A DNA stretch of 64,000 nucleotides from Actinomycetales bacterium (lineage in GTDB: Bacteria; Actinomycetota; Actinomycetes; Actinomycetales; Microbacteriaceae): assembly GCA_015655415.1 (NCBI GenBank), contig JAATFB010000088.1, forward strand, positions 62,001 through 126,000, given 5' to 3'. Position numbers and translations under genes: made by a program. The notes below the pieces were generated by a model that was not told the origin of the DNA, ran no database searches, and saw nothing but the letters and a program-made list of their open reading frames with translations. Position 1 is the first letter of the stretch. Every line of letters starts with the position of its first letter. This document shows, piece by piece, positions 1 through 64,000 of this stretch.

Positions 1-2
1 GG

Positions 3-1100
3 GACCACCCGCGCGGCTGGGCCAGCCTGCGCGAGGCGTCCCGCCTGCCCGAGTGGTCCGACCTCGGGCTCACCTGGCAGGCTCAACCCCTCGAAGGCTT
101 CGAGTCCGCATCTCTGGAGGCGCTCGCGGAAGAATACGACCTGCTCGTGATCGACCATCCCCATCTCGGCGAGGCCGACTCGAGCGGGGCGTTGCGTCCC
201 CTCGACGGGCTGTTCGATCCGGCCACGTCGTCAGCGTGGCGCGTCGGGACCGTGGGCGCGTCGTACGACTCCTACCGCCTGGGCGGCCGGCAGCTGGCGC
301 TCCCGATCGACGCGTCGGCGCAGGTCGCCGCGTACCGGCGCGACCTCGTCGCCCGTGACCAGCTGCCCGCGACGTGGGACGAGGCCGTCGTGTTCGCAGG
401 GACGCATCGCGTCGCGCTCTCCCTCGCCGGCCCGCACGCGCTGCTCAGCTTCGCCTCCATCTGCGTCGCCCTCGGCGAGCGCCCCGGAGGCGATCCTGAG
501 CGGTTCATCTCTCGTTCGATGGCGCTCCACGTGCTCGGACTGATGCGATCGCTGAACTCCGCCACGGAGGCCATCGACGACAACCCCATCGGCCTCCTCG
601 AGCGCATGTCGCGTGACCCGTCGCCCTCCGGCATCTCCTACTGTCCGCTGGTCTTCGGGTACGTGGGCTACAGCCGCGGGCGCCTGCGATTCGCCGATGC
701 TCCGGCCGGGGCCGGCGGTGGTCGTGGCTCGACGCTCGGAGGCACCGGCATCGCGCTGTCGCACCGCTGTGATCCGACGCCGGCGCTCCTAGGGTTCCTG
801 AGCTGGCTCATGGGCGATGAGGCCCAGGTGGGCTTCATCCCTCGGCACGAGGGACAGCCGGCATCGCGAGCGGCATGGGATGACGACCTGGTCAACCGGG
901 CCGCGCACGGCTTCTACCACGACGTCCTCAGCACGGTCGAGGACGCCTGGGTGCGGCCGCAGTATGACGGCTTCGTGCGCTTCCAGTCCGCCGCCTCGCA
1001 GGTGATCCGCGCCCACCTGTGCGATGTGATCGAAGCCGACCGCGCGGTGGAATCCATCGAGTCGGACTATCGCCGGTCTCGCAAGGGGGTCATCTCATGA
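3..1100 (+). CDS. Solute-binding-like protein of a sugar ABC system, 5' end cut off by window
   Basis: The frame is already open at the first complete codon of the window, so the N-terminus and any signal peptide or lipobox lie outside. The visible 365 residues begin with DHPRGWASLREASRL and later carry PIDASAQVAAYRRDL. Both are typical of the lobes of family 1 carbohydrate-binding proteins. I infer ligand binding for an importer, but no permease is visible and the ligand is unknown. The stop overlaps the next start (ATGA at 1097-1100), which ties the gene to the catabolic genes downstream. A cytoplasmic or tethered variant cannot be excluded without the 5' end. Confidence 0.6.
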   Translation, partial: DHPRGWASLREASRLPEWSDLGLTWQAQPLEGFESASLEALAEEYDLLVIDHPHLGEADSSGALRPLDGLFDPATSSAWRVGTVGASYDSYRLGGRQLALPIDASAQVAAYRRDLVARDQLPATWDEAVVFAGTHRVALSLAGPHALLSFASICVALGERPGGDPERFISRSMALHVLGLMRSLNSATEAIDDNPIGLLERMSRDPSPSGISYCPLVFGYVGYSRGRLRFADAPAGAGGGRGSTLGGTGIALSHRCDPTPALLGFLSWLMGDEAQVGFIPRHEGQPASRAAWDDDLVNRAAHGFYHDVLSTVEDAWVRPQYDGFVRFQSAASQVIRAHLCDVIEADRAVESIESDYRRSRKGVIS

Positions 1101-1891
1101 ACGGCGTCGCGCTGCCCGACCACCCCGTCGAGCTCGGCATCGAGGTGGACGGCGCCGTCCTCACGATCACGCTCAACCGTCCGCGGAAGCTCAACTCCGT
1201 CACCGAGGAGATGTCGGCCGCGCTCGTCGCGGCCGCGACCTGGGCGAACGAGCACGACGCGATACGGGCGATCGTGCTCACCGGGGCCGGGGATCGAGCC
1301 TTCTGCGCCGGCTCGGACATCGCCGGGCTCGATGGATACGAGACGCCATGGCAGTTCGACCGACGACACGACTACTGCGACGCGTTGCGACTCGTCACCA
1401 AGCCGATGATCGCGGCGGTCAACGGCTACGCCTTCGGCGGCGGCCTGGAGACGGCGCTGTGCTGCGACATCCGGCTCGCATCGGAGACCGCGAGCTTCGC
1501 GGCGTCCGAGATCAAGCTCGGCTGGATCGGCGGAGGCGGGGTCTCGTCGTTGCTCGCCCACTCGATCGGCCCGAGCAACGCGGCGCTCATGCTCATGACG
1601 GGGGACCCGATCGACGCCAGACGCGCTCTCGGCTGGGGACTCGTCACCGAGATCGTCCCGCCGCAGCGGCTGCGGGCCAGGGCCGCGGCACTCGCCGCGA
1701 CGATCGCGTCTCGCCCGCCGATAGCCGCAGAGATGGCCAAGGCCAACCTGCGCGCGGCGTTCAACATGCCGCAGAGCCAGGCGCTCGAGTTCGAGCGGCA
1801 CCTGCAGACCGTCGCGTTCGCCACACAGGACGCCACGGAGGGCCGGCGAGCTTTCGCGGAGCGGCGCGACGGTGTCTTCACGAAGCGTTGA
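1097..1891 (+). CDS. Enoyl-CoA hydratase/isomerase family protein
   Basis: This is a 264-residue crotonase-fold protein expected to hydrate or isomerise an acyl-CoA double bond in the cytoplasm. The oxyanion-hole segment AVNGYAFGGGLETALCCD and the downstream SEIKLGWIGGGG segment with a Glu in the catalytic region are both visible, and the length is normal for the family. I place the start at the ATG at 1097. It has the purine-rich site AAGGGGG just upstream and overlaps the preceding stop by ATGA; a start further upstream at 1019 would read the end of the previous gene out of frame. Lying beside sugar-acid genes, its true substrate may not be a fatty acid. Confidence 0.85.
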   Translation: MNGVALPDHPVELGIEVDGAVLTITLNRPRKLNSVTEEMSAALVAAATWANEHDAIRAIVLTGAGDRAFCAGSDIAGLDGYETPWQFDRRHDYCDALRLVTKPMIAAVNGYAFGGGLETALCCDIRLASETASFAASEIKLGWIGGGGVSSLLAHSIGPSNAALMLMTGDPIDARRALGWGLVTEIVPPQRLRARAAALAATIASRPPIAAEMAKANLRAAFNMPQSQALEFERHLQTVAFATQDATEGRRAFAERRDGVFTKR

Positions 1892-1920
1892 GCAGCGTTC
1901 CACCACCCCGGGAGCAGACG

Positions 1921-3105
1921 ATGGCAGTGCATGAATGGTTCGGCGATCCGGCCGACGCCCTCCCCGATGACCGATTCGCGGGCACCCTCGTGGGGCGGGC
2001 CTGGATCCCCGACGCCGGCGGTCCCTCGCCGGTTCTGATCGCCGAGGACGGCGTGCTCGACCTGAGCCGGGACTTTCCCACGGTGAGCGACCTGCTGGCG
2101 TCGCCGGACCCCGCCGGCGCCGCCCGGTCCGTGGCGGGAGCGCGGATCGGGGGAGTGGAGGAGCTGCTGGCAAACACCCCGGTGCATCTCCGCGATCGGC
2201 GACGGCCGTCGCTGCTCGCGCCGGCCGACCTGCAGGTGCTCAAGGCCGCAGGCGTCACCTTCGCCGAGTCGATGGTGGAGCGGGTGATCGAGGAACGGGC
2301 CAGGGGAGATGCGGACGCGGCGCTCGCGCTGCGGGCGACGATCGCGCGCGAGATCGGCACAGAGCTCTCCTCGATCCGTCCCGGCTCCGACCACGCATCG
2401 GCCCTGAAGCGCCTGCTGATCGACCAGGGCGCCTGGAGCCAGTACCTGGAGGTGGGGATCGGCCCGGATGCCGAGATCTTCACGAAGGCGCCGGTCCTCG
2501 CGGCCGTGGGGACGGGAATGGACGTCGGCGTCCTGAGGGCGTCCGAGTGGAACAACCCGGAGCCGGAGGTCGTCCTCGCGCTCGCGCCCGACGGGACTCC
2601 CGTGGGCGCCACCCTCGGCAACGACGTCAACCTCAGGGACGTCGAGGGCCGTTCGGCACTGCTGCTGCCCAAGGCGAAGGACAACAACGCGTCCTGTGCG
2701 CTCGGACCCTTCATCAGGATCTTCGACGACGGCTTCACCCTCGACGACGTGCGCGGCGCGGCCGTCGATCTGCTGGTGCTCGGCGAGGACGGCTACCGGC
2801 TGTCCGGGCATTCGGACATGACGAGGATCAGTCGCGATCCGGCCGACCTGGCCGCGCAACTCGTCGGCGACCACCACCAGTACCCCGACGGTGCGGTGCT
2901 CATGCTGGGAACGTTGTTCGCACCGGTCGACGACCGCGACGTTCCCGGCCGTGGTTTCACCCACAGGCCCGGCGACGTCGTGACGATCAGCTCGCCCCGC
3001 CTCGGCACGTTGCGCAATCGGGTACGGGCGAGCGAGGACTGTCCGCCCTGGGCGTTCGGCATCGGCGCGCTCATGCGCAATCTCGCCTCGCGACGTCTGA
3101 TCTGA
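1921..3105 (+). CDS. FAH-family 2-keto-3-deoxy-pentonate-type dehydratase
   Basis: This is a 394-residue fumarylacetoacetate hydrolase superfamily protein. The start ATG follows GGAG at 1911-1914. The segment GTGMDVGVLRASEWNNPEPE, with the E-x-E metal-ligand pattern (NPEPEVVL), and the downstream GNDVNLRD and LLPKAKDNN match the long dehydratase subgroup (about 390 aa) that includes 2-keto-3-deoxy-D-arabinonate dehydratase. That enzyme forms alpha-ketoglutarate semialdehyde. The next gene encodes an aldehyde dehydrogenase of the type that oxidises this product, which supports the assignment. The exact stereochemistry of the substrate cannot be read from sequence. Confidence 0.8.
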   Translation: MAVHEWFGDPADALPDDRFAGTLVGRAWIPDAGGPSPVLIAEDGVLDLSRDFPTVSDLLASPDPAGAARSVAGARIGGVEELLANTPVHLRDRRRPSLLAPADLQVLKAAGVTFAESMVERVIEERARGDADAALALRATIAREIGTELSSIRPGSDHASALKRLLIDQGAWSQYLEVGIGPDAEIFTKAPVLAAVGTGMDVGVLRASEWNNPEPEVVLALAPDGTPVGATLGNDVNLRDVEGRSALLLPKAKDNNASCALGPFIRIFDDGFTLDDVRGAAVDLLVLGEDGYRLSGHSDMTRISRDPADLAAQLVGDHHQYPDGAVLMLGTLFAPVDDRDVPGRGFTHRPGDVVTISSPRLGTLRNRVRASEDCPPWAFGIGALMRNLASRRLI

Positions 3106-3149
3106 CCGGCACGCACCTGACCGGCGAACCCGAAAGGAGCCGATTCGCC

Positions 3150-4664
3150 ATGCTCATCACGACCGACCCACGCACCGGCACGACGGAGGAGACCGGCCTC
3201 GAGCCCTCCACGTCCGAGCAGGTCGCGGCCGCCGTCGCCGCCGCCGTCGCGGCGCACGAGACGTTCTCTGCGGGCAGCCGTGCCAGCAGGGTGGCCCTGC
3301 TTCGTGCGATCGCCGAGGTCGCCGAGCGGCAGCGCGCGCCCCTGGTGACCGCGGCGGCCCGGGAGACGGGCCTCTCCGAGGCGCGGCTCGACGGCGAGCT
3401 CAGCCGCAGCGCGTTCCAGTTCCGGATGTTCGCCGAGGTGGTGAGGGAGGGGGCGTTCCTGGAGGCGGCCATCGATCACGCCGGCGACACCGTCCTCGGC
3501 GCCGCTCCCGATGTGCGGCGCATGCTCATCCCGGTGGGCCCGGTCGCCGTCTTCGGGTCGAGCAACTTCCCCTTCGCGTTCTCCGTGCTGGGCGGAGACA
3601 CGGCCTCCGCTATCGCGGCGGGCTGTCCCGTGATCCTCAAGGCGCACAGCTCGCACCTGCTCACCTCCGTCGCGTCGTTCGACGTGCTGCGCACGGCCGC
3701 CCGGGAGGCCGCGGCGCCGGAGGACACGTTCGGCATGGTGCTCGGCCAGGCGGCGGGAAGGTCGCTCGTGCAGCATCACGGTGTCCGGGCCGCCAGCTTC
3801 ACGGGGTCGCTGGCCGCCGCGCGCTCGCTGCAGGCCGCGATCGACGAGCGCGCCGACCCGATACCGCTCTTCTGCGAGCTCAGCAGCATCAACCCCCTGG
3901 TGGTCACGCCAGGCGCGGCAGCGGCCCGAGGGGAGGCGATCGCGCAGGGGCTGTGCGGGTCGGTGACGGGATCGGCCGGCCAGCTGTGCACCAAGCCGGG
4001 CATCGCGTTCGTGCCGACGGGCGCCGATGGGGACGCGGTGGTGGCTCGGCTCGCGCGCCTCTTCGCGTCCAGCACCGCTCAGACGGTGCTCAACTCTCGC
4101 ATCGCCGACGCGTTCGCGGAGATCTCGGGCCGTCTGGAGGCCTCCGGGGCGGCCGAGGTCGCCAGGGGCGCCTCGGCGCCGGACGGCGGAGGCATCACCG
4201 CTGTGCCGACCCTCCTGCAGACCGATGCCGCCTCGCTCGGCGCGGACCTCGCGGAGGAGTGCTTCGGCCCGCTCGTCATCCTCGCGCGGTATTCGACGAT
4301 GGCAGAGGTGGTCGACGCGTTCCATCGCATCCCGAGCTCGCTCACCGCGACACTGCACTCGGAGCCCGGCGAGGGAGCCGAGCTCGGCGGGCTGCTCGCC
4401 GCGATGACGGCCACCAGCGGACGACTGGTGTTCAACGGGTACCCGACCGGCGTCCGGGTCGGCTGGGCACAGAACCACGGCGGCCCGTGGCCGGCGACCA
4501 ACTCCCAGCACACCTCGGTGGGTGCGACGGCCGTCCGCCGCTTTCAGCGGCCGATCGCGTTCAAGGGCGCGCCACAGGAGGCGCTGCCGGCCGAGCTGAG
4601 GGATGACTTCCACGCGATCCCCCGGCGAATCGACGGGGTGCTCGTGTCGCCGTCCACGCCATGA
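3150..4664 (+). CDS. Aldehyde dehydrogenase, alpha-ketoglutarate-semialdehyde type
   Basis: This is a 504-residue NAD(P)+ aldehyde dehydrogenase with a strong ribosome site (AAGGAG, 3133-3138). The cofactor region reads PVGPVAVFGSSNFPFAFSV, the catalytic Glu is in FCELSSINPL, and the nucleophilic Cys is in GSAGQLCTKPG. This divergent pattern is characteristic of the ketoglutaric-semialdehyde/2,5-dioxovalerate dehydrogenase subgroup rather than of succinate-semialdehyde dehydrogenases. With the dehydratase upstream it would complete the oxidative (Weimberg-type) conversion of a keto-deoxy sugar acid to alpha-ketoglutarate. A hairpin just beyond the stop probably ends the operon. Confidence 0.85.
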   Translation: MLITTDPRTGTTEETGLEPSTSEQVAAAVAAAVAAHETFSAGSRASRVALLRAIAEVAERQRAPLVTAAARETGLSEARLDGELSRSAFQFRMFAEVVREGAFLEAAIDHAGDTVLGAAPDVRRMLIPVGPVAVFGSSNFPFAFSVLGGDTASAIAAGCPVILKAHSSHLLTSVASFDVLRTAAREAAAPEDTFGMVLGQAAGRSLVQHHGVRAASFTGSLAAARSLQAAIDERADPIPLFCELSSINPLVVTPGAAAARGEAIAQGLCGSVTGSAGQLCTKPGIAFVPTGADGDAVVARLARLFASSTAQTVLNSRIADAFAEISGRLEASGAAEVARGASAPDGGGITAVPTLLQTDAASLGADLAEECFGPLVILARYSTMAEVVDAFHRIPSSLTATLHSEPGEGAELGGLLAAMTATSGRLVFNGYPTGVRVGWAQNHGGPWPATNSQHTSVGATAVRRFQRPIAFKGAPQEALPAELRDDFHAIPRRIDGVLVSPSTP

Positions 4665-4691
4665 GGGGCTCGATGCCGTCCGGGCCCCTCA
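4662..4691 (+). terminator. Hairpin at end of the sugar-acid operon
   Basis: An 8-bp perfect stem (TGAGGGGC with GCCCCTCA) spans a 14-nt loop. It starts at the aldehyde dehydrogenase stop codon and lies 25 bp before the next promoter. There is no T-tract, so it is either a weak intrinsic terminator or an RNA 3'-end stabiliser. Confidence 0.4.
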
Positions 4692-4716
4692 CTCCCGCCG
4701 GGCCCGCTCGGCAGGG

Positions 4717-4763
4717 TTGACGTCTCGCGTGACCGGTCGTATGCTGCAATGGCAGCGCTAACA
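4717..4763 (+). promoter_or_regulatory. SigA-type promoter with LacI-family operator over the start point
   Basis: A TTGACG (-35, 4717-4722), 17-bp spacer and TATGCT (-10, 4740-4745) make a near-ideal vegetative promoter. Directly on the predicted start point lies TGGCAGCGCTAACA (4750-4763), which fits the LacI-family operator form TGNNAGCGCTNNCA. A LacI-type repressor bound there would block initiation. No regulator gene is adjacent, so the cognate factor must be elsewhere. Confidence 0.7.
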
Positions 4764-4805
4764 CGACGAAGTGGTCGCCGGGCGTTCGCGGAAAAGGACG
4801 ACGCC

Positions 4806-5861
4806 GTGGCAGCGCACGAGATTGTGGACTATCTCCCCGACACCAGCGCGGCGACGCTGGGCATCGGCATGATCGGGTGCGGCAGCATCGCGCAGAAGGC
4901 GCATCTGCCCGCATACCGCAAGTACGGGTTTCAGGTGGTCGGCGCGTTCGACGTGATCCCCGCGGCACTTCGATCCGCGGTCGATCGGTTCGACCTGCGG
5001 CCCTACGACAGCCTCGATGACCTGCTCGCCGATGAGGCCGTCGCCGTCGTCGACGTCGCCGTGCGCACCGAGGACCGCTACCCGGTGATCCTTCAGGCGC
5101 TGCGTGCGGGCAAGCACGTGCTCAGCCAGAAGCCGTTCGCGAGCACGATCGAGCAGGCCCGCGAGATCGTCGAGCTCGGCGAGCGGCTCGGACTCACCGT
5201 CGCGGTCAACCAGAACGGCCGGTGGGCTCCGTCGTGGCGGGCCGCGACCGTCTGGAACCAGTCGGGCGCCGTCGGCGAGGTGCAGGCCGTGAACCACACG
5301 TTCACGGTCTCGTTCGACTGGACCGTCGGCACCCACTTCGACGGCATGGAGCACTTCGTGATCTACGACTATGCCGCGCACTGGTTCGACATCACCCGAT
5401 GCTGGCTCGAGGGCAAGCGGATCACCGAGGTCCGCTCCTGGGACACCAGGGCTCCTCGCCAGCCGGCCGAGTCCCACACCCCGTGGAACATGGTCGCCCA
5501 GATCCTCTGCGCCGACGGGACCTCGGCGTCCATCCTCGGCACCGGCGCGGCGACGGCCGACACCCGCAACCAGCACGCATTCGAGATCGTCGGATCCGAT
5601 GGCACCATCCGTGGCGAGGACCTGAACCGCGAATGGGTCGAGCTCGATCGGGGATTCGATCGGGTCCGCCTGGACCCGACGCTCACGTGGTTCCCCGACG
5701 GCTTCGCCGGCACGATGGGCGAGCTGCAGGCGGCCATCGCGGAGGATCGCGAGCCGTACAACTCCGGCCGGCACGTGCTGCCGTCGCTGGAGATCGGGCT
5801 CGCCGCGGTCGAGTCAGCAGACCACGGCGGCGCGCCCGTGGCGGTCGACATCAACGCCTGA
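4806..5861 (+). CDS. Gfo/Idh/MocA family NAD(P)-dependent sugar dehydrogenase
   Basis: This is a 351-residue oxidoreductase with an N-terminal Rossmann motif (LGIGMIGCGSIAQKAH) and, near residue 85-100, the SQKPFAST segment equivalent to the conserved E/Q-K-P of this family, followed by the C-terminal alpha/beta domain. I choose the GTG at 4806, with AAGGA at 4794-4798. The upstream ATG at 4749 lies before the predicted transcription start and inside the operator, so it cannot be used. Oxidation of a sugar, inositol or related polyol is inferred. It is the first gene of a unit with a TIM-barrel isomerase and an SDR. Confidence 0.8.
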   Translation: MAAHEIVDYLPDTSAATLGIGMIGCGSIAQKAHLPAYRKYGFQVVGAFDVIPAALRSAVDRFDLRPYDSLDDLLADEAVAVVDVAVRTEDRYPVILQALRAGKHVLSQKPFASTIEQAREIVELGERLGLTVAVNQNGRWAPSWRAATVWNQSGAVGEVQAVNHTFTVSFDWTVGTHFDGMEHFVIYDYAAHWFDITRCWLEGKRITEVRSWDTRAPRQPAESHTPWNMVAQILCADGTSASILGTGAATADTRNQHAFEIVGSDGTIRGEDLNREWVELDRGFDRVRLDPTLTWFPDGFAGTMGELQAAIAEDREPYNSGRHVLPSLEIGLAAVESADHGGAPVAVDINA

Positions 5862-5877
5862 GATCGAGAGAGAGCAC

Positions 5878-6750
5878 ATGTACCCCAGCATCTTTTCCAA
5901 CGTCATCAAGGGCCGCGACCCCGAGGAGGCCGCGGCCAAGACACGTGAGCTCGGTCTGCGCTCGGTGCAGTTCGTGCCGGCGGAGGTCTCGGTCGGATTC
6001 GGGTTCGACGCAGAGACCTCGGGCTACAGCCGGGACTTCGGACGATGGGCGGCGGCATATCGGGCCAACGACATCGAGATCTGCGCGATCGCGGGGTATG
6101 TCAACCTGCTGCACCACGACGGGGCGCGTCGGGCACAGAACATCGACGCCTTCAAGCGGTTCCTCCACGACATGGCCGGGATCGGGGTGACCCTGATCAG
6201 CACCGAGACGGGCAGCCTCGCGACGACCGGCGACTGGCACGACGACCCGGCCAACCGCACGCCGGAGGCATGGGACGCGCTGAAGGCCGTGCTGGCCGAT
6301 CTCGTCGCGGTCGCCGAGCGCGAGGACGTCACCATCCTCATCGAGCCGTATGTCGTCAACGTGTGCTACCGACCGGAGCTCGGTGTCAGGATGCTGCGCG
6401 AGATCGACTCGCCCCACCTCCGTCTCTGCATGGACCCCACGAACTTCTTCAGCAACGCCGAGGCCAGGCCCGAGCTGGTGGCGGCGACAATGCGCGCCGG
6501 ATTCGAGGCGGAGGGCGAGGACTTCCGTCTCGCGCACGCCAAGGACGTGACGCCGCCCGCACCGGGCGCAGCCGTTCCAGGCCTGCCCGGGCCCGGGCAG
6601 GGGATGCTCGACTACCCGCTCTATCTGGACCTGCTCTCGGCGGCGGGATACGACGGCCCGCTCGTCATCGAGCACCTCACGGAGGCCGAGGTCCCGGCGG
6701 CGCTCGAGTTCGTGAGCGGGCAGATCCGGCTGCACGAGTCCGCACGATGA
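5878..6750 (+). CDS. Sugar phosphate isomerase/epimerase-like TIM barrel protein
   Basis: This 290-residue AP-endonuclease-2/xylose isomerase-like TIM barrel protein lies 16 bp after the Gfo/Idh gene with a purine-rich site (GAGAGAGA) upstream. Metal-binding landmarks of the fold are visible: TILIEPY (Glu), LCMDPTNFF (Asp), RLAHAKDV (His) and LVIEHLTEAE (Glu). Such proteins often pair with Gfo/Idh dehydrogenases in inositol or rare-sugar catabolism. The specific substrate is not evident from sequence. Confidence 0.75.
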   Translation: MYPSIFSNVIKGRDPEEAAAKTRELGLRSVQFVPAEVSVGFGFDAETSGYSRDFGRWAAAYRANDIEICAIAGYVNLLHHDGARRAQNIDAFKRFLHDMAGIGVTLISTETGSLATTGDWHDDPANRTPEAWDALKAVLADLVAVAEREDVTILIEPYVVNVCYRPELGVRMLREIDSPHLRLCMDPTNFFSNAEARPELVAATMRAGFEAEGEDFRLAHAKDVTPPAPGAAVPGLPGPGQGMLDYPLYLDLLSAAGYDGPLVIEHLTEAEVPAALEFVSGQIRLHESAR

Positions 6751-6799
6751 CTCGTCGGTACGGCTCGTCCCGCGGGCTCGCGGACTGGGCGCCGACGCC

Positions 6800-7543
6800 A
6801 TGACGGCACCGCTGGAGGGTCGCTCGGCACTCGTCACTGGGGCGAGCTCCGGCCTCGGCCGCGCGTTCGCCCGCGCGCTGGACGCGCAGGGCGTCCGTCT
6901 CACGGTGACGGGTCGCTCGGCCGAGAGGCTCGACGCGCTTCGCGACGAGCTGCGCGGGAGGACGCACGTCGTTCCCGCCGACATCCGCGAGCCGGGCGAG
7001 GTCGAACGCTTGGTCGCGGAGGCGGAGCGGCGCTGGGACGGACTCGACATCCTGCTCTCGAACGCCGGTGTGTACGCGCACGGCGAGTTCGCGGCGAGCT
7101 CCCAGGACGAGATCAGGGAGCTCGTGGACATCAACGTCTACGCGGCGATCGCGCTGGTGCGAGCCGCCCTCCCCGCCATGATCGAGCGCGGGGGCGGGGA
7201 TGTCGTCCTGACGAGCTCGATCGCGGGGAGCCACGACCTCGACTGGGAGCCCGTCTACGCCGCGACCAAGCATGCCGTCCAGTCCTTCGCCCACACCCTT
7301 CGGCATCAGCTGGCCGGCACCGGTGTACGGGTCGGCGCGATCAGTCCCGGCGTCGTGCTCAACGAGCTCTGGGGATATCCCGAGGGCGACCCCGGGACGG
7401 CCGCGAGGGTGGCGGAGCGCGTCGCCGACGGCACGGGCATCCGATCCGAGGACGTCGCGGATGCCGTGACCTGGATGCTGACAAGGCCGCGTCACGTCAC
7501 GATCCGCGACGTGACGATCCTTCCCTCGGCGCAACGGATCTAG
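6800..7543 (+). CDS. Short-chain dehydrogenase/reductase (SDR)
   Basis: This is a 247-residue classical SDR. The nucleotide-binding motif TGASSGLGRAF is near residue 14, NAG is in ILLSNAGVYA, the catalytic Ser is in VVLTSSIAG, and the YxxxK motif reads YAATK. The ATG at 6800 is preceded by a 49-nt gap that contains an 18-codon open frame coupled at both ends (see findings). Together with the two upstream genes it probably oxidises or reduces a sugar-derived carbonyl under the same LacI-type control. Substrate unknown. Confidence 0.85.
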   Translation: MTAPLEGRSALVTGASSGLGRAFARALDAQGVRLTVTGRSAERLDALRDELRGRTHVVPADIREPGEVERLVAEAERRWDGLDILLSNAGVYAHGEFAASSQDEIRELVDINVYAAIALVRAALPAMIERGGGDVVLTSSIAGSHDLDWEPVYAATKHAVQSFAHTLRHQLAGTGVRVGAISPGVVLNELWGYPEGDPGTAARVAERVADGTGIRSEDVADAVTWMLTRPRHVTIRDVTILPSAQRI

Positions 7544-7827
7544 CCGTAGGCCCGTCACTCCGGCCGACGCACGCGAGCCGTCCCTCGCCCTGCCACGTTC
7601 CACCGTCCGTGGGCAACCTCTTCCGTCACACACCGCCGACGAGGCATGGTGCAGGTATGACCGAGCCGGCCGGACGCGGATCGGGCGCGACGTCGCCGGG
7701 CCCCTGCGCGGGCCGGTGGGTGGCGACCGTCGTCTCGCCGGTGCGCCCGGTCGTCCGCGGCCGCCGGCGACGGGCTCGCCGCGCACCTTAGCGGGGGCTC
7801 CGCCGCACGATCCGAGGAGGGAACCGC

Positions 7828-8496
7828 ATGCCGGAGAAGGAACGCATCTCGCAGAGGGGGCTGAGGCATCGCTCGCACCTCCGTCTGGTGGTGATGGCGG
7901 CAGTCGGGGCCGTCGCCGGAGTCGCCTCCGCCGTGCTGGGCGCGTCCGCGAGCTCGGCCGTGATCGGCTGGGACGCCGCCTGCGTCGTCTACGTGGTGTG
8001 GAGCTGGCGATCGGTGCGACGGCTTGACGACGAGGCGACGCGGCGGCACGCCACCCGCGAGGATCCCTCCCGTGCCTCGGCGGACGTGCTGTTGATCGTG
8101 GCGAGCATCGCGAGCCTGGTCGCCATCGGCATCACCCTGATCGACGCGCGTTCCGGAAACGGGGCGGAGCGTGTGCTGGCTCCCGCGCTCGCGGTGGTCA
8201 GCGTCGGCCTGTCGTGGCTTCTCATCCACACGTTGTTCACGCTCAGGTACGCCCGGCTGTACTACCTGGATCCGGTCGGCGGGATCGACTTCAACATGGA
8301 CGAGCCTCCGCACTATCTCGACTTCGCCTACCTCGCCTTCACGGTCGGCATGACATTCCAGGTCTCGGACACCGACATCGGCTCCAGGGCGATCCGCGCA
8401 GCGGTGCTGCGGCACATGCTGCTCTCCTACCTGTTCGGCTCGATCATCGTCGCTACCACGGTGAACCTGGTCGCCGAGCTCTCCACGTCTTCGTGA
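7828..8496 (+). CDS. DUF1345 family membrane protein
   Basis: This 222-residue protein has several membrane segments, for example LRLVVMAAVGAVAGVASAVL at the N-terminus, followed by a charged loop rich in Arg and Asp, then helices around VLLIVASIASLVAIGITL and LAVVSVGLSWLLIHTLF. The conserved central segment with FNMDEPPHYLDFAYLAF and GMTFQVSDT is the signature of DUF1345. The start ATG follows a strong GAGGAGGG site. Function of the family is unknown. The 284-bp gap upstream shows no gene I can support. Confidence 0.8.
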   Translation: MPEKERISQRGLRHRSHLRLVVMAAVGAVAGVASAVLGASASSAVIGWDAACVVYVVWSWRSVRRLDDEATRRHATREDPSRASADVLLIVASIASLVAIGITLIDARSGNGAERVLAPALAVVSVGLSWLLIHTLFTLRYARLYYLDPVGGIDFNMDEPPHYLDFAYLAFTVGMTFQVSDTDIGSRAIRAAVLRHMLLSYLFGSIIVATTVNLVAELSTSS

Positions 8497-8641
8497 GCCC
8501 CGCGGCGCGGGAGGACGGGAGCCCCAGCACGAAGGCTTTCGATGACGCCCTCGGCGATCCAGGGCACCTGTGGTCCGAGATCAACGGCTCGCGATCCGTC
8601 AAGGCCTCGATTTCGCCGGTCGGAACGCGAACGCTGATGTC

Positions 8642-8932
8642 ATGCGGCGAATCGTCTATGCAGGAACGGTCTTCTACACCGGCGACAGCCTCGCGGCGGC
8701 ACTCCTCGAGTATGCGCGCGCGCTCGCCTCACGAGGCATGGCCGATGCCGTGCACGTGCCCGGACGCCTTCCCAACAGCGAGGCCGAGGAGATCGAGGTC
8801 CTCATCGGCCCCGCCAGCCAGCTGGTGAGCGAGCCGGTGCACGATCTGGGACCGGACATCGTCGACGTGGAGGCGCTGGCCGAGCTCCGCTCGCGTGCGG
8901 AGCGCGTCTCGGCGCTGCCCGATCACCGGTGA
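8642..8932 (+). CDS. Conserved small hypothetical protein
   Basis: This is a 96-residue acidic protein beginning MRRIVYAGTVFYTGDSLAAA. I recall similar openings in actinobacterial hypotheticals, but no function. It has no membrane segment and no cysteine. The ATG at 8642 is preferred over an in-frame GTG at 8570, because sequence before it is Arg-rich and unlike the rest. It lies alone between the DUF1345 gene and another unknown gene, same strand. Confidence 0.55.
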   Translation: MRRIVYAGTVFYTGDSLAAALLEYARALASRGMADAVHVPGRLPNSEAEEIEVLIGPASQLVSEPVHDLGPDIVDVEALAELRSRAERVSALPDHR

Positions 8933-9044
8933 GATCGGCTGTGCCCTGCCAGGGACGAAGGTCCACCGGGTCAGGGTCGACGCCGGTGTGGCGACACTCC
9001 GCGATTCAACCTCGATGAGGCGGCACTCGACCTACCGTGAGCTC

Positions 9045-9479
9045 ATGGACGCCATGGAGCCGACACCCGAGCAGCTGCTGGCAGCCCTCGACGCCAGCGA
9101 GCTGGTCGAGTCGGTCCAGGCGCTCACCGAGGCGCAGCGCGGAGATCTGCTCGAACGGATCGCATTGCTCGTGGGCGCGAACCGTTCGGTCAGCGTCGCG
9201 GAGTTCCGCGGTGAGCTGGCGGACATCCTCGCCTCCGCTCCCACCTTCCACGCGGTGCTGCACGGCGGCCGCTTCGACGGGCAGGTGATGGAGCTCGATC
9301 CGGAGGACTTCGACACCGACGTCGTCTGTGCCGCAGCGGACGAGACGGATGCCGCCGGCGGCGACGGCGAGGCATCCGGCGTGCTGCACTCGCTCTACCG
9401 GCTCAGCGCGGGGGAGCCGGCGCCGGGAGCCACCGTGCACTACGAGTTCCGCGGTCTCGTCGCCGCCGACGCGACGTAG
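9045..9479 (+). CDS. Hypothetical acidic protein
   Basis: This protein of about 144 residues, rich in Asp, Glu and Ala, has an N-terminal helical part (LLAALDASELVESVQALTEA) and a C-terminal part ending HYEFRGLVAADAT. ATG codons at 9015, 9045 and 9054 are all in frame. I favour 9045, which has a weak GTGAG just upstream, but 9054 is equally possible. No known domain recognised; probably cytoplasmic. Codon third positions are strongly G/C, as expected for a real gene here. Confidence 0.5.
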   Translation: MDAMEPTPEQLLAALDASELVESVQALTEAQRGDLLERIALLVGANRSVSVAEFRGELADILASAPTFHAVLHGGRFDGQVMELDPEDFDTDVVCAAADETDAAGGDGEASGVLHSLYRLSAGEPAPGATVHYEFRGLVAADAT

Positions 9480-9536
9480 GCCCCGGGCCGATGCCGCCTG
9501 GGAACGGGCATCCGAGGCATACCTTAGGGTGGACCG

Positions 9537-10964
9537 ATGGCAGGAACGACGGGCTCGCGGCGGGGAGGAACCGGCCGGCGACGCGCCTCGACGACCGGCG
9601 CCCCACCCGCCCAGTCCGGGTCCGCAACGGCGGACGCGGGTCCCCACGGATCCGAGGCGCTCGCGTCCCCGACGGACGCCCTGCCGCTGCGCCGCCGCGT
9701 GACCACCCGCGGCTCACGTGAGCTGCGCGCCATCGCCAGGCACGGCCGCCTGAAACGGCGGCCATGGATCACGGCCGCCAAGGTCGTCGCGTCCGTCGCC
9801 GTGGTCGCCTTCGTCGGCGTGCTCGGCATCGGAGGCGTCGCCGCGGCGAACCTCGTCTCCGACGTGAAGCCCACCGTGCACCTCGTGGGCGAGGAGAAGC
9901 TGGGCAAGGTGCCGGACATCGGCGCGATCGAGGGCGGGGTGAACATCCTGCTCGCCGCGAGTGACACCCGCACCGGTCAGGGCGGCTCATGGGGCACGAC
10001 CGACGACAGCTCCGGCCAGGGTCTCAACGACGTCACGATGCTCGTGCACCTGTCGCAGGACCACACGCACGCGGTGGTGGTGAGCTTTCCCCGCGACCTG
10101 ATACTGCCCATCCCGAGGTGCCCCGACGGCGCGGGCGGATGGAACAGTGCCATGTCGGCCCAGCCCCTGAACACCACGCTGTCCGACGGAGGCGTGCCCT
10201 GCACGGTGCTCACCATCGAACAGCTGACCGGCCTGAAGATCCCGTTCGCGGGCGTGGTGGACTTCGAGGGCGTCGTCGCGATGTCGAACGCCGTCGGGGG
10301 CGTCCCGGTCTGCGTCACCGGCGGGGGCATCCACGACGAGCACACCGACCTCGACCTCCCCGACGGCACCTCGGTGCTGCAGGGGATGCAGGCCGCCGAG
10401 TTCCTCCGCACCCGCTACGGCGTCGGAGACGGCTCCGACCTCGGACGCATCAGCAACACCCAGGTGTTCCTCTCCTCCCTCGTGCGCACCGTCATGACGA
10501 AGTCCACGCTGACGAACCCGCTGAAGGTCTGGGGCCTGGTGAAGGCGGCGCAGCAGCACATCCAGTGGTCCGACTCGCTGAGCAACGTGACCACGCTCTA
10601 CCAGATCGCGATGGCGGCCAAGGACCTGAAGCACGAGGACATCGTCTTCGTGCAGTACCCGGTCGGAACCGACTCGGACTACCCGGGCAAGGTCGTCGCC
10701 GACCACGAGTCCGCCGACGCCCTGATGGATGCCATCAGGAACGACCAGCCCATCCAGCTGACCGGAGGCACCGGAGTGGGCTCCGTGGCGTCGACGGACA
10801 CCCCGTCGCCGCCGGACGAGACGTCGACGCCGGACCAGGCGTCGTCTGGCGACGCGGCATCGTCCGCTCCGCCGCAGGCATCGCCGGGCACGACCGCGGT
10901 GCTGCCTGAGGACGTCAAGGGACAGACGGCCGCAACGCAGACGTGCTCCAAGGGCAACAACTGA
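9537..10964 (+). CDS. LytR-CpsA-Psr (LCP) family cell-wall glycopolymer ligase
   Basis: This 475-residue protein has a basic, Arg-rich cytoplasmic tail of about 80 residues, one transmembrane helix (VVASVAVVAFVGVLGIGGVA), then an extracellular LCP domain. LCP landmarks are visible: NILLAASDTR, the DVTMLVHLS strand, VVVSFPRDL with the conserved phosphate-binding Arg, and GLKIPFAGVVDFEG. The tail is Ser/Thr/Pro-rich. LCP proteins transfer lipid-linked polymers (teichoic acid or arabinogalactan-type) to peptidoglycan. A TACCTT -10 box lies 11 bp before the ATG, so the mRNA may have almost no leader. Confidence 0.88.
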   Translation: MAGTTGSRRGGTGRRRASTTGAPPAQSGSATADAGPHGSEALASPTDALPLRRRVTTRGSRELRAIARHGRLKRRPWITAAKVVASVAVVAFVGVLGIGGVAAANLVSDVKPTVHLVGEEKLGKVPDIGAIEGGVNILLAASDTRTGQGGSWGTTDDSSGQGLNDVTMLVHLSQDHTHAVVVSFPRDLILPIPRCPDGAGGWNSAMSAQPLNTTLSDGGVPCTVLTIEQLTGLKIPFAGVVDFEGVVAMSNAVGGVPVCVTGGGIHDEHTDLDLPDGTSVLQGMQAAEFLRTRYGVGDGSDLGRISNTQVFLSSLVRTVMTKSTLTNPLKVWGLVKAAQQHIQWSDSLSNVTTLYQIAMAAKDLKHEDIVFVQYPVGTDSDYPGKVVADHESADALMDAIRNDQPIQLTGGTGVGSVASTDTPSPPDETSTPDQASSGDAASSAPPQASPGTTAVLPEDVKGQTAATQTCSKGNN

Positions 10965-10966
10965 CG

Positions 10967-10986
10967 CAGGGCGACGCAACGCCCTG
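10967..10986 (+). terminator. Hairpin after the LCP gene
   Basis: A 7-bp perfect stem (CAGGGCG and CGCCCTG, loop ACGCAA) begins 2 nt beyond the LCP stop. No T-tract follows, so intrinsic termination is possible but unproven. Confidence 0.35.
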
Positions 10987-11055
10987 GTGACGCGGGGCCG
11001 CTCGGGAACCTCGAAGCGGCGTCGCGACGAGGGTTGTCCATACACTGGGACGACC

Positions 11056-11709
11056 ATGCAGACAGCGCCGCGCCCCCAGGGCTCCGCCGGCAGGGCCGCC
11101 CCGATCCTCATCGCGATCTACTCCGCATGCATCGTCGGAGGCGGGATCCTGGGGTATTGGGTCTTGGGGTTCGTCGCCCCGTTGGACGATGACTGGAGGG
11201 TGGGCGGCGCAGTCGGAGCGCTTCTCGGCGCGTTGTCGGGCCTCCTCGCCGCCGCCGGCGTCCACGGCGGACGCGTGATGAGCGGGAGCTGGTGGGGCGC
11301 AGGGCCTGGTCTCGGGATCGGCGTCGCGATGTTCGGGATCGTGGCGTCGGCGGAGGGCGCAGGGGACGGGCTGTTGATCCTCGGCATCGCGGGCCTGGTG
11401 GTCGCACTGGTCGGCTTCTACATCATCGGGATCCTCACCGGCAGCGTGCCCGGGTACCTCCTGGAGGGCTTCGGCAGCTTCGGGAGCGTCATCAGCGGCG
11501 TCATCCTGCTGGTGGTGGGGCTCTCGCTGCACCTGACGATGGTGCTGGTGCTCGGGGTGTCGTTCGTCGTCGTCGGAGCGACGATCCTCGCAGCGCGCCG
11601 GTACGCGGCGGTCCACGTCCGGAATGATGCGGCGACGCGCCGCCGGCCTCCGCCACCGCCTCCACGTCGTGGGCGTCGCCCGAAGAAGGCGCGTACGCGG
11701 CGCCGTTAG
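11056..11709 (+). CDS. Hypothetical multi-pass membrane protein with basic C-tail
   Basis: This 217-residue protein has about six hydrophobic segments, including IAIYSACIVGGGILGYWVLG near the N-terminus and VISGVILLVVGLSLHLTMVL later, and a very basic Pro/Arg-rich tail (PPPPPPRRGRRPKK). No family recognised. A TACACT -10-like box (11041-11046) sits 9 bp upstream of the ATG, suggesting a leaderless transcript. It lies between the LCP gene and the convergent ogt gene, so a cell-envelope role is only a guess. Confidence 0.55.
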   Translation: MQTAPRPQGSAGRAAPILIAIYSACIVGGGILGYWVLGFVAPLDDDWRVGGAVGALLGALSGLLAAAGVHGGRVMSGSWWGAGPGLGIGVAMFGIVASAEGAGDGLLILGIAGLVVALVGFYIIGILTGSVPGYLLEGFGSFGSVISGVILLVVGLSLHLTMVLVLGVSFVVVGATILAARRYAAVHVRNDAATRRRPPPPPPRRGRRPKKARTRRR

Positions 11710-11926
11710 TCCGCACGCGACACCGCTGGTCCGCACGCGGCACTGGCAGCACGGCGCATGGCGGTGCGGTCGCGTCGGGCGGCGACTCGCTCGTGCGTGA
11801 GTCCTGGCATTCGGTCCGAGACGGCATGCCTCTCCGTCCGCCTCGTGCCACGGATGCGGCCTCGCGGCGGTGTCGGTCGCCCGGTGCCACCCGGTCCGGC
11901 TCGGCGCCGGTTCCTTCTCGGCCGGC

Positions 11927-12526
11927 TCAGAACAGCGCGGGAGCCGGCTCGGGAAGCGCGCCCTCCAGGCGGAGCAGGAACCGCTTGCGTGCGATCCCGC
12001 CCGCGTACCCGACGAGATCGCCGTCGGCGCCCACGACCCGGTGGCACGGCACCGCGATCGAGAGCGGGTTGCGGCCGACGGCCCGTCCCACCAGCCTGGC
12101 GTGCGCGCGGCCGCCGAGTCGCTCGGCGATGCGGCCGTAGCCGAGGGTCGTCCCGTATGGGATGTCGCGGAGGATGTCCCACACCCGCTGCTGGAAGGCG
12201 TCGCCGCTCGCCTGCATCGCGAAGTCGAACGTGCTGCGCTCTCCGCGGAGGTAGTCGCGCAGCTGGTCCGTCGCCGCAGCGATGACCTCGTCGGACGCCG
12301 CGACGACTCGGGGACCGAACATCGATCGGTCGGGCCTGGTCGAGTGATCCGGGTAGTAGATGCCGATCACGGCGTCGCCGTCGGCGACGACGGTCACCGA
12401 CCCGATCTGCTCCGGGACCTGCGGCATTCCGATGGTGGCGTGGCGGATGCCCACGTCGGCTCCTGGTCTGATGCTCACGTCCGCTGCCGGTCTGATGCTC
12501 GTGTCTGCTTCCGGTCTGATGCCCAT
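11927..12526 (-). CDS. ogt: Methylated-DNA--protein-cysteine methyltransferase
   Basis: This 199-residue suicide DNA-repair enzyme removes O6-alkyl groups from guanine. The acceptor Cys is in SIAVPCHRVVGADG. The Arg-finger/HTH region (GYGRIAERLGGRAHARLVGRAVG) and the N-terminal sheet domain are present. The start has a near-perfect AAGGAG (12532-12537). The first 30 or so residues are unusual: they are encoded by three 24-bp repeats (SIRPxADV-like octapeptides) and are absent from typical family members, whose N-terminus would correspond to the internal Met at MPQVPEQIG. Confidence 0.88.
   Translation of the reverse strand: MGIRPEADTSIRPAADVSIRPGADVGIRHATIGMPQVPEQIGSVTVVADGDAVIGIYYPDHSTRPDRSMFGPRVVAASDEVIAAATDQLRDYLRGERSTFDFAMQASGDAFQQRVWDILRDIPYGTTLGYGRIAERLGGRAHARLVGRAVGRNPLSIAVPCHRVVGADGDLVGYAGGIARKRFLLRLEGALPEPAPALF
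12449..12520. repeat. 24-bp tandem repeat, 3 copies, in the 5' end of ogt
   Basis: Three adjoining degenerate 24-bp units (12449-12472, 12473-12496, 12497-12520) each end in GGTCTGAT and encode octapeptides on the minus strand, keeping frame. Just upstream, a 21-bp direct repeat carrying the AAGGAG ribosome site occurs at 12533-12553 and again at 12568-12588. The upstream copy was evidently a second version of the same start region. Confidence 0.75.
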
Positions 12527-12696
12527 GCCCGCTCCTTCGTGCGTCGATGCCTCGTGCCGTTGGTCGATCCTTCGTGCGTCGATGCCTCATCCTGCAGACG
12601 TCCGGCGCGGCGCGAACGTGAGATGGCCGACCGGGCCCGGGGTGTTCGCGTCCCGCGGCGAGCAGGACGCCGCTGCGGGCGTCGTAGGGTTCCCGT

Positions 12697-13695
12697 ATGG
12701 CATCCGATCGGTACGAGACGGCGTTCGACATCGTCGCATCCTGGGTGGAATCGGGCCGGATCCCCGGCGCCGTGCTGGGCGTGCTCGATGCCGCTCACCC
12801 CGGCGGCCAGATCCGCGCGACGGGTCTCGCGCAGCGCGAGCCGTCGCAGCGCCCGATGACGACGGACACGTGGTTCGACCTCGCGTCACTGACCAAGGTG
12901 ATCTTCACGACGCCGCGCATACTTGACGCCGCGACCGCCGGCGTGCTCGATCTCGACGCGCCCATCACGCAGGCGCTGCCCGAGCTGCGACAGTTCGACC
13001 CGGATGCCTGGCAGCGCCGGATCACGCCGCGCGACTGCCTCGTGCACGCCACCGGCCTGCCGGCGACGTGGCCGATCTACACCTATGGCGACGACCCCGA
13101 TCGGCTGCGGGCGTTCGTGATCCAGCGCGACTGGCCGCACGGCGCTCAGGTCTACTCCGACCTCAACTACATGCTGCTGGGATTCGTGCTGGAGCGGCTG
13201 GCGGACCTGCGCCTCGGCGACCTCGATCCCGGCGAGGGCTTCGCCTGGTCCGCCGAGCCGGCGCGGGCGGCCGCGACCGAGTACTGTCCGTGGCGCAGGC
13301 GGATGCTCGTTGGCGCCGTGCACGACGAGAATGCGGCCGCATTGGGAGGCGCCGGGCACGCCGGTCTGTTCGGCACGGCGACGGCCGTGCTCGGGTACGC
13401 CAGCGCCCTGCTCGACGGCTCGGCGGCGACGGCAGAGGCGATCGCGCTGATGCGCACGCCGGTCGGGCCCCGGCGCACCTACGGCTGGGAGCATGCGTAC
13501 GAGGGATGGTCCGGCGGGGATGCGTGCGGCTCGTCCACAATCGGGCACACCGGCTTCACCGGCACCGGCCTGTGGATCGACTTCGATGCGGGACGCGCGT
13601 GGACGCTGCTCACGAATCGTGTGCATCCGACGCGCTGGTTCGATAGCGGCATCGCCGAGCTGCGTCGTCGCGTCGGCGACGCGCTCGCCGGTTGA
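12697..13695 (+). CDS. Serine hydrolase, beta-lactamase/penicillin-binding-protein family
   Basis: This 332-residue protein has the class C beta-lactamase/esterase fold. The nucleophile motif SxxK reads SLTK (DLASLTKVIF, near residue 65), the YxN motif is YSDLNYM, and a HTGFTGTG segment replaces the KTG box, as in many family esterases and peptidases. No signal peptide is visible, so it is probably cytoplasmic. It may act as an esterase, transpeptidase-like hydrolase or beta-lactamase; the sequence does not decide. It is divergent from ogt, with the repeat-rich 170 bp between them. Confidence 0.8.
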   Translation: MASDRYETAFDIVASWVESGRIPGAVLGVLDAAHPGGQIRATGLAQREPSQRPMTTDTWFDLASLTKVIFTTPRILDAATAGVLDLDAPITQALPELRQFDPDAWQRRITPRDCLVHATGLPATWPIYTYGDDPDRLRAFVIQRDWPHGAQVYSDLNYMLLGFVLERLADLRLGDLDPGEGFAWSAEPARAAATEYCPWRRRMLVGAVHDENAAALGGAGHAGLFGTATAVLGYASALLDGSAATAEAIALMRTPVGPRRTYGWEHAYEGWSGGDACGSSTIGHTGFTGTGLWIDFDAGRAWTLLTNRVHPTRWFDSGIAELRRRVGDALAG

Positions 13696-13702
13696 CGACC
13701 AT

Positions 13703-13766
13703 GGCGCCTGATCGTGACGGCGCCTGACGACCCCGGCGCCTGACCGTGACGGCGCCCGATGACCCC
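13703..13766. repeat. 16-bp tandem repeat, 4 copies
   Basis: Four consecutive 16-bp units each begin GGCGCC (last one GGCGCC with one change after it). Units 1 and 3 and units 2 and 4 resemble each other most, as if a 32-bp block had doubled. The units lie right after the serine hydrolase stop in a 399-bp gap before the convergent thiolase gene. No gene is supported in this gap. Confidence 0.75.
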
Positions 13767-13829
13767 GGCGTCGAGCCCACACGGTGTCGTCGAGTCGGCA
13801 CAGAATGGGCGTCCGTTTGCTGTGGGCTA

Positions 13830-13867
13830 GACGAGTGTGGGTGGGTTCGACGAGTGTGGGTGGGCTC
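13830..13867. repeat. 19-bp tandem repeat, 2 copies
   Basis: Two units of GACGAGTGTGGGTGGGTTC, differing at one base, are followed by the first 6 bp of a third. This is the second of three unrelated short duplications in the 13696-14094 gap. Confidence 0.75.
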
Positions 13868-13936
13868 GACGAGAACGCGTGGATCGAGAACGCATGGGGT
13901 CGATGACACGATGTGGGCTCGAGGAGAACACGTCGG

Positions 13937-13978
13937 ATCGACGCGGGTCTATCGACGCGGGTCCATCGACGCGGGTCT
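13937..13978. repeat. 14-bp tandem repeat, 3 copies
   Basis: Three adjoining units of ATCGACGCGGGTCT, with one base differing in the middle unit. Between here and the thiolase stop only further degenerate repeats (GGGATGCG- and TCTCCGGGATG-like) are visible. Confidence 0.75.
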
Positions 13979-14094
13979 ACAGACTCGATGCGGAAGTGCG
14001 GTCCGGGAGCTGTGGCGCGGCGGGATGCGTCTCCGGGATGCTCCTCCGCGGTGCGCCTCCGGTGCGCGCCACCGGGACGCCTCTCCGGGATGCG

Positions 14095-15279
14095 CTACAG
14101 CGCCTCCAGCACCACGGCGGCGCCCTGCCCGCCTCCTCCGCACAGCGCGGCGGCGCCGACACCGGCGCCCTCGGCTCGTTGCAGGCGCCGCGCGAGGTGT
14201 CCGACGACGCGGGTTCCAGAGGCGCCGAGAGGATGCCCGAGCGCGATCGCACCGCCGTCTGCGTTCACGATGGCAGGATCGATGCCGAGCTCGCGCGTCG
14301 AATGGATTACCACGGCCGCGAACGCCTCATTGATCTCGACCGCCGAGAGCGCGGACGCCTCGAGCCCGGCTCTGCGCAGCGCCGCCGCGATGGCGTTCGA
14401 CGGCTGCGCGTGCAGTGACGTGTCCGGACCGGCGACGAACGAGTCGGAGACGATGCGGGCCAGCGGCCGTACGGGCAGGTCGACGTCGTCGCCCACGACC
14501 ACGAGCGCCGCAGCGCCATCGGTGATCTGCGAGGAGTTGCCGGCCGTGATCGTGCCGTCCCCGGCGAACGCGGGCGGCAGTGCGGCGAGACTCTCGCGGG
14601 TCGTGTCCGCGCGCAGCCCGTCGTCGGCGGAGTAGGTCGTCGAGCCAGTGCGTGCCTGCACCTCGTAGGGCTCGATCTCGCCTGCGACGAAGTCGAGGGA
14701 TGCCGCCAGCCGGCGGTGGGAGGATGCCGCGAAGGCGTCCTGCTCCTCCCGCGTGATCCCGAGCCGGGCGTTGTACAGCTCCGTCGACGCGCCCATCGAG
14801 ACGTGCTGGAAGGCATCCGTCAACCCGTCGAGCTCGAGCGTGTCCACGAGCTCGATCGCCCCGTATCTGCGTCCCGCGCGCGATCCCGGCCAGGCGTGCG
14901 GTGCCAGGGACATCGACTCCTGGCCGACCACGGCCACGATGTCAGCGTCGCCGTCCTCGATCAGGCGTCTCGCGGCCGCGATCGCAAGGGCACCGGAGAG
15001 GCACACCGCGTTCAGCGTGATCGCCGGCACCGTCATGGGGATCCCGGCGAGCACCGCGGACTGACGCGCCGGGTTCTGCCCCGTCGCCGCCTGCAGCACC
15101 TGGGCGCCCTGCACGACGTCGACCCGATCCGCCGCGATGCCGGCGCGCGACAGCGCGGAACGCAGCGCGTGGGCGCCGAGCCGCACCGCGGGCTCCGAGG
15201 CGAAGCCGCCGGTGAAGCGAAGGAACGGGGTGCGGGCGTACGAGGCGATGAGCGCCGAGCGGCCGGTCGGATTCGTCAT
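14095..15279 (-). CDS. Acetyl-CoA C-acyltransferase (thiolase)
   Basis: This 394-residue thiolase has all three catalytic elements: the acyl-accepting Cys in LNAVCLSGALA (near residue 90), the His in GHPLGASGTRVVGH, and the C-terminal Cys in AALCGGGGQGAAV. NEAFAA is also present. It condenses acetyl-CoA or cleaves 3-ketoacyl-CoA in the cytoplasm. ATG start with AGGA upstream. It stands alone, convergent with the serine hydrolase, so a role in beta-oxidation or in acetoacetyl-CoA synthesis cannot be separated by context. Confidence 0.9.
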   Translation of the reverse strand: MTNPTGRSALIASYARTPFLRFTGGFASEPAVRLGAHALRSALSRAGIAADRVDVVQGAQVLQAATGQNPARQSAVLAGIPMTVPAITLNAVCLSGALAIAAARRLIEDGDADIVAVVGQESMSLAPHAWPGSRAGRRYGAIELVDTLELDGLTDAFQHVSMGASTELYNARLGITREEQDAFAASSHRRLAASLDFVAGEIEPYEVQARTGSTTYSADDGLRADTTRESLAALPPAFAGDGTITAGNSSQITDGAAALVVVGDDVDLPVRPLARIVSDSFVAGPDTSLHAQPSNAIAAALRRAGLEASALSAVEINEAFAAVVIHSTRELGIDPAIVNADGGAIALGHPLGASGTRVVGHLARRLQRAEGAGVGAAALCGGGGQGAAVVLEAL

Positions 15280-15511
15280 TGAACGTCCTCATGGGTGGAT
15301 GCCGATGCCGAGCGGATCGCCTCGCGCGACCGCGGCCTTCGCCTCGAGGATACCGGGGCGCCGGAGCGGTGGTCCGCACGCGGTGTCGCGCGCTCCGGTG
15401 CACCGGGCCGCGGTGCCCCGTGCTGCTGCGCACTCCGCGGGGCGGTACGGCACGAGGCTTGCACCCCGCCGGGCTTGCACACCGCTGCGTCGCGCGGGCA
15501 TCCTCGACCTC

Positions 15512-16201
15512 GTGGACACGTCGGGCACGAGCATCGTCAGCATCGTCGGAGACCTGTTGGTGCTCGTCCTGTTCGTCAGCTGCGGCGTGCGGATGCTTCC
15601 CGCGGCCCGCCCGTTCCCCTGGCCGGCCGCGGCGTTCGCGGTAGTCATCGGTGTGCCGTCGTTGCTGCAGCCGCTGGTGCCGCAGATCGCCCGGTCCCTC
15701 GCCCGCGACCCGCACGCGACGCTCGCGCAGGGTCAGTGGTGGCGCATCGTCACCGCACTCCTCGCCCAGGACGGGGGCGAGGCGGCGGCGATCTTCAACC
15801 TCGTCGTCTTGGCCGTGGCGCTGGCGTTCGGCACGTGGATCTGGGGACCGTGGCTCGCGATCGTCTTCTACCTCGTGCCGTCGATAGTGCTCAACCTGCT
15901 CGCGGTCGCCTGGAACAGGCCGGGCGGGGGAAGCTCGTTCGCCGATGACGGGCTGATCTTCAGCGTGTTCGCCCTCGCGCTGCTTTTCGGCACGAGGGAC
16001 GCCGCCCGGGGGTCGGCCCGTTCCACCGTGTCGGTGCGCGTCCTCGCCGCGGCCGCGGTGGTCGTCGCCGTCGTGCTGGTCGTCACAGGGGACGCGCACG
16101 GCGTGGCGATGCTCGTCGGACTCGCGCTGGGTCTGGGAGCGGGGTGGGGCCTGCGCCGTCCGGGTCGGGGCCGACGGGGGATGCCCGTGGCGACGCCCTG
16201 A
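15512..16201 (+). CDS. Rhomboid-like multi-pass membrane protein with degenerate active site
   Basis: About 229 residues from the GTG at 15512, with 6-7 membrane helices. The layout recalls rhomboid proteases: the loop segment GQWWRIVTALLAQDGG resembles the G-x-W-W-R-x-x-T-x-x-F/L-x-H region, and a late helix contains DAHGVAMLVGLALG, like the helix with the catalytic His. The expected GxSG serine box is replaced by GGGSSFADDG, so protease activity is doubtful. Start is uncertain because no ribosome site is obvious. The gene upstream is on the opposite strand. Confidence 0.55.
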   Translation: MDTSGTSIVSIVGDLLVLVLFVSCGVRMLPAARPFPWPAAAFAVVIGVPSLLQPLVPQIARSLARDPHATLAQGQWWRIVTALLAQDGGEAAAIFNLVVLAVALAFGTWIWGPWLAIVFYLVPSIVLNLLAVAWNRPGGGSSFADDGLIFSVFALALLFGTRDAARGSARSTVSVRVLAAAAVVVAVVLVVTGDAHGVAMLVGLALGLGAGWGLRRPGRGRRGMPVATP

Positions 16202-16229
16202 CGGTGGCGCCGCTCGCACGTTCCCGCGG

Positions 16230-16523
16230 CTACGCCGTGCGGGCGGTCAGCAGGCTCGCGCGCTCCGGATGCTGCTCGAACCACTGCGCGACGTACCAGC
16301 ACATCGGCACCACGTGGTAGTTCGTGTTCTTCTCGATGTCGTCCACGGCGTACTCGACGATCTTGCCCGCGAGGCCGCGTCCCCGCAGGTCGGGGTTCGT
16401 GAAGGTGCGCGTCATCGACAGCGCGTCGCCGAGCACCGTGTAGTCGACGACGCTCGCGATCCGGCCGTCGATGCGGAGCACGTAACGGCGGGCATCCGGT
16501 TCGTGTGCGTATTCCTCGGCCAT
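16230..16523 (-). CDS. Small GNAT-type N-acetyltransferase (YjdJ-like)
   Basis: This 97-residue protein matches the short GCN5-like acetyltransferase domain: a first strand RYVLRIDGRIASVVDY, the acetyl-CoA pyrophosphate loop in NPDLRGRGLAGKIVEYAVDD and a C-terminal CWYVAQWFEQHPE. Full-length GNATs are longer, but this 90-100 aa subgroup is complete by itself. Acceptor substrate unknown. ATG start at 16523; convergent with the membrane protein gene. Confidence 0.8.
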   Translation of the reverse strand: MAEEYAHEPDARRYVLRIDGRIASVVDYTVLGDALSMTRTFTNPDLRGRGLAGKIVEYAVDDIEKNTNYHVVPMCWYVAQWFEQHPERASLLTARTA

Positions 16524-16651
16524 GATCTCAGAGTAGGCCGCTCGCCTCGCCGCGGATGAGCGACCCGACTGTCCGGTGCTCCTGCCGGGGCGCTCGTGCG
16601 CGGGTGCGGCGGCGTAGCCTTAGGCCGGCATCCGAGACTCAGGAGGACACG

Positions 16652-17410
16652 ATGACCGACCTGCCCGCGACCCACGAAGCGCTTCTCGCCCAGGTTCCGA
16701 TCCCCGACGGTGCCCGGCTGGAGGCGTCCCCGATCGCCTATGGGCACGACGGGACGGAGCTCGAGGGGTACGTCGCCCACGATGCGGCGGCCGAGGAGCC
16801 GCGGCCGGGCGTCCTGGTGGTGCACGACTGGCTGGGCGTCGGGCCGAACGTGCAGATGCGGGCACAGATGCTGGCGCGGCTCGGATACGTGGCGCTCGCC
16901 GCCGACGTCTACGGCGCGGGCGTGCGTCCCGCCCCGAACGAGGCGTCCGAGCTCGTCGGCCGCTACTACCAGGACCTTCCGCTGATGCGCGCCCGGGTGC
17001 AGGCCGGATACGAGACCCTCGCCGAGCTGCCCCAGGTCGACGAGTCGCGCATCGCCGTGATCGGCTACTGCTTCGGCGGCTCGGCGGCGCTCGAGTTCGC
17101 CCGCACCGGTGTCGACATCCGCGGCGCGGTCTCGTTCCACGGGAGGCTGATCACGCACGACCCGAGCGACGCCGACGCGATCCGCGCCAAGCTGCTCGTG
17201 CTCACCGGCGGTGCGGATCCGGTGGTGCCGGACTCCGACGTGCACGCCTTCCAGGACGAGCTGCGTGCCGCGCCGCACGTCGACTGGCAGGTCGTCACCT
17301 ACAGCGGAGCGCCGCACGCGTTCACCGTCCCGGGCGATCACTACCGGCCGCTGGCGGACGCCCGCAGCTGGCGTGCTCAGCTCGACTTCTTCGACGAGGT
17401 GTTTGCGTGA
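16652..17410 (+). CDS. Dienelactone hydrolase family protein
   Basis: This is a 252-residue alpha/beta hydrolase with the dienelactone-hydrolase nucleophile Cys in IGYCFGGSAALE. The acid (TGGADPVVP) and the His (SGAPHAFTVPG) of the triad are visible, and the N-terminal VVHDWLGVGPN forms the oxyanion region. Strong AGGAGG at 16641-16646. Family members hydrolyse lactones or esters; the natural substrate here is unknown. The stop overlaps the next start (GTGA... at 17407-17410), indicating co-translation with the HIT protein. Confidence 0.85.
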   Translation: MTDLPATHEALLAQVPIPDGARLEASPIAYGHDGTELEGYVAHDAAAEEPRPGVLVVHDWLGVGPNVQMRAQMLARLGYVALAADVYGAGVRPAPNEASELVGRYYQDLPLMRARVQAGYETLAELPQVDESRIAVIGYCFGGSAALEFARTGVDIRGAVSFHGRLITHDPSDADAIRAKLLVLTGGADPVVPDSDVHAFQDELRAAPHVDWQVVTYSGAPHAFTVPGDHYRPLADARSWRAQLDFFDEVFA

Positions 17411-17922
17411 CTCCAGGCCACGGCGCGCGTCCGGACGGCCGCGAGGTCGAGTCGGCGCGGCCGGAGTCGTCCCGCGCCGCGTACTCGGAGCGCGGGACGA
17501 GAAGGCCGTGCGCGTTCTGTGCGATCGTCGCGGGCGAGGCGTCCGCCCGTGAGGTGTATCGGGACGATGACCTCGTGGCTTTCCTCGACGCCCACCCCGT
17601 GTTCCCCGGTCACGTGCTCATGGTGCCGACGCGGCACGTGCAGACGTACGACGAGCTGCCCGTCGAGCTCGGCGACCCGTGGATGCGGGTGTCGCAGTCG
17701 CTGGTGCGCGCCGTGGAGTCGGCGATGGGCGCCGACGGCTCGCTGCTCATCGTGAACAACGTGGTCTCGCAGTCGGTGCCGCACCTGCATCTGCATGTCA
17801 TCCCGCGTTCCCGGGGCGACGGGCTGCGGCTCTGGCTCGGACCGCGGCACGGGTACGCGTCCGAGGGCGATGCGGATGCCGTGGCCGAGCGCATCCGCGT
17901 AGCCCTCGTGCCGCGCCCGTGA
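17407..17922 (+). CDS. HIT family nucleotide hydrolase/transferase
   Basis: This 171-residue protein has the histidine triad motif HLHLHVIPR near residue 140 and the N-terminal zinc-site-like CAFCAIVAGE. The HIT fold hydrolyses nucleoside phosphoramidates or dinucleoside polyphosphates. A 35-residue Arg/Glu-rich extension precedes the domain and may be partly untranslated if a downstream start is used. The GTG chosen overlaps the hydrolase stop. Only about 230 bp of repeat-rich DNA separates it from tRNA-Arg. Confidence 0.85.
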   Translation: MTPGHGARPDGREVESARPESSRAAYSERGTRRPCAFCAIVAGEASAREVYRDDDLVAFLDAHPVFPGHVLMVPTRHVQTYDELPVELGDPWMRVSQSLVRAVESAMGADGSLLIVNNVVSQSVPHLHLHVIPRSRGDGLRLWLGPRHGYASEGDADAVAERIRVALVPRP

Positions 17923-17928
17923 CGCCTC

Positions 17929-17970
17929 GGCTCCTGATTCGGGTGAGCCGGCTCCTGATTCGGGCGAGAA
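17929..17970. repeat. 21-bp tandem repeat, 2 copies
   Basis: Two units beginning GGCTCCTGATTCGGG (17929-17949 and 17950-17970) immediately follow the HIT stop codon and lead into an inverted repeat. Confidence 0.7.
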
Positions 17971-18019
17971 GCCAGAAAACGCTCGTCTCCGTTCCGGATT
18001 CCAGCGCGTTCTGGCTTCT
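17967..18019. repeat. Imperfect palindromic element (REP-like)
   Basis: Left arm AGAAGCCAGAAAACGC (17967-17982) pairs with right arm GCGTTCTGGCTTCT (18006-18019) with a 2-nt bulge around a 23-nt loop. A related palindrome with GAGAAGCCA and TGGCTTTTC arms occurs at 61854-61908, suggesting a dispersed element. It may also act as the terminator for the HIT gene. Confidence 0.5.
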
Positions 18020-18056
18020 GGGGTAGGCGGAGGTGGCTTCTGGGGTAGGCGGAGGC
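18013..18056. repeat. 22-bp tandem repeat, 2 copies
   Basis: Two units of GGCTTCTGGGGTAGGCGGAG plus two bases (18013-18034, 18035-18056). The first overlaps the right arm of the palindrome. Confidence 0.7.
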
Positions 18057-18107
18057 CCGGTTGCGGAGGGCCGAACAGGGCGATTCCGGGGCCACCGCCA
18101 CAACTGA

Positions 18108-18113
18108 TATAGT
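18108..18113 (+). promoter_or_regulatory. -10 box of the tRNA-Arg promoter
   Basis: TATAGT about 40 bp before the mature tRNA 5' end is a good vegetative -10 hexamer. I see no convincing -35 at 16-18 bp upstream. Confidence 0.45.
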
Positions 18114-18154
18114 CAACAGGTTGATCGGCCGGCGTTCGCAGGTCGACGCATCCC

Positions 18155-18227
18155 GCGCCATTAGCTCAACGGATAGAGCATCTGACTACGGATCAGAAGG
18201 TTGGGGGTTCGAATCCCTCATGGCGCA
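18155..18227 (+). tRNA. tRNA-Arg (anticodon ACG)
   Basis: This 73-nt cloverleaf has acceptor arms GCGCCAT and ATGGCGC, D-arm GCTC...GAGC, anticodon arm TCTGA-CTACGGA-TCAGA with ACG in the middle of the loop, a T-arm containing GGTTCGAATCC, and discriminator A. CCA is not encoded. The 3' half from 18194 is the prophage attachment core, so phage DNA now supplies everything downstream, yet the tRNA stays intact. The A34 anticodon would need deamination to inosine to read CGU/CGC/CGA. Confidence 0.95.
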
Positions 18228-18522
18228 CAGCAGCCCCGGCTTCGGCCGGGGCTTTTTCGTTCTGTGACTGTGGAACGGCCTGAGCGAACCACTCCAGGTC
18301 AATGCCAGTGACCCGAGCTATCCGCACCATTGCCGAGTACGAGGGTTCTCCTCGCCCGCTCTCCCAGTTGCTGATGGTGTTGCGGGCGACGCCGACTGCA
18401 GAAGCGAGCGTCGTCTGATCGAAGCCGCCTAGTAGGCGGGCGGTCTTGATCAGCTGCGAGAGCGGTACGCCCGCGTAGTCGAGTGGCGGGACGCTTGGCC
18501 TTGACGATGGCGCGATGGTCAT
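18193..18522 (-). CDS. Prophage repressor (XRE-type HTH), C-terminus set by attL
   Basis: This 109-residue protein has an N-terminal helix-turn-helix (TLASAVGVARNTISNWESGRGEPSY split over residues 38-62; key W-E-S-G-R) typical of Cro/C1-like XRE regulators. Its last residues VRHEGFEPPTF are antisense translation of the tRNA core, and its TGA stop uses one host base at 18193. In the circular phage that base would be C, giving Trp, and the frame would continue 23 more residues (codons at 34713 down to 34647, stop 34644-34646). It is divergent from the early genes, as expected for a lysogeny repressor. Confidence 0.8.
   Translation of the reverse strand: MTIAPSSRPSVPPLDYAGVPLSQLIKTARLLGGFDQTTLASAVGVARNTISNWESGRGEPSYSAMVRIARVTGIDLEWFAQAVPQSQNEKAPAEAGAAVRHEGFEPPTF
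18194..18228 (+). repeat. attL: 35-bp attachment core inside tRNA-Arg
   Basis: The core runs from the anticodon-stem 3' side through the acceptor end and one base beyond. It is identical over 35 bp to 34714-34748. Outside the core the two sites diverge at once (T versus C before it, AG versus CG after it). It is also read in antisense as the last codons of the repressor. Confidence 0.93.
18232..18257 (+). terminator. Intrinsic terminator for tRNA-Arg, embedded in the repressor gene
   Basis: A perfect 9-bp stem (AGCCCCGGC and GCCGGGGCT) with a TTCG tetraloop is followed by TTTTT, the strongest terminator in the window. It lies 5 nt past the tRNA but on the phage side of attL, and on the other strand it encodes KAPAEAGA of the repressor. 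No T-tract exists in the repressor direction, so it should act one way only. Confidence 0.85.
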
Positions 18523-18963
18523 GGCGGCAAGCCTACGACTGAATGCCCAATATCGCGACACGCCGCACGAATTATCGCCAGTCTGCCGAAGTGCATCCTC
18601 TGATGTGATGCATGCACAAAAATGCGACGCGATGCCCAGTTGAGCGCCCTCCACCATCGCGGCCACGGGGACAACTGAACACGTGACGCAACCCGTACAT
18701 GCGCGGGGGACACGCGGAGGGCTACCGCGGACCACAGTGCCACCCCGAGCGGGCCGCTCGGCGCGGTCAAGGCATGTCCGGGCGCGCAATCCCAAGAGAC
18801 AGGGCGGCCCGCACAGCCCGACCATGACGCCTATTGGCGTGCAAGAGACCAGCGACGCCGACGCGAGACGCAGACGATCCCTTGCCCCTCCCGCTGCATT
18901 CCTCGCAGTAGGGGGGGGGCAAGTCCCTCGCTCAACCTCAACGATCCGCAGGCAGGAAACCAC
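18523..18963. promoter_or_regulatory. Prophage immunity control region between repressor and early genes
   Basis: This 440-bp gap between divergent genes is locally more AT-rich than the flanks. Possible -10 boxes toward the repressor are present on the minus strand (GATAAT near 18565). A self-complementary TGCATGCA (18609-18616) is a candidate operator core, and a run of nine G residues lies at 18911-18919. No repeated operator is unambiguous and no coding frame here looks real. Confidence 0.5.
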
Positions 18964-19131
18964 ATGGGCCGCTGGCAACAGAAACCGCCCGAGGGATGCC
19001 CCGCCAACTTCGGGCACCCGCACGACTTCGATCCGGTCTCCGGGTGGTGCGTCGCATGCGCAACTGCACGCGATCCGAACCCGGCAGAGCCGAACCAACT
19101 CAGATTCAACCTGGAAGGACTTCCCACATGA
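18964..19131 (+). CDS. Small zinc-finger-like prophage protein (55 aa)
   Basis: This 55-residue protein, MGRWQQKPPEGCPANFGHPH at its start, has Cys12, His18, His20, then WCVAC (Cys29, Cys32), a plausible zinc ribbon. AGGA lies 6 nt before the ATG, and the stop overlaps the next start by ATGA (19128-19131). Both features support a real gene despite its size. First gene of the rightward early operon; likely a small DNA- or protein-binding factor. Function unknown. Confidence 0.7.
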   Translation: MGRWQQKPPEGCPANFGHPHDFDPVSGWCVACATARDPNPAEPNQLRFNLEGLPT

Positions 19132-19394
19132 ACGACGACGACCGCCGAACCGCTGCCCTATACGCCGAGGTAGCCGACAAGGTGGACGCCGAAGCCGAGC
19201 GGTTCGCGAAGGCAGCGCTGGGCATCCCCGACGCCGCCCACTTCCTGTCACTGGACATGTCGAAAGCGGCCCTGTTCGTCTACGTCGGCGACGACGGTGT
19301 GGCACGGGCGCACGCTCGCATCCCGAAGAAGACGGCCGCGTGGGCGCTCCGCGAGCTTGCGAAGCAGTGGGAAGCCGAGGCCGCTGGTGAGTGA
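19128..19394 (+). CDS. Prophage early protein, unknown (88 aa)
   Basis: This 88-residue acidic, mostly helical protein begins MNDDDRRTAALYAEVADKVD, with a Trp-rich end (AAWALRELAKQWEAEA). Ribosome site GGAAGGA at 19113-19119. It overlaps both neighbours, so it is translated as part of the early operon. No known domain; the central strand region LFVYVGDDGVARAHA may be a small beta hairpin. Confidence 0.65.
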   Translation: MNDDDRRTAALYAEVADKVDAEAERFAKAALGIPDAAHFLSLDMSKAALFVYVGDDGVARAHARIPKKTAAWALRELAKQWEAEAAGE

Positions 19395-19485
19395 GCGCCC
19401 TGCGATCGTGTGTGCCGTCGCGACGCTCGTGCTGGGGGCAATCGACCTCGCGATGATCGTGCTGCTGTGGGTGGTGGCGCGATGA
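19387..19485 (+). CDS. Single-helix membrane miniprotein (32 aa)
   Basis: A GTG start inside the previous gene gives a 32-residue protein that is almost entirely one transmembrane helix (VCAVATLVLGAIDLAMIVLL). Its stop overlaps the next ATG (ATGA, 19482-19485). The paired overlaps make it a likely real gene. Role unknown; small phage membrane proteins can act in exclusion or lysis timing, but this is speculation. Confidence 0.5.
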   Translation: MSERPAIVCAVATLVLGAIDLAMIVLLWVVAR

Positions 19486-19676
19486 AGTGGTTGGTGTTCA
19501 AGAAGCAGCCGTCCGGCCAGGGCGTGTCCTCCGCGTGGTTCGCGCTGCACGAGGCGAACGGTACGGGTGCTCTGTTCACCGGACCCGACGCTTGGGCGAG
19601 AGCCATCGCGTTCGCCGACCTGATGTCCCGGCGCGATCTGGCGGCGTCCGGGGCGCTCATGGAGCCGACATGCTGA
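19482..19676 (+). CDS. Prophage early protein, unknown (64 aa)
   Basis: This 64-residue protein begins MKWLVFKKQPSGQGVSSAWF and has an aromatic N-terminal strand followed by a helical Ala-rich part. It starts in an ATGA overlap and ends overlapping the next ATG (19670). No family recognised. The chain of overlaps places it in the early operon. Confidence 0.6.
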   Translation: MKWLVFKKQPSGQGVSSAWFALHEANGTGALFTGPDAWARAIAFADLMSRRDLAASGALMEPTC

Positions 19677-20188
19677 CGCCTGACCTCGACGTGCCGCCCG
19701 TCGTCCTGCTGATCGGCGCGGGATTAGCGTGGGCCGCTCTCGGAGCCGTCGTGCTGCTGCAGAAGCGCCGTGAACGAGCCCGTGCCGCCTCCCGAATCCA
19801 GGTGTGTCCGTCGAGAGCTCTCAACACGCCTGGCTTGTTCCTCAGTGTGCTGACGCAGCGCGGCGAGCACGGCCGACTTGATCACGGCCCGTGCGATCAC
19901 GATCGCGAGAATGATGCCGAGCGCGAGAGCACACACGGCTATGACGAGCGCCAGGATGCCGGTGGAAGGGTCAACGGTGGGCATTTCCACAGCGTACCGA
20001 CAGCCGGGACCGTGCCCGTCTACTTCACGCCCGATGAGATCACGAACTTAGCTCGGCACTGCGCCGGTCAACGGTATGAGGCGCTCGCATACGTGCGTGC
20101 AGCGGACAAGGTGAGCCGAGCTGCGCTGGATCTCGTCTACGGAGAACGCGCCGCACGCCGCGCCGGGCAGACAGCGGGCTCACGATGA
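19670..20188 (+). CDS. Prophage early protein with N-terminal membrane helix; middle doubtful
   Basis: The frame opens with ATG overlapping the previous stop and encodes a short membrane segment (PPVVLLIGAGLAWAALGAVV) plus a basic stretch. It ends with a convincing soluble domain (YFTPDEITNLARHCAGQRYE and on), and its stop overlaps the next ATG (20185-20188). The middle, about residues 48-112, is rich in His, Asp and Arg and looks like the antisense of a hydrophobic gene on the other strand. The real products may therefore be two: an N-terminal membrane protein and a 58-residue protein from the GTG at 20012. Confidence 0.4.
   Translation: MLTPDLDVPPVVLLIGAGLAWAALGAVVLLQKRRERARAASRIQVCPSRALNTPGLFLSVLTQRGEHGRLDHGPCDHDRENDAERESTHGYDERQDAGGRVNGGHFHSVPTAGTVPVYFTPDEITNLARHCAGQRYEALAYVRAADKVSRAALDLVYGERAARRAGQTAGSR
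19724..19990 (-). CDS. Possible antisense membrane protein overlapping early gene
   Basis: An 88-codon minus-strand frame (GTG at 19990, or ATG at 19984) encodes a clear membrane helix (ILALVIAVCALALGIILAIV), then a basic/amphipathic helix VIKSAVLAALRQHTEE and a polar tail. Codon third positions are strongly G/C, and the protein looks more natural than the plus-strand translation of the same bases. No good ribosome site is visible. If real, it interrupts the rightward operon. Confidence 0.4.
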   Translation of the reverse strand: MEMPTVDPSTGILALVIAVCALALGIILAIVIARAVIKSAVLAALRQHTEEQARRVESSRRTHLDSGGGTGSFTALLQQHDGSESGPR

Positions 20189-20490
20189 GCCGCCGGCACG
20201 GCTCGGCAGTGTTCGCGACCGCAATCGCCGAATGGCGAGCTATCCGAGCTGATTACGAGTTGTATCTGCAGGCGGCCTTCCTCGCAGCGGAGGAAGCGAC
20301 TCGCGGCAAGCTGCTGAACCGCCGTGGTCGCCGAGCTGGCGTCGATGCGTACACCCTGTTCATGGGCCCTGCTGTGAGGGCTTACGCCTACGCGAGCGAC
20401 GAGTTGATCGAGCATTGGCGCACCCACCCCCGCGTCACGTTCGAGCAGTTCGAGGCGCAGCAGCACCAGGCGGTGCGTCATGGCTGGTGA
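20185..20490 (+). CDS. Prophage protein, unknown (101 aa)
   Basis: This 101-residue, largely helical, basic protein (IAEWRAIRADYELYLQAAF near the N-terminus, DELIEHWRTHPRVTFEQFEA near the C-terminus) starts in an ATGA overlap and overlaps the next gene's ATG at 20480. No domain recognised. The location between early genes and the packaging module gives no clear hint of function. Confidence 0.6.
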   Translation: MSRRHGSAVFATAIAEWRAIRADYELYLQAAFLAAEEATRGKLLNRRGRRAGVDAYTLFMGPAVRAYAYASDELIEHWRTHPRVTFEQFEAQQHQAVRHGW

Positions 20491-20674
20491 GCAGCGGAAA
20501 CTCGCGACGCCCGAGGAAGTCGCCGAGTGGCTCCAGGTTCCCGTAGACAGGCTCAAGCGGTGGCGGAAGGAGCGACGCGGCCCTGCCTACATGCGTGTCG
20601 GCCGTGACGTGCGCTATGCCTGGGCCGACGTGCATCGGTGGTGCCTAGCTTCACGGAGCGGCGACCATGGGTAG
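20480..20674 (+). CDS. AlpA/MerR-like helix-turn-helix protein, candidate excisionase
   Basis: This 64-residue protein has the architecture of excisionase-type HTH_17 domains: TPEEVAEWLQVPVDRLKRWR (recognition helix), then the wing GPAYMRVGRDVRYAWADVHRW. Proteins of this form act as Xis/recombination directionality factors or small transcription factors. As the only Xis-like gene in the element it is the best candidate partner of the integrase encoded at the other end. Overlaps genes on both sides. Confidence 0.7.
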   Translation: MAGEQRKLATPEEVAEWLQVPVDRLKRWRKERRGPAYMRVGRDVRYAWADVHRWCLASRSGDHG

Positions 20675-21374
20675 CAACCGTGGCGGGCGCGCGAACTCCA
20701 AGATGACGCAGCTTGTGCTGGAGACCTACGGTCGACAGTGCTGGCTGCGACTCAAGGGCTGCACGGGCTTAGCGACGACGAAAGATCACGTCATCCCGTA
20801 CAGCCTGGGCGGTGACGACAGCCTGGAGAACTTCCGGCCTGCGTGCCGGTCGTGCAACTCCAAACGCCAGAACATGGTGGTGTCGGGATACGGCGCCTCC
20901 GTCGTGATCGTCATGGGGCCGCCCGCCGCGGGCAAGTCGACTTACGTCCGCGAGCATGCGAGCGCCGCCGACATCGTGATCGACCTGGACGAGATCGCGC
21001 GGGCACTCATGCCGGTGCGACCCGAGCAGACACACGTCTACCCGGCACACGTGCGGCACGTGGCGATCAAGGCACGGCAAGCAGCGATCAGCGCTGCTCG
21101 CCGGCTGAAGGAGCGAGTCACCGTGTGGATCATCCAGGCCATACCCCGGCCGGACGATCTCGCCGACTGGCGACGCCTCGGCTACCAGGTGGTCACCATC
21201 GACCCGGGCCGCGCCGTCGTGGAGGACCGAGCCCGGCGCCTGCGACCAGAGATCATGCGGCAACAGGTGGCCAGGTACTACGCGACCTACGGCGAGCACA
21301 CCGCCCCTGCTGTCCCCGCGCCATCGCCGCTCGCATCCGTCGCGACCGGCCACGAGACAGAGCCGGACTGGTGA
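20667..21374 (+). CDS. HNH endonuclease fused to a P-loop kinase-like domain
   Basis: This 235-residue protein has two domains. Residues 24-67 are an HNH nuclease with zinc Cys pairs (QCWLRLKGC and CRSCNSKR), DHVIPYSLGG and ENFRPAC. Residues 78 onward form a P-loop NTPase with Walker A GPPAAGKST (84-92) and a DLDEIAR segment like polynucleotide-kinase/AAA_33 proteins. HNH proteins beside terminase genes assist cos cleavage in many phages. The fused kinase-like domain suggests DNA-end processing, which is inference. It lies just before the terminase genes. Confidence 0.8.
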   Translation: MGSNRGGRANSKMTQLVLETYGRQCWLRLKGCTGLATTKDHVIPYSLGGDDSLENFRPACRSCNSKRQNMVVSGYGASVVIVMGPPAAGKSTYVREHASAADIVIDLDEIARALMPVRPEQTHVYPAHVRHVAIKARQAAISAARRLKERVTVWIIQAIPRPDDLADWRRLGYQVVTIDPGRAVVEDRARRLRPEIMRQQVARYYATYGEHTAPAVPAPSPLASVATGHETEPDW

Positions 21375-21480
21375 ATCGTGGATCGCGTTTTTCTGACAGC
21401 GACGGCGCGGACACCTCCGCGCCCACCGTCCCCCTCTCCCCAAAAACCGCCCGAAAAATAAAGCTGATCACGGAAGCAAA

Positions 21481-21861
21481 ATGGCTGCTCAACCCGCCCT
21501 GCAGGGGCTCGAGAATACGCCCGAAACCGAGGTGTTTCTCGGCGGCTTTGGTGCGGGCGCGACCGAAACAGAGACACGGGCGGCCATTGCCGAGATCGAG
21601 CAGCGCAAACCCCTAACGGGCGCCCTGCGCACCATCAAGCAATTGGCGATCTCTCTGGCGATCTCGATCGACAAGGGCAACCGGAAAGGTCGAGCGATCG
21701 CGAACGAGGCGGCACAGCTTTTCGCGATGATGCAGCAGCTCGATCCGCTCGACCCCGACGACCCGACCCCTGACCAATACCCGCCCGAACTCCGAGAGCT
21801 GCTCGATGCGTTTGCTTCTCCCCCCCGACTTGACACCGCCCCGAGCGGCGACGCCGCGTAA
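21481..21861 (+). CDS. Terminase small subunit (probable)
   Basis: This 126-residue protein sits immediately before, and overlaps by 56 bp, the large terminase gene. That position, its size and its helical centre (LRTIKQLAISLAISIDKGNR) fit a DNA-recognising small terminase; the homology itself is weak by eye. An AT-rich stretch at 21441-21475 precedes the ATG and, with the HNH gene next to it, could be part of a cos/packaging site. Confidence 0.7.
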   Translation: MAAQPALQGLENTPETEVFLGGFGAGATETETRAAIAEIEQRKPLTGALRTIKQLAISLAISIDKGNRKGRAIANEAAQLFAMMQQLDPLDPDDPTPDQYPPELRELLDAFASPPRLDTAPSGDAA

Positions 21862-23257
21862 CTTCGACCGACGCACCTACGGTGGCCACGTCGCAGCGGT
21901 AGCCGCCGGTATGGGCCGACCGCTGCTGCCGTGGCAGCGGTACGTCGCCGATGTCGCGCTAGAGGTGGACGACGAGGGCGTGCTGGTCTACTCCACGGTG
22001 CTGATCACGGTGCAGCGGCAGGCGGGCAAGACGACGCTCGACCTCGCCGGGAACATCCAGAACGCGCTTCTTGGGCCCCGCCGCCGAGCCTGGTACACAG
22101 CTCAGTCGGGGCAGCACGCGAACGAGAAGTTCCTGGAGATGCTGGACGAATGGATCGTCTCGCCGCTCAAGCCCCTGGCGCCGAAACCGCGCCGCTCGAA
22201 CGGGTCGGCCGCGCTCCCGTTCGTCAATGGCAGCCGGTTCGCGCCGTTCCCGCCTATCGAGGGAGCTCTCGACGGCAAGCAGGTGGACAAGCTCACGATC
22301 GATGAGCTGTGGTTCTTCACGGCAATGCAGCTCTCGCTCATGCGAGCAAGCTTCAACCCGGCCATGACCACGCGCCGTCAGCTCACCGGCCAGCGACCGC
22401 AGACATGGCTGATGTCCACCGAGGGCACCGTGGAGTCAACCGCGCTCAACGGACTACTCGATGAAGCTCGCTCCACGACGCCCGACCCGCACACCGCGTT
22501 CTTCGATTGGGGCATCGGTGACGATGTAGACCCGACCGATCTGCAGGCCGTGCTCGATGCCCACCCCGGCAAGGGGTTCCTGCTGAATCTGGATGACCTC
22601 GCCGGATTCGCCGCCCAATACCGGGACGAGCCGGGAGAGTTCGCCAGAGGTTTCGGGAACCGGCGCACCGGCGCCACCGAGCGAGTGATCCCCGCCGAGC
22701 CGTTCAAAGCTGCTGCAGTGCCGCAGCACACCGTCGCCCCTCCCGGACCGGTGTGCTTTGGTGCAGCACACGGGGTGGACGGGGTGGACACCACGATCAC
22801 TGCGACGCAGCTCTACGGCCCTGGCACCCTTACCGCCGTGGTCAAGCGAGGCCACGCCCCCGGCACCACATGGGCGCTCGACAGGCTCGTGGAGCTCCAG
22901 GCGAACCACCGCGAGGCGGCGTTCGCGATCGACCGGTTCGGCCCGTCAGCGTCGCTCCACGACGCGGCCGAGCGCGCCGGGCTCCGTCTCGTGAAGCTCG
23001 ACGCCGGCGCAGTGATCACTGCGACGCAGAACACCATGGCCGGCATCACCAACCCTGCGGGCCCCACGTGGCGATACAAACCGCATCCCGCCCTCGACAC
23101 GGCCGCGCAGCTCGCCACGAAGCGGTTCACCGGAGACGGGACATGGGTGTTCGGTCGCCGGGCCTCCGTGGGCTCGATCAGCGCGTTGGAGGCGGCGAAC
23201 CTCTCCAGCTACGGCATTCACCACATGCCGCCCGTCGTCGGATTCCAACTGGGCTGA
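21806..23257 (+). CDS. Terminase large subunit
   Basis: This 483-residue packaging motor has the ATPase Walker A variant VQRQAGKTT at residues 69-77, Walker B KLTIDELWFF around 162-171 and a coupling motif near MSTEGT. The C-terminal nuclease domain holds acidic residues in HGVDGVDTT and AIDRFG. Length is at the short end of the family but both domains are complete. It cleaves and translocates concatemeric DNA into the prohead through the portal encoded next. Confidence 0.9.
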   Translation: MRLLLPPDLTPPRAATPRNFDRRTYGGHVAAVAAGMGRPLLPWQRYVADVALEVDDEGVLVYSTVLITVQRQAGKTTLDLAGNIQNALLGPRRRAWYTAQSGQHANEKFLEMLDEWIVSPLKPLAPKPRRSNGSAALPFVNGSRFAPFPPIEGALDGKQVDKLTIDELWFFTAMQLSLMRASFNPAMTTRRQLTGQRPQTWLMSTEGTVESTALNGLLDEARSTTPDPHTAFFDWGIGDDVDPTDLQAVLDAHPGKGFLLNLDDLAGFAAQYRDEPGEFARGFGNRRTGATERVIPAEPFKAAAVPQHTVAPPGPVCFGAAHGVDGVDTTITATQLYGPGTLTAVVKRGHAPGTTWALDRLVELQANHREAAFAIDRFGPSASLHDAAERAGLRLVKLDAGAVITATQNTMAGITNPAGPTWRYKPHPALDTAAQLATKRFTGDGTWVFGRRASVGSISALEAANLSSYGIHHMPPVVGFQLG

Positions 23258-23352
23258 CCGCGCGCACCGTAGCGGCCCCGATCCGCCTGCATCGGCCCCT
23301 GCAGGTACCCGAGCCTTGGTCGCCGCCGCCGCACTCGACCACGGTGGGAGCC

Positions 23353-24567
23353 ATGTCGTTCGCCAGCGCGTTTCTGTCGTGGGTCTCGGGGCCGTTCGAG
23401 CGCGCTCACCGGCTCAGCGCCGCCGCAGCGCCGGCGGCGGTCCCGCCGGCCCGAAGCCGCCGCGGAGGGCGCGCCGTCGAACCGACCGCGGCGCTGAGCC
23501 TGTCCACTGTCTACCGCGGCATTCAGATTCACGCGACCGCCGTCTGCCAGCTCTCGATCGACGTCGAGCGTGGCGGGACACAGCTCACGGAGACGCCGGC
23601 CCTCGTCCTCAAGCCCGACATCGACGAGACGCGCAGCGCATTCCTGGAGTACACAGTCGTCTCCCTCTACACGGACGGAAACGCCTTCTGGAAGATCACT
23701 CGCGGCCCTTCAGGCGAGGTCGTCAACCTGAAACCGCTCAATCCCCGCGAGGTCTCAGTCAACGTCACCCGCGACAGCTTCGGAATCGACCACATCACCT
23801 ATTGGTACGCCGGGACCGAACACACGGCCCGCGACATCCAACACCTGAAGCTGCTCCGCGTTCCGGGCCTGCACCGCGGTCTTGGCCCCATTCAGTCAGC
23901 GCAGATCGAGCTTGCCGGCGCGCTGGATGCGCGCGACTACGGGGCAATGTGGCTGTCCGACTCGAACATGCCTGACGGCATCCTCACAACGGACCAGGTT
24001 CTCGGACCCGGCGACGCCACGAAGTACAAGAACGTCTGGTACGGACGCAACCAGGACGGCACCCCGATCGAGGGCGACAAGAACCCGCACGAGCGGTTGC
24101 GGGTGCTCGGCCAAGGCCTCCACTACTCACCGTTGCTGCTCAAGCCCTCCGACGTTCAGTTCCTTGAGACACAGCAGTTCACCACCACCCAAATCGCTCG
24201 CCTACTCGGCACACCGGCCTCACTGCTGCTGGCCGCCGTCGAAGGCAACTCGCAGACCTACCAGAACGTGGAGCAGGACTGGATCGGCTACGTGCGATTC
24301 AGCCTCATGAAAGCGCTGCGCGAGATCGAAGAGGCGTTCACCGCCCTGCTCCCGGGAAAGCAGACGGCCCGATTCAACCTCGCCGCCCTGCTGCGCACGG
24401 ACACCAAGACCCGGTACGAGAGCTACGCCTTGGCGCTCGACCCCCAGCACGGCTGGATGACACCGGACGAAGTACGGCAGATCGAGGGACTACCGCCCCT
24501 CACCGATGCCCAGCGGGCCGTCCTCCGCCCCGCAGCCACACCGACGAAGGAGACCACCGATGCCTAA
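23353..24567 (+). CDS. Phage portal protein (HK97 family)
   Basis: This 404-residue protein has portal landmarks: LSLSTVYRGIQIHATAVCQL at the N-terminus, DGNAFWKITRG, the LKPLNPREVSV strand, and the helix region TQIARLLGTPASLLLAAVEG followed by QTYQNVEQDWIGY. Start ATG at 23353, with a purine-rich GTGGGAG close upstream. The longer open frame to 22753 only reads antisense-like sequence inside the terminase gene. The stop overlaps the capsid-protease start. Confidence 0.9.
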   Translation: MSFASAFLSWVSGPFERAHRLSAAAAPAAVPPARSRRGGRAVEPTAALSLSTVYRGIQIHATAVCQLSIDVERGGTQLTETPALVLKPDIDETRSAFLEYTVVSLYTDGNAFWKITRGPSGEVVNLKPLNPREVSVNVTRDSFGIDHITYWYAGTEHTARDIQHLKLLRVPGLHRGLGPIQSAQIELAGALDARDYGAMWLSDSNMPDGILTTDQVLGPGDATKYKNVWYGRNQDGTPIEGDKNPHERLRVLGQGLHYSPLLLKPSDVQFLETQQFTTTQIARLLGTPASLLLAAVEGNSQTYQNVEQDWIGYVRFSLMKALREIEEAFTALLPGKQTARFNLAALLRTDTKTRYESYALALDPQHGWMTPDEVRQIEGLPPLTDAQRAVLRPAATPTKETTDA

Positions 24568-26323
24568 AACCCCGCGACAGCGGTTCGCGGCCCTGGCAGC
24601 TCACACGAGCCCGCGCTGGAGCCTCGACGCAGAGGAATCCACGGCCAAGCTCCACCTGTACGGAGCCATCGGCGGGTGGTGGGGTGACATCGACGCCGCC
24701 CAGATCGTGCCGGCGATCCGCGATCTCGACGTGGACACCATCGAGGTATTCGTGAACTCGCCCGGAGGCGACGTCTACGACGGGGTCGCAATCCGCAACG
24801 CGCTGCGCCAGCACAAGGCTCGCGTCGTGGTCACGATCGACGGCCTCGCCGCTTCGGCCGCGAGCTTCATCGCCGTAGCCGGCGACGAAGTGATCATGGG
24901 CGAGAACGCCGAGCTGATGATCCACGAGGCATGGAGCATCGCGATCGGCGACGCCGCAGACATGCGAACCGCCGCCGACGACCTCGACCGGATCAGCGAC
25001 AACATCGCCGGCATGTACGCCGCCAAAGCCGGCGGCGACCCCTCCGCATGGCGAGCACTCATGAAAGCCGAGACCTGGTACTCCGCCCCCGAAGCAGTCG
25101 CGGCCGGGCTCGCCGACCGCCTCGACAGCGACGACACCGACACGGCCAACCTGTTCGACCTCTCCATGTACGCCCACGCCGGCCGAAAGGCCGCACCCAT
25201 CCCCGCCGCAGCACTGGCACTCTCCCGAAAGGACACCACCACCATGCCCGACGCGCTCACCCGTGAGCAGCTCGACACCGCCCTGGACGAGCGGTTCGAC
25301 GCATTCACCACAGAGATCAACCGCACCCTGGAGACCAGACTGGCATCGGTCGGCGCCCCGGCCGCAGCGGGACCGGCCTGGACCAGCTTCGGCGACTTCC
25401 TCAAGGACTACGTGCGCGGCGACTCCGCCGCCACCGACTTCTACCAGAGGCTCGCTGAATACGGTGGCGCCAGCACCGGCGACACCGGCCAGGGCAACAC
25501 GTGGGTGGACGACGCCATCCACCTCGTCGCCAAGATTCGCCGCGTGCTCGGCACCTTCACCCATGAGACTCTGCCCTCCGACGGCATGACCCTGGAGTAC
25601 CTCAAGCTCTCCAGCAACTCGATCACAGTCGGCAAGCAGGCCCAGCAGGGCGACAAGCTGCCGTTCGGCAAGATCGTGCTGAACAGCGACACCGCATCGA
25701 TCAAGACCTACGGCGGCTACACCACCCTCAGCCGGCAGATCATCGACCGCGCCAAGGCGCCGTACCTCAACACCGCCTTCAAGGCGATGGACATCGAATA
25801 TGCCCGCGCCACCGAACAGGCAGTCCGCGACCTGCTCGAAGCCACCATCGCCGCGCAGATCGCGGCCGGCAACAAGCTGCCCCTGTCCGCGACCGCCGGA
25901 GCCTACGACTGGCTCGACCTGATCGTGGACGCGGCCGACCGGTACGACGACACCGGGTACACGATCGACGGCGCCTACGTCTCCAAGGACGTGTTCAAGA
26001 AGCTGCTGCGCCTGGAGGACTCCGCCGGCAACTCACTCATGCGCGTCTACGGCGCCGGCGTCAACCAGGTCGGCGAGATCGACCTGACCGGCCTGCAGGG
26101 CAACCTGGCGTCCGTCACCTTCCGCCTCCTGCCTGGTGACGCCGCCAACACGGCCGCGTTCTACGACTCGCTCGGCATCACCGTGTGGGAGTCCGCCGGC
26201 GCGCCGTGGCAGCTCCAGGACGAGGACATCACCAGCCTCACCGGCGACTTCTCCAAGTACGGATACCTGGCCGCCGCGTCGCAGTTCCCGGACGCGATCC
26301 TGCCCATCGACATCGCCGCATAG
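24560..26323 (+). CDS. Prohead protease-major capsid protein fusion (ClpP-type S14 + HK97 fold)
   Basis: One 587-residue frame contains both the maturation protease and the capsid protein. Residues about 25-200 are ClpP-like: FVNSPGGDVYDG, the nucleophile Ser99 in GLAASAASFIA and His122 in MIHEAWS. From about residue 229 the HK97-type capsid follows, with a helical N-arm (LTREQLDTALDERF), TYGGYTTLSRQII and the C-terminal P-domain. Excellent AAGGAG at 24546-24551. An in-frame ATG at 25244 with AAAGGA upstream could also give free capsid protein (359 aa). Most HK97-type phages encode these as separate genes. Confidence 0.88.
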   Translation: MPKTPRQRFAALAAHTSPRWSLDAEESTAKLHLYGAIGGWWGDIDAAQIVPAIRDLDVDTIEVFVNSPGGDVYDGVAIRNALRQHKARVVVTIDGLAASAASFIAVAGDEVIMGENAELMIHEAWSIAIGDAADMRTAADDLDRISDNIAGMYAAKAGGDPSAWRALMKAETWYSAPEAVAAGLADRLDSDDTDTANLFDLSMYAHAGRKAAPIPAAALALSRKDTTTMPDALTREQLDTALDERFDAFTTEINRTLETRLASVGAPAAAGPAWTSFGDFLKDYVRGDSAATDFYQRLAEYGGASTGDTGQGNTWVDDAIHLVAKIRRVLGTFTHETLPSDGMTLEYLKLSSNSITVGKQAQQGDKLPFGKIVLNSDTASIKTYGGYTTLSRQIIDRAKAPYLNTAFKAMDIEYARATEQAVRDLLEATIAAQIAAGNKLPLSATAGAYDWLDLIVDAADRYDDTGYTIDGAYVSKDVFKKLLRLEDSAGNSLMRVYGAGVNQVGEIDLTGLQGNLASVTFRLLPGDAANTAAFYDSLGITVWESAGAPWQLQDEDITSLTGDFSKYGYLAAASQFPDAILPIDIAA

Positions 26324-26327
26324 CCCC

Positions 26328-26657
26328 ATGCCCTACAGCACGCCGCCCGCCACCACCGCCCTCGACTGGTACGTCCAAGCTCTCGGCGAGGACACGGATT
26401 ACGCGTCTCAATGCCACGCCCAGGCACAGCAGATGGTCACCGACTTCATCGGCGGGGAAAGCAACCCGTTCAGGGTGCCCGACTCGGTGGTGGCGCGCGC
26501 CGTGCTGGAAGTCGGCGCCGACCTGTACTACCGCAAGTCGAGCCGCAATGGCGTCGTCGGACTCGACGGCGTGGACCCGCAGCCGTTCCGACTCAACCGC
26601 GACCCCATGGCAGCCGCGTACCCGCTGCTGCGCCGCTACCTCGTGACAGGACTGTAA
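26328..26657 (+). CDS. Head-tail connector/adaptor protein (probable)
   Basis: This 109-residue protein, four bases after the capsid stop, with helical content and the pattern SVVARAVLEVGADLYYRKSS, is typical of the gp6-like adaptor that binds under the portal. Position in the module supports the call. RLNRDPMAAAYPLLRRYL ends the chain, as adaptor C-termini often do. Confidence 0.7.
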   Translation: MPYSTPPATTALDWYVQALGEDTDYASQCHAQAQQMVTDFIGGESNPFRVPDSVVARAVLEVGADLYYRKSSRNGVVGLDGVDPQPFRLNRDPMAAAYPLLRRYLVTGL

Positions 26658-26659
26658 CG

Positions 26660-27043
26660 ATGCCTAACACCCCGCGGATCGACGCAGCTCGGGCCCTCGC
26701 GGCCGACGTGCAAGCAGCGCTGGATGACGCCGGGCTGGAGGGCGCGATCGCATCCGTCGACCCGGCCGCCATTCCCTCCGGCGCCCGCCACGGCGTTGTC
26801 CTGGTGCAGGTTCCCGAGCTGACCTTCGTCAACTTCGCGTTCACGGAACCCACCTGGGAGCTGATCATCGTCGCCGGCACCCTCACCAACCCGCTCGCGG
26901 CGTGGGAGCGCATCGACCAGATCATCGCGGCGCTTGAAGCGGGCGACCTCAACATGGCCACCGGCCACTCGACCGCCTACGAGTCCCTCGACCCGACAGC
27001 GCCGGCACTACCCGCCTACTCGATCAAGCTCAACCCCATCTAA
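26660..27043 (+). CDS. Tail terminator/completion-type protein (probable)
   Basis: A 127-residue alpha/beta protein (RHGVVLVQVPELTFVNFAF and PTWELIIVAGTL strands, helix AWERIDQIIAALEAG). Such small proteins between adaptor and major tail protein commonly act as head completion or tail terminator factors. Assignment rests on location and size; no diagnostic motif. Confidence 0.55.
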   Translation: MPNTPRIDAARALAADVQAALDDAGLEGAIASVDPAAIPSGARHGVVLVQVPELTFVNFAFTEPTWELIIVAGTLTNPLAAWERIDQIIAALEAGDLNMATGHSTAYESLDPTAPALPAYSIKLNPI

Positions 27044-27053
27044 GGAGATACCC

Positions 27054-27473
27054 ATGACGATCAAGTCTCGGCCGCTTGGCCCCGGCAGCCTCAAGATCGG
27101 CGAAACCGGCACCGCCCAGGAGTGGGCCGCCCAGCTCACCAAGTGCGCGCTCACACCGTCCACCGACACGGAGGACGACATCGACGTGCTCTCCGGGGAG
27201 ACCCTCGACGGCGACGACACCACCACCTTCACCCTCGACGGCACCCTGCTGCAGGACTACGACCTTGAGTCCCTGGAGCTCTACTGCTTCGACCACCGCG
27301 GCGAAGATGTCCCGTTCGTATTCACGCCCTCACGCGAGGGCGCAGTGCAGTGGTCGGGCACCGTCCGGCTCCGACCCGTCACAGTCGGCGGGGACGTGAA
27401 GAAGCGCAACACCAGCGACTTCAGTTTCCCGCTGCAGGGTGACCCGACCCACGGCGAGATCGTCGCATCCTGA
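27054..27473 (+). CDS. Major tail protein (probable)
   Basis: This 139-residue beta-rich protein has an excellent AAGGAG site (27042-27047), consistent with high expression. It holds acidic beta segments (DDTTTFTLDGTLLQDY, VPFVFTPSREGAVQWSGTV) and ends DPTHGEIVAS, a pattern familiar from small siphovirus tail-tube proteins. Being followed by a gp10-like gene and the frameshifted chaperone supports this role. Confidence 0.7.
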   Translation: MTIKSRPLGPGSLKIGETGTAQEWAAQLTKCALTPSTDTEDDIDVLSGETLDGDDTTTFTLDGTLLQDYDLESLELYCFDHRGEDVPFVFTPSREGAVQWSGTVRLRPVTVGGDVKKRNTSDFSFPLQGDPTHGEIVAS

Positions 27474-27853
27474 TGGCCAACGCACAGTACGAGGTTCAAG
27501 GCGGACGGGAGCTGCGCCGCACCCTGAAGGAGGCCGGCATCGACCTCTCGAACCTCCGGAACGTGCACCGGCAAGCGGCCGAGGTGGCAGCTCTCGCCAG
27601 CCGCGGTCAAGCGCCGCAGCGCACCGGCAAACTCGCCGCATCGATCCGAGCCGGCGCCACACAACGCGCGGGGATCGTCCGCGCCGGATTCGCCCGCGTT
27701 CCCTACGCCAACCCGATCCACTGGGGCTGGCCCGCCCACCACATCACCGGCAACCCGTTCCTGACTCGGGCCGCACAAGACACCGAAACCCGCTGGGTGC
27801 GTCTCTACCTCGACTACGTGGAAAACGCGCTCGATCACGTGAAAGGCATCTAG
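27473..27853 (+). CDS. HK97 gp10-like head-tail joining protein
   Basis: This 126-residue protein overlaps the preceding stop by one base (TGATG). The sequence RGQAPQRTGKLAASIRAGAT, then the PIHWGWPAHHITGNPFL segment with conserved W and PxxF, is the signature of the HK97-gp10/tail-component family. It more often precedes the major tail protein; here the order is reversed. Confidence 0.8.
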   Translation: MANAQYEVQGGRELRRTLKEAGIDLSNLRNVHRQAAEVAALASRGQAPQRTGKLAASIRAGATQRAGIVRAGFARVPYANPIHWGWPAHHITGNPFLTRAAQDTETRWVRLYLDYVENALDHVKGI

Positions 27854-27856
27854 ACC

Positions 27857-28183
27857 ATGGCAATCCAGAAACTCCGCGTCACCCTTGCCGACGGCACCAC
27901 ACACGATGTCGTCCCCACCCTGGAGGACACGCTCACCTTCGAGACCACGCTGCGCAAGAACCGCGGCTGGGGGACGCTGCAGGACAACGCTCTAAAGCTC
28001 CAGCCCTTCCGAGCGTGGAACGCACTCCGGCGCAGCGGAGCCACAGACCTCACATGGGAGCGCTTCACCACGGGCCCGACCGCTGCGCTCTCCGTCGAAG
28101 TCGTCCGCGACGATCCCGAGGACACCGACACCGACGAGGCCGCACTGGGAAACGGTGGGAGCGCGGATCAGTCCACGAACTGA
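27857..28183 (+). CDS. Tail assembly chaperone, short form (gpG-like)
   Basis: This 108-residue protein from the zero frame binds the tape measure during tail assembly in analogous phages. Near its 3' end lies the heptamer GGGAAAC in the correct phase (codons GGA AAC), at which -1 slippage would extend the product. The acidic C-terminus (DDPEDTDTDEAALGNGG) is typical. Confidence 0.75.
   Translation: MAIQKLRVTLADGTTHDVVPTLEDTLTFETTLRKNRGWGTLQDNALKLQPFRAWNALRRSGATDLTWERFTTGPTAALSVEVVRDDPEDTDTDEAALGNGGSADQSTN
28147..28153 (+). promoter_or_regulatory. -1 programmed frameshift slippery site GGGAAAC
   Basis: A canonical X XXY YYZ heptamer (G GGA AAC) lies in the zero frame of the chaperone gene, 30 bp before its stop codon. 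Slippage leads into an open frame to 28314. The same arrangement is conserved in siphovirus gpG/gpGT chaperones. Confidence 0.8.
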
Positions 28184-28314
28184 TCTGCGCGCTTGCCCTC
28201 GCCACCAACCGCCTGCCCTCCGAATGGGCGCGCGAAAACCCCGACGACATACAAACCGTGCTTGAGCTGATGCGCGAGCATCAAGAGGAACTGGAGCAGA
28301 ACCATGGCCGGTAA
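28153..28314 (+). CDS. Tail assembly chaperone, -1 frameshift extension (gpT-like)
   Basis: After slippage at 28147-28153 the ribosome would read 53 more codons (RWERGSVHELICALALATNR and on, ending LEQNHGR), giving a 152-residue fusion with the short form. The extension has no start of its own and the strong helical, acidic composition of a real domain. It overlaps the tape measure start by 11 bp, so the two are translationally linked. Confidence 0.8.
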   Translation, partial: RWERGSVHELICALALATNRLPSEWARENPDDIQTVLELMREHQEELEQNHGR

Positions 28315-29836
28315 GACCGCGATCCTCTCGGTGCGGATCATCGGCGACGCCGTGGAGGCGGTCTCCGCCCTCGAAGCCACCGACTCCGCCGCAGGCCGAT
28401 CGATCTCGACCATGGACAAGGCATCCGTCGCTGCCGGCGGCGTGCTCGCCGCGATCACCGCCACGGCCACCATGTTCGGTCAGGCGGCGTCGGAGATGGA
28501 GCAAGCCGGCGGAGCCGTGGACGCGGTATTCAAAGGCAACGCCGATCAGGTGCACGCGTGGGCCGAGTCCGCCGCGACCGATGTCGGCCTCGCTTCCGAC
28601 GAATACTCCAACATGGCAACCCTGATCGGCGCCCAGCTAAAGAACATGGGCATCCCCATGGATCAAGTCACGGACAAGACTCGGGACCTGATCCAGCTCG
28701 GCGCCGATCTCGCCGCTCAGTACGGCGGCAGCACATCCGATGCGGTGGAAGCGCTGTCCTCACTGCTACGCGGTGAACGTGACCCAATCGAGCGATACGG
28801 CGTCTCCATCAACCAGGCCGCCATCGACGCGGAGAAAGCCGCGCTCGGCCTCTCAGGCCTCTCGGGTGAGGCCGACCGAAATGCCACTCTACAGGCCACC
28901 CTCGCCCTGCTCACCAAGCAGACCGCCGACGCGCAAGGGGCCTTCAACAGAGAGACCGACACCACCGCGCACAAGCAGCAAGTAGCTAACGCCGAATGGC
29001 AGAACGCCAAGATCGCTCTCGGCGAGGCGTTCCTGCCCGCGCTCTCCGCAGGCGCGGACCTGCTGGGCGATGTGGCGAGCCTTCTGCAAGACAACGCCGG
29101 CGCCGTGGACACGCTCGTCGCCGGCGTCGGTGGTCTCGCCGCCGCAATCCTGCTCGTCAACGGCGCCCTGAAGGCATACGAGGCTGCCGCCACGGTGGCG
29201 ACCGCCGCCACCTGGCTGTGGGACGTGGCCATGGATGCCAACCCCATCGGCCTCATCATCATCGCGATCGGATTGCTCATCGCGATCATCCTCGTGCTGG
29301 TCGCCAACTGGGATCAGGTCGCCGCGACCGCCTCCGACGTGTGGGGCGGCGTGGTCGGATGGGTGCAGCAGGTCGGAGCCTGGTTCCAATCCACCTTCGA
29401 CTCGATCGGGCACTGGTGGGACGGCCTGGTAGACGACTGGCACTCCGGTATCGATGGCTTCATCGGCTGGATACAAGACGCCCTGTCCTGGCTCGGGCAG
29501 ATAACCGGCTTCACCGCCGTGTCCGACTGGATCAGTGGTGCGACCGGCGACAAGCGGGCCGCCCGCGCGACCGCCTCGCCCCGCGAGCTGCTCGACGCTA
29601 CCACAACCACGAACCGGCTCATGGTCGCGACCGCCACGCTCACCCCGACCACGATGCGCACCCTCGCCGCGCCCAGCAACGCACCGTTGGCCGCCACCCG
29701 CCAACCCGTGGGCGATGTCTACTACATCACCGTCACTGGAGCGCTCGACGCCGACGCGGTGGGCGACCAAGTGGAGAGCATCCTCCGCCGGCGCGGTGGG
29801 CGGCGCGGATCAGCACCCGCAGCAGGAGCCTACTGA
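28304..29836 (+). CDS. Tape measure protein (short)
   Basis: This 510-residue protein starts inside the chaperone extension. The N-terminal third holds Ala/Gly-rich helical segments and the TP901-type YGVSINQAAIDAEKAALGL region. A hydrophobic helix (GLIIIAIGLLIAIILVLVAN) follows, then a Trp-rich stretch and a C-terminal VYYITVTGALDADAVG domain. Tape measure length sets tail length; at roughly 0.15 nm per residue the tail would be only about 75 nm. Confidence 0.85.
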   Translation: MAGKTAILSVRIIGDAVEAVSALEATDSAAGRSISTMDKASVAAGGVLAAITATATMFGQAASEMEQAGGAVDAVFKGNADQVHAWAESAATDVGLASDEYSNMATLIGAQLKNMGIPMDQVTDKTRDLIQLGADLAAQYGGSTSDAVEALSSLLRGERDPIERYGVSINQAAIDAEKAALGLSGLSGEADRNATLQATLALLTKQTADAQGAFNRETDTTAHKQQVANAEWQNAKIALGEAFLPALSAGADLLGDVASLLQDNAGAVDTLVAGVGGLAAAILLVNGALKAYEAAATVATAATWLWDVAMDANPIGLIIIAIGLLIAIILVLVANWDQVAATASDVWGGVVGWVQQVGAWFQSTFDSIGHWWDGLVDDWHSGIDGFIGWIQDALSWLGQITGFTAVSDWISGATGDKRAARATASPRELLDATTTTNRLMVATATLTPTTMRTLAAPSNAPLAATRQPVGDVYYITVTGALDADAVGDQVESILRRRGGRRGSAPAAGAY

Positions 29837-31296
29837 TGCCCCGACACATTCCGACCGTCACCGTTGGGGGCACCCCGATCCCGGCATCGTGGTCCGGCGA
29901 CAAGCTGGCGGCTCTCGCCGGGATCACGATCACGTGGGGACGCAGCAGCGTGTACGACCAGACCGGGCCCACCACCGCCCGCGTTCAGATCATCGACCCC
30001 ACCGGTACATGGGCTTCCGATCCGTCTCGGTACGGCGAGCAACTCGCGATCACCATCGACACGGGCCGCGCCCTGTTCCGTGGATGGGTGGACGAGCTCA
30101 CCGTGAAGCAGCGCCGCGTGCAGAACCCGGATGGCAGCGGCCCGGTCCAGGTGTGGCTCGCGACCCTCGACGCCACCGACCGCCTCGGCGCGTTCGCGAA
30201 AGCTGCGCCGCCCGCCCCGTCCACCCGTACCGTCACACCCAACCGGGAATACTTCGAATCCCGCTACGGCGCCGGCTTCTGGGACGACGCGTACGTGATC
30301 CACACCGACCCGGCATTCGGGCGCATCAACGCGGTGCGCACAGCCGCCGAATCGATCGGACTCACCAGCACGATCGCAGACCCGCCGGTCAGGTCCCTCG
30401 CCGACAAGACATGGTGGATGCTGCACCAAGCGGCCGGTACGTCGCTGTACGACCTGATCGCGCAGTGCTACATCCTCGCGGCCGCGCACGTGAACTACAA
30501 CGCCGCGACCGACACACTCGAACCTGGGTACCTCGCCCCTGCGACAGGCGAGAAACTCACCTTTGACGGCACCACCGTACGCCTGACGGTGGATGGCGCC
30601 GGCGTCTCGATCGACGCCAGCCAGATCGTGATCGACCGCGACGCTGAGACCAAGAGCACGATCGCCCAGAACATCGCCGCCCTTCGCCTCACCACCGCGC
30701 AATACACCCCCAGCAACGACCAAATACAGGTGAACGGGACCACCTACTGGATACCGTCCGAGCCGGCGGCCATCGGTGTCGAGGTGCCCGTCGCATCCAC
30801 ACCGACCTCACCGCTTGCAGCTCACAACGTCTATCAGCCCCCCTTCGGCGCTCAAACCATGAACCCCGCCAACAGCGCCGACGCATACCCGCGCGCCGAG
30901 ACGTACGTGCAAACCGTGTGGCAGGACACCATCCGCAGCATCAACGGCCGACTCACCGCCCCGCCTGCCACGTTCGATCTCGAACGATTCGACTACGGGC
31001 CGGACGCGGAGGCGATCCTTCTCGACACCATCGACCACCCGGCCGCGTTGCACTTCCCCAACGCGAAGTATGCAACCCTCACCGGCTTCGGACCCGCGTT
31101 CCAGCTCATCGGGGGAACCCTCACCTACGACACCGGCTGGAAGCTCACCAACGCTACGCTCGCGCCCGCCGCGGCGACTGCATCGACCCTGACCCTCGCC
31201 GACCTGTCGCAGAACGACACCGCAGCCCTCGGCATGTGCGACGACCCCATCACGGTCGGCTCAATCGGCTACCTCACGAAAGGACTCACCGCATGA
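29836..31296 (+). CDS. Minor tail protein (distal tail/baseplate type)
   Basis: This 486-residue protein is coupled to the tape measure by TGATG. The first ~100 residues form a tail-tip domain (VTVGGTPIPASW, GITITWGRSSVYDQTGPTTA, RALFRGWVDELTV) similar to the base of siphovirus tail tips. The rest is beta-rich. It likely combines distal tail and tail-associated functions in this compact genome. Exact homolog not recognised. Confidence 0.7.
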   Translation: MPRHIPTVTVGGTPIPASWSGDKLAALAGITITWGRSSVYDQTGPTTARVQIIDPTGTWASDPSRYGEQLAITIDTGRALFRGWVDELTVKQRRVQNPDGSGPVQVWLATLDATDRLGAFAKAAPPAPSTRTVTPNREYFESRYGAGFWDDAYVIHTDPAFGRINAVRTAAESIGLTSTIADPPVRSLADKTWWMLHQAAGTSLYDLIAQCYILAAAHVNYNAATDTLEPGYLAPATGEKLTFDGTTVRLTVDGAGVSIDASQIVIDRDAETKSTIAQNIAALRLTTAQYTPSNDQIQVNGTTYWIPSEPAAIGVEVPVASTPTSPLAAHNVYQPPFGAQTMNPANSADAYPRAETYVQTVWQDTIRSINGRLTAPPATFDLERFDYGPDAEAILLDTIDHPAALHFPNAKYATLTGFGPAFQLIGGTLTYDTGWKLTNATLAPAAATASTLTLADLSQNDTAALGMCDDPITVGSIGYLTKGLTA

Positions 31297-32063
31297 CCGG
31301 CAGCACACCCGTCTACGGCATCCGCTACCCCGACCAGGCCACCAAGCTCAAAGCGCTGGGCGGCGAGCTCGCGCAGATGGGAGGCGACATCGAGCGGGCG
31401 CTGCAAACCGCCGCGATCCCTCCAGTGTCGAACCCGCAGATCGTCACCGCACCGTCCGCCGCCGCCCGCGATCAGTACTGGGGTGTGCCCGCCACCGAAG
31501 CTGACCGTCTCACCCTGCAGGCCAAGGGTGCGCAGACCGTGCGCACCGACCTCGGCACGACGGAGCAATACTTCGCGACCTACGACGCCACGACGAACCC
31601 TGTGGGCCGGACCCCTGCAGGCTGGTACCGGGTCGCCGGTGCCCTGTATCACGCGGAGTTCACGGCGCAGCTGACTGCTGTCGCGGAAGGTGGCCCGGTT
31701 CAGATCGGTGTGTTGGCCCCGGACGCGGCGATGACGCCGAGGGCAGGGTTCGCGACTCCTGGCGCGTCCGGTGTGCTCACCCTTCAGGCCGGGCTCTACG
31801 CGATCTCGTTCTTCATGGCATTCGTGATGTCGGACGGGACCACTGCGCAGCCCGCCACGGGCCGGACCTTCATCGACGTTCAAAACGCCGCCGGCGTGCC
31901 TCTGGCGCGCGCGAACATGGTGCCGCCGGAGGACAAGGTACTGGTCGGCGTCCCGAACCTGTACATGCCGTCATCGGGGAGCGTGCGGTTCGCGCTCTAC
32001 AAGACGACAGGCGGCTCGCTGGGCTACGCCCGCAGCCGCATCCGAGTCACGCAGCTCTACTAA
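31293..32063 (+). CDS. Minor tail protein with C-terminal jelly-roll-like domain, candidate receptor-binding protein
   Basis: This 256-residue protein overlaps the previous stop by ATGA. The N-terminal part (YPDQATKLKALGGELAQMGG) is a conserved actinophage tail motif. The C-terminal 120 residues alternate short beta strands (YHAEFTAQLTAVAEGG, LTLQAGLYAISFFMAFVMSD, VRFALYKTTGGSL) like C1q/TNF-type jelly rolls seen at phage tail tips. As the last tail gene before lysis it is the best host-range candidate. Confidence 0.6.
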   Translation: MTGSTPVYGIRYPDQATKLKALGGELAQMGGDIERALQTAAIPPVSNPQIVTAPSAAARDQYWGVPATEADRLTLQAKGAQTVRTDLGTTEQYFATYDATTNPVGRTPAGWYRVAGALYHAEFTAQLTAVAEGGPVQIGVLAPDAAMTPRAGFATPGASGVLTLQAGLYAISFFMAFVMSDGTTAQPATGRTFIDVQNAAGVPLARANMVPPEDKVLVGVPNLYMPSSGSVRFALYKTTGGSLGYARSRIRVTQLY

Positions 32064-32074
32064 GGAGGCGCCCT

Positions 32075-32764
32075 ATGCCTGCACCGATCCGCACACTTAC
32101 CGACACGATCGCGTGGGAGCAAGCCCGCCTCGGCCAATCCCGTCTCACCCAGAACGACTGGGCGGCGGGCGCGTCGATCGATGACTGTGCCCTGTTCCAA
32201 TCCACCGCCGTGTTCGGGCAGAAGGCCGCATGGAACGTGGACGTGTTCCGGGCCATCGACGGCGGCACCTACCACCCCGGAAAGGCCGGCCTGCAGCGCG
32301 GCGATGTCGTGCTGTTCGACTGGACCGGCAATGGCATCGCCGATCACACCGAGATGGCGCTGAGCGCCCCGGACGCCGCCGGCAACTTCCAGACCATCGG
32401 TGCCAACGGGTCCGACACGATCGCCGTCGCCTACCGGTGGCGCAACGGATACGTCCTCGGCTACTTCCGCCCCAGCTACCTCCCGGCCGCGACCACGGCC
32501 GCGACCACCACACCCGCACCGATAAGGAGACGAAAGAAAATGATCGATATCGTCGGCATCCCCACCGGCCACGCCAAGGACCAAGACTTTTACGTCCTCA
32601 ACATTGACGACCACACCGGCTGGCACATCGCTTCCGTGCAGCAGCTTGTCTGGCTCCGCGCACTCGCGACTCAAGCGGGCACCCTCGCCGGGTACCACGA
32701 AAACCAGTCACCCGAAGTGCTGACCGGATTCCTCGACGCGCACTCCGGCACCGCCCTCCGGTGA
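32075..32764 (+). CDS. Endolysin (CHAP/NlpC-type peptidase) with C-terminal domain
   Basis: This is a 229-residue lysin. The N-terminal cysteine-peptidase region has the probable nucleophile Cys in SIDDCALFQS and the His in GIADHTEMALS, with LQRGDVVLFDW between them, a typical CHAP/amidase layout. A Thr/Ala/Pro-rich linker (PAATTAATTTPAPI) and a C-terminal domain of about 75 residues, probably wall-binding, follow. Near-perfect AAGGAGG upstream. No signal peptide, so release depends on the holin genes that follow. Confidence 0.75.
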   Translation: MPAPIRTLTDTIAWEQARLGQSRLTQNDWAAGASIDDCALFQSTAVFGQKAAWNVDVFRAIDGGTYHPGKAGLQRGDVVLFDWTGNGIADHTEMALSAPDAAGNFQTIGANGSDTIAVAYRWRNGYVLGYFRPSYLPAATTAATTTPAPIRRRKKMIDIVGIPTGHAKDQDFYVLNIDDHTGWHIASVQQLVWLRALATQAGTLAGYHENQSPEVLTGFLDAHSGTALR

Positions 32765-33027
32765 CCGAGGGCGAGGTCGTCGCGCTCATCAGCGGCGCTT
32801 TCGCCACCGTCGCCGCGGTCATCGCGGCATGGCAAGCCGTCCTAGCACGACGCGAGAACCGCGTGGGGGCGATCGAGGCACGCCTGTTCGGCCTCGAGCG
32901 GGAGAACCGTCTCATGTGGTTGTGGTGCCGTCAGCTCGTGGATCACATCTACCGAGGCAACCCGCCACCGCCGCCCCCAGCACCCACAGGACTATTCGAC
33001 ACCGACGAGAAAGAAGGCAACAGATGA
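32761..33027 (+). CDS. Small membrane/coiled-coil lysis-module protein
   Basis: This 88-residue protein starts at a GTG overlapping the endolysin stop. One N-terminal membrane helix (VVALISGAFATVAAVIAAWQ) is followed by a charged helix (RRENRVGAIEARLFGLEREN) and a proline-rich tail. This shape fits a holin-like or accessory lysis protein; a spanin is unlikely in a Gram-positive host. Confidence 0.6.
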   Translation: MTEGEVVALISGAFATVAAVIAAWQAVLARRENRVGAIEARLFGLERENRLMWLWCRQLVDHIYRGNPPPPPPAPTGLFDTDEKEGNR

Positions 33028-33317
33028 CCGTCCCCGAGCCGGCCGACGCCGGACCGACCTACTACACGCCCACCGCGCCCGCAGCGGCCGCTGGTACGGA
33101 CTCCGGTGTGGGCCTCTCACCGAAAGGCCGACGCATCGTCTACTGGACGGCCACCCCGATCGGTGCGGTGTCCTCCGCGCTGGCCGGCACCGGCTCCGCA
33201 GCGACCCTCGCCCACATCGAGATCGTGCCCCCGCTCGTGCTCCTGCTCTCCGGGCTCGTGAGCGTGCTCTGCACATCCCTACTCGGCGCACTCGCACTCA
33301 GCAACACGCCCCGCTGA
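33024..33317 (+). CDS. Putative holin
   Basis: This 97-residue protein has a polar N-terminus and two membrane segments (VYWTATPIGAVSSALAGTGS and VPPLVLLLSGLVSVLCTSLL plus GALAL), the usual topology of small actinophage holins. It overlaps the previous stop by ATGA and is the last rightward gene. Its stop is one base from the stop of the convergent HTH gene. Confidence 0.65.
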   Translation: MTVPEPADAGPTYYTPTAPAAAAGTDSGVGLSPKGRRIVYWTATPIGAVSSALAGTGSAATLAHIEIVPPLVLLLSGLVSVLCTSLLGALALSNTPR

Positions 33318-33318
33318 G

Positions 33319-33561
33319 CTATCGGCGTGACCAACGGGCGTGAGCGGCTTGCTTGCTCACGCCCGTTGCGCGTGCGATGTCCGCCCACGATCGGCCGATC
33401 GCCCGTTGCCCCTCCACGGCGCGGGCGATCGCTTCGTGCAGCTCGTCCTCCAGGCCGATCAGCTCGGCCAGCTCGATCTCGTCAGCGTCCGCCACACGTC
33501 GCCCAGCGGCCCGGAGCATCCGCCGCAGCATCGCGAGGTATTCGCCCGTCTCGACGCTCAC
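33319..33561 (-). CDS. Small helix-turn-helix protein coupled to the integrase
   Basis: This 80-residue protein has a C-terminal HTH (RSWADIARATGVSKQAAHAR) of the kind widespread in actinobacterial small DNA-binding proteins. Its ATG overlaps the integrase stop (33558-33561), so it is co-translated with int. It could modulate integrase or int-operon expression; unlike the HTH at 20480 it lacks the Xis wing. The end of the gene encodes a 14-bp perfect inverted repeat. Confidence 0.65.
   Translation of the reverse strand: MSVETGEYLAMLRRMLRAAGRRVADADEIELAELIGLEDELHEAIARAVEGQRAIGRSWADIARATGVSKQAAHARWSRR
33332..33368. terminator. 14-bp perfect hairpin between convergent prophage operons
   Basis: CAACGGGCGTGAGC (33332-33345) and its exact complement (33355-33368) flank a 9-nt loop, 15 bp after the holin stop and inside the last codons of the HTH gene. 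No T-tract on either strand. Position suggests a bidirectional terminator or a block on read-through into the antisense int operon. Confidence 0.5.
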
Positions 33562-34439
33562 CCTGCACCACCCGCCGACCGCAATTCGACCGTCAAGGCA
33601 GGCTTGACGGCTTCACCGCCCGCGGCCGCGAGCACGATCCGGCGTGCTTTCGCCGCGCTCGCTCTGGGCACGTACCGTCGTGTCGTCGCCGGTGAGGCAT
33701 GTCCGAGAAGCTCCTGCACCACGAACAGGTCGGCGTCGATCGCGTAGGTGCGGGCAGCAAACCGGTGCCGCAGCGTGTGGATCGTCCACTTGCCCTCCAG
33801 CGCCTTGCTGGCTTGCTTCCCCACCCACTCGGGCGACACATGCCCGTCACGCTCACCGGGGAACGCCGCGCCGGTCTCGAGCGTGCGCAGCTCGGCGGCG
33901 ATGCCCGGTGTGAGCGGCACCACACGCTCCTTGTTGCCCTTGCCATGCACGAGCAGCGACCAGCCCACGAGGTCCTCGATCAGGTCGTCGGAGTGCACCT
34001 GCGCGATCTCGGCCCGCCGTAGCCCCAGCTCGGCGGCGAGCCTCAGATACAAGCGCACGCGCGGCTTCGAGCGCATTAGCGCTTCCAGGTAGACGCGATC
34101 CGGCGCCGGCCGAGCTATGCCAGGCTTCGACTTCACACGCGGCAGCGCAGCGGCCGCGTCCACGTCCGTGAGCCCCATCGCGATCGCCCACCGGTAGAAA
34201 GACCGGAACGTCGTCCGCCGCCCCCGCCGCGTCTCCTGCGCCCACTTCTGCCTGCCCGTCCAGAGCACAAGCTGAGCCGGCGTGATCTCGAACGGCCCCG
34301 CACCGATCCCACGCGCCAGGTTCGCTAGATGCTGCCTCCTGCACCGGATCGTCGTCTCCGGTGCTCCGCCAGCCCGCTGATCGATCAGATACGCCTCGAT
34401 GACCTCATTCCACTGTGCTGTGAGAATCTTCATAATCAT
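33558..34439 (-). CDS. Tyrosine-family site-specific integrase
   Basis: This 293-residue recombinase has an N-terminal SAM-like core-binding domain (ETTIRCRRQHLANLARGIG) and a catalytic domain with Arg in LGLRRAEIAQVH (about 142), HTLRHRF (His221, Arg224), His247 in LLGHASPAT and the nucleophile Tyr256 in RRYVPRA. It catalyses attP x attB recombination in tRNA-Arg. Translation is linked to the small gene upstream (35-bp overlap) and to the HTH gene downstream. In the prophage no promoter is visible before this operon. Confidence 0.92.
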   Translation of the reverse strand: MIMKILTAQWNEVIEAYLIDQRAGGAPETTIRCRRQHLANLARGIGAGPFEITPAQLVLWTGRQKWAQETRRGRRTTFRSFYRWAIAMGLTDVDAAAALPRVKSKPGIARPAPDRVYLEALMRSKPRVRLYLRLAAELGLRRAEIAQVHSDDLIEDLVGWSLLVHGKGNKERVVPLTPGIAAELRTLETGAAFPGERDGHVSPEWVGKQASKALEGKWTIHTLRHRFAARTYAIDADLFVVQELLGHASPATTRRYVPRASAAKARRIVLAAAGGEAVKPALTVELRSAGGAG

Positions 34440-34647
34440 CAGACGATCGCACGGCGTGACTCTCGGGCTCCGGCGCTACGAACACGCTCGGAATGGAGGT
34501 GATGTTCCGGTACACGCGCGACGGCACGATCACCGTCCCCTCGGGCGGCGGCGGCACCACAGCCGTCAGCCTGTCCTCGAATGGCTCGCAGACGCACGGA
34601 CCCTCGGCCTCACCCCAGGCAACGCCGCACGTGCATGTGCCCTTCAC
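34405..34647 (-). CDS. Small Cys-rich protein between repressor and integrase (circular-phage order)
   Basis: This 80-residue protein from a GTG start begins MKGTCTCGVAWGEAEGPCVC: two CxC pairs that could bind zinc, then a proline-rich loop and an acidic tail. In the circular phage its GTG would overlap the stop of the extended repressor by four bases (GTGA, 34644-34647), and its end overlaps int. In the prophage it is cut off from that upstream gene. Function unknown; a recombination or regulatory accessory role is suggested only by position. Confidence 0.55.
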   Translation of the reverse strand: MKGTCTCGVAWGEAEGPCVCEPFEDRLTAVVPPPPEGTVIVPSRVYRNITSIPSVFVAPEPESHAVRSSDDYEDSHSTVE

Positions 34648-34713
34648 GAGCGCACCGCCGCGAGCATCGCCGCGAGGATCATCACGCCGGCAGCGGCGGC
34701 ACCGTCCCCCAAC

Positions 34714-34748
34714 CAGAAGGTTGGGGGTTCGAATCCCTCATGGCGCAC
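34714..34748 (+). repeat. attR: 35-bp attachment core
   Basis: Exact copy of 18194-18228, containing only the 3' part of tRNA-Arg (from the anticodon stem 3' side to the acceptor end). The tRNA 5' half is absent, so this is a site, not a gene. Marks the right end of the prophage. Confidence 0.93.
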
Positions 34749-35059
34749 CGAACGCATGAGCAGCGAGCCTGCGGTCCGAATCGTCATCGGCAGAGGCGGG
34801 GTCCCGAAGGCTTCCGCGACGCCCGCGTCGACCGTGAGGTCGGGCAGCGGCCGGAGCGAACCGCGTTCTCGAGGCGGCGGGAGCGGTCGTCTTCCGCGTA
34901 GGCCTGGAGTGGCCCTGTCCGCGAGCATCCTCGGCGATCCAGACCGTTCCGCACGTCTCGATCTCACGACGGATGTCCGACGTCCGCTCGCCGCTCGGCG
35001 GATAGCATCGACCTCACCGGCACATCCGTGCACGACGACGCGGGGAGGGGGAGCATGCG
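34749..35059. other. 311-bp gap right of attR, no gene seen
   Basis: This is the original host sequence downstream of tRNA-Arg. There is no supportable coding frame and no hairpin terminator near the former tRNA end. A TAGCAT (35003-35008) could be the -10 of the GntR gene, but no matching -35 is evident. Confidence 0.4.
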
Positions 35060-35707
35060 ATGGCGCTTGTAGCGGCGGACTCTCCCTCCGGCCTCGCAGA
35101 CCAGCACTACCGGCGGCTCCGCGACGAACTGCTCGCCGGCCGCTTCCCGCCTGGCAGCGTGCTGCTGGAGACGGCGCTCGCCGAGCGCTACGGGGTCTCG
35201 CGGACGCCGATGCGGGAGGCGCTGGGGCGACTCGCGCAGGATGGCTACATCGAACGCTCCGGGCGCGGCTTCACGGTGCGGGTGCGCACGCCCGAGGAGA
35301 TCATGAACCTCTACGACACCCGCATCGTGCTGGAATCCGATCTCGCCCGCCGCGCCGCCGAGCGCCGCACCGACTTCGACCTGCGCAAGCTCGAACACGT
35401 CCTGGACGAGCGACGGGAGTGCAGCGATCGCACGCAGTTCGCCGCGCTCAACGACCGGTGGCACCGCACGCTGCGCGCCGTCGCTCGCAACGACGTCGCG
35501 GAGCGCATCCTGACGCAGCTGGACGGCCTCATCATCATCTACCGGCTGCCCAGCTGGGACGTCAGCGTCGAAGACCCGTCGGTGGAGGAGCACGGTGCCG
35601 TGCTGGAGGCGGTCGCCGCCCGGGACGGCGCGCTGGCGCACGAGCGGATGACGGCTCACCTGCAACGGATGCAGCGGCTGCGCCTCGAGGCGCTCGTGCG
35701 CGCATAG
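35060..35707 (+). CDS. GntR family regulator, FadR/FCD subfamily
   Basis: A 215-residue regulator. The N-terminal winged HTH is clear (DQHYRRLRDELLAGRFPPGS then VSRTPMREALGRLAQDGYIE). The C-terminal all-helical FCD domain has the metal/ligand residues Asp and His in LNDRWHRTLRAVA and VEEHGAVLEAV. Strong GGGAGGGGGAG ribosome site. It stands upstream of, and in the same direction as, the organosulfur unit. The palindrome at 35790-35806 before the monooxygenase is its likely target. Effector unknown. Confidence 0.88.
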   Translation: MALVAADSPSGLADQHYRRLRDELLAGRFPPGSVLLETALAERYGVSRTPMREALGRLAQDGYIERSGRGFTVRVRTPEEIMNLYDTRIVLESDLARRAAERRTDFDLRKLEHVLDERRECSDRTQFAALNDRWHRTLRAVARNDVAERILTQLDGLIIIYRLPSWDVSVEDPSVEEHGAVLEAVAARDGALAHERMTAHLQRMQRLRLEALVRA

Positions 35708-35789
35708 CCGCGCCTTCGTCACGGCGGTTGCGGGCATCGGTCGAACGTTGAGGCGTGTTACGACGCCGCTGGCCGCCGTGAACGCGTGT

Positions 35790-35806
35790 GTATACGGTAC
35801 GTATAC
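35790..35806. promoter_or_regulatory. Palindromic operator, probable GntR site
   Basis: Perfect 7-bp arms GTATACG and CGTATAC around GTA, 79 bp before the monooxygenase start and directly downstream of the GntR gene. FCD-type GntR regulators bind GT...AC palindromes of this size. The AT-rich arm may overlap the -10 region. Confidence 0.6.
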
Positions 35807-35884
35807 GCGGTCGGCGGCCCCGAGATCCCGCCACGGTCGGATCCGAGACCGGGCCCGCGGACCCGCGACCACGAGGAGACCCAC

Positions 35885-37252
35885 ATGGCAGACGAGCGCC
35901 GGCAGCTCCATCTCGGATTCACGATCTGGCCGACCGGGTTCCACCCGGCGGCATGGCGCCTCGACGGCGCGCAGACCGACGGCAACTCCAACCCGCGGCT
36001 GCTGCGCGAGGCGGCGCGCACCGCGGAGCGCGGCAAGTTCGACTTCTTCTTCATCGGCGACCGCGTCGTCGGGCTCACCTCCTCGCAGTTCGCCGCGCCC
36101 AACGAGGTGCTGCGTCCCGAGGCCCTCACCCTCGCATCGCATCTGGCGGCCGTGACCGAGAACCTCGGGTTCGTCGCGACGGTCAACACAACCTACGCCG
36201 AGCCGTACAACGTCGCCCGGTCGCTCGCGACGATCGACCACCTCTCGGGCGGCCGCATCGGCCTCAACGTCGTCACCGGCAAGAACGAGGAGGCCGCGCG
36301 CAACTTCAGTCGCGAGCACCATTGGGACAACGACCGCCGCTACGACTGGGCGACCGAGTTCATCGAGGTGCTCCAGGGCCTCTGGGACAGCTGGGAGGAC
36401 GATGCGCGCATCGCCGACCGCGCGAACGGGATCTTCGTGGACGAGAACCGCGTGCACGCCCTGAACTACGCCGGGGAGTTCCTGCAGGTCGCCGGCCCGT
36501 TGAACGTCGAGCGGCCCGTGCAAGGGCAGATCCCGCTCGTGAACGCGGGCGCCTCCGAGCGCTCGCGCGAGCTCGGCGCCCGCTTCTCCGACATCAAGTT
36601 CACCAACTCCTCGACGCTGGGCCTCGAGGGTGCGATCGCGAGCTATGCCGATCTGAAGTCGCGGCTGCCGAAGTACGGGCGTGCGCCGCAAGACCAGGCG
36701 ATCATCCCCGGCACGGCCGTCTACGTGCGCGAGAGCGCTGCGGCGGCTCACGAGCACTATCGCGAGCTGCAGTCGCTGTTGCTCGCGCGCGGGAACGTCA
36801 ACGTCGAGAAGCTCGGCGCCGAGCTCGGGCTCGACCTGACGGGCCTCGACCTGGAGGCGCCGATCGACGATGTCGCCGACGTTCGCCAGGCGTCCGACCA
36901 GGGCCGCATCATCATCGACAAGGCACGCGAGCTCTTCGGCCACGAGCGCGTCACGGTGCGCGAGGTGAACCTGTCGTTCACCCGCGGCAGCTGGTTCCTC
37001 GAGATCGTCGGCGACCCCTCGCACGTCGCCGACACGCTCGAGGAGTGGTTCGAGCGCCGGGCCGCAGACGGTTTCATGATCTTCCCGCCAACCATGCCCG
37101 AGGGCCTTGACGCCTTCGTCGATCTCGTGATCCCGGAGCTGCAGCGCCGTGGCCTGTTCCGCACCGAGTACACCTCGAGCACCCTGCGCGGTCACTTCGG
37201 GCTGAAGCGGCCGGCCAACCGCTACGAGCTCGCCGCCGAGGGCGCCCGATGA
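35885..37252 (+). CDS. FMNH2-dependent monooxygenase, NtaA/SnaA/DszA family
   Basis: This 455-residue bacterial luciferase-fold enzyme begins LHLGFTIWPTGFHPAAWR, with KFDFFFIGDRV, TVNTTYAEPYNVARSLATID, HLSGGRIGLNVVTG and the C-terminal ADGFMIFPPTMPEGLDAFVD, all typical of the nitrilotriacetate/dibenzothiophene-sulfone group. These use reduced flavin from a partner reductase to cleave C-N or C-S bonds. The rhodanese and sulfonate-type transporter downstream favour an organosulfur substrate. GAGGAGA ribosome site. Confidence 0.88.
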   Translation: MADERRQLHLGFTIWPTGFHPAAWRLDGAQTDGNSNPRLLREAARTAERGKFDFFFIGDRVVGLTSSQFAAPNEVLRPEALTLASHLAAVTENLGFVATVNTTYAEPYNVARSLATIDHLSGGRIGLNVVTGKNEEAARNFSREHHWDNDRRYDWATEFIEVLQGLWDSWEDDARIADRANGIFVDENRVHALNYAGEFLQVAGPLNVERPVQGQIPLVNAGASERSRELGARFSDIKFTNSSTLGLEGAIASYADLKSRLPKYGRAPQDQAIIPGTAVYVRESAAAAHEHYRELQSLLLARGNVNVEKLGAELGLDLTGLDLEAPIDDVADVRQASDQGRIIIDKARELFGHERVTVREVNLSFTRGSWFLEIVGDPSHVADTLEEWFERRAADGFMIFPPTMPEGLDAFVDLVIPELQRRGLFRTEYTSSTLRGHFGLKRPANRYELAAEGAR

Positions 37253-38088
37253 GCGCCCTGCCGGCCTTCATCGCCGTCCCCGAGCTCGTCGCGCTGCAGC
37301 GAGAAGGCGCAGACCTGGTCGTGCTGGATGTCCGCTTCGATCCCCATCATCCGGCCGACGGCCGCGCTGGGTGGGCCACCGGGCACATCCCCGGCGCGAT
37401 CTACGTCGACCTCCCCACCGAGCTTCAGGCCAAGCCCGTGATGGGCAAGGGCCGGCGCCCGCTGCCTGAGATCGAGGCGCTCCAGGCGACGGTGCGCGGA
37501 TGGGGCATCGACGCGGGCACCCGCGTCGTGCTCTATGACGACCGGTTCAGCGTCTCCGCGGGCCGCGGCTGGTGGGTGCTGCGCTGGGCCGGACTCGGCA
37601 ACGTGCAGCTGCTGGACGGCGGCATCACCGCCTGGACGGCGGCCGGCCAGCCGCTGAGCACGGATGCCGGCGCCGCTCGCACCCCGACCGACATCGTCCT
37701 CACCGCCGGACACCTTCCGGTGCTCGAACTCGACGACGCCGCGGCGCTGGCCGACGCGGGTCGTCTCGTGGACGCCCGGGACTTTCGCGAGTACGAGTCC
37801 GGCCACATCCCTTCCGCGTTCAGCACTCCGGTGCGTGAGCTGTTGGACGAGAGCGGCCGTGTGCCGACGCCCGCCGAGCTGCGTGCTGCCTTCGCTGCAC
37901 GGGGTCTGGGTGATGCGACGACGGTGGGCGCGTACTGCGGCGGGGGCGTCGCCGCCGCCTTCACGGTCGCCCTGCTCGAGCACGCCGGCGTCGACGCCGC
38001 CCTCTATCCCGGCTCGTGGTCGCAGTGGAGCACTCTGCCCGATCGCCCGCGTGCCACCGGCCCGAACCCCGCCGGGGTCGTCGCCTGA
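37249..38088 (+). CDS. Sulfurtransferase (two-domain rhodanese)
   Basis: A 279-residue tandem rhodanese. The N-terminal domain (LVVLDVRFDPHHPADG, GHIPGAIYVDLPTEL) is inactive-type. The C-terminal domain has DARDFREYESGHIPSAF and the active-site loop with Cys in VGAYCGGGVAAAF. It moves sulfane sulfur, for example thiosulfate or mercaptopyruvate to an acceptor. The start overlaps the monooxygenase stop by ATGA, so the two are co-translated and may handle sulfur released by the monooxygenase. Confidence 0.9.
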   Translation: MSALPAFIAVPELVALQREGADLVVLDVRFDPHHPADGRAGWATGHIPGAIYVDLPTELQAKPVMGKGRRPLPEIEALQATVRGWGIDAGTRVVLYDDRFSVSAGRGWWVLRWAGLGNVQLLDGGITAWTAAGQPLSTDAGAARTPTDIVLTAGHLPVLELDDAAALADAGRLVDARDFREYESGHIPSAFSTPVRELLDESGRVPTPAELRAAFAARGLGDATTVGAYCGGGVAAAFTVALLEHAGVDAALYPGSWSQWSTLPDRPRATGPNPAGVVA

Positions 38089-38170
38089 GGCCTCCGCGTC
38101 GTCCGGCCGCTCTCGAACCGTCATCTCCGAGCCCCCGCGCTGTCACTCCTGAAAGGACACGACAACCCCC

Positions 38171-39217
38171 ATGTCTCCTCGCACTCGTGCGCTCGCCGCG
38201 GTCGCCCTCGGCGCCGCCGCCGCACTGACGCTGGCCGGCTGCGCCGGCTCCGGTTCATCAGGCTCCGGCGGTGCCGAGGCGGCCTCGAAGGCCGAGCCCA
38301 CCGTCACCGTCGGCGTCTTCGCCGGCAACCTCATCCCCGTCGAGGTCGCGCTCGCCAAGGGCTACTTCGACCAGGTCGGCGTGAAGGTCGAGCTCAAGAC
38401 CCTCAACGCCGGGCCCGCGATCGCCGCGGCCGCCGAGTCCGGCTCCGTCGACATCGGTTATGGCGACACGCTCGCCTGGGCGGCGGCCGTCGGCAACGGC
38501 TTCACCGATCTCGATCTCGTCCAAGGAGGCTCGCAGGCCTCTCCCGACCTGGGCTCGGACGAGCACATCCTCGTCTCCGCGAAGTCGGGGATCACCTCGC
38601 CGAAGGACCTGACCGGCAAGAAGGTCGGCATCATCCCCTACCCCGAGTTCAACGTCGCCACCAAGCTGTGGATCAAGGCCGCCGGCGGTGACCCCTCGAC
38701 CGTGAAGTTCGTGACCATCCAGGACGGCACACAGGCCGCGTTGCTCGCCAGCGGCGACGTCGACGCCGTCGAGGGGCGCAACCTCGTGGAGGATCAGACC
38801 CTCACGAAGGAGAACGGGGCGCTCGACCTGGGCTACGTCTTCGGGCCGATCCCCGACAAGGCGATCAACACCGCCTACTTCGCGAAGAAGAGCTGGCTGA
38901 CGGCCAACAAGGGCACGGCCGAGAAGGTCGTCGACGCCATCCGCAAGGGCGCCCGGTATGTCAATACCGCCCCCAGCTCGGACCTCGCGACCATCGCCGA
39001 GAAGTACGCCGGCATGGACTTCACCTCCCTCGAGAAGAAGTACCCGGGCATCACCGACAAGACTGATTGGGGCCGTCAGGACCCGCCGGTGTTCGACAAG
39101 GCCGCGATCGCGGCGACCAACGAGTGGGTGAAGGACGCCGTCGAGCAAGGCCAGATCAAGAAGGCCTTCGACATCGCCCCCTACGTCTGGCCGACCGCCA
39201 GTGCGTCCGACAAGTAG
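38171..39217 (+). CDS. ABC transporter substrate-binding lipoprotein, NMT1/sulfonate type
   Basis: This 348-residue protein has a lipoprotein signal ending in the lipobox LAGC (Cys about residue 24) and a Ser/Gly linker. The NMT1/SsuA-like fold follows: TVTVGVFAGNLIPVEVALAKG, YFDQVGVKVELKT and VDIGYGDTLAWA. It should capture an alkanesulfonate, taurine-like or related anion outside the membrane for the ATPase and permease encoded next. Confidence 0.88.
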   Translation: MSPRTRALAAVALGAAAALTLAGCAGSGSSGSGGAEAASKAEPTVTVGVFAGNLIPVEVALAKGYFDQVGVKVELKTLNAGPAIAAAAESGSVDIGYGDTLAWAAAVGNGFTDLDLVQGGSQASPDLGSDEHILVSAKSGITSPKDLTGKKVGIIPYPEFNVATKLWIKAAGGDPSTVKFVTIQDGTQAALLASGDVDAVEGRNLVEDQTLTKENGALDLGYVFGPIPDKAINTAYFAKKSWLTANKGTAEKVVDAIRKGARYVNTAPSSDLATIAEKYAGMDFTSLEKKYPGITDKTDWGRQDPPVFDKAAIAATNEWVKDAVEQGQIKKAFDIAPYVWPTASASDK

Positions 39218-39235
39218 TGGACGGGCGATGAGACC

Positions 39236-39997
39236 ATGACGCAGAGCAGCACGCCGCCCCGCGCTGCGACAGAGGTGCGCGAGGCATCCGGCCTGGGGGC
39301 GATCGGCCTCTCTGTGCGCTTCGGCGCCGGCCGGGGTGCTGAGGGGCACTGGGCCCTGCGGGATGTCTCGATCGACGTCCGTCCCGGCTCCTTCACGGTC
39401 ATCGTCGGGCGATCCGGCTCCGGCAAGTCGACGCTGCTGCGGACCCTCGCCGGCCTGCAGCAGCCGACGGCCGGCCGAGTGCTCTACGGAGCCCTGCCCG
39501 TCGCCGTGGGCAAGCGTGAGCTGCGCTACGTCTTCCAGGACTACGGGCAGTCGCTCTTCCCCTGGCTGAGCGTGATCGGAAACGTGCGCTTCGGCGCGAC
39601 CCAGGGCGGTGTGCCCCCCTCGGAGCGCGGCGCCGTCGCCACGGAGGCGCTGACGCAGGTCGGTCTGGCGCACGTCGCTGCCAAGCGCACTTGGCAGCTC
39701 TCCGGTGGGATGCAGCAGCGCGTCGCGATCGCCCGCGCGCTCGCCTCCCGGCCACGCGTCATCCTGCTGGACGAGCCCTTCGGCGCTGTGGATGCCCTGA
39801 GCAGGGCCTGGCTCCAGGACGTGCTGCTCAAGGTCTGGGAGCAGACCGGGCTCACCGTCGTCTTCGTCACCCACGACATCGATGAGGCGATCTACCTCGG
39901 CGACCGGGTCGTCGTCATGGATCCGGCCGGTCACGGCCTCGCCGCGGATGTCGACATCGCACTCGACCGCCCGCGCGACCAGCTCGCGACCCGATAG
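39236..39997 (+). CDS. ABC transporter ATP-binding protein (SsuB/TauB type), amber-truncated C-terminus
   Basis: A 253-residue ATPase with Walker A GRSGSGKST, Q-loop FQDYGQSLFPWLS, signature LSGGMQQRVAIARAL, Walker B VILLDEPFGAVD and the switch His in FVTHDIDEAI. The frame meets TAG at 39995-39997 after DQLATR. Reading on in the same frame gives 20 further residues of typical family tail and a TGA that overlaps the permease start. A single base change (for example TCG to TAG) therefore seems to have shortened the protein. The core ATPase is complete and probably works. Confidence 0.87.
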   Translation: MTQSSTPPRAATEVREASGLGAIGLSVRFGAGRGAEGHWALRDVSIDVRPGSFTVIVGRSGSGKSTLLRTLAGLQQPTAGRVLYGALPVAVGKRELRYVFQDYGQSLFPWLSVIGNVRFGATQGGVPPSERGAVATEALTQVGLAHVAAKRTWQLSGGMQQRVAIARALASRPRVILLDEPFGAVDALSRAWLQDVLLKVWEQTGLTVVFVTHDIDEAIYLGDRVVVMDPAGHGLAADVDIALDRPRDQLATR

Positions 39998-40060
39998 CAC
40001 CCGGCATTCTCCGACTATCGCCGCCGCCTGCTGCGCGAGGTCACGGGAGAGAGCCGATGA
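39998..40060 (+). other. Stranded in-frame 3' tail of the ABC ATPase gene
   Basis: After the TAG the same frame continues HPAFSDYRRRLLREVTGESR and ends in TGA at 40058-40060, making an ATGA overlap with the permease. This tail matches how SsuB-type ATPases usually finish. It would be translated only by amber read-through or if the TAG is a sequence error. Confidence 0.75.
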
Positions 40061-40887
40061 GCGCCTCCGCCGTCGAGAGCCCGTCGGCGACCCGGACCCC
40101 TGCCGCGCGCAGCCGCGTGCCCTGGCGGCCGGTCGGCTGGGTCGTGCTCATCGCCCTCATCGTGCTCTGGCAGCTTGCGTCGTCCCTCGGCTGGTACACA
40201 TCGCCCATCGTCCCGCCGCCGGCGCAGATCGGCAGCCGCTGGCTCGCCCTCGCGCGCGAGGGGACGCTGGGGCCCGCGGTCGCCCAGACGCTCGTGGACA
40301 TGCTCGCCGGATTCGCGATCGGCGTCGTCGCCGGCGTCCTGCTCGGCGTCCTGATGGCCCGCGTACCCGCCATCTACGGCCTGCTCGAGCCGATCGTCGA
40401 GATCATCCGGCCGATCCCGGTCGTCGCGATCGTGCCGCTGCTCATCCTGTTCCTCGGCATCGGGGAGCAGCTGAAGGTGTTCTCCGTGGCCCTCGGCGCG
40501 CTGTTCCCCGTGCTGATCGCGACGCTGGCGGCCGTCGGATCGGTGCCGCTCACGATGCGGCAGACCGCCGACACCTTCGGTCTCGGCCCGGTCTCGGCCA
40601 CCGTGCGCGTCTATCTCCCCGCCGCGCTGCCGACCATCGCCGTCGGCGTGCGCACGGCGTTGTCGCTGTCGATCGTGATCGCCGTGCTCAGCGAGATGAT
40701 CGCGGGAAACACGGGCGTCGGCTACCTCGTCATCAACGCACAGCAGACCCTCGACGTCTCCGCGCTCTATGCTCAGGTGGTCACGCTCGGGGTCATCGGC
40801 TACGTGCTCAACCTGCTGCTCGCCCTGCTGCTGCGTTCCGTCGTGCCGTGGAGCCCCGACGAGCAGGCGCGCCGCAACCGGGGCTGA
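40057..40887 (+). CDS. ABC transporter permease (SsuC/TauC type)
   Basis: This 276-residue inner-membrane permease has about six helices and the EAA-like coupling motif region (RQTADTFGLGPVSATVRVYL PAALP, split here). The first helix is WVVLIALIVLWQLASSLG, and the periplasmic segment YTSPIVPPPAQI is diagnostic for the sulfonate/nitrate group. It pairs with the ATPase and binding protein upstream to import a small anion, probably an organosulfonate. Confidence 0.9.
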   Translation: MSASAVESPSATRTPAARSRVPWRPVGWVVLIALIVLWQLASSLGWYTSPIVPPPAQIGSRWLALAREGTLGPAVAQTLVDMLAGFAIGVVAGVLLGVLMARVPAIYGLLEPIVEIIRPIPVVAIVPLLILFLGIGEQLKVFSVALGALFPVLIATLAAVGSVPLTMRQTADTFGLGPVSATVRVYLPAALPTIAVGVRTALSLSIVIAVLSEMIAGNTGVGYLVINAQQTLDVSALYAQVVTLGVIGYVLNLLLALLLRSVVPWSPDEQARRNRG

Positions 40888-40932
40888 GGGCTGTCCGGCC
40901 TTCCCGTCAACCGATCTCGATCCGGAGGAACC

Positions 40933-41946
40933 GTGTCAGTCCCCTCATCCGCCGTTGTTCCCGTAGCCGCGCCGGCCGTGCGCATCCGTCGTTTCGGCGG
41001 CCCCGAGGTGATCGAGCTGGTCGATGTGCCCGTGCGGCAGCCCGGCCCCGGCCAGGTGCTCGTCGAGGTGCGCGCCGTCGGCGTCAACCCCGCGGACGCC
41101 AAGGTGCGCCAGGGCAAGCGGCACGACGGGCCGCTCGCCGAGCCGATCGGCCTCGGCAGCGACGCCGCCGGTGTCGTCGTCGCCCTCGGAGAGGGCGTCG
41201 AGGCCGGCGTTGGTTCCGGCGGCATCGAGAACGCCGAGGGCCTGAGCGTCGGCGACGCCGTCATCGGCCGTGGCCTGAGCGGCGCCTATGCGACATATAT
41301 CACCGCGCCCGCGGCCCAGTTCACCCGTGCGCCCGAGGGGCTCTCCTTTCAGCAGGGCGCGGCGATCGGGATCCCGGTCGGCACTGCCTATCAGGTGCTC
41401 GCCTCGCTCGGCCTGGACGCCGGGCAGACGCTGCTCGTCCATGCCGGCGCCGGCGCCGTCGGCCAAGCCGCCATCCAGCTGGCGCGTGCACGCGGGGCGC
41501 GGGTCATCGCGACCGCGAGCCCGGCGAACCATGCGCGCATCCGGGAGCTGGGCGGGGAGCCGGTCGCGTACGGGGACGGGCTTCTGGCGCGACTGCGAGA
41601 GCTCGCCCCGGACGGCGTCGACCGCGTGCTCGACGCCGCCGGCACCCGGGAAGCCCTCGAGGCATCCCTCGCCCTCGTCTCCGACCCGGCTCACATCGGT
41701 GAGATCGTGAACGTCGAGTGGGCGGCGGCGTACGGGGTGAGCGCGTACAGCGGCAGCCGCCCCGGGTTCCTGAACGCCGAGCAGAAGGCCTTGCGCGCCG
41801 AGGCCGTTCCGTACGCGGCGCGGCTCGTCGTCACCGGCCAGCTGCAGCTGGAGATCGCGGACGTCCTCCCGCTCGCGGAGGCGGCCGAGGCGCACCGGCG
41901 CATCGACGGCGGGCATGTGCGCGGCAAGCTCGTCCTGCGCCCTTGA
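40933..41946 (+). CDS. NADP-dependent quinone oxidoreductase-like MDR protein
   Basis: A 337-residue zinc-independent medium-chain dehydrogenase. GroES-like N-domain (RRFGGPEVIELVDVPVRQPG, VGVNPADAKVRQG) and a Rossmann domain with LLVHAGAGAVGQAAIQLA. No catalytic or structural zinc cysteines. GTG start after GGAGGAA. A short insertion, GVGSGGIENAEG, follows the GDAAGVV segment. The role in the sulfur unit is uncertain; it may reduce an enone or quinone by-product. Confidence 0.85.
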   Translation: MSVPSSAVVPVAAPAVRIRRFGGPEVIELVDVPVRQPGPGQVLVEVRAVGVNPADAKVRQGKRHDGPLAEPIGLGSDAAGVVVALGEGVEAGVGSGGIENAEGLSVGDAVIGRGLSGAYATYITAPAAQFTRAPEGLSFQQGAAIGIPVGTAYQVLASLGLDAGQTLLVHAGAGAVGQAAIQLARARGARVIATASPANHARIRELGGEPVAYGDGLLARLRELAPDGVDRVLDAAGTREALEASLALVSDPAHIGEIVNVEWAAAYGVSAYSGSRPGFLNAEQKALRAEAVPYAARLVVTGQLQLEIADVLPLAEAAEAHRRIDGGHVRGKLVLRP

Positions 41947-42068
41947 GCGGGCGGGTCCCGCGCGGGCCGGTGCGGTCCCGAGTGGCTTTCGCGAACGTGG
42001 GCCGACGACGTCGTTCCCTGTTCGCGGTATTGGGAGGGGCGCCGAGGATGCTGCGCCAGGCGCCTCGT

Positions 42069-42083
42069 GTCACATGATGTGAC
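42069..42083. promoter_or_regulatory. Perfect 15-bp palindrome between convergent genes
   Basis: GTCACAT-G-ATGTGAC lies between the stops of the oxidoreductase and the lacI-type gene. It looks like a protein-binding site, although no promoter is expected between convergent genes. No GC-rich hairpin or T-tract, so not a standard terminator. Confidence 0.35.
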
Positions 42084-42115
42084 GGGCGGAGGTCTGTGGT
42101 GGTGGCGCGCAGCTG

Positions 42116-43126
42116 TCAGAGCCGGGTCGCACTCGATTCGCGCATGACCAGCGACGGCTCGATGAGCGTCAGTCCGGATGGCAGGGGAGCGCCGTCGATG
42201 ACGTCGATGATCATCGTCGCCGCGCGTTTTCCCAGCTCCGTCTGATTGAGGTCGATGGTCGTCAGCGGCGGGCGGGATGCCTCGGCGATCACATCCCAGT
42301 TGTCTGTTCCGACGACACCGACCGCATCCGGCACGGCCACGCCAGACTCGCGGAGGCCCGTCACGAAGCCGCGCGCGATCTGATCGCTTCCGCAGTAGGC
42401 GCCGTCGAACGGCACGCCCTCACGAAGGAGCCGGAAGGCCGATTCCCGACCCCAGCGCTCGGACCACTCGCCGTGCTGCGGAGGCATCGCCCAGGCGAGG
42501 CCGCGCTCCGAGAGCTCCGCAGCGGCACCATGCTGTCGGTCCTTCGTCGCTGTCTGCGATTCCGGGCCCGTGATGTGCACGAGTCGCTCGCGACCGCTCC
42601 CGAGCAGATGCTCGATCGCGAGCGAACCGACGCGTTCGTTGTCTGGCACGATCGAGCAGTCGTCCGGATCGGTCGAGGGCGCGTACGCGTAGATGACGGG
42701 AATGGACCCGGTGTCTCCGATCGGCGGCCGCGGATCATTGCTGCGCCCGGTCACGATGATCCCGTCCACCCGGCGCCGGATCAGACTGTCGATGTAGAAG
42801 CGCTCGCGCAGCGCGTCTCCTCTTGAGTCGCACATCAGGACGGCGACGCGGCCGGGTCCGAGCGTGTCCTCGGCGCCGAGCATGATCGGGATGGTGAATC
42901 GTCCGAAGCTGTCCGATGTGAGGACGCCGACGGAGTAGGCGAGGTCGCCCGCCGCGCGCAGCTCGCCCCTCCGTGAGCGCGGCGTGAAGCCGAGGCGCTC
43001 AGCCTCCAGGACGACTCGCTCCCTGGTCGTCGCGGAGATGCGTCCTGTGCCGTTGAGCGCCTTCGAGACGGTGCCGGTGGAGACACCCGCGGCCCGCGCC
43101 ACATCGACGATCGTCGCTCGAGTCAC
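42116..43126 (-). CDS. LacI family transcriptional regulator of the arabinan locus
   Basis: A 336-residue regulator. The HTH and hinge are clear (TIVDVARAAGVSTGTVSKAL, ISATTRERVVLEAERLGFTP), followed by a periplasmic-binding-protein-like effector domain (SVGVLTSDSFGRFTIPIMLG, DGIIVTGR, VVGTDNWDVIAEAS). GTG start with a perfect AGGAGG (43131-43136). It is divergent from the GH127-ABC-GH51 operon and most likely represses it through the ACAACGTTGT site; arabinose or an arabino-oligosaccharide would be the expected inducer. Confidence 0.9.
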   Translation of the reverse strand: MTRATIVDVARAAGVSTGTVSKALNGTGRISATTRERVVLEAERLGFTPRSRRGELRAAGDLAYSVGVLTSDSFGRFTIPIMLGAEDTLGPGRVAVLMCDSRGDALRERFYIDSLIRRRVDGIIVTGRSNDPRPPIGDTGSIPVIYAYAPSTDPDDCSIVPDNERVGSLAIEHLLGSGRERLVHITGPESQTATKDRQHGAAAELSERGLAWAMPPQHGEWSERWGRESAFRLLREGVPFDGAYCGSDQIARGFVTGLRESGVAVPDAVGVVGTDNWDVIAEASRPPLTTIDLNQTELGKRAATMIIDVIDGAPLPSGLTLIEPSLVMRESSATRL

Positions 43127-43152
43127 CCGTTCCTCCTAGGGAAAATCGCACT

Positions 43153-43181
43153 TTGACATTTCCCATTCTTTCTCATACCGT
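43153..43181 (+). promoter_or_regulatory. Candidate promoter of the arabinan operon
   Basis: A consensus TTGACA (43153-43158), 17-bp spacer and TACCGT (43176-43181) lie in the unusually AT-rich divergent region upstream of the GH127 gene. The start point would be near 43188, before the LacI-type operator. Confidence 0.5.
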
Positions 43182-43209
43182 ACCGGAGGTAGCGCCCGAT
43201 ATGGCGTTT

Positions 43210-43219
43210 ACAACGTTGT
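43210..43219. promoter_or_regulatory. LacI-type operator ACAACGTTGT
   Basis: A perfect 10-bp palindrome with a central CG, flanked by AT-rich bases (TTT before, TAT after), is the form bound by many LacI-family sugar repressors. It lies between the lacI-type gene and the operon it probably controls. Confidence 0.65.
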
Positions 43220-43256
43220 TATTTTCCCATAATTTCCTTCATTGGAGAAGCGCCGC

Positions 43257-45161
43257 ATGCCGACACGTTCGACCGAGACGCGAGGCCCCCTCGGCTTGAG
43301 CCCCTCCAGCCGAGTCTCGGTCGCCCCGCTGCCTCGCGGCAGCGTCAGATTCGCCGAGGACGGCTTCTTCGGCGCATGGCAGGCGCTGAACAGCACCACC
43401 ACGATCCCCCACTGCATCCAACAGCTCGAAGCGGCCGGCACGATCGACAACTTCCGTCGGCTCGTCGGTGAGAGCGAAGCCGCGTTCCGCGGCCCGCTGT
43501 TCGCGGACTCGGACCTCTACAAGGTGCTGGAAGCGGTCGCGTGGGAGATAGGGCGCACAGGAACCTCCGCGTACGACGCGTTCGCCGACTCGATGATCGA
43601 CCTCATCGCGAGGGCGCAGGCGGACGACGGCTACATCAACACCTGGGTGCAGGGAGGCATGTCCGACCAACGGCTCACGGCCCTGCGCTGGTCCCACGAG
43701 CTCTACTGTCTCGGTCATCTCGTGCAGGCCGGCATCGCGTTCGCCCGGGCCACGGGCCGGCGGGACCTGCTGGAGACGGCGATCCGCTTCGTCGAGCTGG
43801 TGGACCGCGAGCTCGGCGAGGGCGGCCGCAACGACATCGACGGCCACCCGGAGATCGAGACCGCCTTGGTCGAGCTGTGGCGCGTCACCGGCGAGCGGCG
43901 GTTCCTGACGCTCGCCGAGCGCTTCCTGAACGAACGAGGTCACAGGACCGTCGGAGAGGATCACCTCGGATACGAGTACTTCCAGGACCACCAGCCGATC
44001 CGCGAGGTCACCGAGGCGACGGGACACGCGGTCAGGCAGCTCTACCTGGCCACCGGTGCCGCCGATCTCGTCATCGAGCAGGACGACGACGAGCTGGAGT
44101 CCGCGCTCTGGCGGATCTGGGGCAGCGTCCACCACCAGAAGATGTACGTGACCGGCGGACTGGGCTCCCGGCACAGGGACGAGTCGTTCGGCGACCCCTA
44201 CGAGCTGCCGAACGATCGCGCCTACTCCGAGACATGCGCCGCGATAGCCAACTTCATGTGGAACTGGCGCCTGCTCCTTCGCACGGGTGAGTCGCGCTTC
44301 GCCGACGAGATGGAGCGCGGCATCTACAACGCGATCGCGGCGTCGACCTCGATCTCCGGCACCGAGTTCTTCTACGCGAACCCGCTTCAGCTGCGGGAAG
44401 GGCACCGGTCGGAGGAGAACGCGCCGGCCGAGCGGCGCAGCTGGTACAACTGCGCGTGCTGCCCACCCAACCTCGCCCGGCTCGTCGCATCGATCGACGC
44501 ATACGCCGCCACCGGCGACGCGACCGGTACCCAGCTGCATCTCTACGGCGGTGGAACGATCGCAGTCGGGGACGCCACGGCAACCGTCAGGACCGAATAC
44601 CCGTGGAACGGGCGGGTCGTCATCACTCTGGACCGCCCGCTGGAGACCGAGCTGCGACTGCGGGTGCCGTCGTGGAGCACCCGCCTCACGGTCGTCGTGG
44701 ACGGCGCCGAGGCGCATCCCGCCATCGAGCGTGGCTACCTGGTCCTGCCTGCCGGTGGGGTGACGTCGCGCATCGAGCTCGGGTTCGACGACGAGATCGT
44801 GACGGAGCATCCCCACCCGCACATCGACGCGTCGCGCGGCACCGTCGCCATCCGTCGCGGCCCGGTGGTCTATTGCCTCGAACAGGCAGACCTTCCCGAC
44901 GACGTGCGCGTTCAAGACGTCTACCTCGCCGAGTCGGCGACGTTCAGCCCCGCACCGCCTCAAAAGGGCCTCGACAGCCCGTCGATCCTCGTGCGCGGGG
45001 CGCTCGTGCGCGACTCCTCCCGCCAACCGCTCTACTCGAGCTCCCCGCGGCACCCGGTGGGCCAGCCGGAGCGCGAGCTCGAGACGGTCGGCCTCGTTCC
45101 CTACTTCCGATGGGGCAACCGTCGGCAGGCGGCGATGCGCGTGTGGATCCCCACATGGTGA
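43257..45161 (+). CDS. Beta-L-arabinofuranosidase, GH127 (DUF1680)
   Basis: This 634-residue enzyme has an alpha/alpha-barrel (DDGYINTWVQGG, ALRWSHELYCLGHLVQAGIA), the HHQKMYVTGGLGSRHRDESF region, and the catalytic zinc-cysteine centre WYNCACCPPNLARLVASI, where the adjacent Cys pair serves as ligand and nucleophile in characterised members. Start ATG 43257, with GGAGAAG just upstream; a TTG at 43242 would sit on the ribosome site. No signal peptide, so it acts on imported beta-L-arabinofuranosyl oligosaccharides. First gene of the operon. Confidence 0.9.
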   Translation: MPTRSTETRGPLGLSPSSRVSVAPLPRGSVRFAEDGFFGAWQALNSTTTIPHCIQQLEAAGTIDNFRRLVGESEAAFRGPLFADSDLYKVLEAVAWEIGRTGTSAYDAFADSMIDLIARAQADDGYINTWVQGGMSDQRLTALRWSHELYCLGHLVQAGIAFARATGRRDLLETAIRFVELVDRELGEGGRNDIDGHPEIETALVELWRVTGERRFLTLAERFLNERGHRTVGEDHLGYEYFQDHQPIREVTEATGHAVRQLYLATGAADLVIEQDDDELESALWRIWGSVHHQKMYVTGGLGSRHRDESFGDPYELPNDRAYSETCAAIANFMWNWRLLLRTGESRFADEMERGIYNAIAASTSISGTEFFYANPLQLREGHRSEENAPAERRSWYNCACCPPNLARLVASIDAYAATGDATGTQLHLYGGGTIAVGDATATVRTEYPWNGRVVITLDRPLETELRLRVPSWSTRLTVVVDGAEAHPAIERGYLVLPAGGVTSRIELGFDDEIVTEHPHPHIDASRGTVAIRRGPVVYCLEQADLPDDVRVQDVYLAESATFSPAPPQKGLDSPSILVRGALVRDSSRQPLYSSSPRHPVGQPERELETVGLVPYFRWGNRRQAAMRVWIPTW

Positions 45162-45185
45162 CCTCGCGGATCCCGTAGCACCCAG

Positions 45186-45205
45186 GGTCCGGGGACCACC
45201 GGACC
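45186..45205 (+). other. Hairpin between GH127 and binding-protein genes
   Basis: GGTCCGG and CCGGACC (7 bp) around a 6-nt loop in the 73-bp gap. No T-tract. Probably an RNA processing or stability element inside the operon. Confidence 0.35.
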
Positions 45206-45234
45206 ACAACCACGACAAGTGAGGAAGCGCAACG

Positions 45235-46500
45235 ATGCGTAAGAGAAGGCTACTCGCCGCCTTCGTCGCCGTCGCGACCGCCGGAACCGTGCTCGCCGGA
45301 TGCTCGTCGGGCGGCAGCTCGTCCGACAGCTCTGGGACCGTGACGGTCTGGGTCCGCGACTACGAGAAGGCCCTGGTGCAGCCGTTGGCCGACGCGTTCA
45401 ACAAGACGCACAAGACCCAGGTCAAGGTGACCCTGATACCGGCGGCCGATTTCGTGCAGAAGCTCGGCACGGCGGCCTCGTCCGGGACGGCACCGGATGT
45501 GGCGGCCAACGACCTCGTGTTCACCCCGTACTTCGCGTCGGTGGGCGCGTTCGCGGACATCACGAAGAAGGTCGACGCGCTGCCGTACAGGGACGCCCTC
45601 GATAAGGCGCACATGAAGCAGGCCACCTATGACGGGAAGGTCTACGCCGTTCCGTTCACAGGCGACGTGTCGGTGATCTTCTACAACAAGGACCTCTTCA
45701 GGCAGGCCGGTCTCGACCCCGACAAGCCCCCGACCAACTACGCGCAGATCGAGGCCGACGCGAAGGCGATCTCGGCGCTCGGCGGCAAGGACAAGGGCTT
45801 CGTCTTCTCCGGCGCATGCGGCGGCTGCAACGTCTTCGAGCTCGCGCCGCACGTCTGGGCGAGCGGCGGATCCATCCTCAACTCGACGGGCACGAAGGCC
45901 AGCCTCGACACGCCCGAAGTGACGGACATGCTCCAGCTCTACCGCAACATGTGGACCGACGGCTCGATGCCATCGCTGGTCCAGACGGACAACGGGCCGA
46001 ACGCGGGGACGGCGTTCCAGGGCGGGAACATCGGAATGAAGGCCGACGGAACATCGTTCCTCGGCACTCTGATCAAGCAGAAGAAGTTCGACTTCGGCGT
46101 CTTCCCCATCCCCGGCAAGGACGGCGGGTCGGCTTCGTTCTCCGGCGGCGACAACATCTCCGTGATGGCCAAGGCCAAGAACCCTGCCGGAGCCTGGCAG
46201 TTCGTGAAGTGGATCACGAGCGAGCCCGCGCAGACGATCCTCGCGAAGTCCTCCGTTCTACCGACCAGGACCGACCTCGTGGACAAGATCTACACGCCGC
46301 TCGACCCCAGGTACGGGGTGTTCGCCGAGGCGCAGAAGGTCGGCCAGACCCCGTTCAGCACGCAGGAGAATGCCATCTTCAACGACAACAACGGCATCTG
46401 GTCGAAGCTGATCCAGTCCGCGGTGTTCAAGGGCGATATCAAGAGTGCCCAAGCCACGGCGCAGTCCTCGGCGCAGGCCCTGCTCGACAAAGGCAACTGA
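45235..46500 (+). CDS. Sugar ABC transporter substrate-binding lipoprotein
   Basis: A 421-residue family 1 solute-binding protein. Signal sequence with positive MRKRR start and lipobox VLAGC, then VTVWVRDYEKALVQPLADAF, the PFTGDVSVIFYNKDLF bait region, AFQGGNIGMKADG and AWQFVKWITSEPAQ. It captures a sugar, by context an arabino-oligosaccharide, for the two permeases downstream. A strong hairpin after its stop may raise its level relative to them. No ATPase gene is in the operon, so a shared MsiK-type ATPase is likely. Confidence 0.92.
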   Translation: MRKRRLLAAFVAVATAGTVLAGCSSGGSSSDSSGTVTVWVRDYEKALVQPLADAFNKTHKTQVKVTLIPAADFVQKLGTAASSGTAPDVAANDLVFTPYFASVGAFADITKKVDALPYRDALDKAHMKQATYDGKVYAVPFTGDVSVIFYNKDLFRQAGLDPDKPPTNYAQIEADAKAISALGGKDKGFVFSGACGGCNVFELAPHVWASGGSILNSTGTKASLDTPEVTDMLQLYRNMWTDGSMPSLVQTDNGPNAGTAFQGGNIGMKADGTSFLGTLIKQKKFDFGVFPIPGKDGGSASFSGGDNISVMAKAKNPAGAWQFVKWITSEPAQTILAKSSVLPTRTDLVDKIYTPLDPRYGVFAEAQKVGQTPFSTQENAIFNDNNGIWSKLIQSAVFKGDIKSAQATAQSSAQALLDKGN

Positions 46501-46506
46501 CGAGAA

Positions 46507-46536
46507 GACGGCAGGGGGCCGGCGCCCCCTGCCGTC
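46507..46536 (+). terminator. 13-bp hairpin after the binding-protein gene (attenuator/stabiliser)
   Basis: GACGGCAGGGGGC and its exact complement flank a 4-nt loop, starting 7 nt past the stop. No T-tract follows and permease genes continue downstream, so partial termination or protection of the upstream mRNA is more likely than a full stop. Confidence 0.55.
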
Positions 46537-46557
46537 GACTACCGGACGGATCGATCG

Positions 46558-47499
46558 ATGACGACAACAGGCTCCGCACCTCTGATGGCCGCCGTGACGC
46601 CGCGGCCGCGACGCCACGGGCCCAGGCTCATGAGACGACGAGCCAGACTCGGGATGCTCCTGCTCCTGCCGGCCGCGGTGATGCTCGGGCTTTTCTTCTT
46701 CTGGCCGCTCCTGCGCACGATCTACATCTCGTTCTTCGATTACCCGATCCTTGGCAGCCCGTCGTTCATCGGCGTGAGGAACTACGTGGACGCGTTCGGC
46801 GACAAGGACTTCGGCCAAGCCGTGCTGTTCACCCTGCTGTACACGGTGATCATCACGCCCGTGCTCTTGATCGTCGGCTTCGCGCTTGCCGCACTGGTGC
46901 GCAGGAACACGCGAACGGCGCGAGTCTTCCAGACGATCTACTTCATCCCGGTTGTCATCGGCCTGGCCTCGGCGAGCTATCTCTCGCTCTACATCTGGCA
47001 GCCGGGCATCGGCCCTCTGCCCAATCTGCTCGAGCATCTGGGGCTGGGCAGCGCGTCCACCAACCTCTTCGCCGACCCCGTCAGCGCCTTCCTGATCGTC
47101 ACTGTGACCGTGGTGTGGAAGGTCGCCGGGCTCCAGATGCTGCTCCTGCTCTCGGGCATGCAGAGCATTCCGGCCGAGGTCAACGAGGCGGCGAAGATCG
47201 ACGGTGCTGGCGCGTGGCAGACGTTCAGGCACATCACGCTGCCCCTCCTGCGCCCGACTCTCGCACTCGTGCTGGTGTTCTCGGTGGCGGGCTCGCTGCT
47301 GGCGTTCGACCAGTTCTACATCATGACGGGCGGGGGACCAGAGAACTCGACGATCACCGCCGTGTTCCAGATCTACCGGGTGTCGTTCATCCAGTTCCAC
47401 CTCGGCTACGGATCGGCGCTGTCGATCCTGCTCATGCTCGTGCTCGGCGTTGTGAGCGCCGCACAGATGCTGCTCCTCAGGAATTCGGACAACTCATGA
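46558..47499 (+). CDS. Sugar ABC transporter permease 1
   Basis: This 313-residue MalF-type permease has six helices (LGMLLLLPAAVMLGLFFFWP first) and the EAA loop NEAAKIDGAGAWQTFRHITL PLLRP split across the fourth and fifth segments. The start at 46558 follows a weak GGACGGA. With the next gene it forms the membrane pore of the arabino-oligosaccharide importer. Ends in an ATGA overlap with permease 2. Confidence 0.92.
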   Translation: MTTTGSAPLMAAVTPRPRRHGPRLMRRRARLGMLLLLPAAVMLGLFFFWPLLRTIYISFFDYPILGSPSFIGVRNYVDAFGDKDFGQAVLFTLLYTVIITPVLLIVGFALAALVRRNTRTARVFQTIYFIPVVIGLASASYLSLYIWQPGIGPLPNLLEHLGLGSASTNLFADPVSAFLIVTVTVVWKVAGLQMLLLLSGMQSIPAEVNEAAKIDGAGAWQTFRHITLPLLRPTLALVLVFSVAGSLLAFDQFYIMTGGGPENSTITAVFQIYRVSFIQFHLGYGSALSILLMLVLGVVSAAQMLLLRNSDNS

Positions 47500-48392
47500 C
47501 CTCGACATCCATCAGCCGGCCACACGCCGCGCGAGCCGGCAAGGCCGCGAGCCGCCGTGGCATCCTTCCCACCGGCGCGTGGTGGGTGGTGAGCGTCTGT
47601 CTCGCCGTCATCTTCCTCTACCCGCTGTACATCCTGGTCACGCAGGCCATCAAGTCGCCTGCGGAGGCGGCCGCGACGCCGCCGACGGCGTTCCCGCAGA
47701 CCTTCTCGCTGCAGAACTTCGTCGACCTGGGCGTCAGCCAGGGCGGCCTGAGCCTGCTCTCCAGCCTCGGCAACTCGGCGCTCGTGAGCATCCTCACGAC
47801 GGTCATCACAGTGGTCGTCAGCACATTGGCCGGATACGCCTTCGCCCGACTTCCGTTCAAGGGGAGCCGCGTGCTCTTCTTCGTCACGCTGATCACCTTC
47901 ATGGTGCCGTTCCAGGCGATCATCACGCCCCTGTACCTCACGCTGAAGGACATAGGGCTCCAGAACAACCTGGTCGGGCTGTCGTTGGTGCTCGCGACGT
48001 TCAACCTGCCGTTCGGCATCTTCTTGATGCGGAACTCGTTCTCCGCCATACCCGCGAGCCTCGAAGAGGCCGCGATGATCGACGGTGCGACGGCCTTGGG
48101 AGCGCTACGGCGCGTGATGCTCCCCATCGCGGTGCCCGGCATCGTCTCGACGGCGCTTCTGACCTTCTTCGCAGCGTGGAACGAGTTCTTCGCCACGCTG
48201 ATTCTCATCACCGACCAGTCGAAGTACACCCTTCCGGTGAGCCTCGGGATCCTGTCCGCTGGGCAGAACAACTCCGTCGACTGGGGGCTGCTCGAGGCGG
48301 GCGTCGCGATCACCGTGGTCCCCTGTGTCGTGATCTACCTGATCCTGCAGAGATATTACGTGGCCGGCCTGCTGAGCGGCGCCGTCAAGTGA
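47496..48392 (+). CDS. Sugar ABC transporter permease 2
   Basis: A 298-residue MalG-type permease with an N-terminal Ala/Arg tail, six helices and the EAA motif EEAAMIDGATALGALRRVML. The start is inside ATGA of the first permease. Longer open frames upstream in this phase run through other genes and are not used. Forms the heterodimeric channel with permease 1. Confidence 0.92.
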   Translation: MTSTSISRPHAARAGKAASRRGILPTGAWWVVSVCLAVIFLYPLYILVTQAIKSPAEAAATPPTAFPQTFSLQNFVDLGVSQGGLSLLSSLGNSALVSILTTVITVVVSTLAGYAFARLPFKGSRVLFFVTLITFMVPFQAIITPLYLTLKDIGLQNNLVGLSLVLATFNLPFGIFLMRNSFSAIPASLEEAAMIDGATALGALRRVMLPIAVPGIVSTALLTFFAAWNEFFATLILITDQSKYTLPVSLGILSAGQNNSVDWGLLEAGVAITVVPCVVIYLILQRYYVAGLLSGAVK

Positions 48393-48402
48393 AGGAGCAC
48401 AC

Positions 48403-49935
48403 ATGAACGATCAAGCCGGCATCCAGCAGGCCCGACCGGACCGCGTGACGCTCGACCCCGCGGAACGGGTCGCGGACTTGAAGCCGAGGCTCTTCGGCTC
48501 CTTCGTCGAGCACCTGGGCAGATGCGTCTACAACGGGATCTACGAGCCGGGGCATCCGCTCGCGGACGCACAGGGGTTCCGCCGCGACGTCGTCGAGCTC
48601 GTCCGCGAGCTCGGAACAACAACGATCCGGTATCCCGGAGGCAACTTCGTGTCGGGCTACCGGTGGGAGGACGGAATCGGCCCGCGAGAGCAGCGGCCCG
48701 TGCGCCGCGATCTCGCGTGGCATTCCCTCGAGACCAACCAGATCGGCGTCGACGAGTTCGCCGCATGGTGCAGGCTCACGGGGAGCGAGCTCATGATGGC
48801 CGTCAACCTCGGCACCCGCGGCGTGCAGGAGGCGCTCGACCTGCTCGAGTACACGAACCACCCATCGGGGACCACGCTCGCGGATGCGAGAGCAGCGAAC
48901 GGTTCCCCGGAGCCCTACGACATCCGGATGTGGTGCCTCGGCAACGAGATGGACGGTCCGTGGCAGGTGGGCCACATGAGCGCCGACGAGTACGGCGCGC
49001 TCGCGGCCCGGACCGCCTCGGCCATGAAGATGGCGGATCCCTCACTCGAACTCGTGGTCTGCGGGTCGTCGGGGTCGAGCATGCCGACCTTCGGAGAGTG
49101 GGAGCGGGTCGTGCTCGAGCACGCGTATGACTCTGTGGACCTCGTCTCGTGCCACGCCTACTATCAGGAGCGGGGCGGGGACCTGAAAAGCTTCCTCGCC
49201 TCGTCGCTCGACATGCAGTACTTCATCGACACGGTCGTCGCCACCGCGGACCACGTCAAGCACAAGCTGCGGCGCTCGAAGTCGATCGACCTCTCCTTCG
49301 ACGAATGGAACATCTGGTACCTCGACGAGCACCGCGAGTCCGGCGAGATCACCGAGGGGTGGCCCTACGCCCCGCGTCTGCTGGAGGACGTCTACAGCGT
49401 TGCCGACGCCGTCGTGTTCGGAAATCTGCTGATCACTCTGCTCAAGAACAGTGACAGGGTGGCCTCGGCATCGCTCGCACAGCTCGTCAACGTGATCGCC
49501 CCGATCATGACCGAGCCCGGCGGCCCTTCCTGGCGTCAGACGACCTTCTTCCCGTTCGCGACGACCCGCCGGCTTGCGCGCGGCGACGTGCTCAGACCGA
49601 GGATCAGCACCCAGCGGTACGACACGGCCGCGCACGGGGAAGCGGATCTGATCGACTCGGTCGCCACCTTCGACTCCGTGTCCGGGAAGGGCGCCGTGTT
49701 CCTGGTGAATCGCGATGTGGAGGCGTCCCGGAACGTCGCGATCGACGCACGGAGCCTGCGGGCGACGCGCGTCGTCGAGGCCAGCACACTCGCCGACGAC
49801 GACGTGTACGCCAGGAACACCCTGGCCGACCAGACCAGGGTCGGGCTCTCCCGGAACGAGACGGCCACGGTGACCGACGGCGTCATCGAGATCACGCTCC
49901 CGCCCGTGTCGTGGACGGCCGTGGCGTTCGCCTGA
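48403..49935 (+). CDS. Alpha-L-arabinofuranosidase, GH51
   Basis: A 510-residue intracellular arabinofuranosidase. The acid/base Glu is in MWCLGNEMDGPWQ and the nucleophile Glu in LSFDEWNIWYL; GSFVEHLGRCVYNGIYEPGH at the N-terminus and the C-terminal beta domain are typical. Length normal, no signal peptide. GAAGGAG just before the ATG. Together with GH127 it would release both alpha- and beta-linked L-arabinofuranose from imported oligosaccharides. Confidence 0.95.
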   Translation: MNDQAGIQQARPDRVTLDPAERVADLKPRLFGSFVEHLGRCVYNGIYEPGHPLADAQGFRRDVVELVRELGTTTIRYPGGNFVSGYRWEDGIGPREQRPVRRDLAWHSLETNQIGVDEFAAWCRLTGSELMMAVNLGTRGVQEALDLLEYTNHPSGTTLADARAANGSPEPYDIRMWCLGNEMDGPWQVGHMSADEYGALAARTASAMKMADPSLELVVCGSSGSSMPTFGEWERVVLEHAYDSVDLVSCHAYYQERGGDLKSFLASSLDMQYFIDTVVATADHVKHKLRRSKSIDLSFDEWNIWYLDEHRESGEITEGWPYAPRLLEDVYSVADAVVFGNLLITLLKNSDRVASASLAQLVNVIAPIMTEPGGPSWRQTTFFPFATTRRLARGDVLRPRISTQRYDTAAHGEADLIDSVATFDSVSGKGAVFLVNRDVEASRNVAIDARSLRATRVVEASTLADDDVYARNTLADQTRVGLSRNETATVTDGVIEITLPPVSWTAVAFA

Positions 49936-50097
49936 CCGGCGTGCGGGAGCGCGCTCCTCGAGGGTCGAACGTCGATGCCCGGCGGTCTGGCCGCATGTGC
50001 GCCATCGCAGCCCGACGGTGAGGCCATGAGGATGGAGCGAAGGGACGACACCCGGCGCGCCGGGTGTCGCCAGCCGGTCCCACGACCGTGTGGCCCC

Positions 50098-51072
50098 TCA
50101 GGCGGAGGGCACCGTCGCGCCGCCGAGATGCCGCAACCGGGTGCCGGCGTGCCGGGATGCGCGGAACGCCAGCCAGATCAGAGTGCGCCTGCCACCCTTG
50201 TCGTAGGCCCGGTGCGGCACGGACCGGGCGCCCGGTTCCGGGTATCCCGCCGCGGCGCGGACGCTCGGCAGCAGCACCTCCGCGGCGTGCGTGTATCCGA
50301 GGCCGGACGGGTGCAGCCGATCCAGCTGGGAGAACATCGACGCCGGGTCGCGCCGGAACAGCGGGCCGAGAGCATCCCCCAGCGATACGGTGCGAGCGCC
50401 CGCCCTGAGGGCGACGATGGTCTGGCTCGTGGCGAGGAGACGGCTGATCCAGTGCGCGAAGAGCCGCAACGGCTGGAAGAAGGTGCGCACGGTGCCGAGA
50501 TCCGGGCACGTGGCCACGACGACACGTGCGCCGAGCCTGCGCAGCTCGGTGATCGTCGCGCGCAGCGGGCGGAGCGAGTCCGCGAGCGGTCGCAGTCGCA
50601 TGGCGTCGTTGGCTCCCACGACTATGACGGCGACGTCTGGCGGAGTCTGGAGCCTGCGCACGACCAGCAGCTGCGCGATCAGGTCCATGGACTCAGCACC
50701 GACCTCGCCGACGTTGCGCAGCTGCACGGGACGTCCGGATGCCGACACGAGGCCCTCGGCGAGCTTCACGCCGACAGTCTCCGCGGGCGAGTCGGCACCG
50801 TACCCCACCGCCAGCGAGTCGCCCATGATCACCAGCTGGAGCGGAGAGCCGTCGTGCTCGGCGCCGAACAGGCCGGACGCGGCGGTCGAGGCGGCGACGC
50901 GGGTCGGCGTCAGCCGCCGACGGGCCACGACGCCCTCTCCGGCCGTCAGCGCCACGGTTCCCGCTGCGGCCGTGAGCACACCGCCGGCGACCACGGCCGT
51001 CAGCCGGGCGAGTCGGATCCACAAGGGTGCTCTCGCGGGCCGCGGGGACGCTGATTCAGGAATGGTCTTCAT
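50098..51072 (-). CDS. SGNH/GDSL-type hydrolase, membrane-anchored
   Basis: This 324-residue esterase-fold protein has an N-terminal membrane helix (RLTAVVAGGVLTAAAGTVAL), block I GDSL in VIMGDSLAVGYG with the nucleophile Ser, GAND in VIVVGANDAMR and the catalytic Asp-His pair in LDRLHPSGLG. Probably outside the membrane, deacylating a lipid, polysaccharide or wall polymer. Start ATG 51072; frames extending further have no ribosome site. Divergent from the luciferase-like gene. Confidence 0.85.
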   Translation of the reverse strand: MKTIPESASPRPARAPLWIRLARLTAVVAGGVLTAAAGTVALTAGEGVVARRRLTPTRVAASTAASGLFGAEHDGSPLQLVIMGDSLAVGYGADSPAETVGVKLAEGLVSASGRPVQLRNVGEVGAESMDLIAQLLVVRRLQTPPDVAVIVVGANDAMRLRPLADSLRPLRATITELRRLGARVVVATCPDLGTVRTFFQPLRLFAHWISRLLATSQTIVALRAGARTVSLGDALGPLFRRDPASMFSQLDRLHPSGLGYTHAAEVLLPSVRAAAGYPEPGARSVPHRAYDKGGRRTLIWLAFRASRHAGTRLRHLGGATVPSA

Positions 51073-51194
51073 CGGGTGCAGGGGTGCCGCGCTGTGCGCG
51101 GCGAGTTCGGATGCATCCGAAACCTTACGCCGCGTGCCACATCTCGTCGGGGCATCCAGACGGGGCGACGGCAGGTGCGGCAGGATGGGTCGGC

Positions 51195-52118
51195 GTGGAG
51201 TACTGCATCTTCGTCGAGCCGCAGCTCGGCATGACCTGGAACCATCTGCTCGCAGCCGCACGGGCCGCCGAACGGCTCGGCTTCGACGGCTTCTTCCGGT
51301 CCGACCACTACATCGGACCAGACCGGGCGCTGCCCGGGGATCCTGCCGTCTCCGATGCCTGGACGACTCTCGCCGCCCTCGCCGTGGCGACCGAACGGGT
51401 GCGCCTGGGCACCCTGGTGACGCCGGTCACGTTCCGGCATCCCGGCGTGCTGGCGGTGCAGGTGGCCAACGTCGACGCGATGTCCGGCGGCCGCGCCGAG
51501 CTCGGACTCGGGGCCGGCTGGAATGCGCCGGAGCACGAGGCATACGGCATCCCGTTCCCGGCTAAGCGGTTCGGCATGCTTGAGGAGTCCCTGGCGATCG
51601 TTACGGGCCTGTGGGCTACGCCGGCCGGTGAGATCTTCTCCTTCGAGGGCGAGCACTACAGGCTCGATCGCGCCCCGGGCGCGCAGCGTCCCGTGGGCGA
51701 TCGGATCCCGCTGATCATCGGCGGCCACGGACCGAGGCGCACGCCCGCGCTCGCGGCACAGTACGCGACCGAGTTCAACACCGGATTCGTGTCGAACGAG
51801 GTGATCGCGGAACGGTTCCGGCGCGTGATCGACGTCACCGAGGAGTCCGGACGCGACCCGGGGACGCTGCGGCTGTCCGTGCCGCTCACCGTCACCATCG
51901 GTGCGACGAGCGATCGGGCGGATGCCCGTGCCCGTGCGCAGGCCCTCGATCCCGCCGAGCAGCGCGTGAGCGGGCTGCACGGCACCCCGTCAGACGTCGC
52001 CGAGCGGCTCGCGGCCCTGCGCGGGCTCGGGGCCCATCGGGTGTATCTGCAGCTGCTCGACGTCACCGATCTGGAGCAACTCGACCTTCTGGTCGAGGCG
52101 ACGCGACTGGCCGGCTGA
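51195..52118 (+). CDS. LLM-class flavin/F420-dependent oxidoreductase
   Basis: This 307-residue luciferase-like monooxygenase fold begins YCIFVEPQLGMTWNHLLAAA, with GFDGFFRSDHYIG, VRLGTLVTPVTFRHPGVLAV, DAMSGGRAELGLGAGWN and IIGGHGPRRTPALAAQYA. The GRAELGLGAGW pattern is typical of F420-using members, common in Actinomycetota. GTG start at 51195 next to the DNA shared with the divergent SGNH gene. Substrate unknown. Confidence 0.88.
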   Translation: MEYCIFVEPQLGMTWNHLLAAARAAERLGFDGFFRSDHYIGPDRALPGDPAVSDAWTTLAALAVATERVRLGTLVTPVTFRHPGVLAVQVANVDAMSGGRAELGLGAGWNAPEHEAYGIPFPAKRFGMLEESLAIVTGLWATPAGEIFSFEGEHYRLDRAPGAQRPVGDRIPLIIGGHGPRRTPALAAQYATEFNTGFVSNEVIAERFRRVIDVTEESGRDPGTLRLSVPLTVTIGATSDRADARARAQALDPAEQRVSGLHGTPSDVAERLAALRGLGAHRVYLQLLDVTDLEQLDLLVEATRLAG

Positions 52119-52243
52119 CCGTCGGGTGGATGCTTGCGTCTCCGCGCCCGCACGGGCTCGCCTCCGCGGCTTCGTCGGCGACGAGCCGCACATGGATCCG
52201 GCGACGAGCTGCACGTGAATCCGGCGACGAGCTGCACGCGGGT

Positions 52244-52981
52244 TCAGTGTGCGAGCGTGCCCAGCCAGATCACGATGAGTCCGATCACGCCCGTGACCAG
52301 CGCGCTCGTCAGCCGCCGCCAGAGGGAGCGGCGGTTGCGCCACGCCGCGATGTAGCCGATCGCCACCAGCGACGCGACGCCGACCCAGAGCGCCACGTAG
52401 TACGCGACGTACTCGTCGAGCACGTGCACCGCGGCGAGAAGCAGGAAGAGGGCGGGCAGCAGCATCGCCAGGAGCATCCCGCTCGAGTGCCGCACCGCAT
52501 CGCGGACCGCCGCCGAGGCGCTCACCGGTTCGCCCGACTTCTCGTCGTGCGCGACCACGGCCCGTGCATAGACGTGCGTCACCCAGAAGATGAGCGTCGC
52601 GGTCAGGATGAAGATCAGAACGTCGAGGTCGCTCTCGCGATCCCATCCGACCGCGATCAGCGCGCCAACCAGCACGATGCCGTACACGGTCGCCTCAGTG
52701 CTGAACGCGTTCACGACGTGCTCGGCGGCCCGCGTCTGCGGCCTCATGCGGGAGGGCGTCCCGTCCGCCCTGGCGTCGTGCGGATCGGTCGTGTCGTGCG
52801 GATCGGTTGTGTCGTGGGGTTCGGTTGTGCGGGTCGTGTCGTGGGGTTCGGTTGTGCGGGTCGTGTCGTGGGGTTCGGTTGTCTCGGTCGTGTCCTGCGT
52901 GTCGTTCAGGTCGGCTGTGTCGGTCGTGTCCTGCGCGTCGTCGGGATCGGTCGCGTCGGTCGCGTCCATGTCGTCTGCCAT
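52244..52981 (-). CDS. Membrane protein with Asp/Thr-rich repeat N-terminus
   Basis: A 245-residue protein. Residues 1-70 are a hydrophilic low-complexity tail built mostly of D, T, P and H (units such as EPHDTTRTT). About five membrane helices follow (TVYGIVLVGALIAVGWD, LIFILTATLIFWVTHVYA, MLLAMLLPALFLLLAAV and others). GGGAG at 52985-52989 supports the ATG at 52981. No family recognised. The repeat tail looks recently expanded at DNA level and may vary between strains. Confidence 0.65.
   Translation of the reverse strand: MADDMDATDATDPDDAQDTTDTADLNDTQDTTETTEPHDTTRTTEPHDTTRTTEPHDTTDPHDTTDPHDARADGTPSRMRPQTRAAEHVVNAFSTEATVYGIVLVGALIAVGWDRESDLDVLIFILTATLIFWVTHVYARAVVAHDEKSGEPVSASAAVRDAVRHSSGMLLAMLLPALFLLLAAVHVLDEYVAYYVALWVGVASLVAIGYIAAWRNRRSLWRRLTSALVTGVIGLIVIWLGTLAH
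52810..52890. repeat. 27-bp tandem repeat, 3 copies, coding for the Asp/Thr tail
   Basis: Units 52810-52836, 52837-52863 and 52864-52890; the first two are identical and the third differs at two positions. Because 27 is divisible by three, copy-number change would preserve frame and change the length of the membrane protein's N-terminal tail by nine residues per unit. Confidence 0.8.
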
Positions 52982-53120
52982 CGTCTCCCGCCTCTGAAGC
53001 GAACCTACCGCCACCCCGTCGGCTCGCGACAGGCTCCCCCTCCGCACGCTCTGGATTTCGCCGCCAGCTACGTGCAGCAGCGCGTTCGCTTGAAGCAGGC
53101 GGTGAGATCCGAAGCATGCG

Positions 53121-53168
53121 GAAAGACCGGTGGGGGGAAAGACCGGTGGGGGGAAAGACCGGTGGGGG
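53121..53168. repeat. 16-bp tandem repeat, 3 perfect copies
   Basis: Three identical units of GAAAGACCGGTGGGGG and the start of a fourth lie just before the SMP-30 gene's stop, in the gap shared with the membrane protein gene. Non-coding on both strands as far as I can see. Confidence 0.85.
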
Positions 53169-53190
53169 GAAAGAGCAGGGGGCTGGCGGG

Positions 53191-54084
53191 TCAGAGCCGC
53201 TTCGCGCCCTCGACCGTCACGCGGATGCCGTAGAGCCGCGTCGTCGCGGTGATGTACAGCACATTGCGCTGCGGGCCGCCGAACTCGAGGTTAGCGGCGG
53301 TCTCGGGCAGGCGGAGCACGCCGAGCAGCACGCCGTCGGGGTGATAGACGTGGATGCCCTCGCCCGTGGCGGCCCAGACGCGCCCCTGGGTGTCCACCCT
53401 CATCCCGTCGAACCCCGCGTGGCTGGACGCGAACTCGCGCGCGTTCCGCAGTTCAGCCCCGTCGACGTCGAATGCGGTGATCGTGCGGCGTTCGCTGTCG
53501 CTGACGTACAGCAGTGACTCGTCGGGCGAGAAGACCAGGCCGTTGGGCTGGGTGAGGGCGTCGCACACCGCGGCGAGCGGCTCGTCCGGAGCCCATCGGT
53601 ACACGTTGCGGCCACCGACCTCCTCGGTGCCGCGATGTCCCTCGTACTCGGTGAGGATGCCGTAGGTCGGGTCGGTGAACCACACCGATCCGTCCGAGCG
53701 TGCCACGACGTCGTTCGGGCTGTTCAGCCGGCGCCCCCGGTAGGAGTCCGCCAGCACCGTCGTCGACCCGTCGTGCTCGCGGCGCACCACCCGACGATGG
53801 CCGTGCTGGCACGAGACGAACCGGCCCTCTGGGTCAACGGTGCGCCCGTTGGCGAAGCCCGCCGGATGCTCCCACACGTCGGCGCGGCCGCTCACCTCGT
53901 CGTAGCGCAGCACTCGGTCGTTGGGGATGTCGCTGAAGAGCAGAAGACGTCCCTGGGGGGAATACGCCGGCCCCTCCAGCCATCGGCCGTCGTCGAAGAG
54001 GATGCGCAGCTCGGAATCGCCTCGGATGCCGTCGAACCGCGCGTCCCTGCGCTCGAACACGGCGGGTATGCGATCAGTGGTCAT
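53191..54084 (-). CDS. SMP-30/gluconolactonase family protein
   Basis: This 297-residue six-bladed beta-propeller lactonase has metal ligands in EGPAYSPQGRLLLFSDIPN (Glu), RLNSPNDVVARSDGSVWFTD (Asn) and the Asp in LYVSDSERRT; QPNGLVFSPDE and GFDGMRVDTQGRVWAA are also typical. It opens sugar lactones to aldonic acids. Start ATG 54084. Divergent from the mannitol dehydrogenase-family gene, hinting at sugar oxidation, but the pathway is not certain. Confidence 0.88.
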   Translation of the reverse strand: MTTDRIPAVFERRDARFDGIRGDSELRILFDDGRWLEGPAYSPQGRLLLFSDIPNDRVLRYDEVSGRADVWEHPAGFANGRTVDPEGRFVSCQHGHRRVVRREHDGSTTVLADSYRGRRLNSPNDVVARSDGSVWFTDPTYGILTEYEGHRGTEEVGGRNVYRWAPDEPLAAVCDALTQPNGLVFSPDESLLYVSDSERRTITAFDVDGAELRNAREFASSHAGFDGMRVDTQGRVWAATGEGIHVYHPDGVLLGVLRLPETAANLEFGGPQRNVLYITATTRLYGIRVTVEGAKRL

Positions 54085-54224
54085 GCGACCATTCCATCGC
54101 ATCCCGGGCCCGCATCGTCGGATGTGGCGAAAAATCCGCCACCGGGCGCGAACCGGCGTGGGCCGCACGTGGAGGCGACCCAGCGATCGGGCGGGGATCC
54201 TCCGGGTGGACGAGGATGGTGGTC

Positions 54225-55667
54225 ATGATGGACACCGTGACCCAGCCCCGATACGATCGCAGCAGGCTGCGGGTCGGCATCGTGCACTTCGGCGTCGGCG
54301 GGTTCCACCGCGCACACCAGGCGATGGTGCTCGACCGGCTGATGAACGACGGCGAGGCGCTCGACTGGGCGATCTGCGGGGTCGGAGTGCTGCCAGGCGA
54401 CCGCGCCATGCGCGACGCGCTGGAGGCGCAGGACTGCCGCTACACGCTCGTGCTCAAGCATCCGGACGGAACGCGCGAGGCCCGCACGATCGGCTCGATC
54501 GCCGAGTACCTGTTCGCGCCCGAGGACCCTGCGGCGGTGGTCGAGCGGATGACCGACCCGGCGGTGCGCATCGTCTCGCTGACCATCACCGAGGGCGGAT
54601 ACAACACCAACCAGGTCACCGGGGAGTTCGACGAGGGCGACCCGGCGATCCGCGCGGACCTCGACGACGACACGCCGCCGCGCACCGTGTTCGGGCTGGT
54701 CGTCGAGGCGCTGCGGCGCAGGCGGGAGCGCGGCGTCGCGCCGTTCACGATCATGTCCTGCGACAACATCCAGGGCAACGGACACGTCGCCGCGCGCGCC
54801 TTCACCCGCTTCGCACAGCTCAAGGACCCCGCCCTCGGCGACTGGATCGCCGCGGAGGTCGCCTTCCCGAGCTCGATGGTGGACCGCATCACCCCCGTCA
54901 CCACCGAGGAGGACAGGCGGATGGTCGCCGAGGAGTTCGGAGTGCGCGATGCCTGGCCGGTCGTCGCCGAGCCCTTCTTCCAGTGGGTTCTCGAGGACTC
55001 GTTCACCGCCGGGCGTCCGCCGTTCGAGCGCGCCGGGGTGCAGGTCGTCGACGACGTCGAGCCGTACGAGCTCATGAAGCTGCGACTGCTCAACGCGGGC
55101 CACCAGGGGATCGCGTACTTCGGCCGGCTGAGCGGATACACGTATGCGCATGAGGCGGCGCGCGACCCGCTCATCGCAGACCTGCTGCGACGGTACTGGC
55201 GCGAAGAGGCCAGGCCGACGCTGCGTCCCGTGCCCGGCGTCGACCTCGACGAGTACACCGAGACCCTCATCGAGAGGTTCTCGAACGAGCACGTGCGCGA
55301 CACCCTCGCCAGGCTGTGCGCGGAGTCGTCCGATCGCATCCCGAAATGGCTGCTGCCGGTGGTGCGTGAGCAGCTGGCGGCGGGGCGAGGCGTGCGACGC
55401 TCGGCGGCGATCGTCGCGAGCTGGGCGCGCTACGCGGAGGGAGTGGACGAGCACGGGCACCCGCTCGAGGTCGTCGACCGGCTGCGGGAGACGGTGATGG
55501 CGAACGCGGCGCGGCAGCGCGATGACGTTGTCGCGTTCCTGCGCGAGAAGTCGCTGTTCGGCTCGCTCGCCGACGATGAGCGCTTCGTCGCCGACTACAC
55601 CTGGGCGCTGCGCTCGCTGACCGACGACGGCGCGCAGGCCACGCTGCGCGCGCTCGCCGCGAGCTGA
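54225..55667 (+). CDS. Mannitol dehydrogenase family oxidoreductase (hexuronate/hexitol type)
   Basis: About 480 residues of the polyol-specific long-chain dehydrogenase family: N-terminal Rossmann motif RVGIVHFGVGGFHRAHQAM, central TIMSCDNIQGNGHVA, the catalytic Lys region MVDRITPVT and ELMKLRLLNAGHQGIAYF. Members interconvert mannitol/fructose, tagaturonate/altronate or fructuronate/mannonate. ATG codons at 54216 and 54225 are both plausible. The reaction cannot be fixed by sequence alone. Confidence 0.88.
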   Translation: MMDTVTQPRYDRSRLRVGIVHFGVGGFHRAHQAMVLDRLMNDGEALDWAICGVGVLPGDRAMRDALEAQDCRYTLVLKHPDGTREARTIGSIAEYLFAPEDPAAVVERMTDPAVRIVSLTITEGGYNTNQVTGEFDEGDPAIRADLDDDTPPRTVFGLVVEALRRRRERGVAPFTIMSCDNIQGNGHVAARAFTRFAQLKDPALGDWIAAEVAFPSSMVDRITPVTTEEDRRMVAEEFGVRDAWPVVAEPFFQWVLEDSFTAGRPPFERAGVQVVDDVEPYELMKLRLLNAGHQGIAYFGRLSGYTYAHEAARDPLIADLLRRYWREEARPTLRPVPGVDLDEYTETLIERFSNEHVRDTLARLCAESSDRIPKWLLPVVREQLAAGRGVRRSAAIVASWARYAEGVDEHGHPLEVVDRLRETVMANAARQRDDVVAFLREKSLFGSLADDERFVADYTWALRSLTDDGAQATLRALAAS

Positions 55668-55718
55668 GCGGCGGACGCCGGGCTGCTGGGTCCGGGGCGG
55701 ACCGCCTACGATCGACGC

Positions 55719-56933
55719 GTGCGCAGACCGGGTTCGCGGATGCTCAGCGCGGCCGCCGTGGTCGCGCTGTCCGTCCTGCTGAGTGGCTGCGCGGCATCCC
55801 CGCCGGCCCGGCAGCACACGGCCGCGGCCACGCAGCGGCATGGCCCGGCGGAGTCGCCGACGGCGGCGCCGCGGTCCGAGTCGCCGACCCCCGCGCCGTC
55901 GGACCCGTTGGCGGGCATGACCCTCGAGCAGAGGGTGGGCCAGCTCTTCATGGTGGGCACGGAGGCCACCGAGGCCGACGCCACGACCGCGAACGCAGTG
56001 AGCTCCCTGCACGTGGGCAACGTCTTCCTCGCCGGCCGCTCCCACGGGGGCACGGTCGCGACGAACGCCGTCGTGTCGAAGCTCACGTCCCTCGCCACGC
56101 CGGAGTCGACGGACGGCCTGCCGCTGTTCGTCGCCACCGATCAGGAGGGCGGGGAGGTGCAGGTGCTGAACGGGCCGGGGTTCGACGACATGCCGACCGG
56201 GTTGGAGCAGGGCGCCATGACGCCCGACGAGCTCAAGGACGCGGCCACGCGCTGGGGCGGCCAGCTGCGCGCATCCGGGGTGAACATGGACCTCGCTCCC
56301 GTGGTGGACCTGATCCCGTCGCCGCAGCTCGCCGCCGACAACCCCCCGATCGGCGGCTACGACCGGCAGTACGGCTACGATCCCGAGACGATCGCAAGCC
56401 ACGCGGATGCCTTCCGTGCCGGCATGGACACCGCGGGCGTCGTGCCGGTCGTCAAGCACTTCCCCGGGCTGGGAGACGTCACGCGGAACACCGACACGGA
56501 CTCGGGCGTCACCGATACCGTCACAACGGCGACGAGCCCCGGCGTCGGGGTGTTCGGCACGCAGATCCAACGGGGGACGCGGGTCGTCATGGTCTCGTCC
56601 GCGATCTATGCCCAGCTGGATCCCACGGTCCCTGCGGTGTTCTCCACGCCGATCGTGACCGGGCTGCTGCGCCAGCAGCTGGGTTTCACGGGAGTGGTCA
56701 TGAGCGACGACCTGTCGGCCGCGGCGCAGGTGTCCGGCTGGTCGGCGGCGGACCGCGCCGTGCTCGCGCTGCAGGCGGGGGTGGACATCGTGCTCGTGTC
56801 AGCCGACCCGACGCTCGCCGCGCCGATGGTCTCCGCGGTGGTCGCCAAGGCGCAGTCGGATCCGGCGTTCGCGGCGGTGGTGGATGCCGCCGCCCGTCGC
56901 GTCGTCGCGCTCAAGCACGAGCAGTTCGGCTGA
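55719..56933 (+). CDS. GH3-family lipoprotein (NagZ-like)
   Basis: This 404-residue lipoprotein has signal and lipobox LLSGC, then a Ser/Pro/Thr linker and a GH3 N-terminal barrel: MTLEQRVGQLFMVGTEATEA, ATDQEGGEVQVL, VVKHFPGLGD and the nucleophile Asp in VVMSDDLSAAA. The His-Asp dyad loop (GDTxxDSH in NagZ) reads GDVTRNTDTDSG, without the His, so beta-N-acetylglucosaminidase activity is uncertain. A TACGAT box just upstream of the GTG suggests a leaderless transcript. Confidence 0.82.
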   Translation: MRRPGSRMLSAAAVVALSVLLSGCAASPPARQHTAAATQRHGPAESPTAAPRSESPTPAPSDPLAGMTLEQRVGQLFMVGTEATEADATTANAVSSLHVGNVFLAGRSHGGTVATNAVVSKLTSLATPESTDGLPLFVATDQEGGEVQVLNGPGFDDMPTGLEQGAMTPDELKDAATRWGGQLRASGVNMDLAPVVDLIPSPQLAADNPPIGGYDRQYGYDPETIASHADAFRAGMDTAGVVPVVKHFPGLGDVTRNTDTDSGVTDTVTTATSPGVGVFGTQIQRGTRVVMVSSAIYAQLDPTVPAVFSTPIVTGLLRQQLGFTGVVMSDDLSAAAQVSGWSAADRAVLALQAGVDIVLVSADPTLAAPMVSAVVAKAQSDPAFAAVVDAAARRVVALKHEQFG

Positions 56934-56981
56934 CGTGCCGGACGGCCTCCCGTCGAGCCGACATGTTGCCGTCGAGTCCCT

Positions 56982-57038
56982 ACGGCGCTGCCGGGCCCGC
57001 ACGGCGCTGCCGGGCCCACACGTTGCTGCCGAGCCCAC
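56982..57038. repeat. 19-bp tandem repeat, 3 copies
   Basis: Units of ACGGCGCTGCCGGGCCCGC (56982-57000), a one-base variant (57001-57019) and a diverged third copy (57020-57038), in the 189-bp gap between the convergent GH3 and PucR-type genes. Confidence 0.75.
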
Positions 57039-57122
57039 ATCGCACGGGCGTTGATTCGGTGGCGGCTCGTCGGTTCGATGGTTGCTTGTCGGTTCGGCGG
57101 CGGCTCGACGACGCACCCGCGA

Positions 57123-58430
57123 TCATCCCCGAGCGCCGGTCGTGACCCGCAGCGCCGCCCACACCTCAGCGCGGTCGGCGAACGATTCGAGGTCGCGCCC
57201 GAGCGCCCTCTCGGCGGCCCGGATGCGGGCCGTCAACGTGTGCCGGTGCACCCCCACGGCGCGCGCCGCCGCGTCGTACACGCCGTTGTGCTCCAACCAC
57301 GCCAGCAGCGTCGTGCCGAGCGTCCCCTGCGGATCGCGCGCCGTCAACGGGGCGAGCAGGTCGGCGGCGCGGCGCGGGGCATCCTCGTCATCCAGTGCCG
57401 CGAGCAGAGGTCCGCGCACGATCGGCTCGGTCGACGCCTCGCTTCGACGGATCGCGGCGTCCACGCCCGCTCGCGCCCGGCCGAGCGCCGCGGCCCCCGC
57501 CTCGGACAGCCCGGAGAGGGCGCCCAGCTCGGAGGCGAGCGCCTCCCCGTCGTCGAGCGCCCTGAGCAGCGCCGCCCGCAGCGCCGACCGCGCCGAGTCC
57601 AGCGCACGACCCTGGTAGAGCGCCAGCCCCGCCAGCGCCACCACGCCCGTGACCACGTGCTGTGCGGCCTGGTCGACGTCTCCCGGGCCACCGTGTGCGA
57701 GGACGCCCAGCAGACGGTCGCTCGCCCCGATCGTCTGCAGCGACACGACGGCGTCTCCCTCGGCGAGCGTGGATGCCGCGCGCCGCCGGGCGGCAAGCAT
57801 CCGGCCGGCCTCGGCCTCGACGACCTGCCGCGTGGACGCCGTCAGCGCCCGGGCGGGGAACACGCGTTCCACCGCGCCCGCGGCGTTAACCAGCACGACC
57901 CAGCGATCCAGTTGCCGGGCGAGCTCGGCGAGCGTGGCCGCCAGGCCGTCGGGACGCAGTGCCGCGAGAGAGATGGCGCGCTGCGCCGAGAGCGCCCAGG
58001 TGTTGCGCGCGTACTGCTGCTGGGCGACCAGATCGGCGGCGTACCGCGCTATCGCGATGAAAGGGGTGCGATAGGGCACCTCGATGAGCGGAAGGCCGGC
58101 GCGCAGGCACGCGTCGAGCAGAGGCGGCGGGGTCCCGCTCACGACTTCCACGCCGAACCCCAGCCCCACGACGTCGTGAGCCACGAGCCGGCCCGCATAG
58201 GCGTCGTAGCCACCGCCGTCGCCGGCCCCGCTCGCGCCCGAGAACTGCGTCCCGGCGGTGAGCAGCAGCTGTCCGGGGATCAGGAACGGGCCGGGGTCGG
58301 CGAGGTCGGAGCTGTGCACCCAGGAGATCTCGGCGTCGAGAGCGCCGAGTGGAAGGGCATCCTCGCGGGTGAGCAGCCCGAGGCCCAGCTCGCGTCGCGC
58401 GAGCAGCAGGCGAAGAGTGGGGACGGCCAC
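57123..58430 (-). CDS. PucR-family regulator of the GABA locus
   Basis: A 435-residue regulator. N-terminal purine-catabolism-type sensing domain (WVHSSDLADPGPFLIPGQLL LTAGTQ split here; VEVVSGTPPPLLDACLRAGL) and a C-terminal PucR HTH (LLAWLEHNGVYDAAARAVGV, HRHTLTARIRAAERALGRDL). GTG start with TACCAT about 7 bp upstream, so possibly leaderless. It is divergent from gabT-gabD; family members often act as activators in response to the nitrogen substrate. The palindrome at 58469-58487 is the likely binding site. Confidence 0.88.
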   Translation of the reverse strand: MAVPTLRLLLARRELGLGLLTREDALPLGALDAEISWVHSSDLADPGPFLIPGQLLLTAGTQFSGASGAGDGGGYDAYAGRLVAHDVVGLGFGVEVVSGTPPPLLDACLRAGLPLIEVPYRTPFIAIARYAADLVAQQQYARNTWALSAQRAISLAALRPDGLAATLAELARQLDRWVVLVNAAGAVERVFPARALTASTRQVVEAEAGRMLAARRRAASTLAEGDAVVSLQTIGASDRLLGVLAHGGPGDVDQAAQHVVTGVVALAGLALYQGRALDSARSALRAALLRALDDGEALASELGALSGLSEAGAAALGRARAGVDAAIRRSEASTEPIVRGPLLAALDDEDAPRRAADLLAPLTARDPQGTLGTTLLAWLEHNGVYDAAARAVGVHRHTLTARIRAAERALGRDLESFADRAEVWAALRVTTGARG

Positions 58431-58468
58431 GGCTCCGATGGTACAGTCTGGCCAACCTGAGCGTCAGA

Positions 58469-58487
58469 TCTGTACACCATGTACAGA
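58469..58487. promoter_or_regulatory. Perfect palindrome, probable PucR operator
   Basis: TCTGTACA-CCA-TGTACAGA, 8-bp perfect arms, 39 bp from the PucR-type start and upstream of gabT. It is the only such palindrome in the 475-bp divergent gap. The rest of the gap holds degenerate direct repeats and no gene. Confidence 0.65.
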
Positions 58488-58769
58488 ACGATGTGCACGC
58501 GGCAGACCTATGGTGGGTGCGAGCCGGTGGAAACGCCGACCGGGCGCGAACCGGTGGAAACGCTGGCGCAGGATGCCGACGCAAGATGCCGACGCGGCGC
58601 ATCGTGCGTCGACAGCTTCTTCCGCGACGGATCTCGCCGAATGCCTCTTCCGCAACGGATTTCAGCGAATGCTTCATACGGACGACGTTTCGCATGAAGC
58701 ACACGGTGAAATGGCTCGCAGTCGCGACCGGTGCCCGCCGGCCACGGATGCGGGCGGGAGCTGCCACGG

Positions 58770-58803
58770 ACGGCACGGCCACTACGACGGCACGGCCACT
58801 ACG
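58770..58803. repeat. 17-bp tandem repeat, 2 copies plus partial
   Basis: Two perfect units of ACGGCACGGCCACTACG and degenerate GGCACGG-rich continuations to about 58870, just before gabT. They lie in the 5' leader or promoter region, so copy number could affect expression. Confidence 0.7.
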
Positions 58804-58905
58804 ACGGCACGGCACGGCCACCGGGGCACGGACGGCACGAGCACCACGGCCACACGGCACGGACGGCACGGAACGACGGCACAGACACGACGAATCGAGG
58901 CGAGG

Positions 58906-60261
58906 ATGACCACTCTCGACACGCACGACGCCCCGGCCGGGGGACCGCGGCTGCCCCAGGAACGTCGCCTCGTGACCGAGATACCGGGACCGGAGTCCCG
59001 CCGCCTGCTGGAGCGCAAGGCCGACGCGGTCGCGAGGGGCGTCGGGCACACGATGCCCGTTGCAACCGTCGCAGCCGGCGGCGGCGTGCTCGTGGACGCC
59101 GACGGCAACTCGCTCATCGACCTGGGAAGCGGCATCGCCGTCACCGGCGTCGGCAACTCCGCACCTCGAGTCGTCGAGGCGGTGCAGCGCCAGGTCGCGC
59201 AGTTCACGCACACCTGCTTCACGATCTCGCCGTACGAGTCCTACGTGGCGGTGGCGGAGGCGCTGAACCGGCTGACCCCGGGCGAGTTCGCCAAGCGCAG
59301 CGCCCTGTTCAACTCCGGGGCCGAGGCCGTGGAGAACGCGGTCAAGATCGCCCGGCACCACACGAGGAAGCAGGCCGTCGTCGTCTTCGACCACGCCTAC
59401 CATGGGCGCACCAACCTCACGATGGCGCTGACCGCGAAGAGCATGCCGTACAAGAGCGGCTTCGGACCGTTCGCGCCCGAGGTGTACCGCGCCCCCCTGT
59501 CGTACCCCTACCGGGACGGGCTGAGCGGCGCGGATGCCGCCTCCCGCGCCATCGCGCAGATCGAGTCGCAGGTGCGCGCCGAGAACCTCGCTGCCGTCCT
59601 CATCGAGCCCATCCAGGGCGAGGGCGGCTTCATCGTCCCCGCCGACGGGTTCCTCCCCGCTCTGCAGAGCTGGGCGAACGACAACGACGTGGTGTTCATC
59701 GCCGATGAGGTGCAGACCGGCTTCGCCCGCACCGGCACCATGTTCGCCAGCGAGCAGTTCGGCGCCGTGCCCGATCTCGTGACCACCGCCAAGGGCATCG
59801 CCGGCGGACTGCCGCTCTCCGCCGTCACCGGGCGCGCCGAGATCATGGACTCCGCGCAGGTCGGCGGCCTCGGCGGAACCTACGGCGGCAACCCGATCGC
59901 GTGCGCCGCCGCGCTGGCGACGATCGAGACGTACGAGCAGGATGGCCTCGCCGAGCGTGCGCAGCGGCTCGGCGCCATCCTCTCCGCCCGGCTGGAGGAG
60001 ATGCGGAAGAGGGACGCCCGCGTCGGGGACGTCCGCGGACGCGGCGCGATGATGGCGATCGAGCTGGTCGACCCTGCCACGGGGGCACCGGATGCGGCGC
60101 TCACGGCGCGCGTGACGGCATCCGTGCACCGGCGGGGCGTGGTGCTGCTCACCTGCGGCACCTGGGGCAACGTGATCCGGTTCCTGCCTCCGCTCGCCAT
60201 CTCGGACGAGCTGTTGAACGAGGGACTGGACCTCGTGCGGGACGCCCTGGCCGAGAGCTGA
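58906..60261 (+). CDS. gabT: 4-aminobutyrate aminotransferase
   Basis: A 451-residue class III PLP aminotransferase that moves the amino group of GABA to 2-oxoglutarate, giving succinate semialdehyde. Landmarks: NSGAEAVENAVKIAR, the HAYHGRTNLTMALT region, FIADEVQTGFARTG with the PLP-binding Asp, and the Schiff-base Lys in VTTAKGIAGGLPLSA. GCGAGG just upstream of the ATG. Followed 43 bp later by the succinate-semialdehyde dehydrogenase, which fixes the pathway. Confidence 0.93.
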   Translation: MTTLDTHDAPAGGPRLPQERRLVTEIPGPESRRLLERKADAVARGVGHTMPVATVAAGGGVLVDADGNSLIDLGSGIAVTGVGNSAPRVVEAVQRQVAQFTHTCFTISPYESYVAVAEALNRLTPGEFAKRSALFNSGAEAVENAVKIARHHTRKQAVVVFDHAYHGRTNLTMALTAKSMPYKSGFGPFAPEVYRAPLSYPYRDGLSGADAASRAIAQIESQVRAENLAAVLIEPIQGEGGFIVPADGFLPALQSWANDNDVVFIADEVQTGFARTGTMFASEQFGAVPDLVTTAKGIAGGLPLSAVTGRAEIMDSAQVGGLGGTYGGNPIACAAALATIETYEQDGLAERAQRLGAILSARLEEMRKRDARVGDVRGRGAMMAIELVDPATGAPDAALTARVTASVHRRGVVLLTCGTWGNVIRFLPPLAISDELLNEGLDLVRDALAES

Positions 60262-60304
60262 CCGCACGAGGGAACCACGAGGGAACAATGAGAGGAGACA
60301 ACGG

Positions 60305-61771
60305 ATGCTGAACGAGAAGGAGCTGCTGGCCGACGTCCCGGCCGGCCTGTACATCGCGGGCGAGTGGGCCGAGGGCGAGCGCCCGGCCGGCCTGAAGGTC
60401 TTCGACCCGGCGACAGGGGAGCTGCTGAAGACCATCGCGGACGGATCGCCCGCTGACGGCATCCGCGCCCTCGACGCCGCCGTGGCCGCGGCCGACGACT
60501 GGGCGGCGACCGCGCCGCGCGCCCGTGGCGAGATCCTGCGCCGGGCGTTCGATCTGCTGCAGGAGCGGGCGGACGACTTCGCCCTGCTGATGACGCTGGA
60601 GATGGGCAAGCCGCTGGCGGAGGCGCGCGGCGAGGTGACCTACGGCGGCGAGTTCCTGCGCTGGTTCAGCGAGGAGTCCGTGCGCATCACCGGCCGGTAC
60701 GGCACGAACCCGGAGGGCACCGGACGCATCATCGTCACACAGCACCCTGTGGGACCGTGCTTCTTGATCACGCCGTGGAACTTCCCGCTCGCGATGGCCA
60801 CCCGTAAGATCGCCCCGGCCCTTGCGGCCGGCTGCACGGTGGTGATCAAGCCGGCCGCGCTGACGCCGCTGACCACTCTGTACTTCGCGAAGCTGATGGC
60901 GGATGCCGGCCTCCCCGCCGGCGTGCTCAACGTGGTGACCACCACGTCGTCCGGCGCGGTGTCCTCTCCGATCATCGCCGACCCGCGGCTGCGCAAGCTG
61001 TCGTTCACCGGCTCGACGCCGGTGGGGCGCGCGCTGCTGAAGGAGGCGTCCGAGAACGTGCTGCGCACGTCGATGGAGCTGGGCGGGAACGCGCCGTTCG
61101 TCGTGTTCGACGACGCGGACCTCGACAGGGCGGTCGACGGGGCGATGCTCGCGAAGTTCCGCAACATCGGAGAGGCGTGCACGGCCGCGAACCGATTCAT
61201 CGTGCACGAGTCGGTCGTGGAGGAGTTCGCCGACAGGGTGACCGATCGCGTGCGCCGGCTGAAGGTCGGTCGTGGCACGGAAGACGGGGTCGCGATCGGA
61301 CCGCTCATCGACGGCAAGGCGGTGGCGAAGGCATCCGAGCTGGTGTCGGATGCCGTCGGCCGCGGCGCCAGGCTGCGCGTCGGCGGCTCGGCCATCGATG
61401 GTGCGGGCTCGTTCTTCGAGCCGACCGTGATCTCCGACGTCGCACCCGGCAGTGAGATCCTCAGGGAGGAGATCTTCGGACCCGTGCTCGCGATCGTGCC
61501 GTTCCGCGACGAGGACGACGCGGTGCGCATCGCCAACGACACCGAGTACGGCCTGGTGAGCTACGCGTACACCCGGGACCTGGCACGCGGCCAGCGCCTG
61601 ATCGAGCGGCTGCAGACCGGCATGATGGGCCTGAACGTGGGCGTCGTGTCGAACGCGGCCGCTCCGTTCGGGGGCGTCAAGCAGTCCGGGCTGGGCCGGG
61701 AGGGCGGGTTCGAGGGCATCCACGAGTACCTGTCGACCAAGTACACGCTCACCCCCGACCCGTTCGCCTGA
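60305..61771 (+). CDS. gabD: Succinate-semialdehyde dehydrogenase
   Basis: A 488-residue NAD(P)+ aldehyde dehydrogenase: PVGPCFLITPWNFPLAMATR for cofactor binding, catalytic Glu in SMELGGNAPFVVF, nucleophile Cys in NIGEACTAANRF, and C-terminal PFGGVKQSGLGREGG. Typical GabD length. GAGGAGA lies upstream of the ATG. Oxidises succinate semialdehyde from the GabT reaction to succinate for the TCA cycle. Confidence 0.93.
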   Translation: MLNEKELLADVPAGLYIAGEWAEGERPAGLKVFDPATGELLKTIADGSPADGIRALDAAVAAADDWAATAPRARGEILRRAFDLLQERADDFALLMTLEMGKPLAEARGEVTYGGEFLRWFSEESVRITGRYGTNPEGTGRIIVTQHPVGPCFLITPWNFPLAMATRKIAPALAAGCTVVIKPAALTPLTTLYFAKLMADAGLPAGVLNVVTTTSSGAVSSPIIADPRLRKLSFTGSTPVGRALLKEASENVLRTSMELGGNAPFVVFDDADLDRAVDGAMLAKFRNIGEACTAANRFIVHESVVEEFADRVTDRVRRLKVGRGTEDGVAIGPLIDGKAVAKASELVSDAVGRGARLRVGGSAIDGAGSFFEPTVISDVAPGSEILREEIFGPVLAIVPFRDEDDAVRIANDTEYGLVSYAYTRDLARGQRLIERLQTGMMGLNVGVVSNAAAPFGGVKQSGLGREGGFEGIHEYLSTKYTLTPDPFA

Positions 61772-61853
61772 GCCCCCTGCCCCTCCTCCTGCCCCGCGCG
61801 TCCCCGCGCGTCGCCCCAGTGTCCGCCTGGGTCCCCGCGCGTCCCCCAGGGTC

Positions 61854-61908
61854 GAGAAGCCACAAGCTGCGGGAATGAACATCCCGTGACGACGCCTACT
61901 GGCTTTTC
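61854..61908. repeat. Nested palindromic element (REP-like)
   Basis: Outer arms GAGAAGCCA and TGGCTTTTC (one mismatch) enclose an inner hairpin CGGGA/TCCCG (61870-61886), between gabD and the convergent fucosidase gene. The arms recall the palindrome at 17967-18019. The flanking DNA (61772-62019) otherwise holds only low-complexity GC-rich repeats. Confidence 0.5.
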
Positions 61909-62019
61909 GGCGCTCGGGTGCGGCGTGGCGGGCGCGGCCGGACGGGCACGGGGGTAGGCGCGGCCGGGCGGGCACGGGGGCGCCCCGGGCGCCGGGACCG
62001 GCGGGTGCGGGGCCGGGGC

Positions 62020-63336
62020 TCAGCCGCGCAGGAACAGCTCGATCACCGGCACCGCGGCATCCGGACGCCGCACCGGCAGGTCGAGGGTGAGCGTGGCGGC
62101 CGGCTGGCCGCCCTGGATCGTGTTCTGCGCGCCGGTGCCGGGCTCGATCACCCGCATCCGGATCTCGCTGCCGTCGCACAGCAGCTGCGCGTAGTCGACA
62201 CGGCCCGCGAGACCCGGCAGGTGCAGCGATCCGAACGGCCAGGCGAAGAGGTGCGCGTAGAGCCGGTCTCCGCGCTGCGTGTAGCGCACGTCGGTGGGCG
62301 GGACGAAGCCGCTGGCCCCCGCGCCGTACACGGCACGGGAGTGCAGTCGCATCCACTCGCGCACGCCGTCGAGGGCGTGCCGGGCGTTCGCGTCGAGCTC
62401 GCCGCGACCGTTCGGGCCCACGTTCAGCAGCAGGTTCCCGTTCTTGGACACGCCGTCCACCAGCATGCGCACCAGCAGGTCGACGTCCTTGTAGTCGTGG
62501 TTGTCGCGGTCGTAGCCCCAGCTTCCGTTGAGGGTCTGGCACGCCTCCCAGAGCACCGGATGCCCGTCGACCTCCATCGGACGATCCGGCTGATACTGCT
62601 CCGGCGTGACCAGGTCGCCCGGGATGCCGAGTCGATCGTTGACGATGATGCCCGGCTGCAGCTCCCGCACCATCGCCATCAGCTGCCGCGCTCCCCAGTC
62701 GTCGGCGCCCTTGGCGCCCCAGACCTGCGGTGTGTGACCCACGGCGTAGGAGAAGTCGAAGAACAGGTAGTCGACGCGGCCATAGCCGGTGAGCAGCTCC
62801 CGCACCTGCCCGTGCAGATAGGCGCGGTAGCGGGCCATGTCGCGGCCCTCGTTCAGCTCGGCCGCATTCGGCTCGTCGCGCTGCGGGTGGAAGCCGTCGA
62901 TGGTGAAGTCGGGGTGGTGCCAGTCGAGCAGCGAGTGGTAGAAGCCGACCCTGAGCCCGGCCTCCCGCACGGCGTCGACGAACTCGGCCACGACGTCCCG
63001 GGCGAACGGGGTGTGCATGACGGTGTAGTCGGTGAGCGCGGAGTCCCACAGGCAGAAGCCGTCGTGGTGCTTCGTGGTCAGCACGACATAGCGCATGCCA
63101 GCATCCCGAGCCGCGGCGGCCCACTTGCGGGCGTCGAAGAGATCGGGATCGAAGTGCCGTGCGTACCGCTCGTACTGCTGGGCGGTCATCCGCTCCCGGT
63201 TCATCAGCCACTCGTGGCGCGCGCCCAGCGCGTAGAGGCCCCAGTGGATGAACATGCCGAAACGGTCGTCGCTGAACCACGCGGTCTCGGCCTCTGGCAC
63301 GGCAGCGGGGACAGGAGGCGGGGCGGACGGCATCAT
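62020..63336 (-). CDS. Alpha-L-fucosidase, GH29
   Basis: This 438-residue enzyme has the GH29 barrel start (WFSDDRFGMFIHWGLYALGA), YVVLTTKHHDGFCLWDS, the nucleophile Asp in VDYLFFDFSYAVG, LQPGIIVNDRLGIPGD, and NGNLLLNVGPNGRGELD. The C-terminal beta domain is complete. No signal peptide, so intracellular hydrolysis of fucosylated oligosaccharides is likely. Lies alone, convergent with gabD. Confidence 0.92.
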   Translation of the reverse strand: MMPSAPPPVPAAVPEAETAWFSDDRFGMFIHWGLYALGARHEWLMNRERMTAQQYERYARHFDPDLFDARKWAAAARDAGMRYVVLTTKHHDGFCLWDSALTDYTVMHTPFARDVVAEFVDAVREAGLRVGFYHSLLDWHHPDFTIDGFHPQRDEPNAAELNEGRDMARYRAYLHGQVRELLTGYGRVDYLFFDFSYAVGHTPQVWGAKGADDWGARQLMAMVRELQPGIIVNDRLGIPGDLVTPEQYQPDRPMEVDGHPVLWEACQTLNGSWGYDRDNHDYKDVDLLVRMLVDGVSKNGNLLLNVGPNGRGELDANARHALDGVREWMRLHSRAVYGAGASGFVPPTDVRYTQRGDRLYAHLFAWPFGSLHLPGLAGRVDYAQLLCDGSEIRMRVIEPGTGAQNTIQGGQPAATLTLDLPVRRPDAAVPVIELFLRG

Positions 63337-63535
63337 TCTTCTCTCGTGAGGCGCGGTGGCGGCGGGACGCGGGCGGGGGCCGTGTGACGAAGGACGTCGG
63401 CATCCCTCTTCTCACGTTACGGCAGCATTCGCCTCGCGCCCCGGCACTTGCCTCGGGCCGCCGCGCTGAGGATGCTGCCCTCCGCTGGAATGCCCCTCCA
63501 CCGGGGATGCCCCCCCGCTGCGACGCCAGGACCCG

Positions 63536-64000
63536 TCAGTGCAGGCGCACCTGCTTCGGCAGGGCGAAGACGAGCAGGAACGCCGCGACCGAGAAGATCG
63601 CGCTGGCCAGCATGGCCAGTGCCGCGCCATGGCCGAACCCGACCGCGAGCTGGTGGTCGACGTACTGCTGGATGGCGTGCTTGACGGCATCCGCACCGCC
63701 CGCCGCGTGCTGCTGCGCGATCTCGGCGGCCTTGGCCTTGCTGGGCGCGAACGAATCCGGCAGCTGGCTGAACAGCACACTGCCGATGAGCGCTATGCCG
63801 ATCGCCGATCCGATGCGCTGCATGGTCTGGATGACGCCGCTCGCGGCACCCGCCTCGGAGTTGTCCACCGTGGCGATGATGAACCGGGCGTTCGGTGCGA
63901 TGAACAGGCCGCTGCCGAAGCCCGCGACCACCAGCGGCGGCAGGAGATCCCAGCTGACGAGGTCGTGCGTGGGCGCCAGCCAGAAGATCAGCCAGAGCGC
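63536..64000 (-). CDS. MFS transporter (EmrB/QacA type), 5' part beyond window
   Basis: The last 155 residues of a drug:H+ antiporter-type exporter. The frame is still open at the right edge (ALWLIFWLAPTHD). Helices VVAGFGSGLFIAPNARFIIA and MLASAIFSVAAFLLVFALP bracket EAGAASGVIQTMQRIGSAIG, the conserved motif of the 14-helix DHA2 family, and the large loop typical between the last two helices. Substrate unknown. Confidence 0.8.
   Translation of the reverse strand, partial: ALWLIFWLAPTHDLVSWDLLPPLVVAGFGSGLFIAPNARFIIATVDNSEAGAASGVIQTMQRIGSAIGIALIGSVLFSQLPDSFAPSKAKAAEIAQQHAAGGADAVKHAIQQYVDHQLAVGFGHGAALAMLASAIFSVAAFLLVFALPKQVRLH

Follow-up and report, generated by a model that had tools for sequence, protein, structure and literature searches.

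A prophage in the window (the whole 64,000-nucleotide stretch of DNA analysed here) very probably uses integration-dependent immunity, in which a long repressor is inactive and integration yields a short, active form. As determined by direct reading and by script, the element is about 16.5 kb in size and carries a 35-bp direct repeat at both ends, 18194-18228 being identical to 34714-34748. This att core corresponds to the 3' half of a tRNA-Arg gene, and a script as well as the reconstructed att pairs placed it within the repressor coding sequence at attP. The integrase is of the tyrosine type, and attB lies in the tRNA gene. The argument draws on the following features.

18155..18228, plus strand: host tRNA-Arg gene (anticodon ACG), the attB gene rebuilt at attL and intact (ARAGORN)
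18194..18228: attL common core, 35 bp, 3' half of the tRNA, identical to 34714-34748
34714..34748: attR common core, 35 bp, identical to the attL copy
18193..18195, minus strand: TGA ending the prophage repressor frame, with base 18193 contributed by the host; the four other genomes of the genus have this base too
18193..18522, minus strand: repressor, prophage form, 109 aa, HTH_3 (Pfam PF01381, 1.3e-14; Phage_CI_repr, 1e-8; phrog_2328, 1.8e-17)
34644..34715, minus strand: attP-side tail of the long repressor frame (script joining the phage ends; hydropathy against dinucleotide shuffles)
34405..34647, minus strand: orfX, 80 aa, Cys-rich N-terminus, GTG start (GTGA, a 4-bp overlap with the long-form stop)
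33558..34439, minus strand: tyrosine integrase, 293 aa (PF00589, 1.2e-17; phrog_1, 6.6e-34)
33319..33561, minus strand: small HTH protein downstream of int (phrog_686, 7.3e-9)
18232..18253, plus strand: terminator-like hairpin and T run just past the tRNA, antisense in the repressor linker (EKAPAEAGA) (hairpin search and recoding test)

The minus-strand repressor frame (18522-18193) crosses the core and stops at a junction TGA (18195-18193) whose third base is host DNA. Base 18193 is t on the host side and base 34713 is c on the phage side; with the phage base, the same codon reads TGG. Joining the phage ends by script gave a 132-aa repressor with a 23-codon tail, WLGDGAAAAGVMILAAMLAAVRS, and a stop at 34646-34644. 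The prophage repressor is shorter than this phage form, its stop at attL being a TGA made by the host base. A preliminary description of this DNA had placed attP inside the repressor gene, and re-reading of core, junction base and frame to the base confirmed this. Its proposal that the C of 34713 turns TGA into TGG was borne out by direct reading and by script, and its 23 added codons, ending at 34644-34646 and making 132 instead of 109 aa, were right in both coordinates and translation.

The host side of the junction could be followed in related genomes. The tRNA stretch including the junction base was present without mismatches in all five genomes of the genus (four others and the window's own), and in relatives the tRNA-Arg locus is free of this prophage. 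Over 1.2 kb and at 77-79% identity, the left flank shows synteny with that locus in G001, G003, and G004. On the right flank, the match extends just 18 bp beyond the core in G001 and G002 (~90%), which is too short for the right junction to be confirmed via flank synteny.

The gene order is rep, orfX, int, all on the minus strand with int downstream of rep. orfX gave no Pfam match and no PHROG match at 0.01. In the circular or virion form, the three genes are predicted to be cotranscribed as a single minus-strand operon that has attP within rep, and a 23-aa hydrophobic tail would keep the 132-aa repressor inactive, most likely by directing it to a host protease, FtsH-like or ClpXP. The integrase would recombine attP with the tRNA-Arg gene, upon which the host base beside the core would change TGG to TGA and cut the repressor to 109 aa. 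This short form is expected to be stable and to repress the early genes. Several observations count against such a switch: the tail ends in RS and the integrase in SAGGAG, two of 13 att pairs do not fit, a promoter search found no sigma-70-type promoter, and the search for an operator inverted repeat gave no clear one. The host SsrA tag was sought as well, with no tmRNA above the cut-off. The phrog_686 HTH protein encoded after int is a candidate excision factor or regulator; in G002b and G129, reading frames of similar appearance are situated between rep and int.

Both proteins of the proposed switch have homologs in phages. Among the records of the phage collection, Curtobacterium phage Barebow provided the best match for repressor and integrase alike, with gp19 (33%, 1e-10, the alignment reaching the core edge) and gp18 (57%, 1e-64), respectively. 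The repressor also aligned, as far as the core edge, with gp33 of Angel, a Mycobacterium phage, and of its kin (33%, 3e-7), and the integrase matched Angel gp32 (47%, 4e-42); Angel is grouped with BPs. A megablast search of the whole prophage against phages matched just the core, in four mycobacteriophage records, three of which annotate an immunity repressor or transcriptional repressor there; this collection therefore holds no close phage relative. The tblastn search with the repressor returned 210 records, which include distant HTH proteins, and Barebow, Angel, Typha, PensacolaC28, and BonaeVitae were examined. Of 398 genomes sampled within the family, 27, including that of the window, contained an integrase match at 1e-35 or better; in 22 of the 27, the repressor also gave hits at or below 0.001, some of which are surely other HTH proteins. 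Where paired on one contig, rep and int were about 14-17 kb apart. A profile search at 1e-60 detected the integrase in 42 of 396 genomes of the order. The genome-contig loci numbered 80, of which L035-L038 were inspected one by one. In PensacolaC28 (L180, 2022-3741), the tRNA core seems to be translated in the sense direction within the repressor (SEGWEFESLRAHTV), the orientation opposite to that in the window, and the integrase is annotated as two genes. The C-terminal region of the Angel gp32 integrase (L002, 722-1918) holds a hydrophobic stretch, SIIAAAMILLGLGISDAIGGVL.

Broussard et al. reportedly described the integration-dependent immunity of mycobacteriophage BPs and its relatives in 2013. 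According to excerpts of two later papers, BPs gp33-136 is degraded and gp33-103 is active, with DNA binding alike (PMC4557955), and the TGA is made at the junction (PMC9262239). As far as these excerpts describe BPs-type systems, the prophage shares with them the proximity of rep and int, attP inside rep, a 35-bp core at tRNA-Arg, a junction base that turns a TGN codon into TGA, and homologous Rep and Int proteins (with Angel gp33 and gp32 as stand-in). On the grounds of this homology and like geometry, we expect the 132-aa form to be either unstable or sequestered and integration to yield a stable 109-aa form, degradation of the long form being most likely by analogy. The prophage differs from BPs-type systems in losing 23 residues instead of the 33 given in the excerpts, in a tail that is hydrophobic and not polar, in the presence of orfX between rep and int, and in its size of 16.5 kb compared to about 41 kb (Angel).

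Parallels also exist in other phages and prophages. Barebow (PQ868957; gp19/gp18) has a small genome of 18.3 kb, the core inside the Rep gene and the same gene order, but its tail is polar and ends in LRRAS, and no gene is annotated between its rep and int; its record annotates neither attP nor immunity. The excerpts of PMC5559632 and PMC6109161 describe Gordonia cluster CW and Bifidobacterium Bb423phi2/689b-1 as small phages with attP inside rep, and GMA5 as having an ORF between int and rep. Unlike the prophage, those of cluster CW and Bb423phi2/689b-1 use tRNA-Lys and tRNA-Met, and Bb423phi2 and 689b-1 carry ssrA-like tags. In M. abscessus, MabC, MabN, MabO, and MabH are described in PMC8092301 as having attP inside rep and a repressor without ssrA-like tag, and the attL stop of MabC, MabK, MabN, and MabO is formed by the first bacterial base; the comparison with them covers attP, tag and stop. 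Judged by titles, the literature on integration-dependent immunity concerns mainly Mycobacterium and Gordonia phages, and also Bifidobacterium and Arthrobacter, with attP outside the repressor in the Arthrobacter case Galaxy as far as the accessible text goes. No report of such immunity in Microbacterium phages was found in the accessible open-access literature, and the open-access text on Curtobacterium prophages, as far as available, covers repressor and integrase with no attP. Judging from its sequence features, the system itself is the already known integration-dependent immunity, and its hydrophobic tail type may be a new variant. The lysogeny switch is thereby extended to small prophages found across one bacterial family.

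An open stretch of 23 codons is by itself unsurprising in GC-rich DNA, and the geometry was reconstructed for 13 att pairs from 12 genomes (a 14th, G374, was dropped because the script gave no repressor hit). In 11 of the 13 pairs, the stop of the short form coincides with the edge of the core, and attP encodes a longer form; this count includes G292, whose rep and int are on different contigs and whose pairing was assumed. The short form of one misfit, G002b, extends past the core, and in the other, G037 (L127/L012), the repressor crosses the core in another frame, with an attP form shorter than the prophage form. In 8 of the 13 pairs, among them the window, the stop of the long form shares 4 bp with the start of a following frame of at least 40 aa. 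Furthermore, a long gene in an uninterrupted arrangement of rep, core, and int occurs in the phages Barebow (gp19), Angel (gp33), and Typha (gp53) and in the viral contigs L217, L220, L221, L235, and L271. Because of the 4-bp overlaps, the recurrence in 11 of 13 pairs and the uninterrupted long genes of phages and viral contigs, we judge the long frame to be real.

The region between attP and int varies among these elements. Small Cys-rich frames, zinc-ribbon-like by eye, lie there in the window, in G392, and twice in G066, and other small frames do so in G225 and G342; in G129, L145, and L254, a Cys motif is located inside the tail frame itself. The loci behind the comparison of Cys-rich frames were L013, L017, L034, L019, L145, and L254.

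For a wider view of the tails, we considered 149 loci with an integrase match at 1e-30 or better. An Arg-type core frame was missing upstream in 86 of them, and a stop occurred at the core in another 10, leaving 53 tails, or 47 after collapsing at 80% similarity, of which the 38 with at least 15 residues were tested for hydropathy. The window tail reached a maximum 15-residue hydropathy of 2.43, a value attained by none of 3,000 dinucleotide-preserving shuffles and, in a repeat run, by none of 1,000; over 17 consecutive residues it has no charged residue and no N, Q, H, or P. P values below 0.005 were obtained for 5 of the 38 tails, those of the window, G392 (..VMVWLVLSVLAAVRS), G225 (..LGLLLILALRSVSA), L217, and G066b. 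By the cruder criterion of a run of at least 11 residues without D, E, K, R, H, N, Q, or P, 6 of 48 tails were TM-like (window, G392, G412, G225, G240, and G002b); L192, whose tail has an alanine run, was assigned manually to the non-hydrophobic class. By eye, a second type of tail, of acidic and amphipathic character (DLLAIWAAEDVLAEVLS and similar sequences), also recurs. Relatives vary widely in the sequence of their tails. W or C as first tail residue was considered as evidence and dropped, since the search motif and the core frame already dictate it.

Alternatively, the attP frame might be open by chance, with both repressor forms active and the position of attP reflecting the use of a tRNA site beside rep. 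The ease with which 23 codons stay open in GC-rich DNA and the divergence of the tails would fit this, as would the close pair L220/L221, which showed no strong purifying selection on the tail: two synonymous and three nonsynonymous differences in 23 tail codons, next to eight synonymous and five nonsynonymous differences in the 112 codons of the body. However, the recurrent geometry, the start-stop overlaps, the contiguous long genes and the non-random hydrophobicity speak against it, and so does the fact that 35 of the 47 tails end in A or S (28 A, 7 S, 12 another residue), a proportion for which no background was computed. We consider an accidental frame very unlikely.

If the switch operates as proposed, the question arises of how the tail would inactivate the long form. 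The preliminary description regarded AA as the degron of the known systems and the lack of it here as a sign of a different mechanism. The phage-form repressor does end in AAVRS, without ssrA-like AA end, and the integrase in SAGGAG, likewise without AA. Known systems, however, do not all end in AA: the tail of Angel gp33 ends in LDKAS and that of Barebow gp19 in LRRAS, so an AA end is not the rule and the window tail resembles that of Angel in this respect. Published wording on the BPs-type tag differs, as far as the available excerpts go. PMC4557955 calls the BPs repressor end an ssrA-like tag, PMC9934374 defines the tag by two alanines and names it a key feature of the system, and PMC8092301 reports several M. 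abscessus repressors without ssrA-like tags, "similar to phage BPs". The RS end was dropped as proof of a new mechanism given the KAS and RAS ends and PMC8092301. What stands of the earlier claim is the hydrophobicity, which is recurrent and no composition artefact; the different route itself is plausible.

As background, FtsH degrades lambda CII. This degradation is mentioned in the accessible part of PMC4557955, and the composition of the tail would plausibly suit an FtsH-type nonpolar signal or membrane insertion. The same switch could operate without degradation if the tail anchored the long repressor in the membrane, off the DNA. The uncharged run and extreme hydropathy of the window tail and the similar segments in G392, G225, G240, G412, and G002b favor such capture, as does the distribution of the TM-like label on the integrase tree, where it needs five changes, at least four of them forced by starred branches (115 of 500 shuffles were as low; the tree was built by a quick method, with L008 on a long branch). 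Yet the window segment is short and alanine-rich, with a marginal 17-residue sum of -0.16, and the hydropathy test was weaker for other TM-like tails (P of 0.02 for G240 and 0.06 for G412). A nonpolar signal for FtsH or Lon is an equally good reading of this tail, hydrophobic tails occur together with small SA ends in G225 and G342, and the BPs long form, according to the PMC4557955 excerpt, still binds DNA and is inactivated by degradation. Membrane anchoring in place of degradation is thus rather unlikely, and proteolysis of the 132-aa form remains the preferred reading. The scatter of TM-like tails on the integrase tree indicates that the type arose or was exchanged several times. It is tempting to speculate, albeit only tentatively, that there is a class of integration-dependent immunity whose repressor is inactivated by a C-terminal TM-like segment (by membrane capture or as an FtsH-type nonpolar degron) and not by an ssrA-like ClpXP tag, and that small actinobacterial phages acquired or swapped this arrangement on several occasions. 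The inactivating tail seems to be modular, given that otherwise similar repressors carry small-residue ends, acidic-amphipathic helices or TM-like segments. If a hydrophobic tail inactivates the repressor, this may be a route undescribed so far, and natural tail variants would allow a direct test of the question, raised by PMC8092301, of how repressors that lack an ssrA tag are removed.

The absence of an AA end from both Rep and Int could also mean that the prophage has decayed and that the switch is historical, the RS and SAGGAG ends being lost degrons. The draft state of the genome (105 contigs, 87.6% completeness) adds to this concern. On the other hand, the int frame is full length with no internal stop, and head (Pfam) and portal (PHROG) family matches indicate that structural genes are still present, though only part of the genes was checked. 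Moreover, G392 and the window share the tail end LAAVRS with synonymous differences in four of six codons and no amino-acid difference. We consider decay very unlikely. LAAVRS as proof of protein-level selection was dropped: its conservation need not concern the protein, because the codons overlie the would-be ribosome-binding site of the next gene, orfX.

On its antisense strand, the repressor linker (..NEKAPAEAGAAV..) holds a perfect GC-rich hairpin of 9 bp with a T run after it. One terminator-like site was observed in the 1-kb region, compared to a mean of 0.7 in shuffles; against synonymous recodings, the window stem had a P value of 0.022, or 0.010 together with the A run. Perfect stems of at least 7 bp (P of 0.022 or lower) were found in 7 of 16 linkers, those of the window, G060, G342, G225, G292, G163, and Barebow, the last without T run. 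Two linkers had 6-bp stems (P of 0.23 and 0.30), and the remaining seven, including Angel and Typha, had no stem of 6 bp or more; nine viral contigs gave no row in the recoding test and are outside the 16. At the G003 site (L302), a hairpin and T run follow the tRNA, as seen by eye. Since integration parts the host tRNA from its former downstream DNA, where G003 has such a hairpin, the phage appears to supply a substitute terminator for the host tRNA, which would apparently also keep tRNA transcription out of the repressor antisense.

In G001 (L300/L305) and G002 (L301/L306), a second copy of the tRNA-Arg 3' stretch is located ~52.7 kb downstream of the tRNA. This copy has no tRNA gene of its own, which suggests that another element occupies the same site in these genomes.
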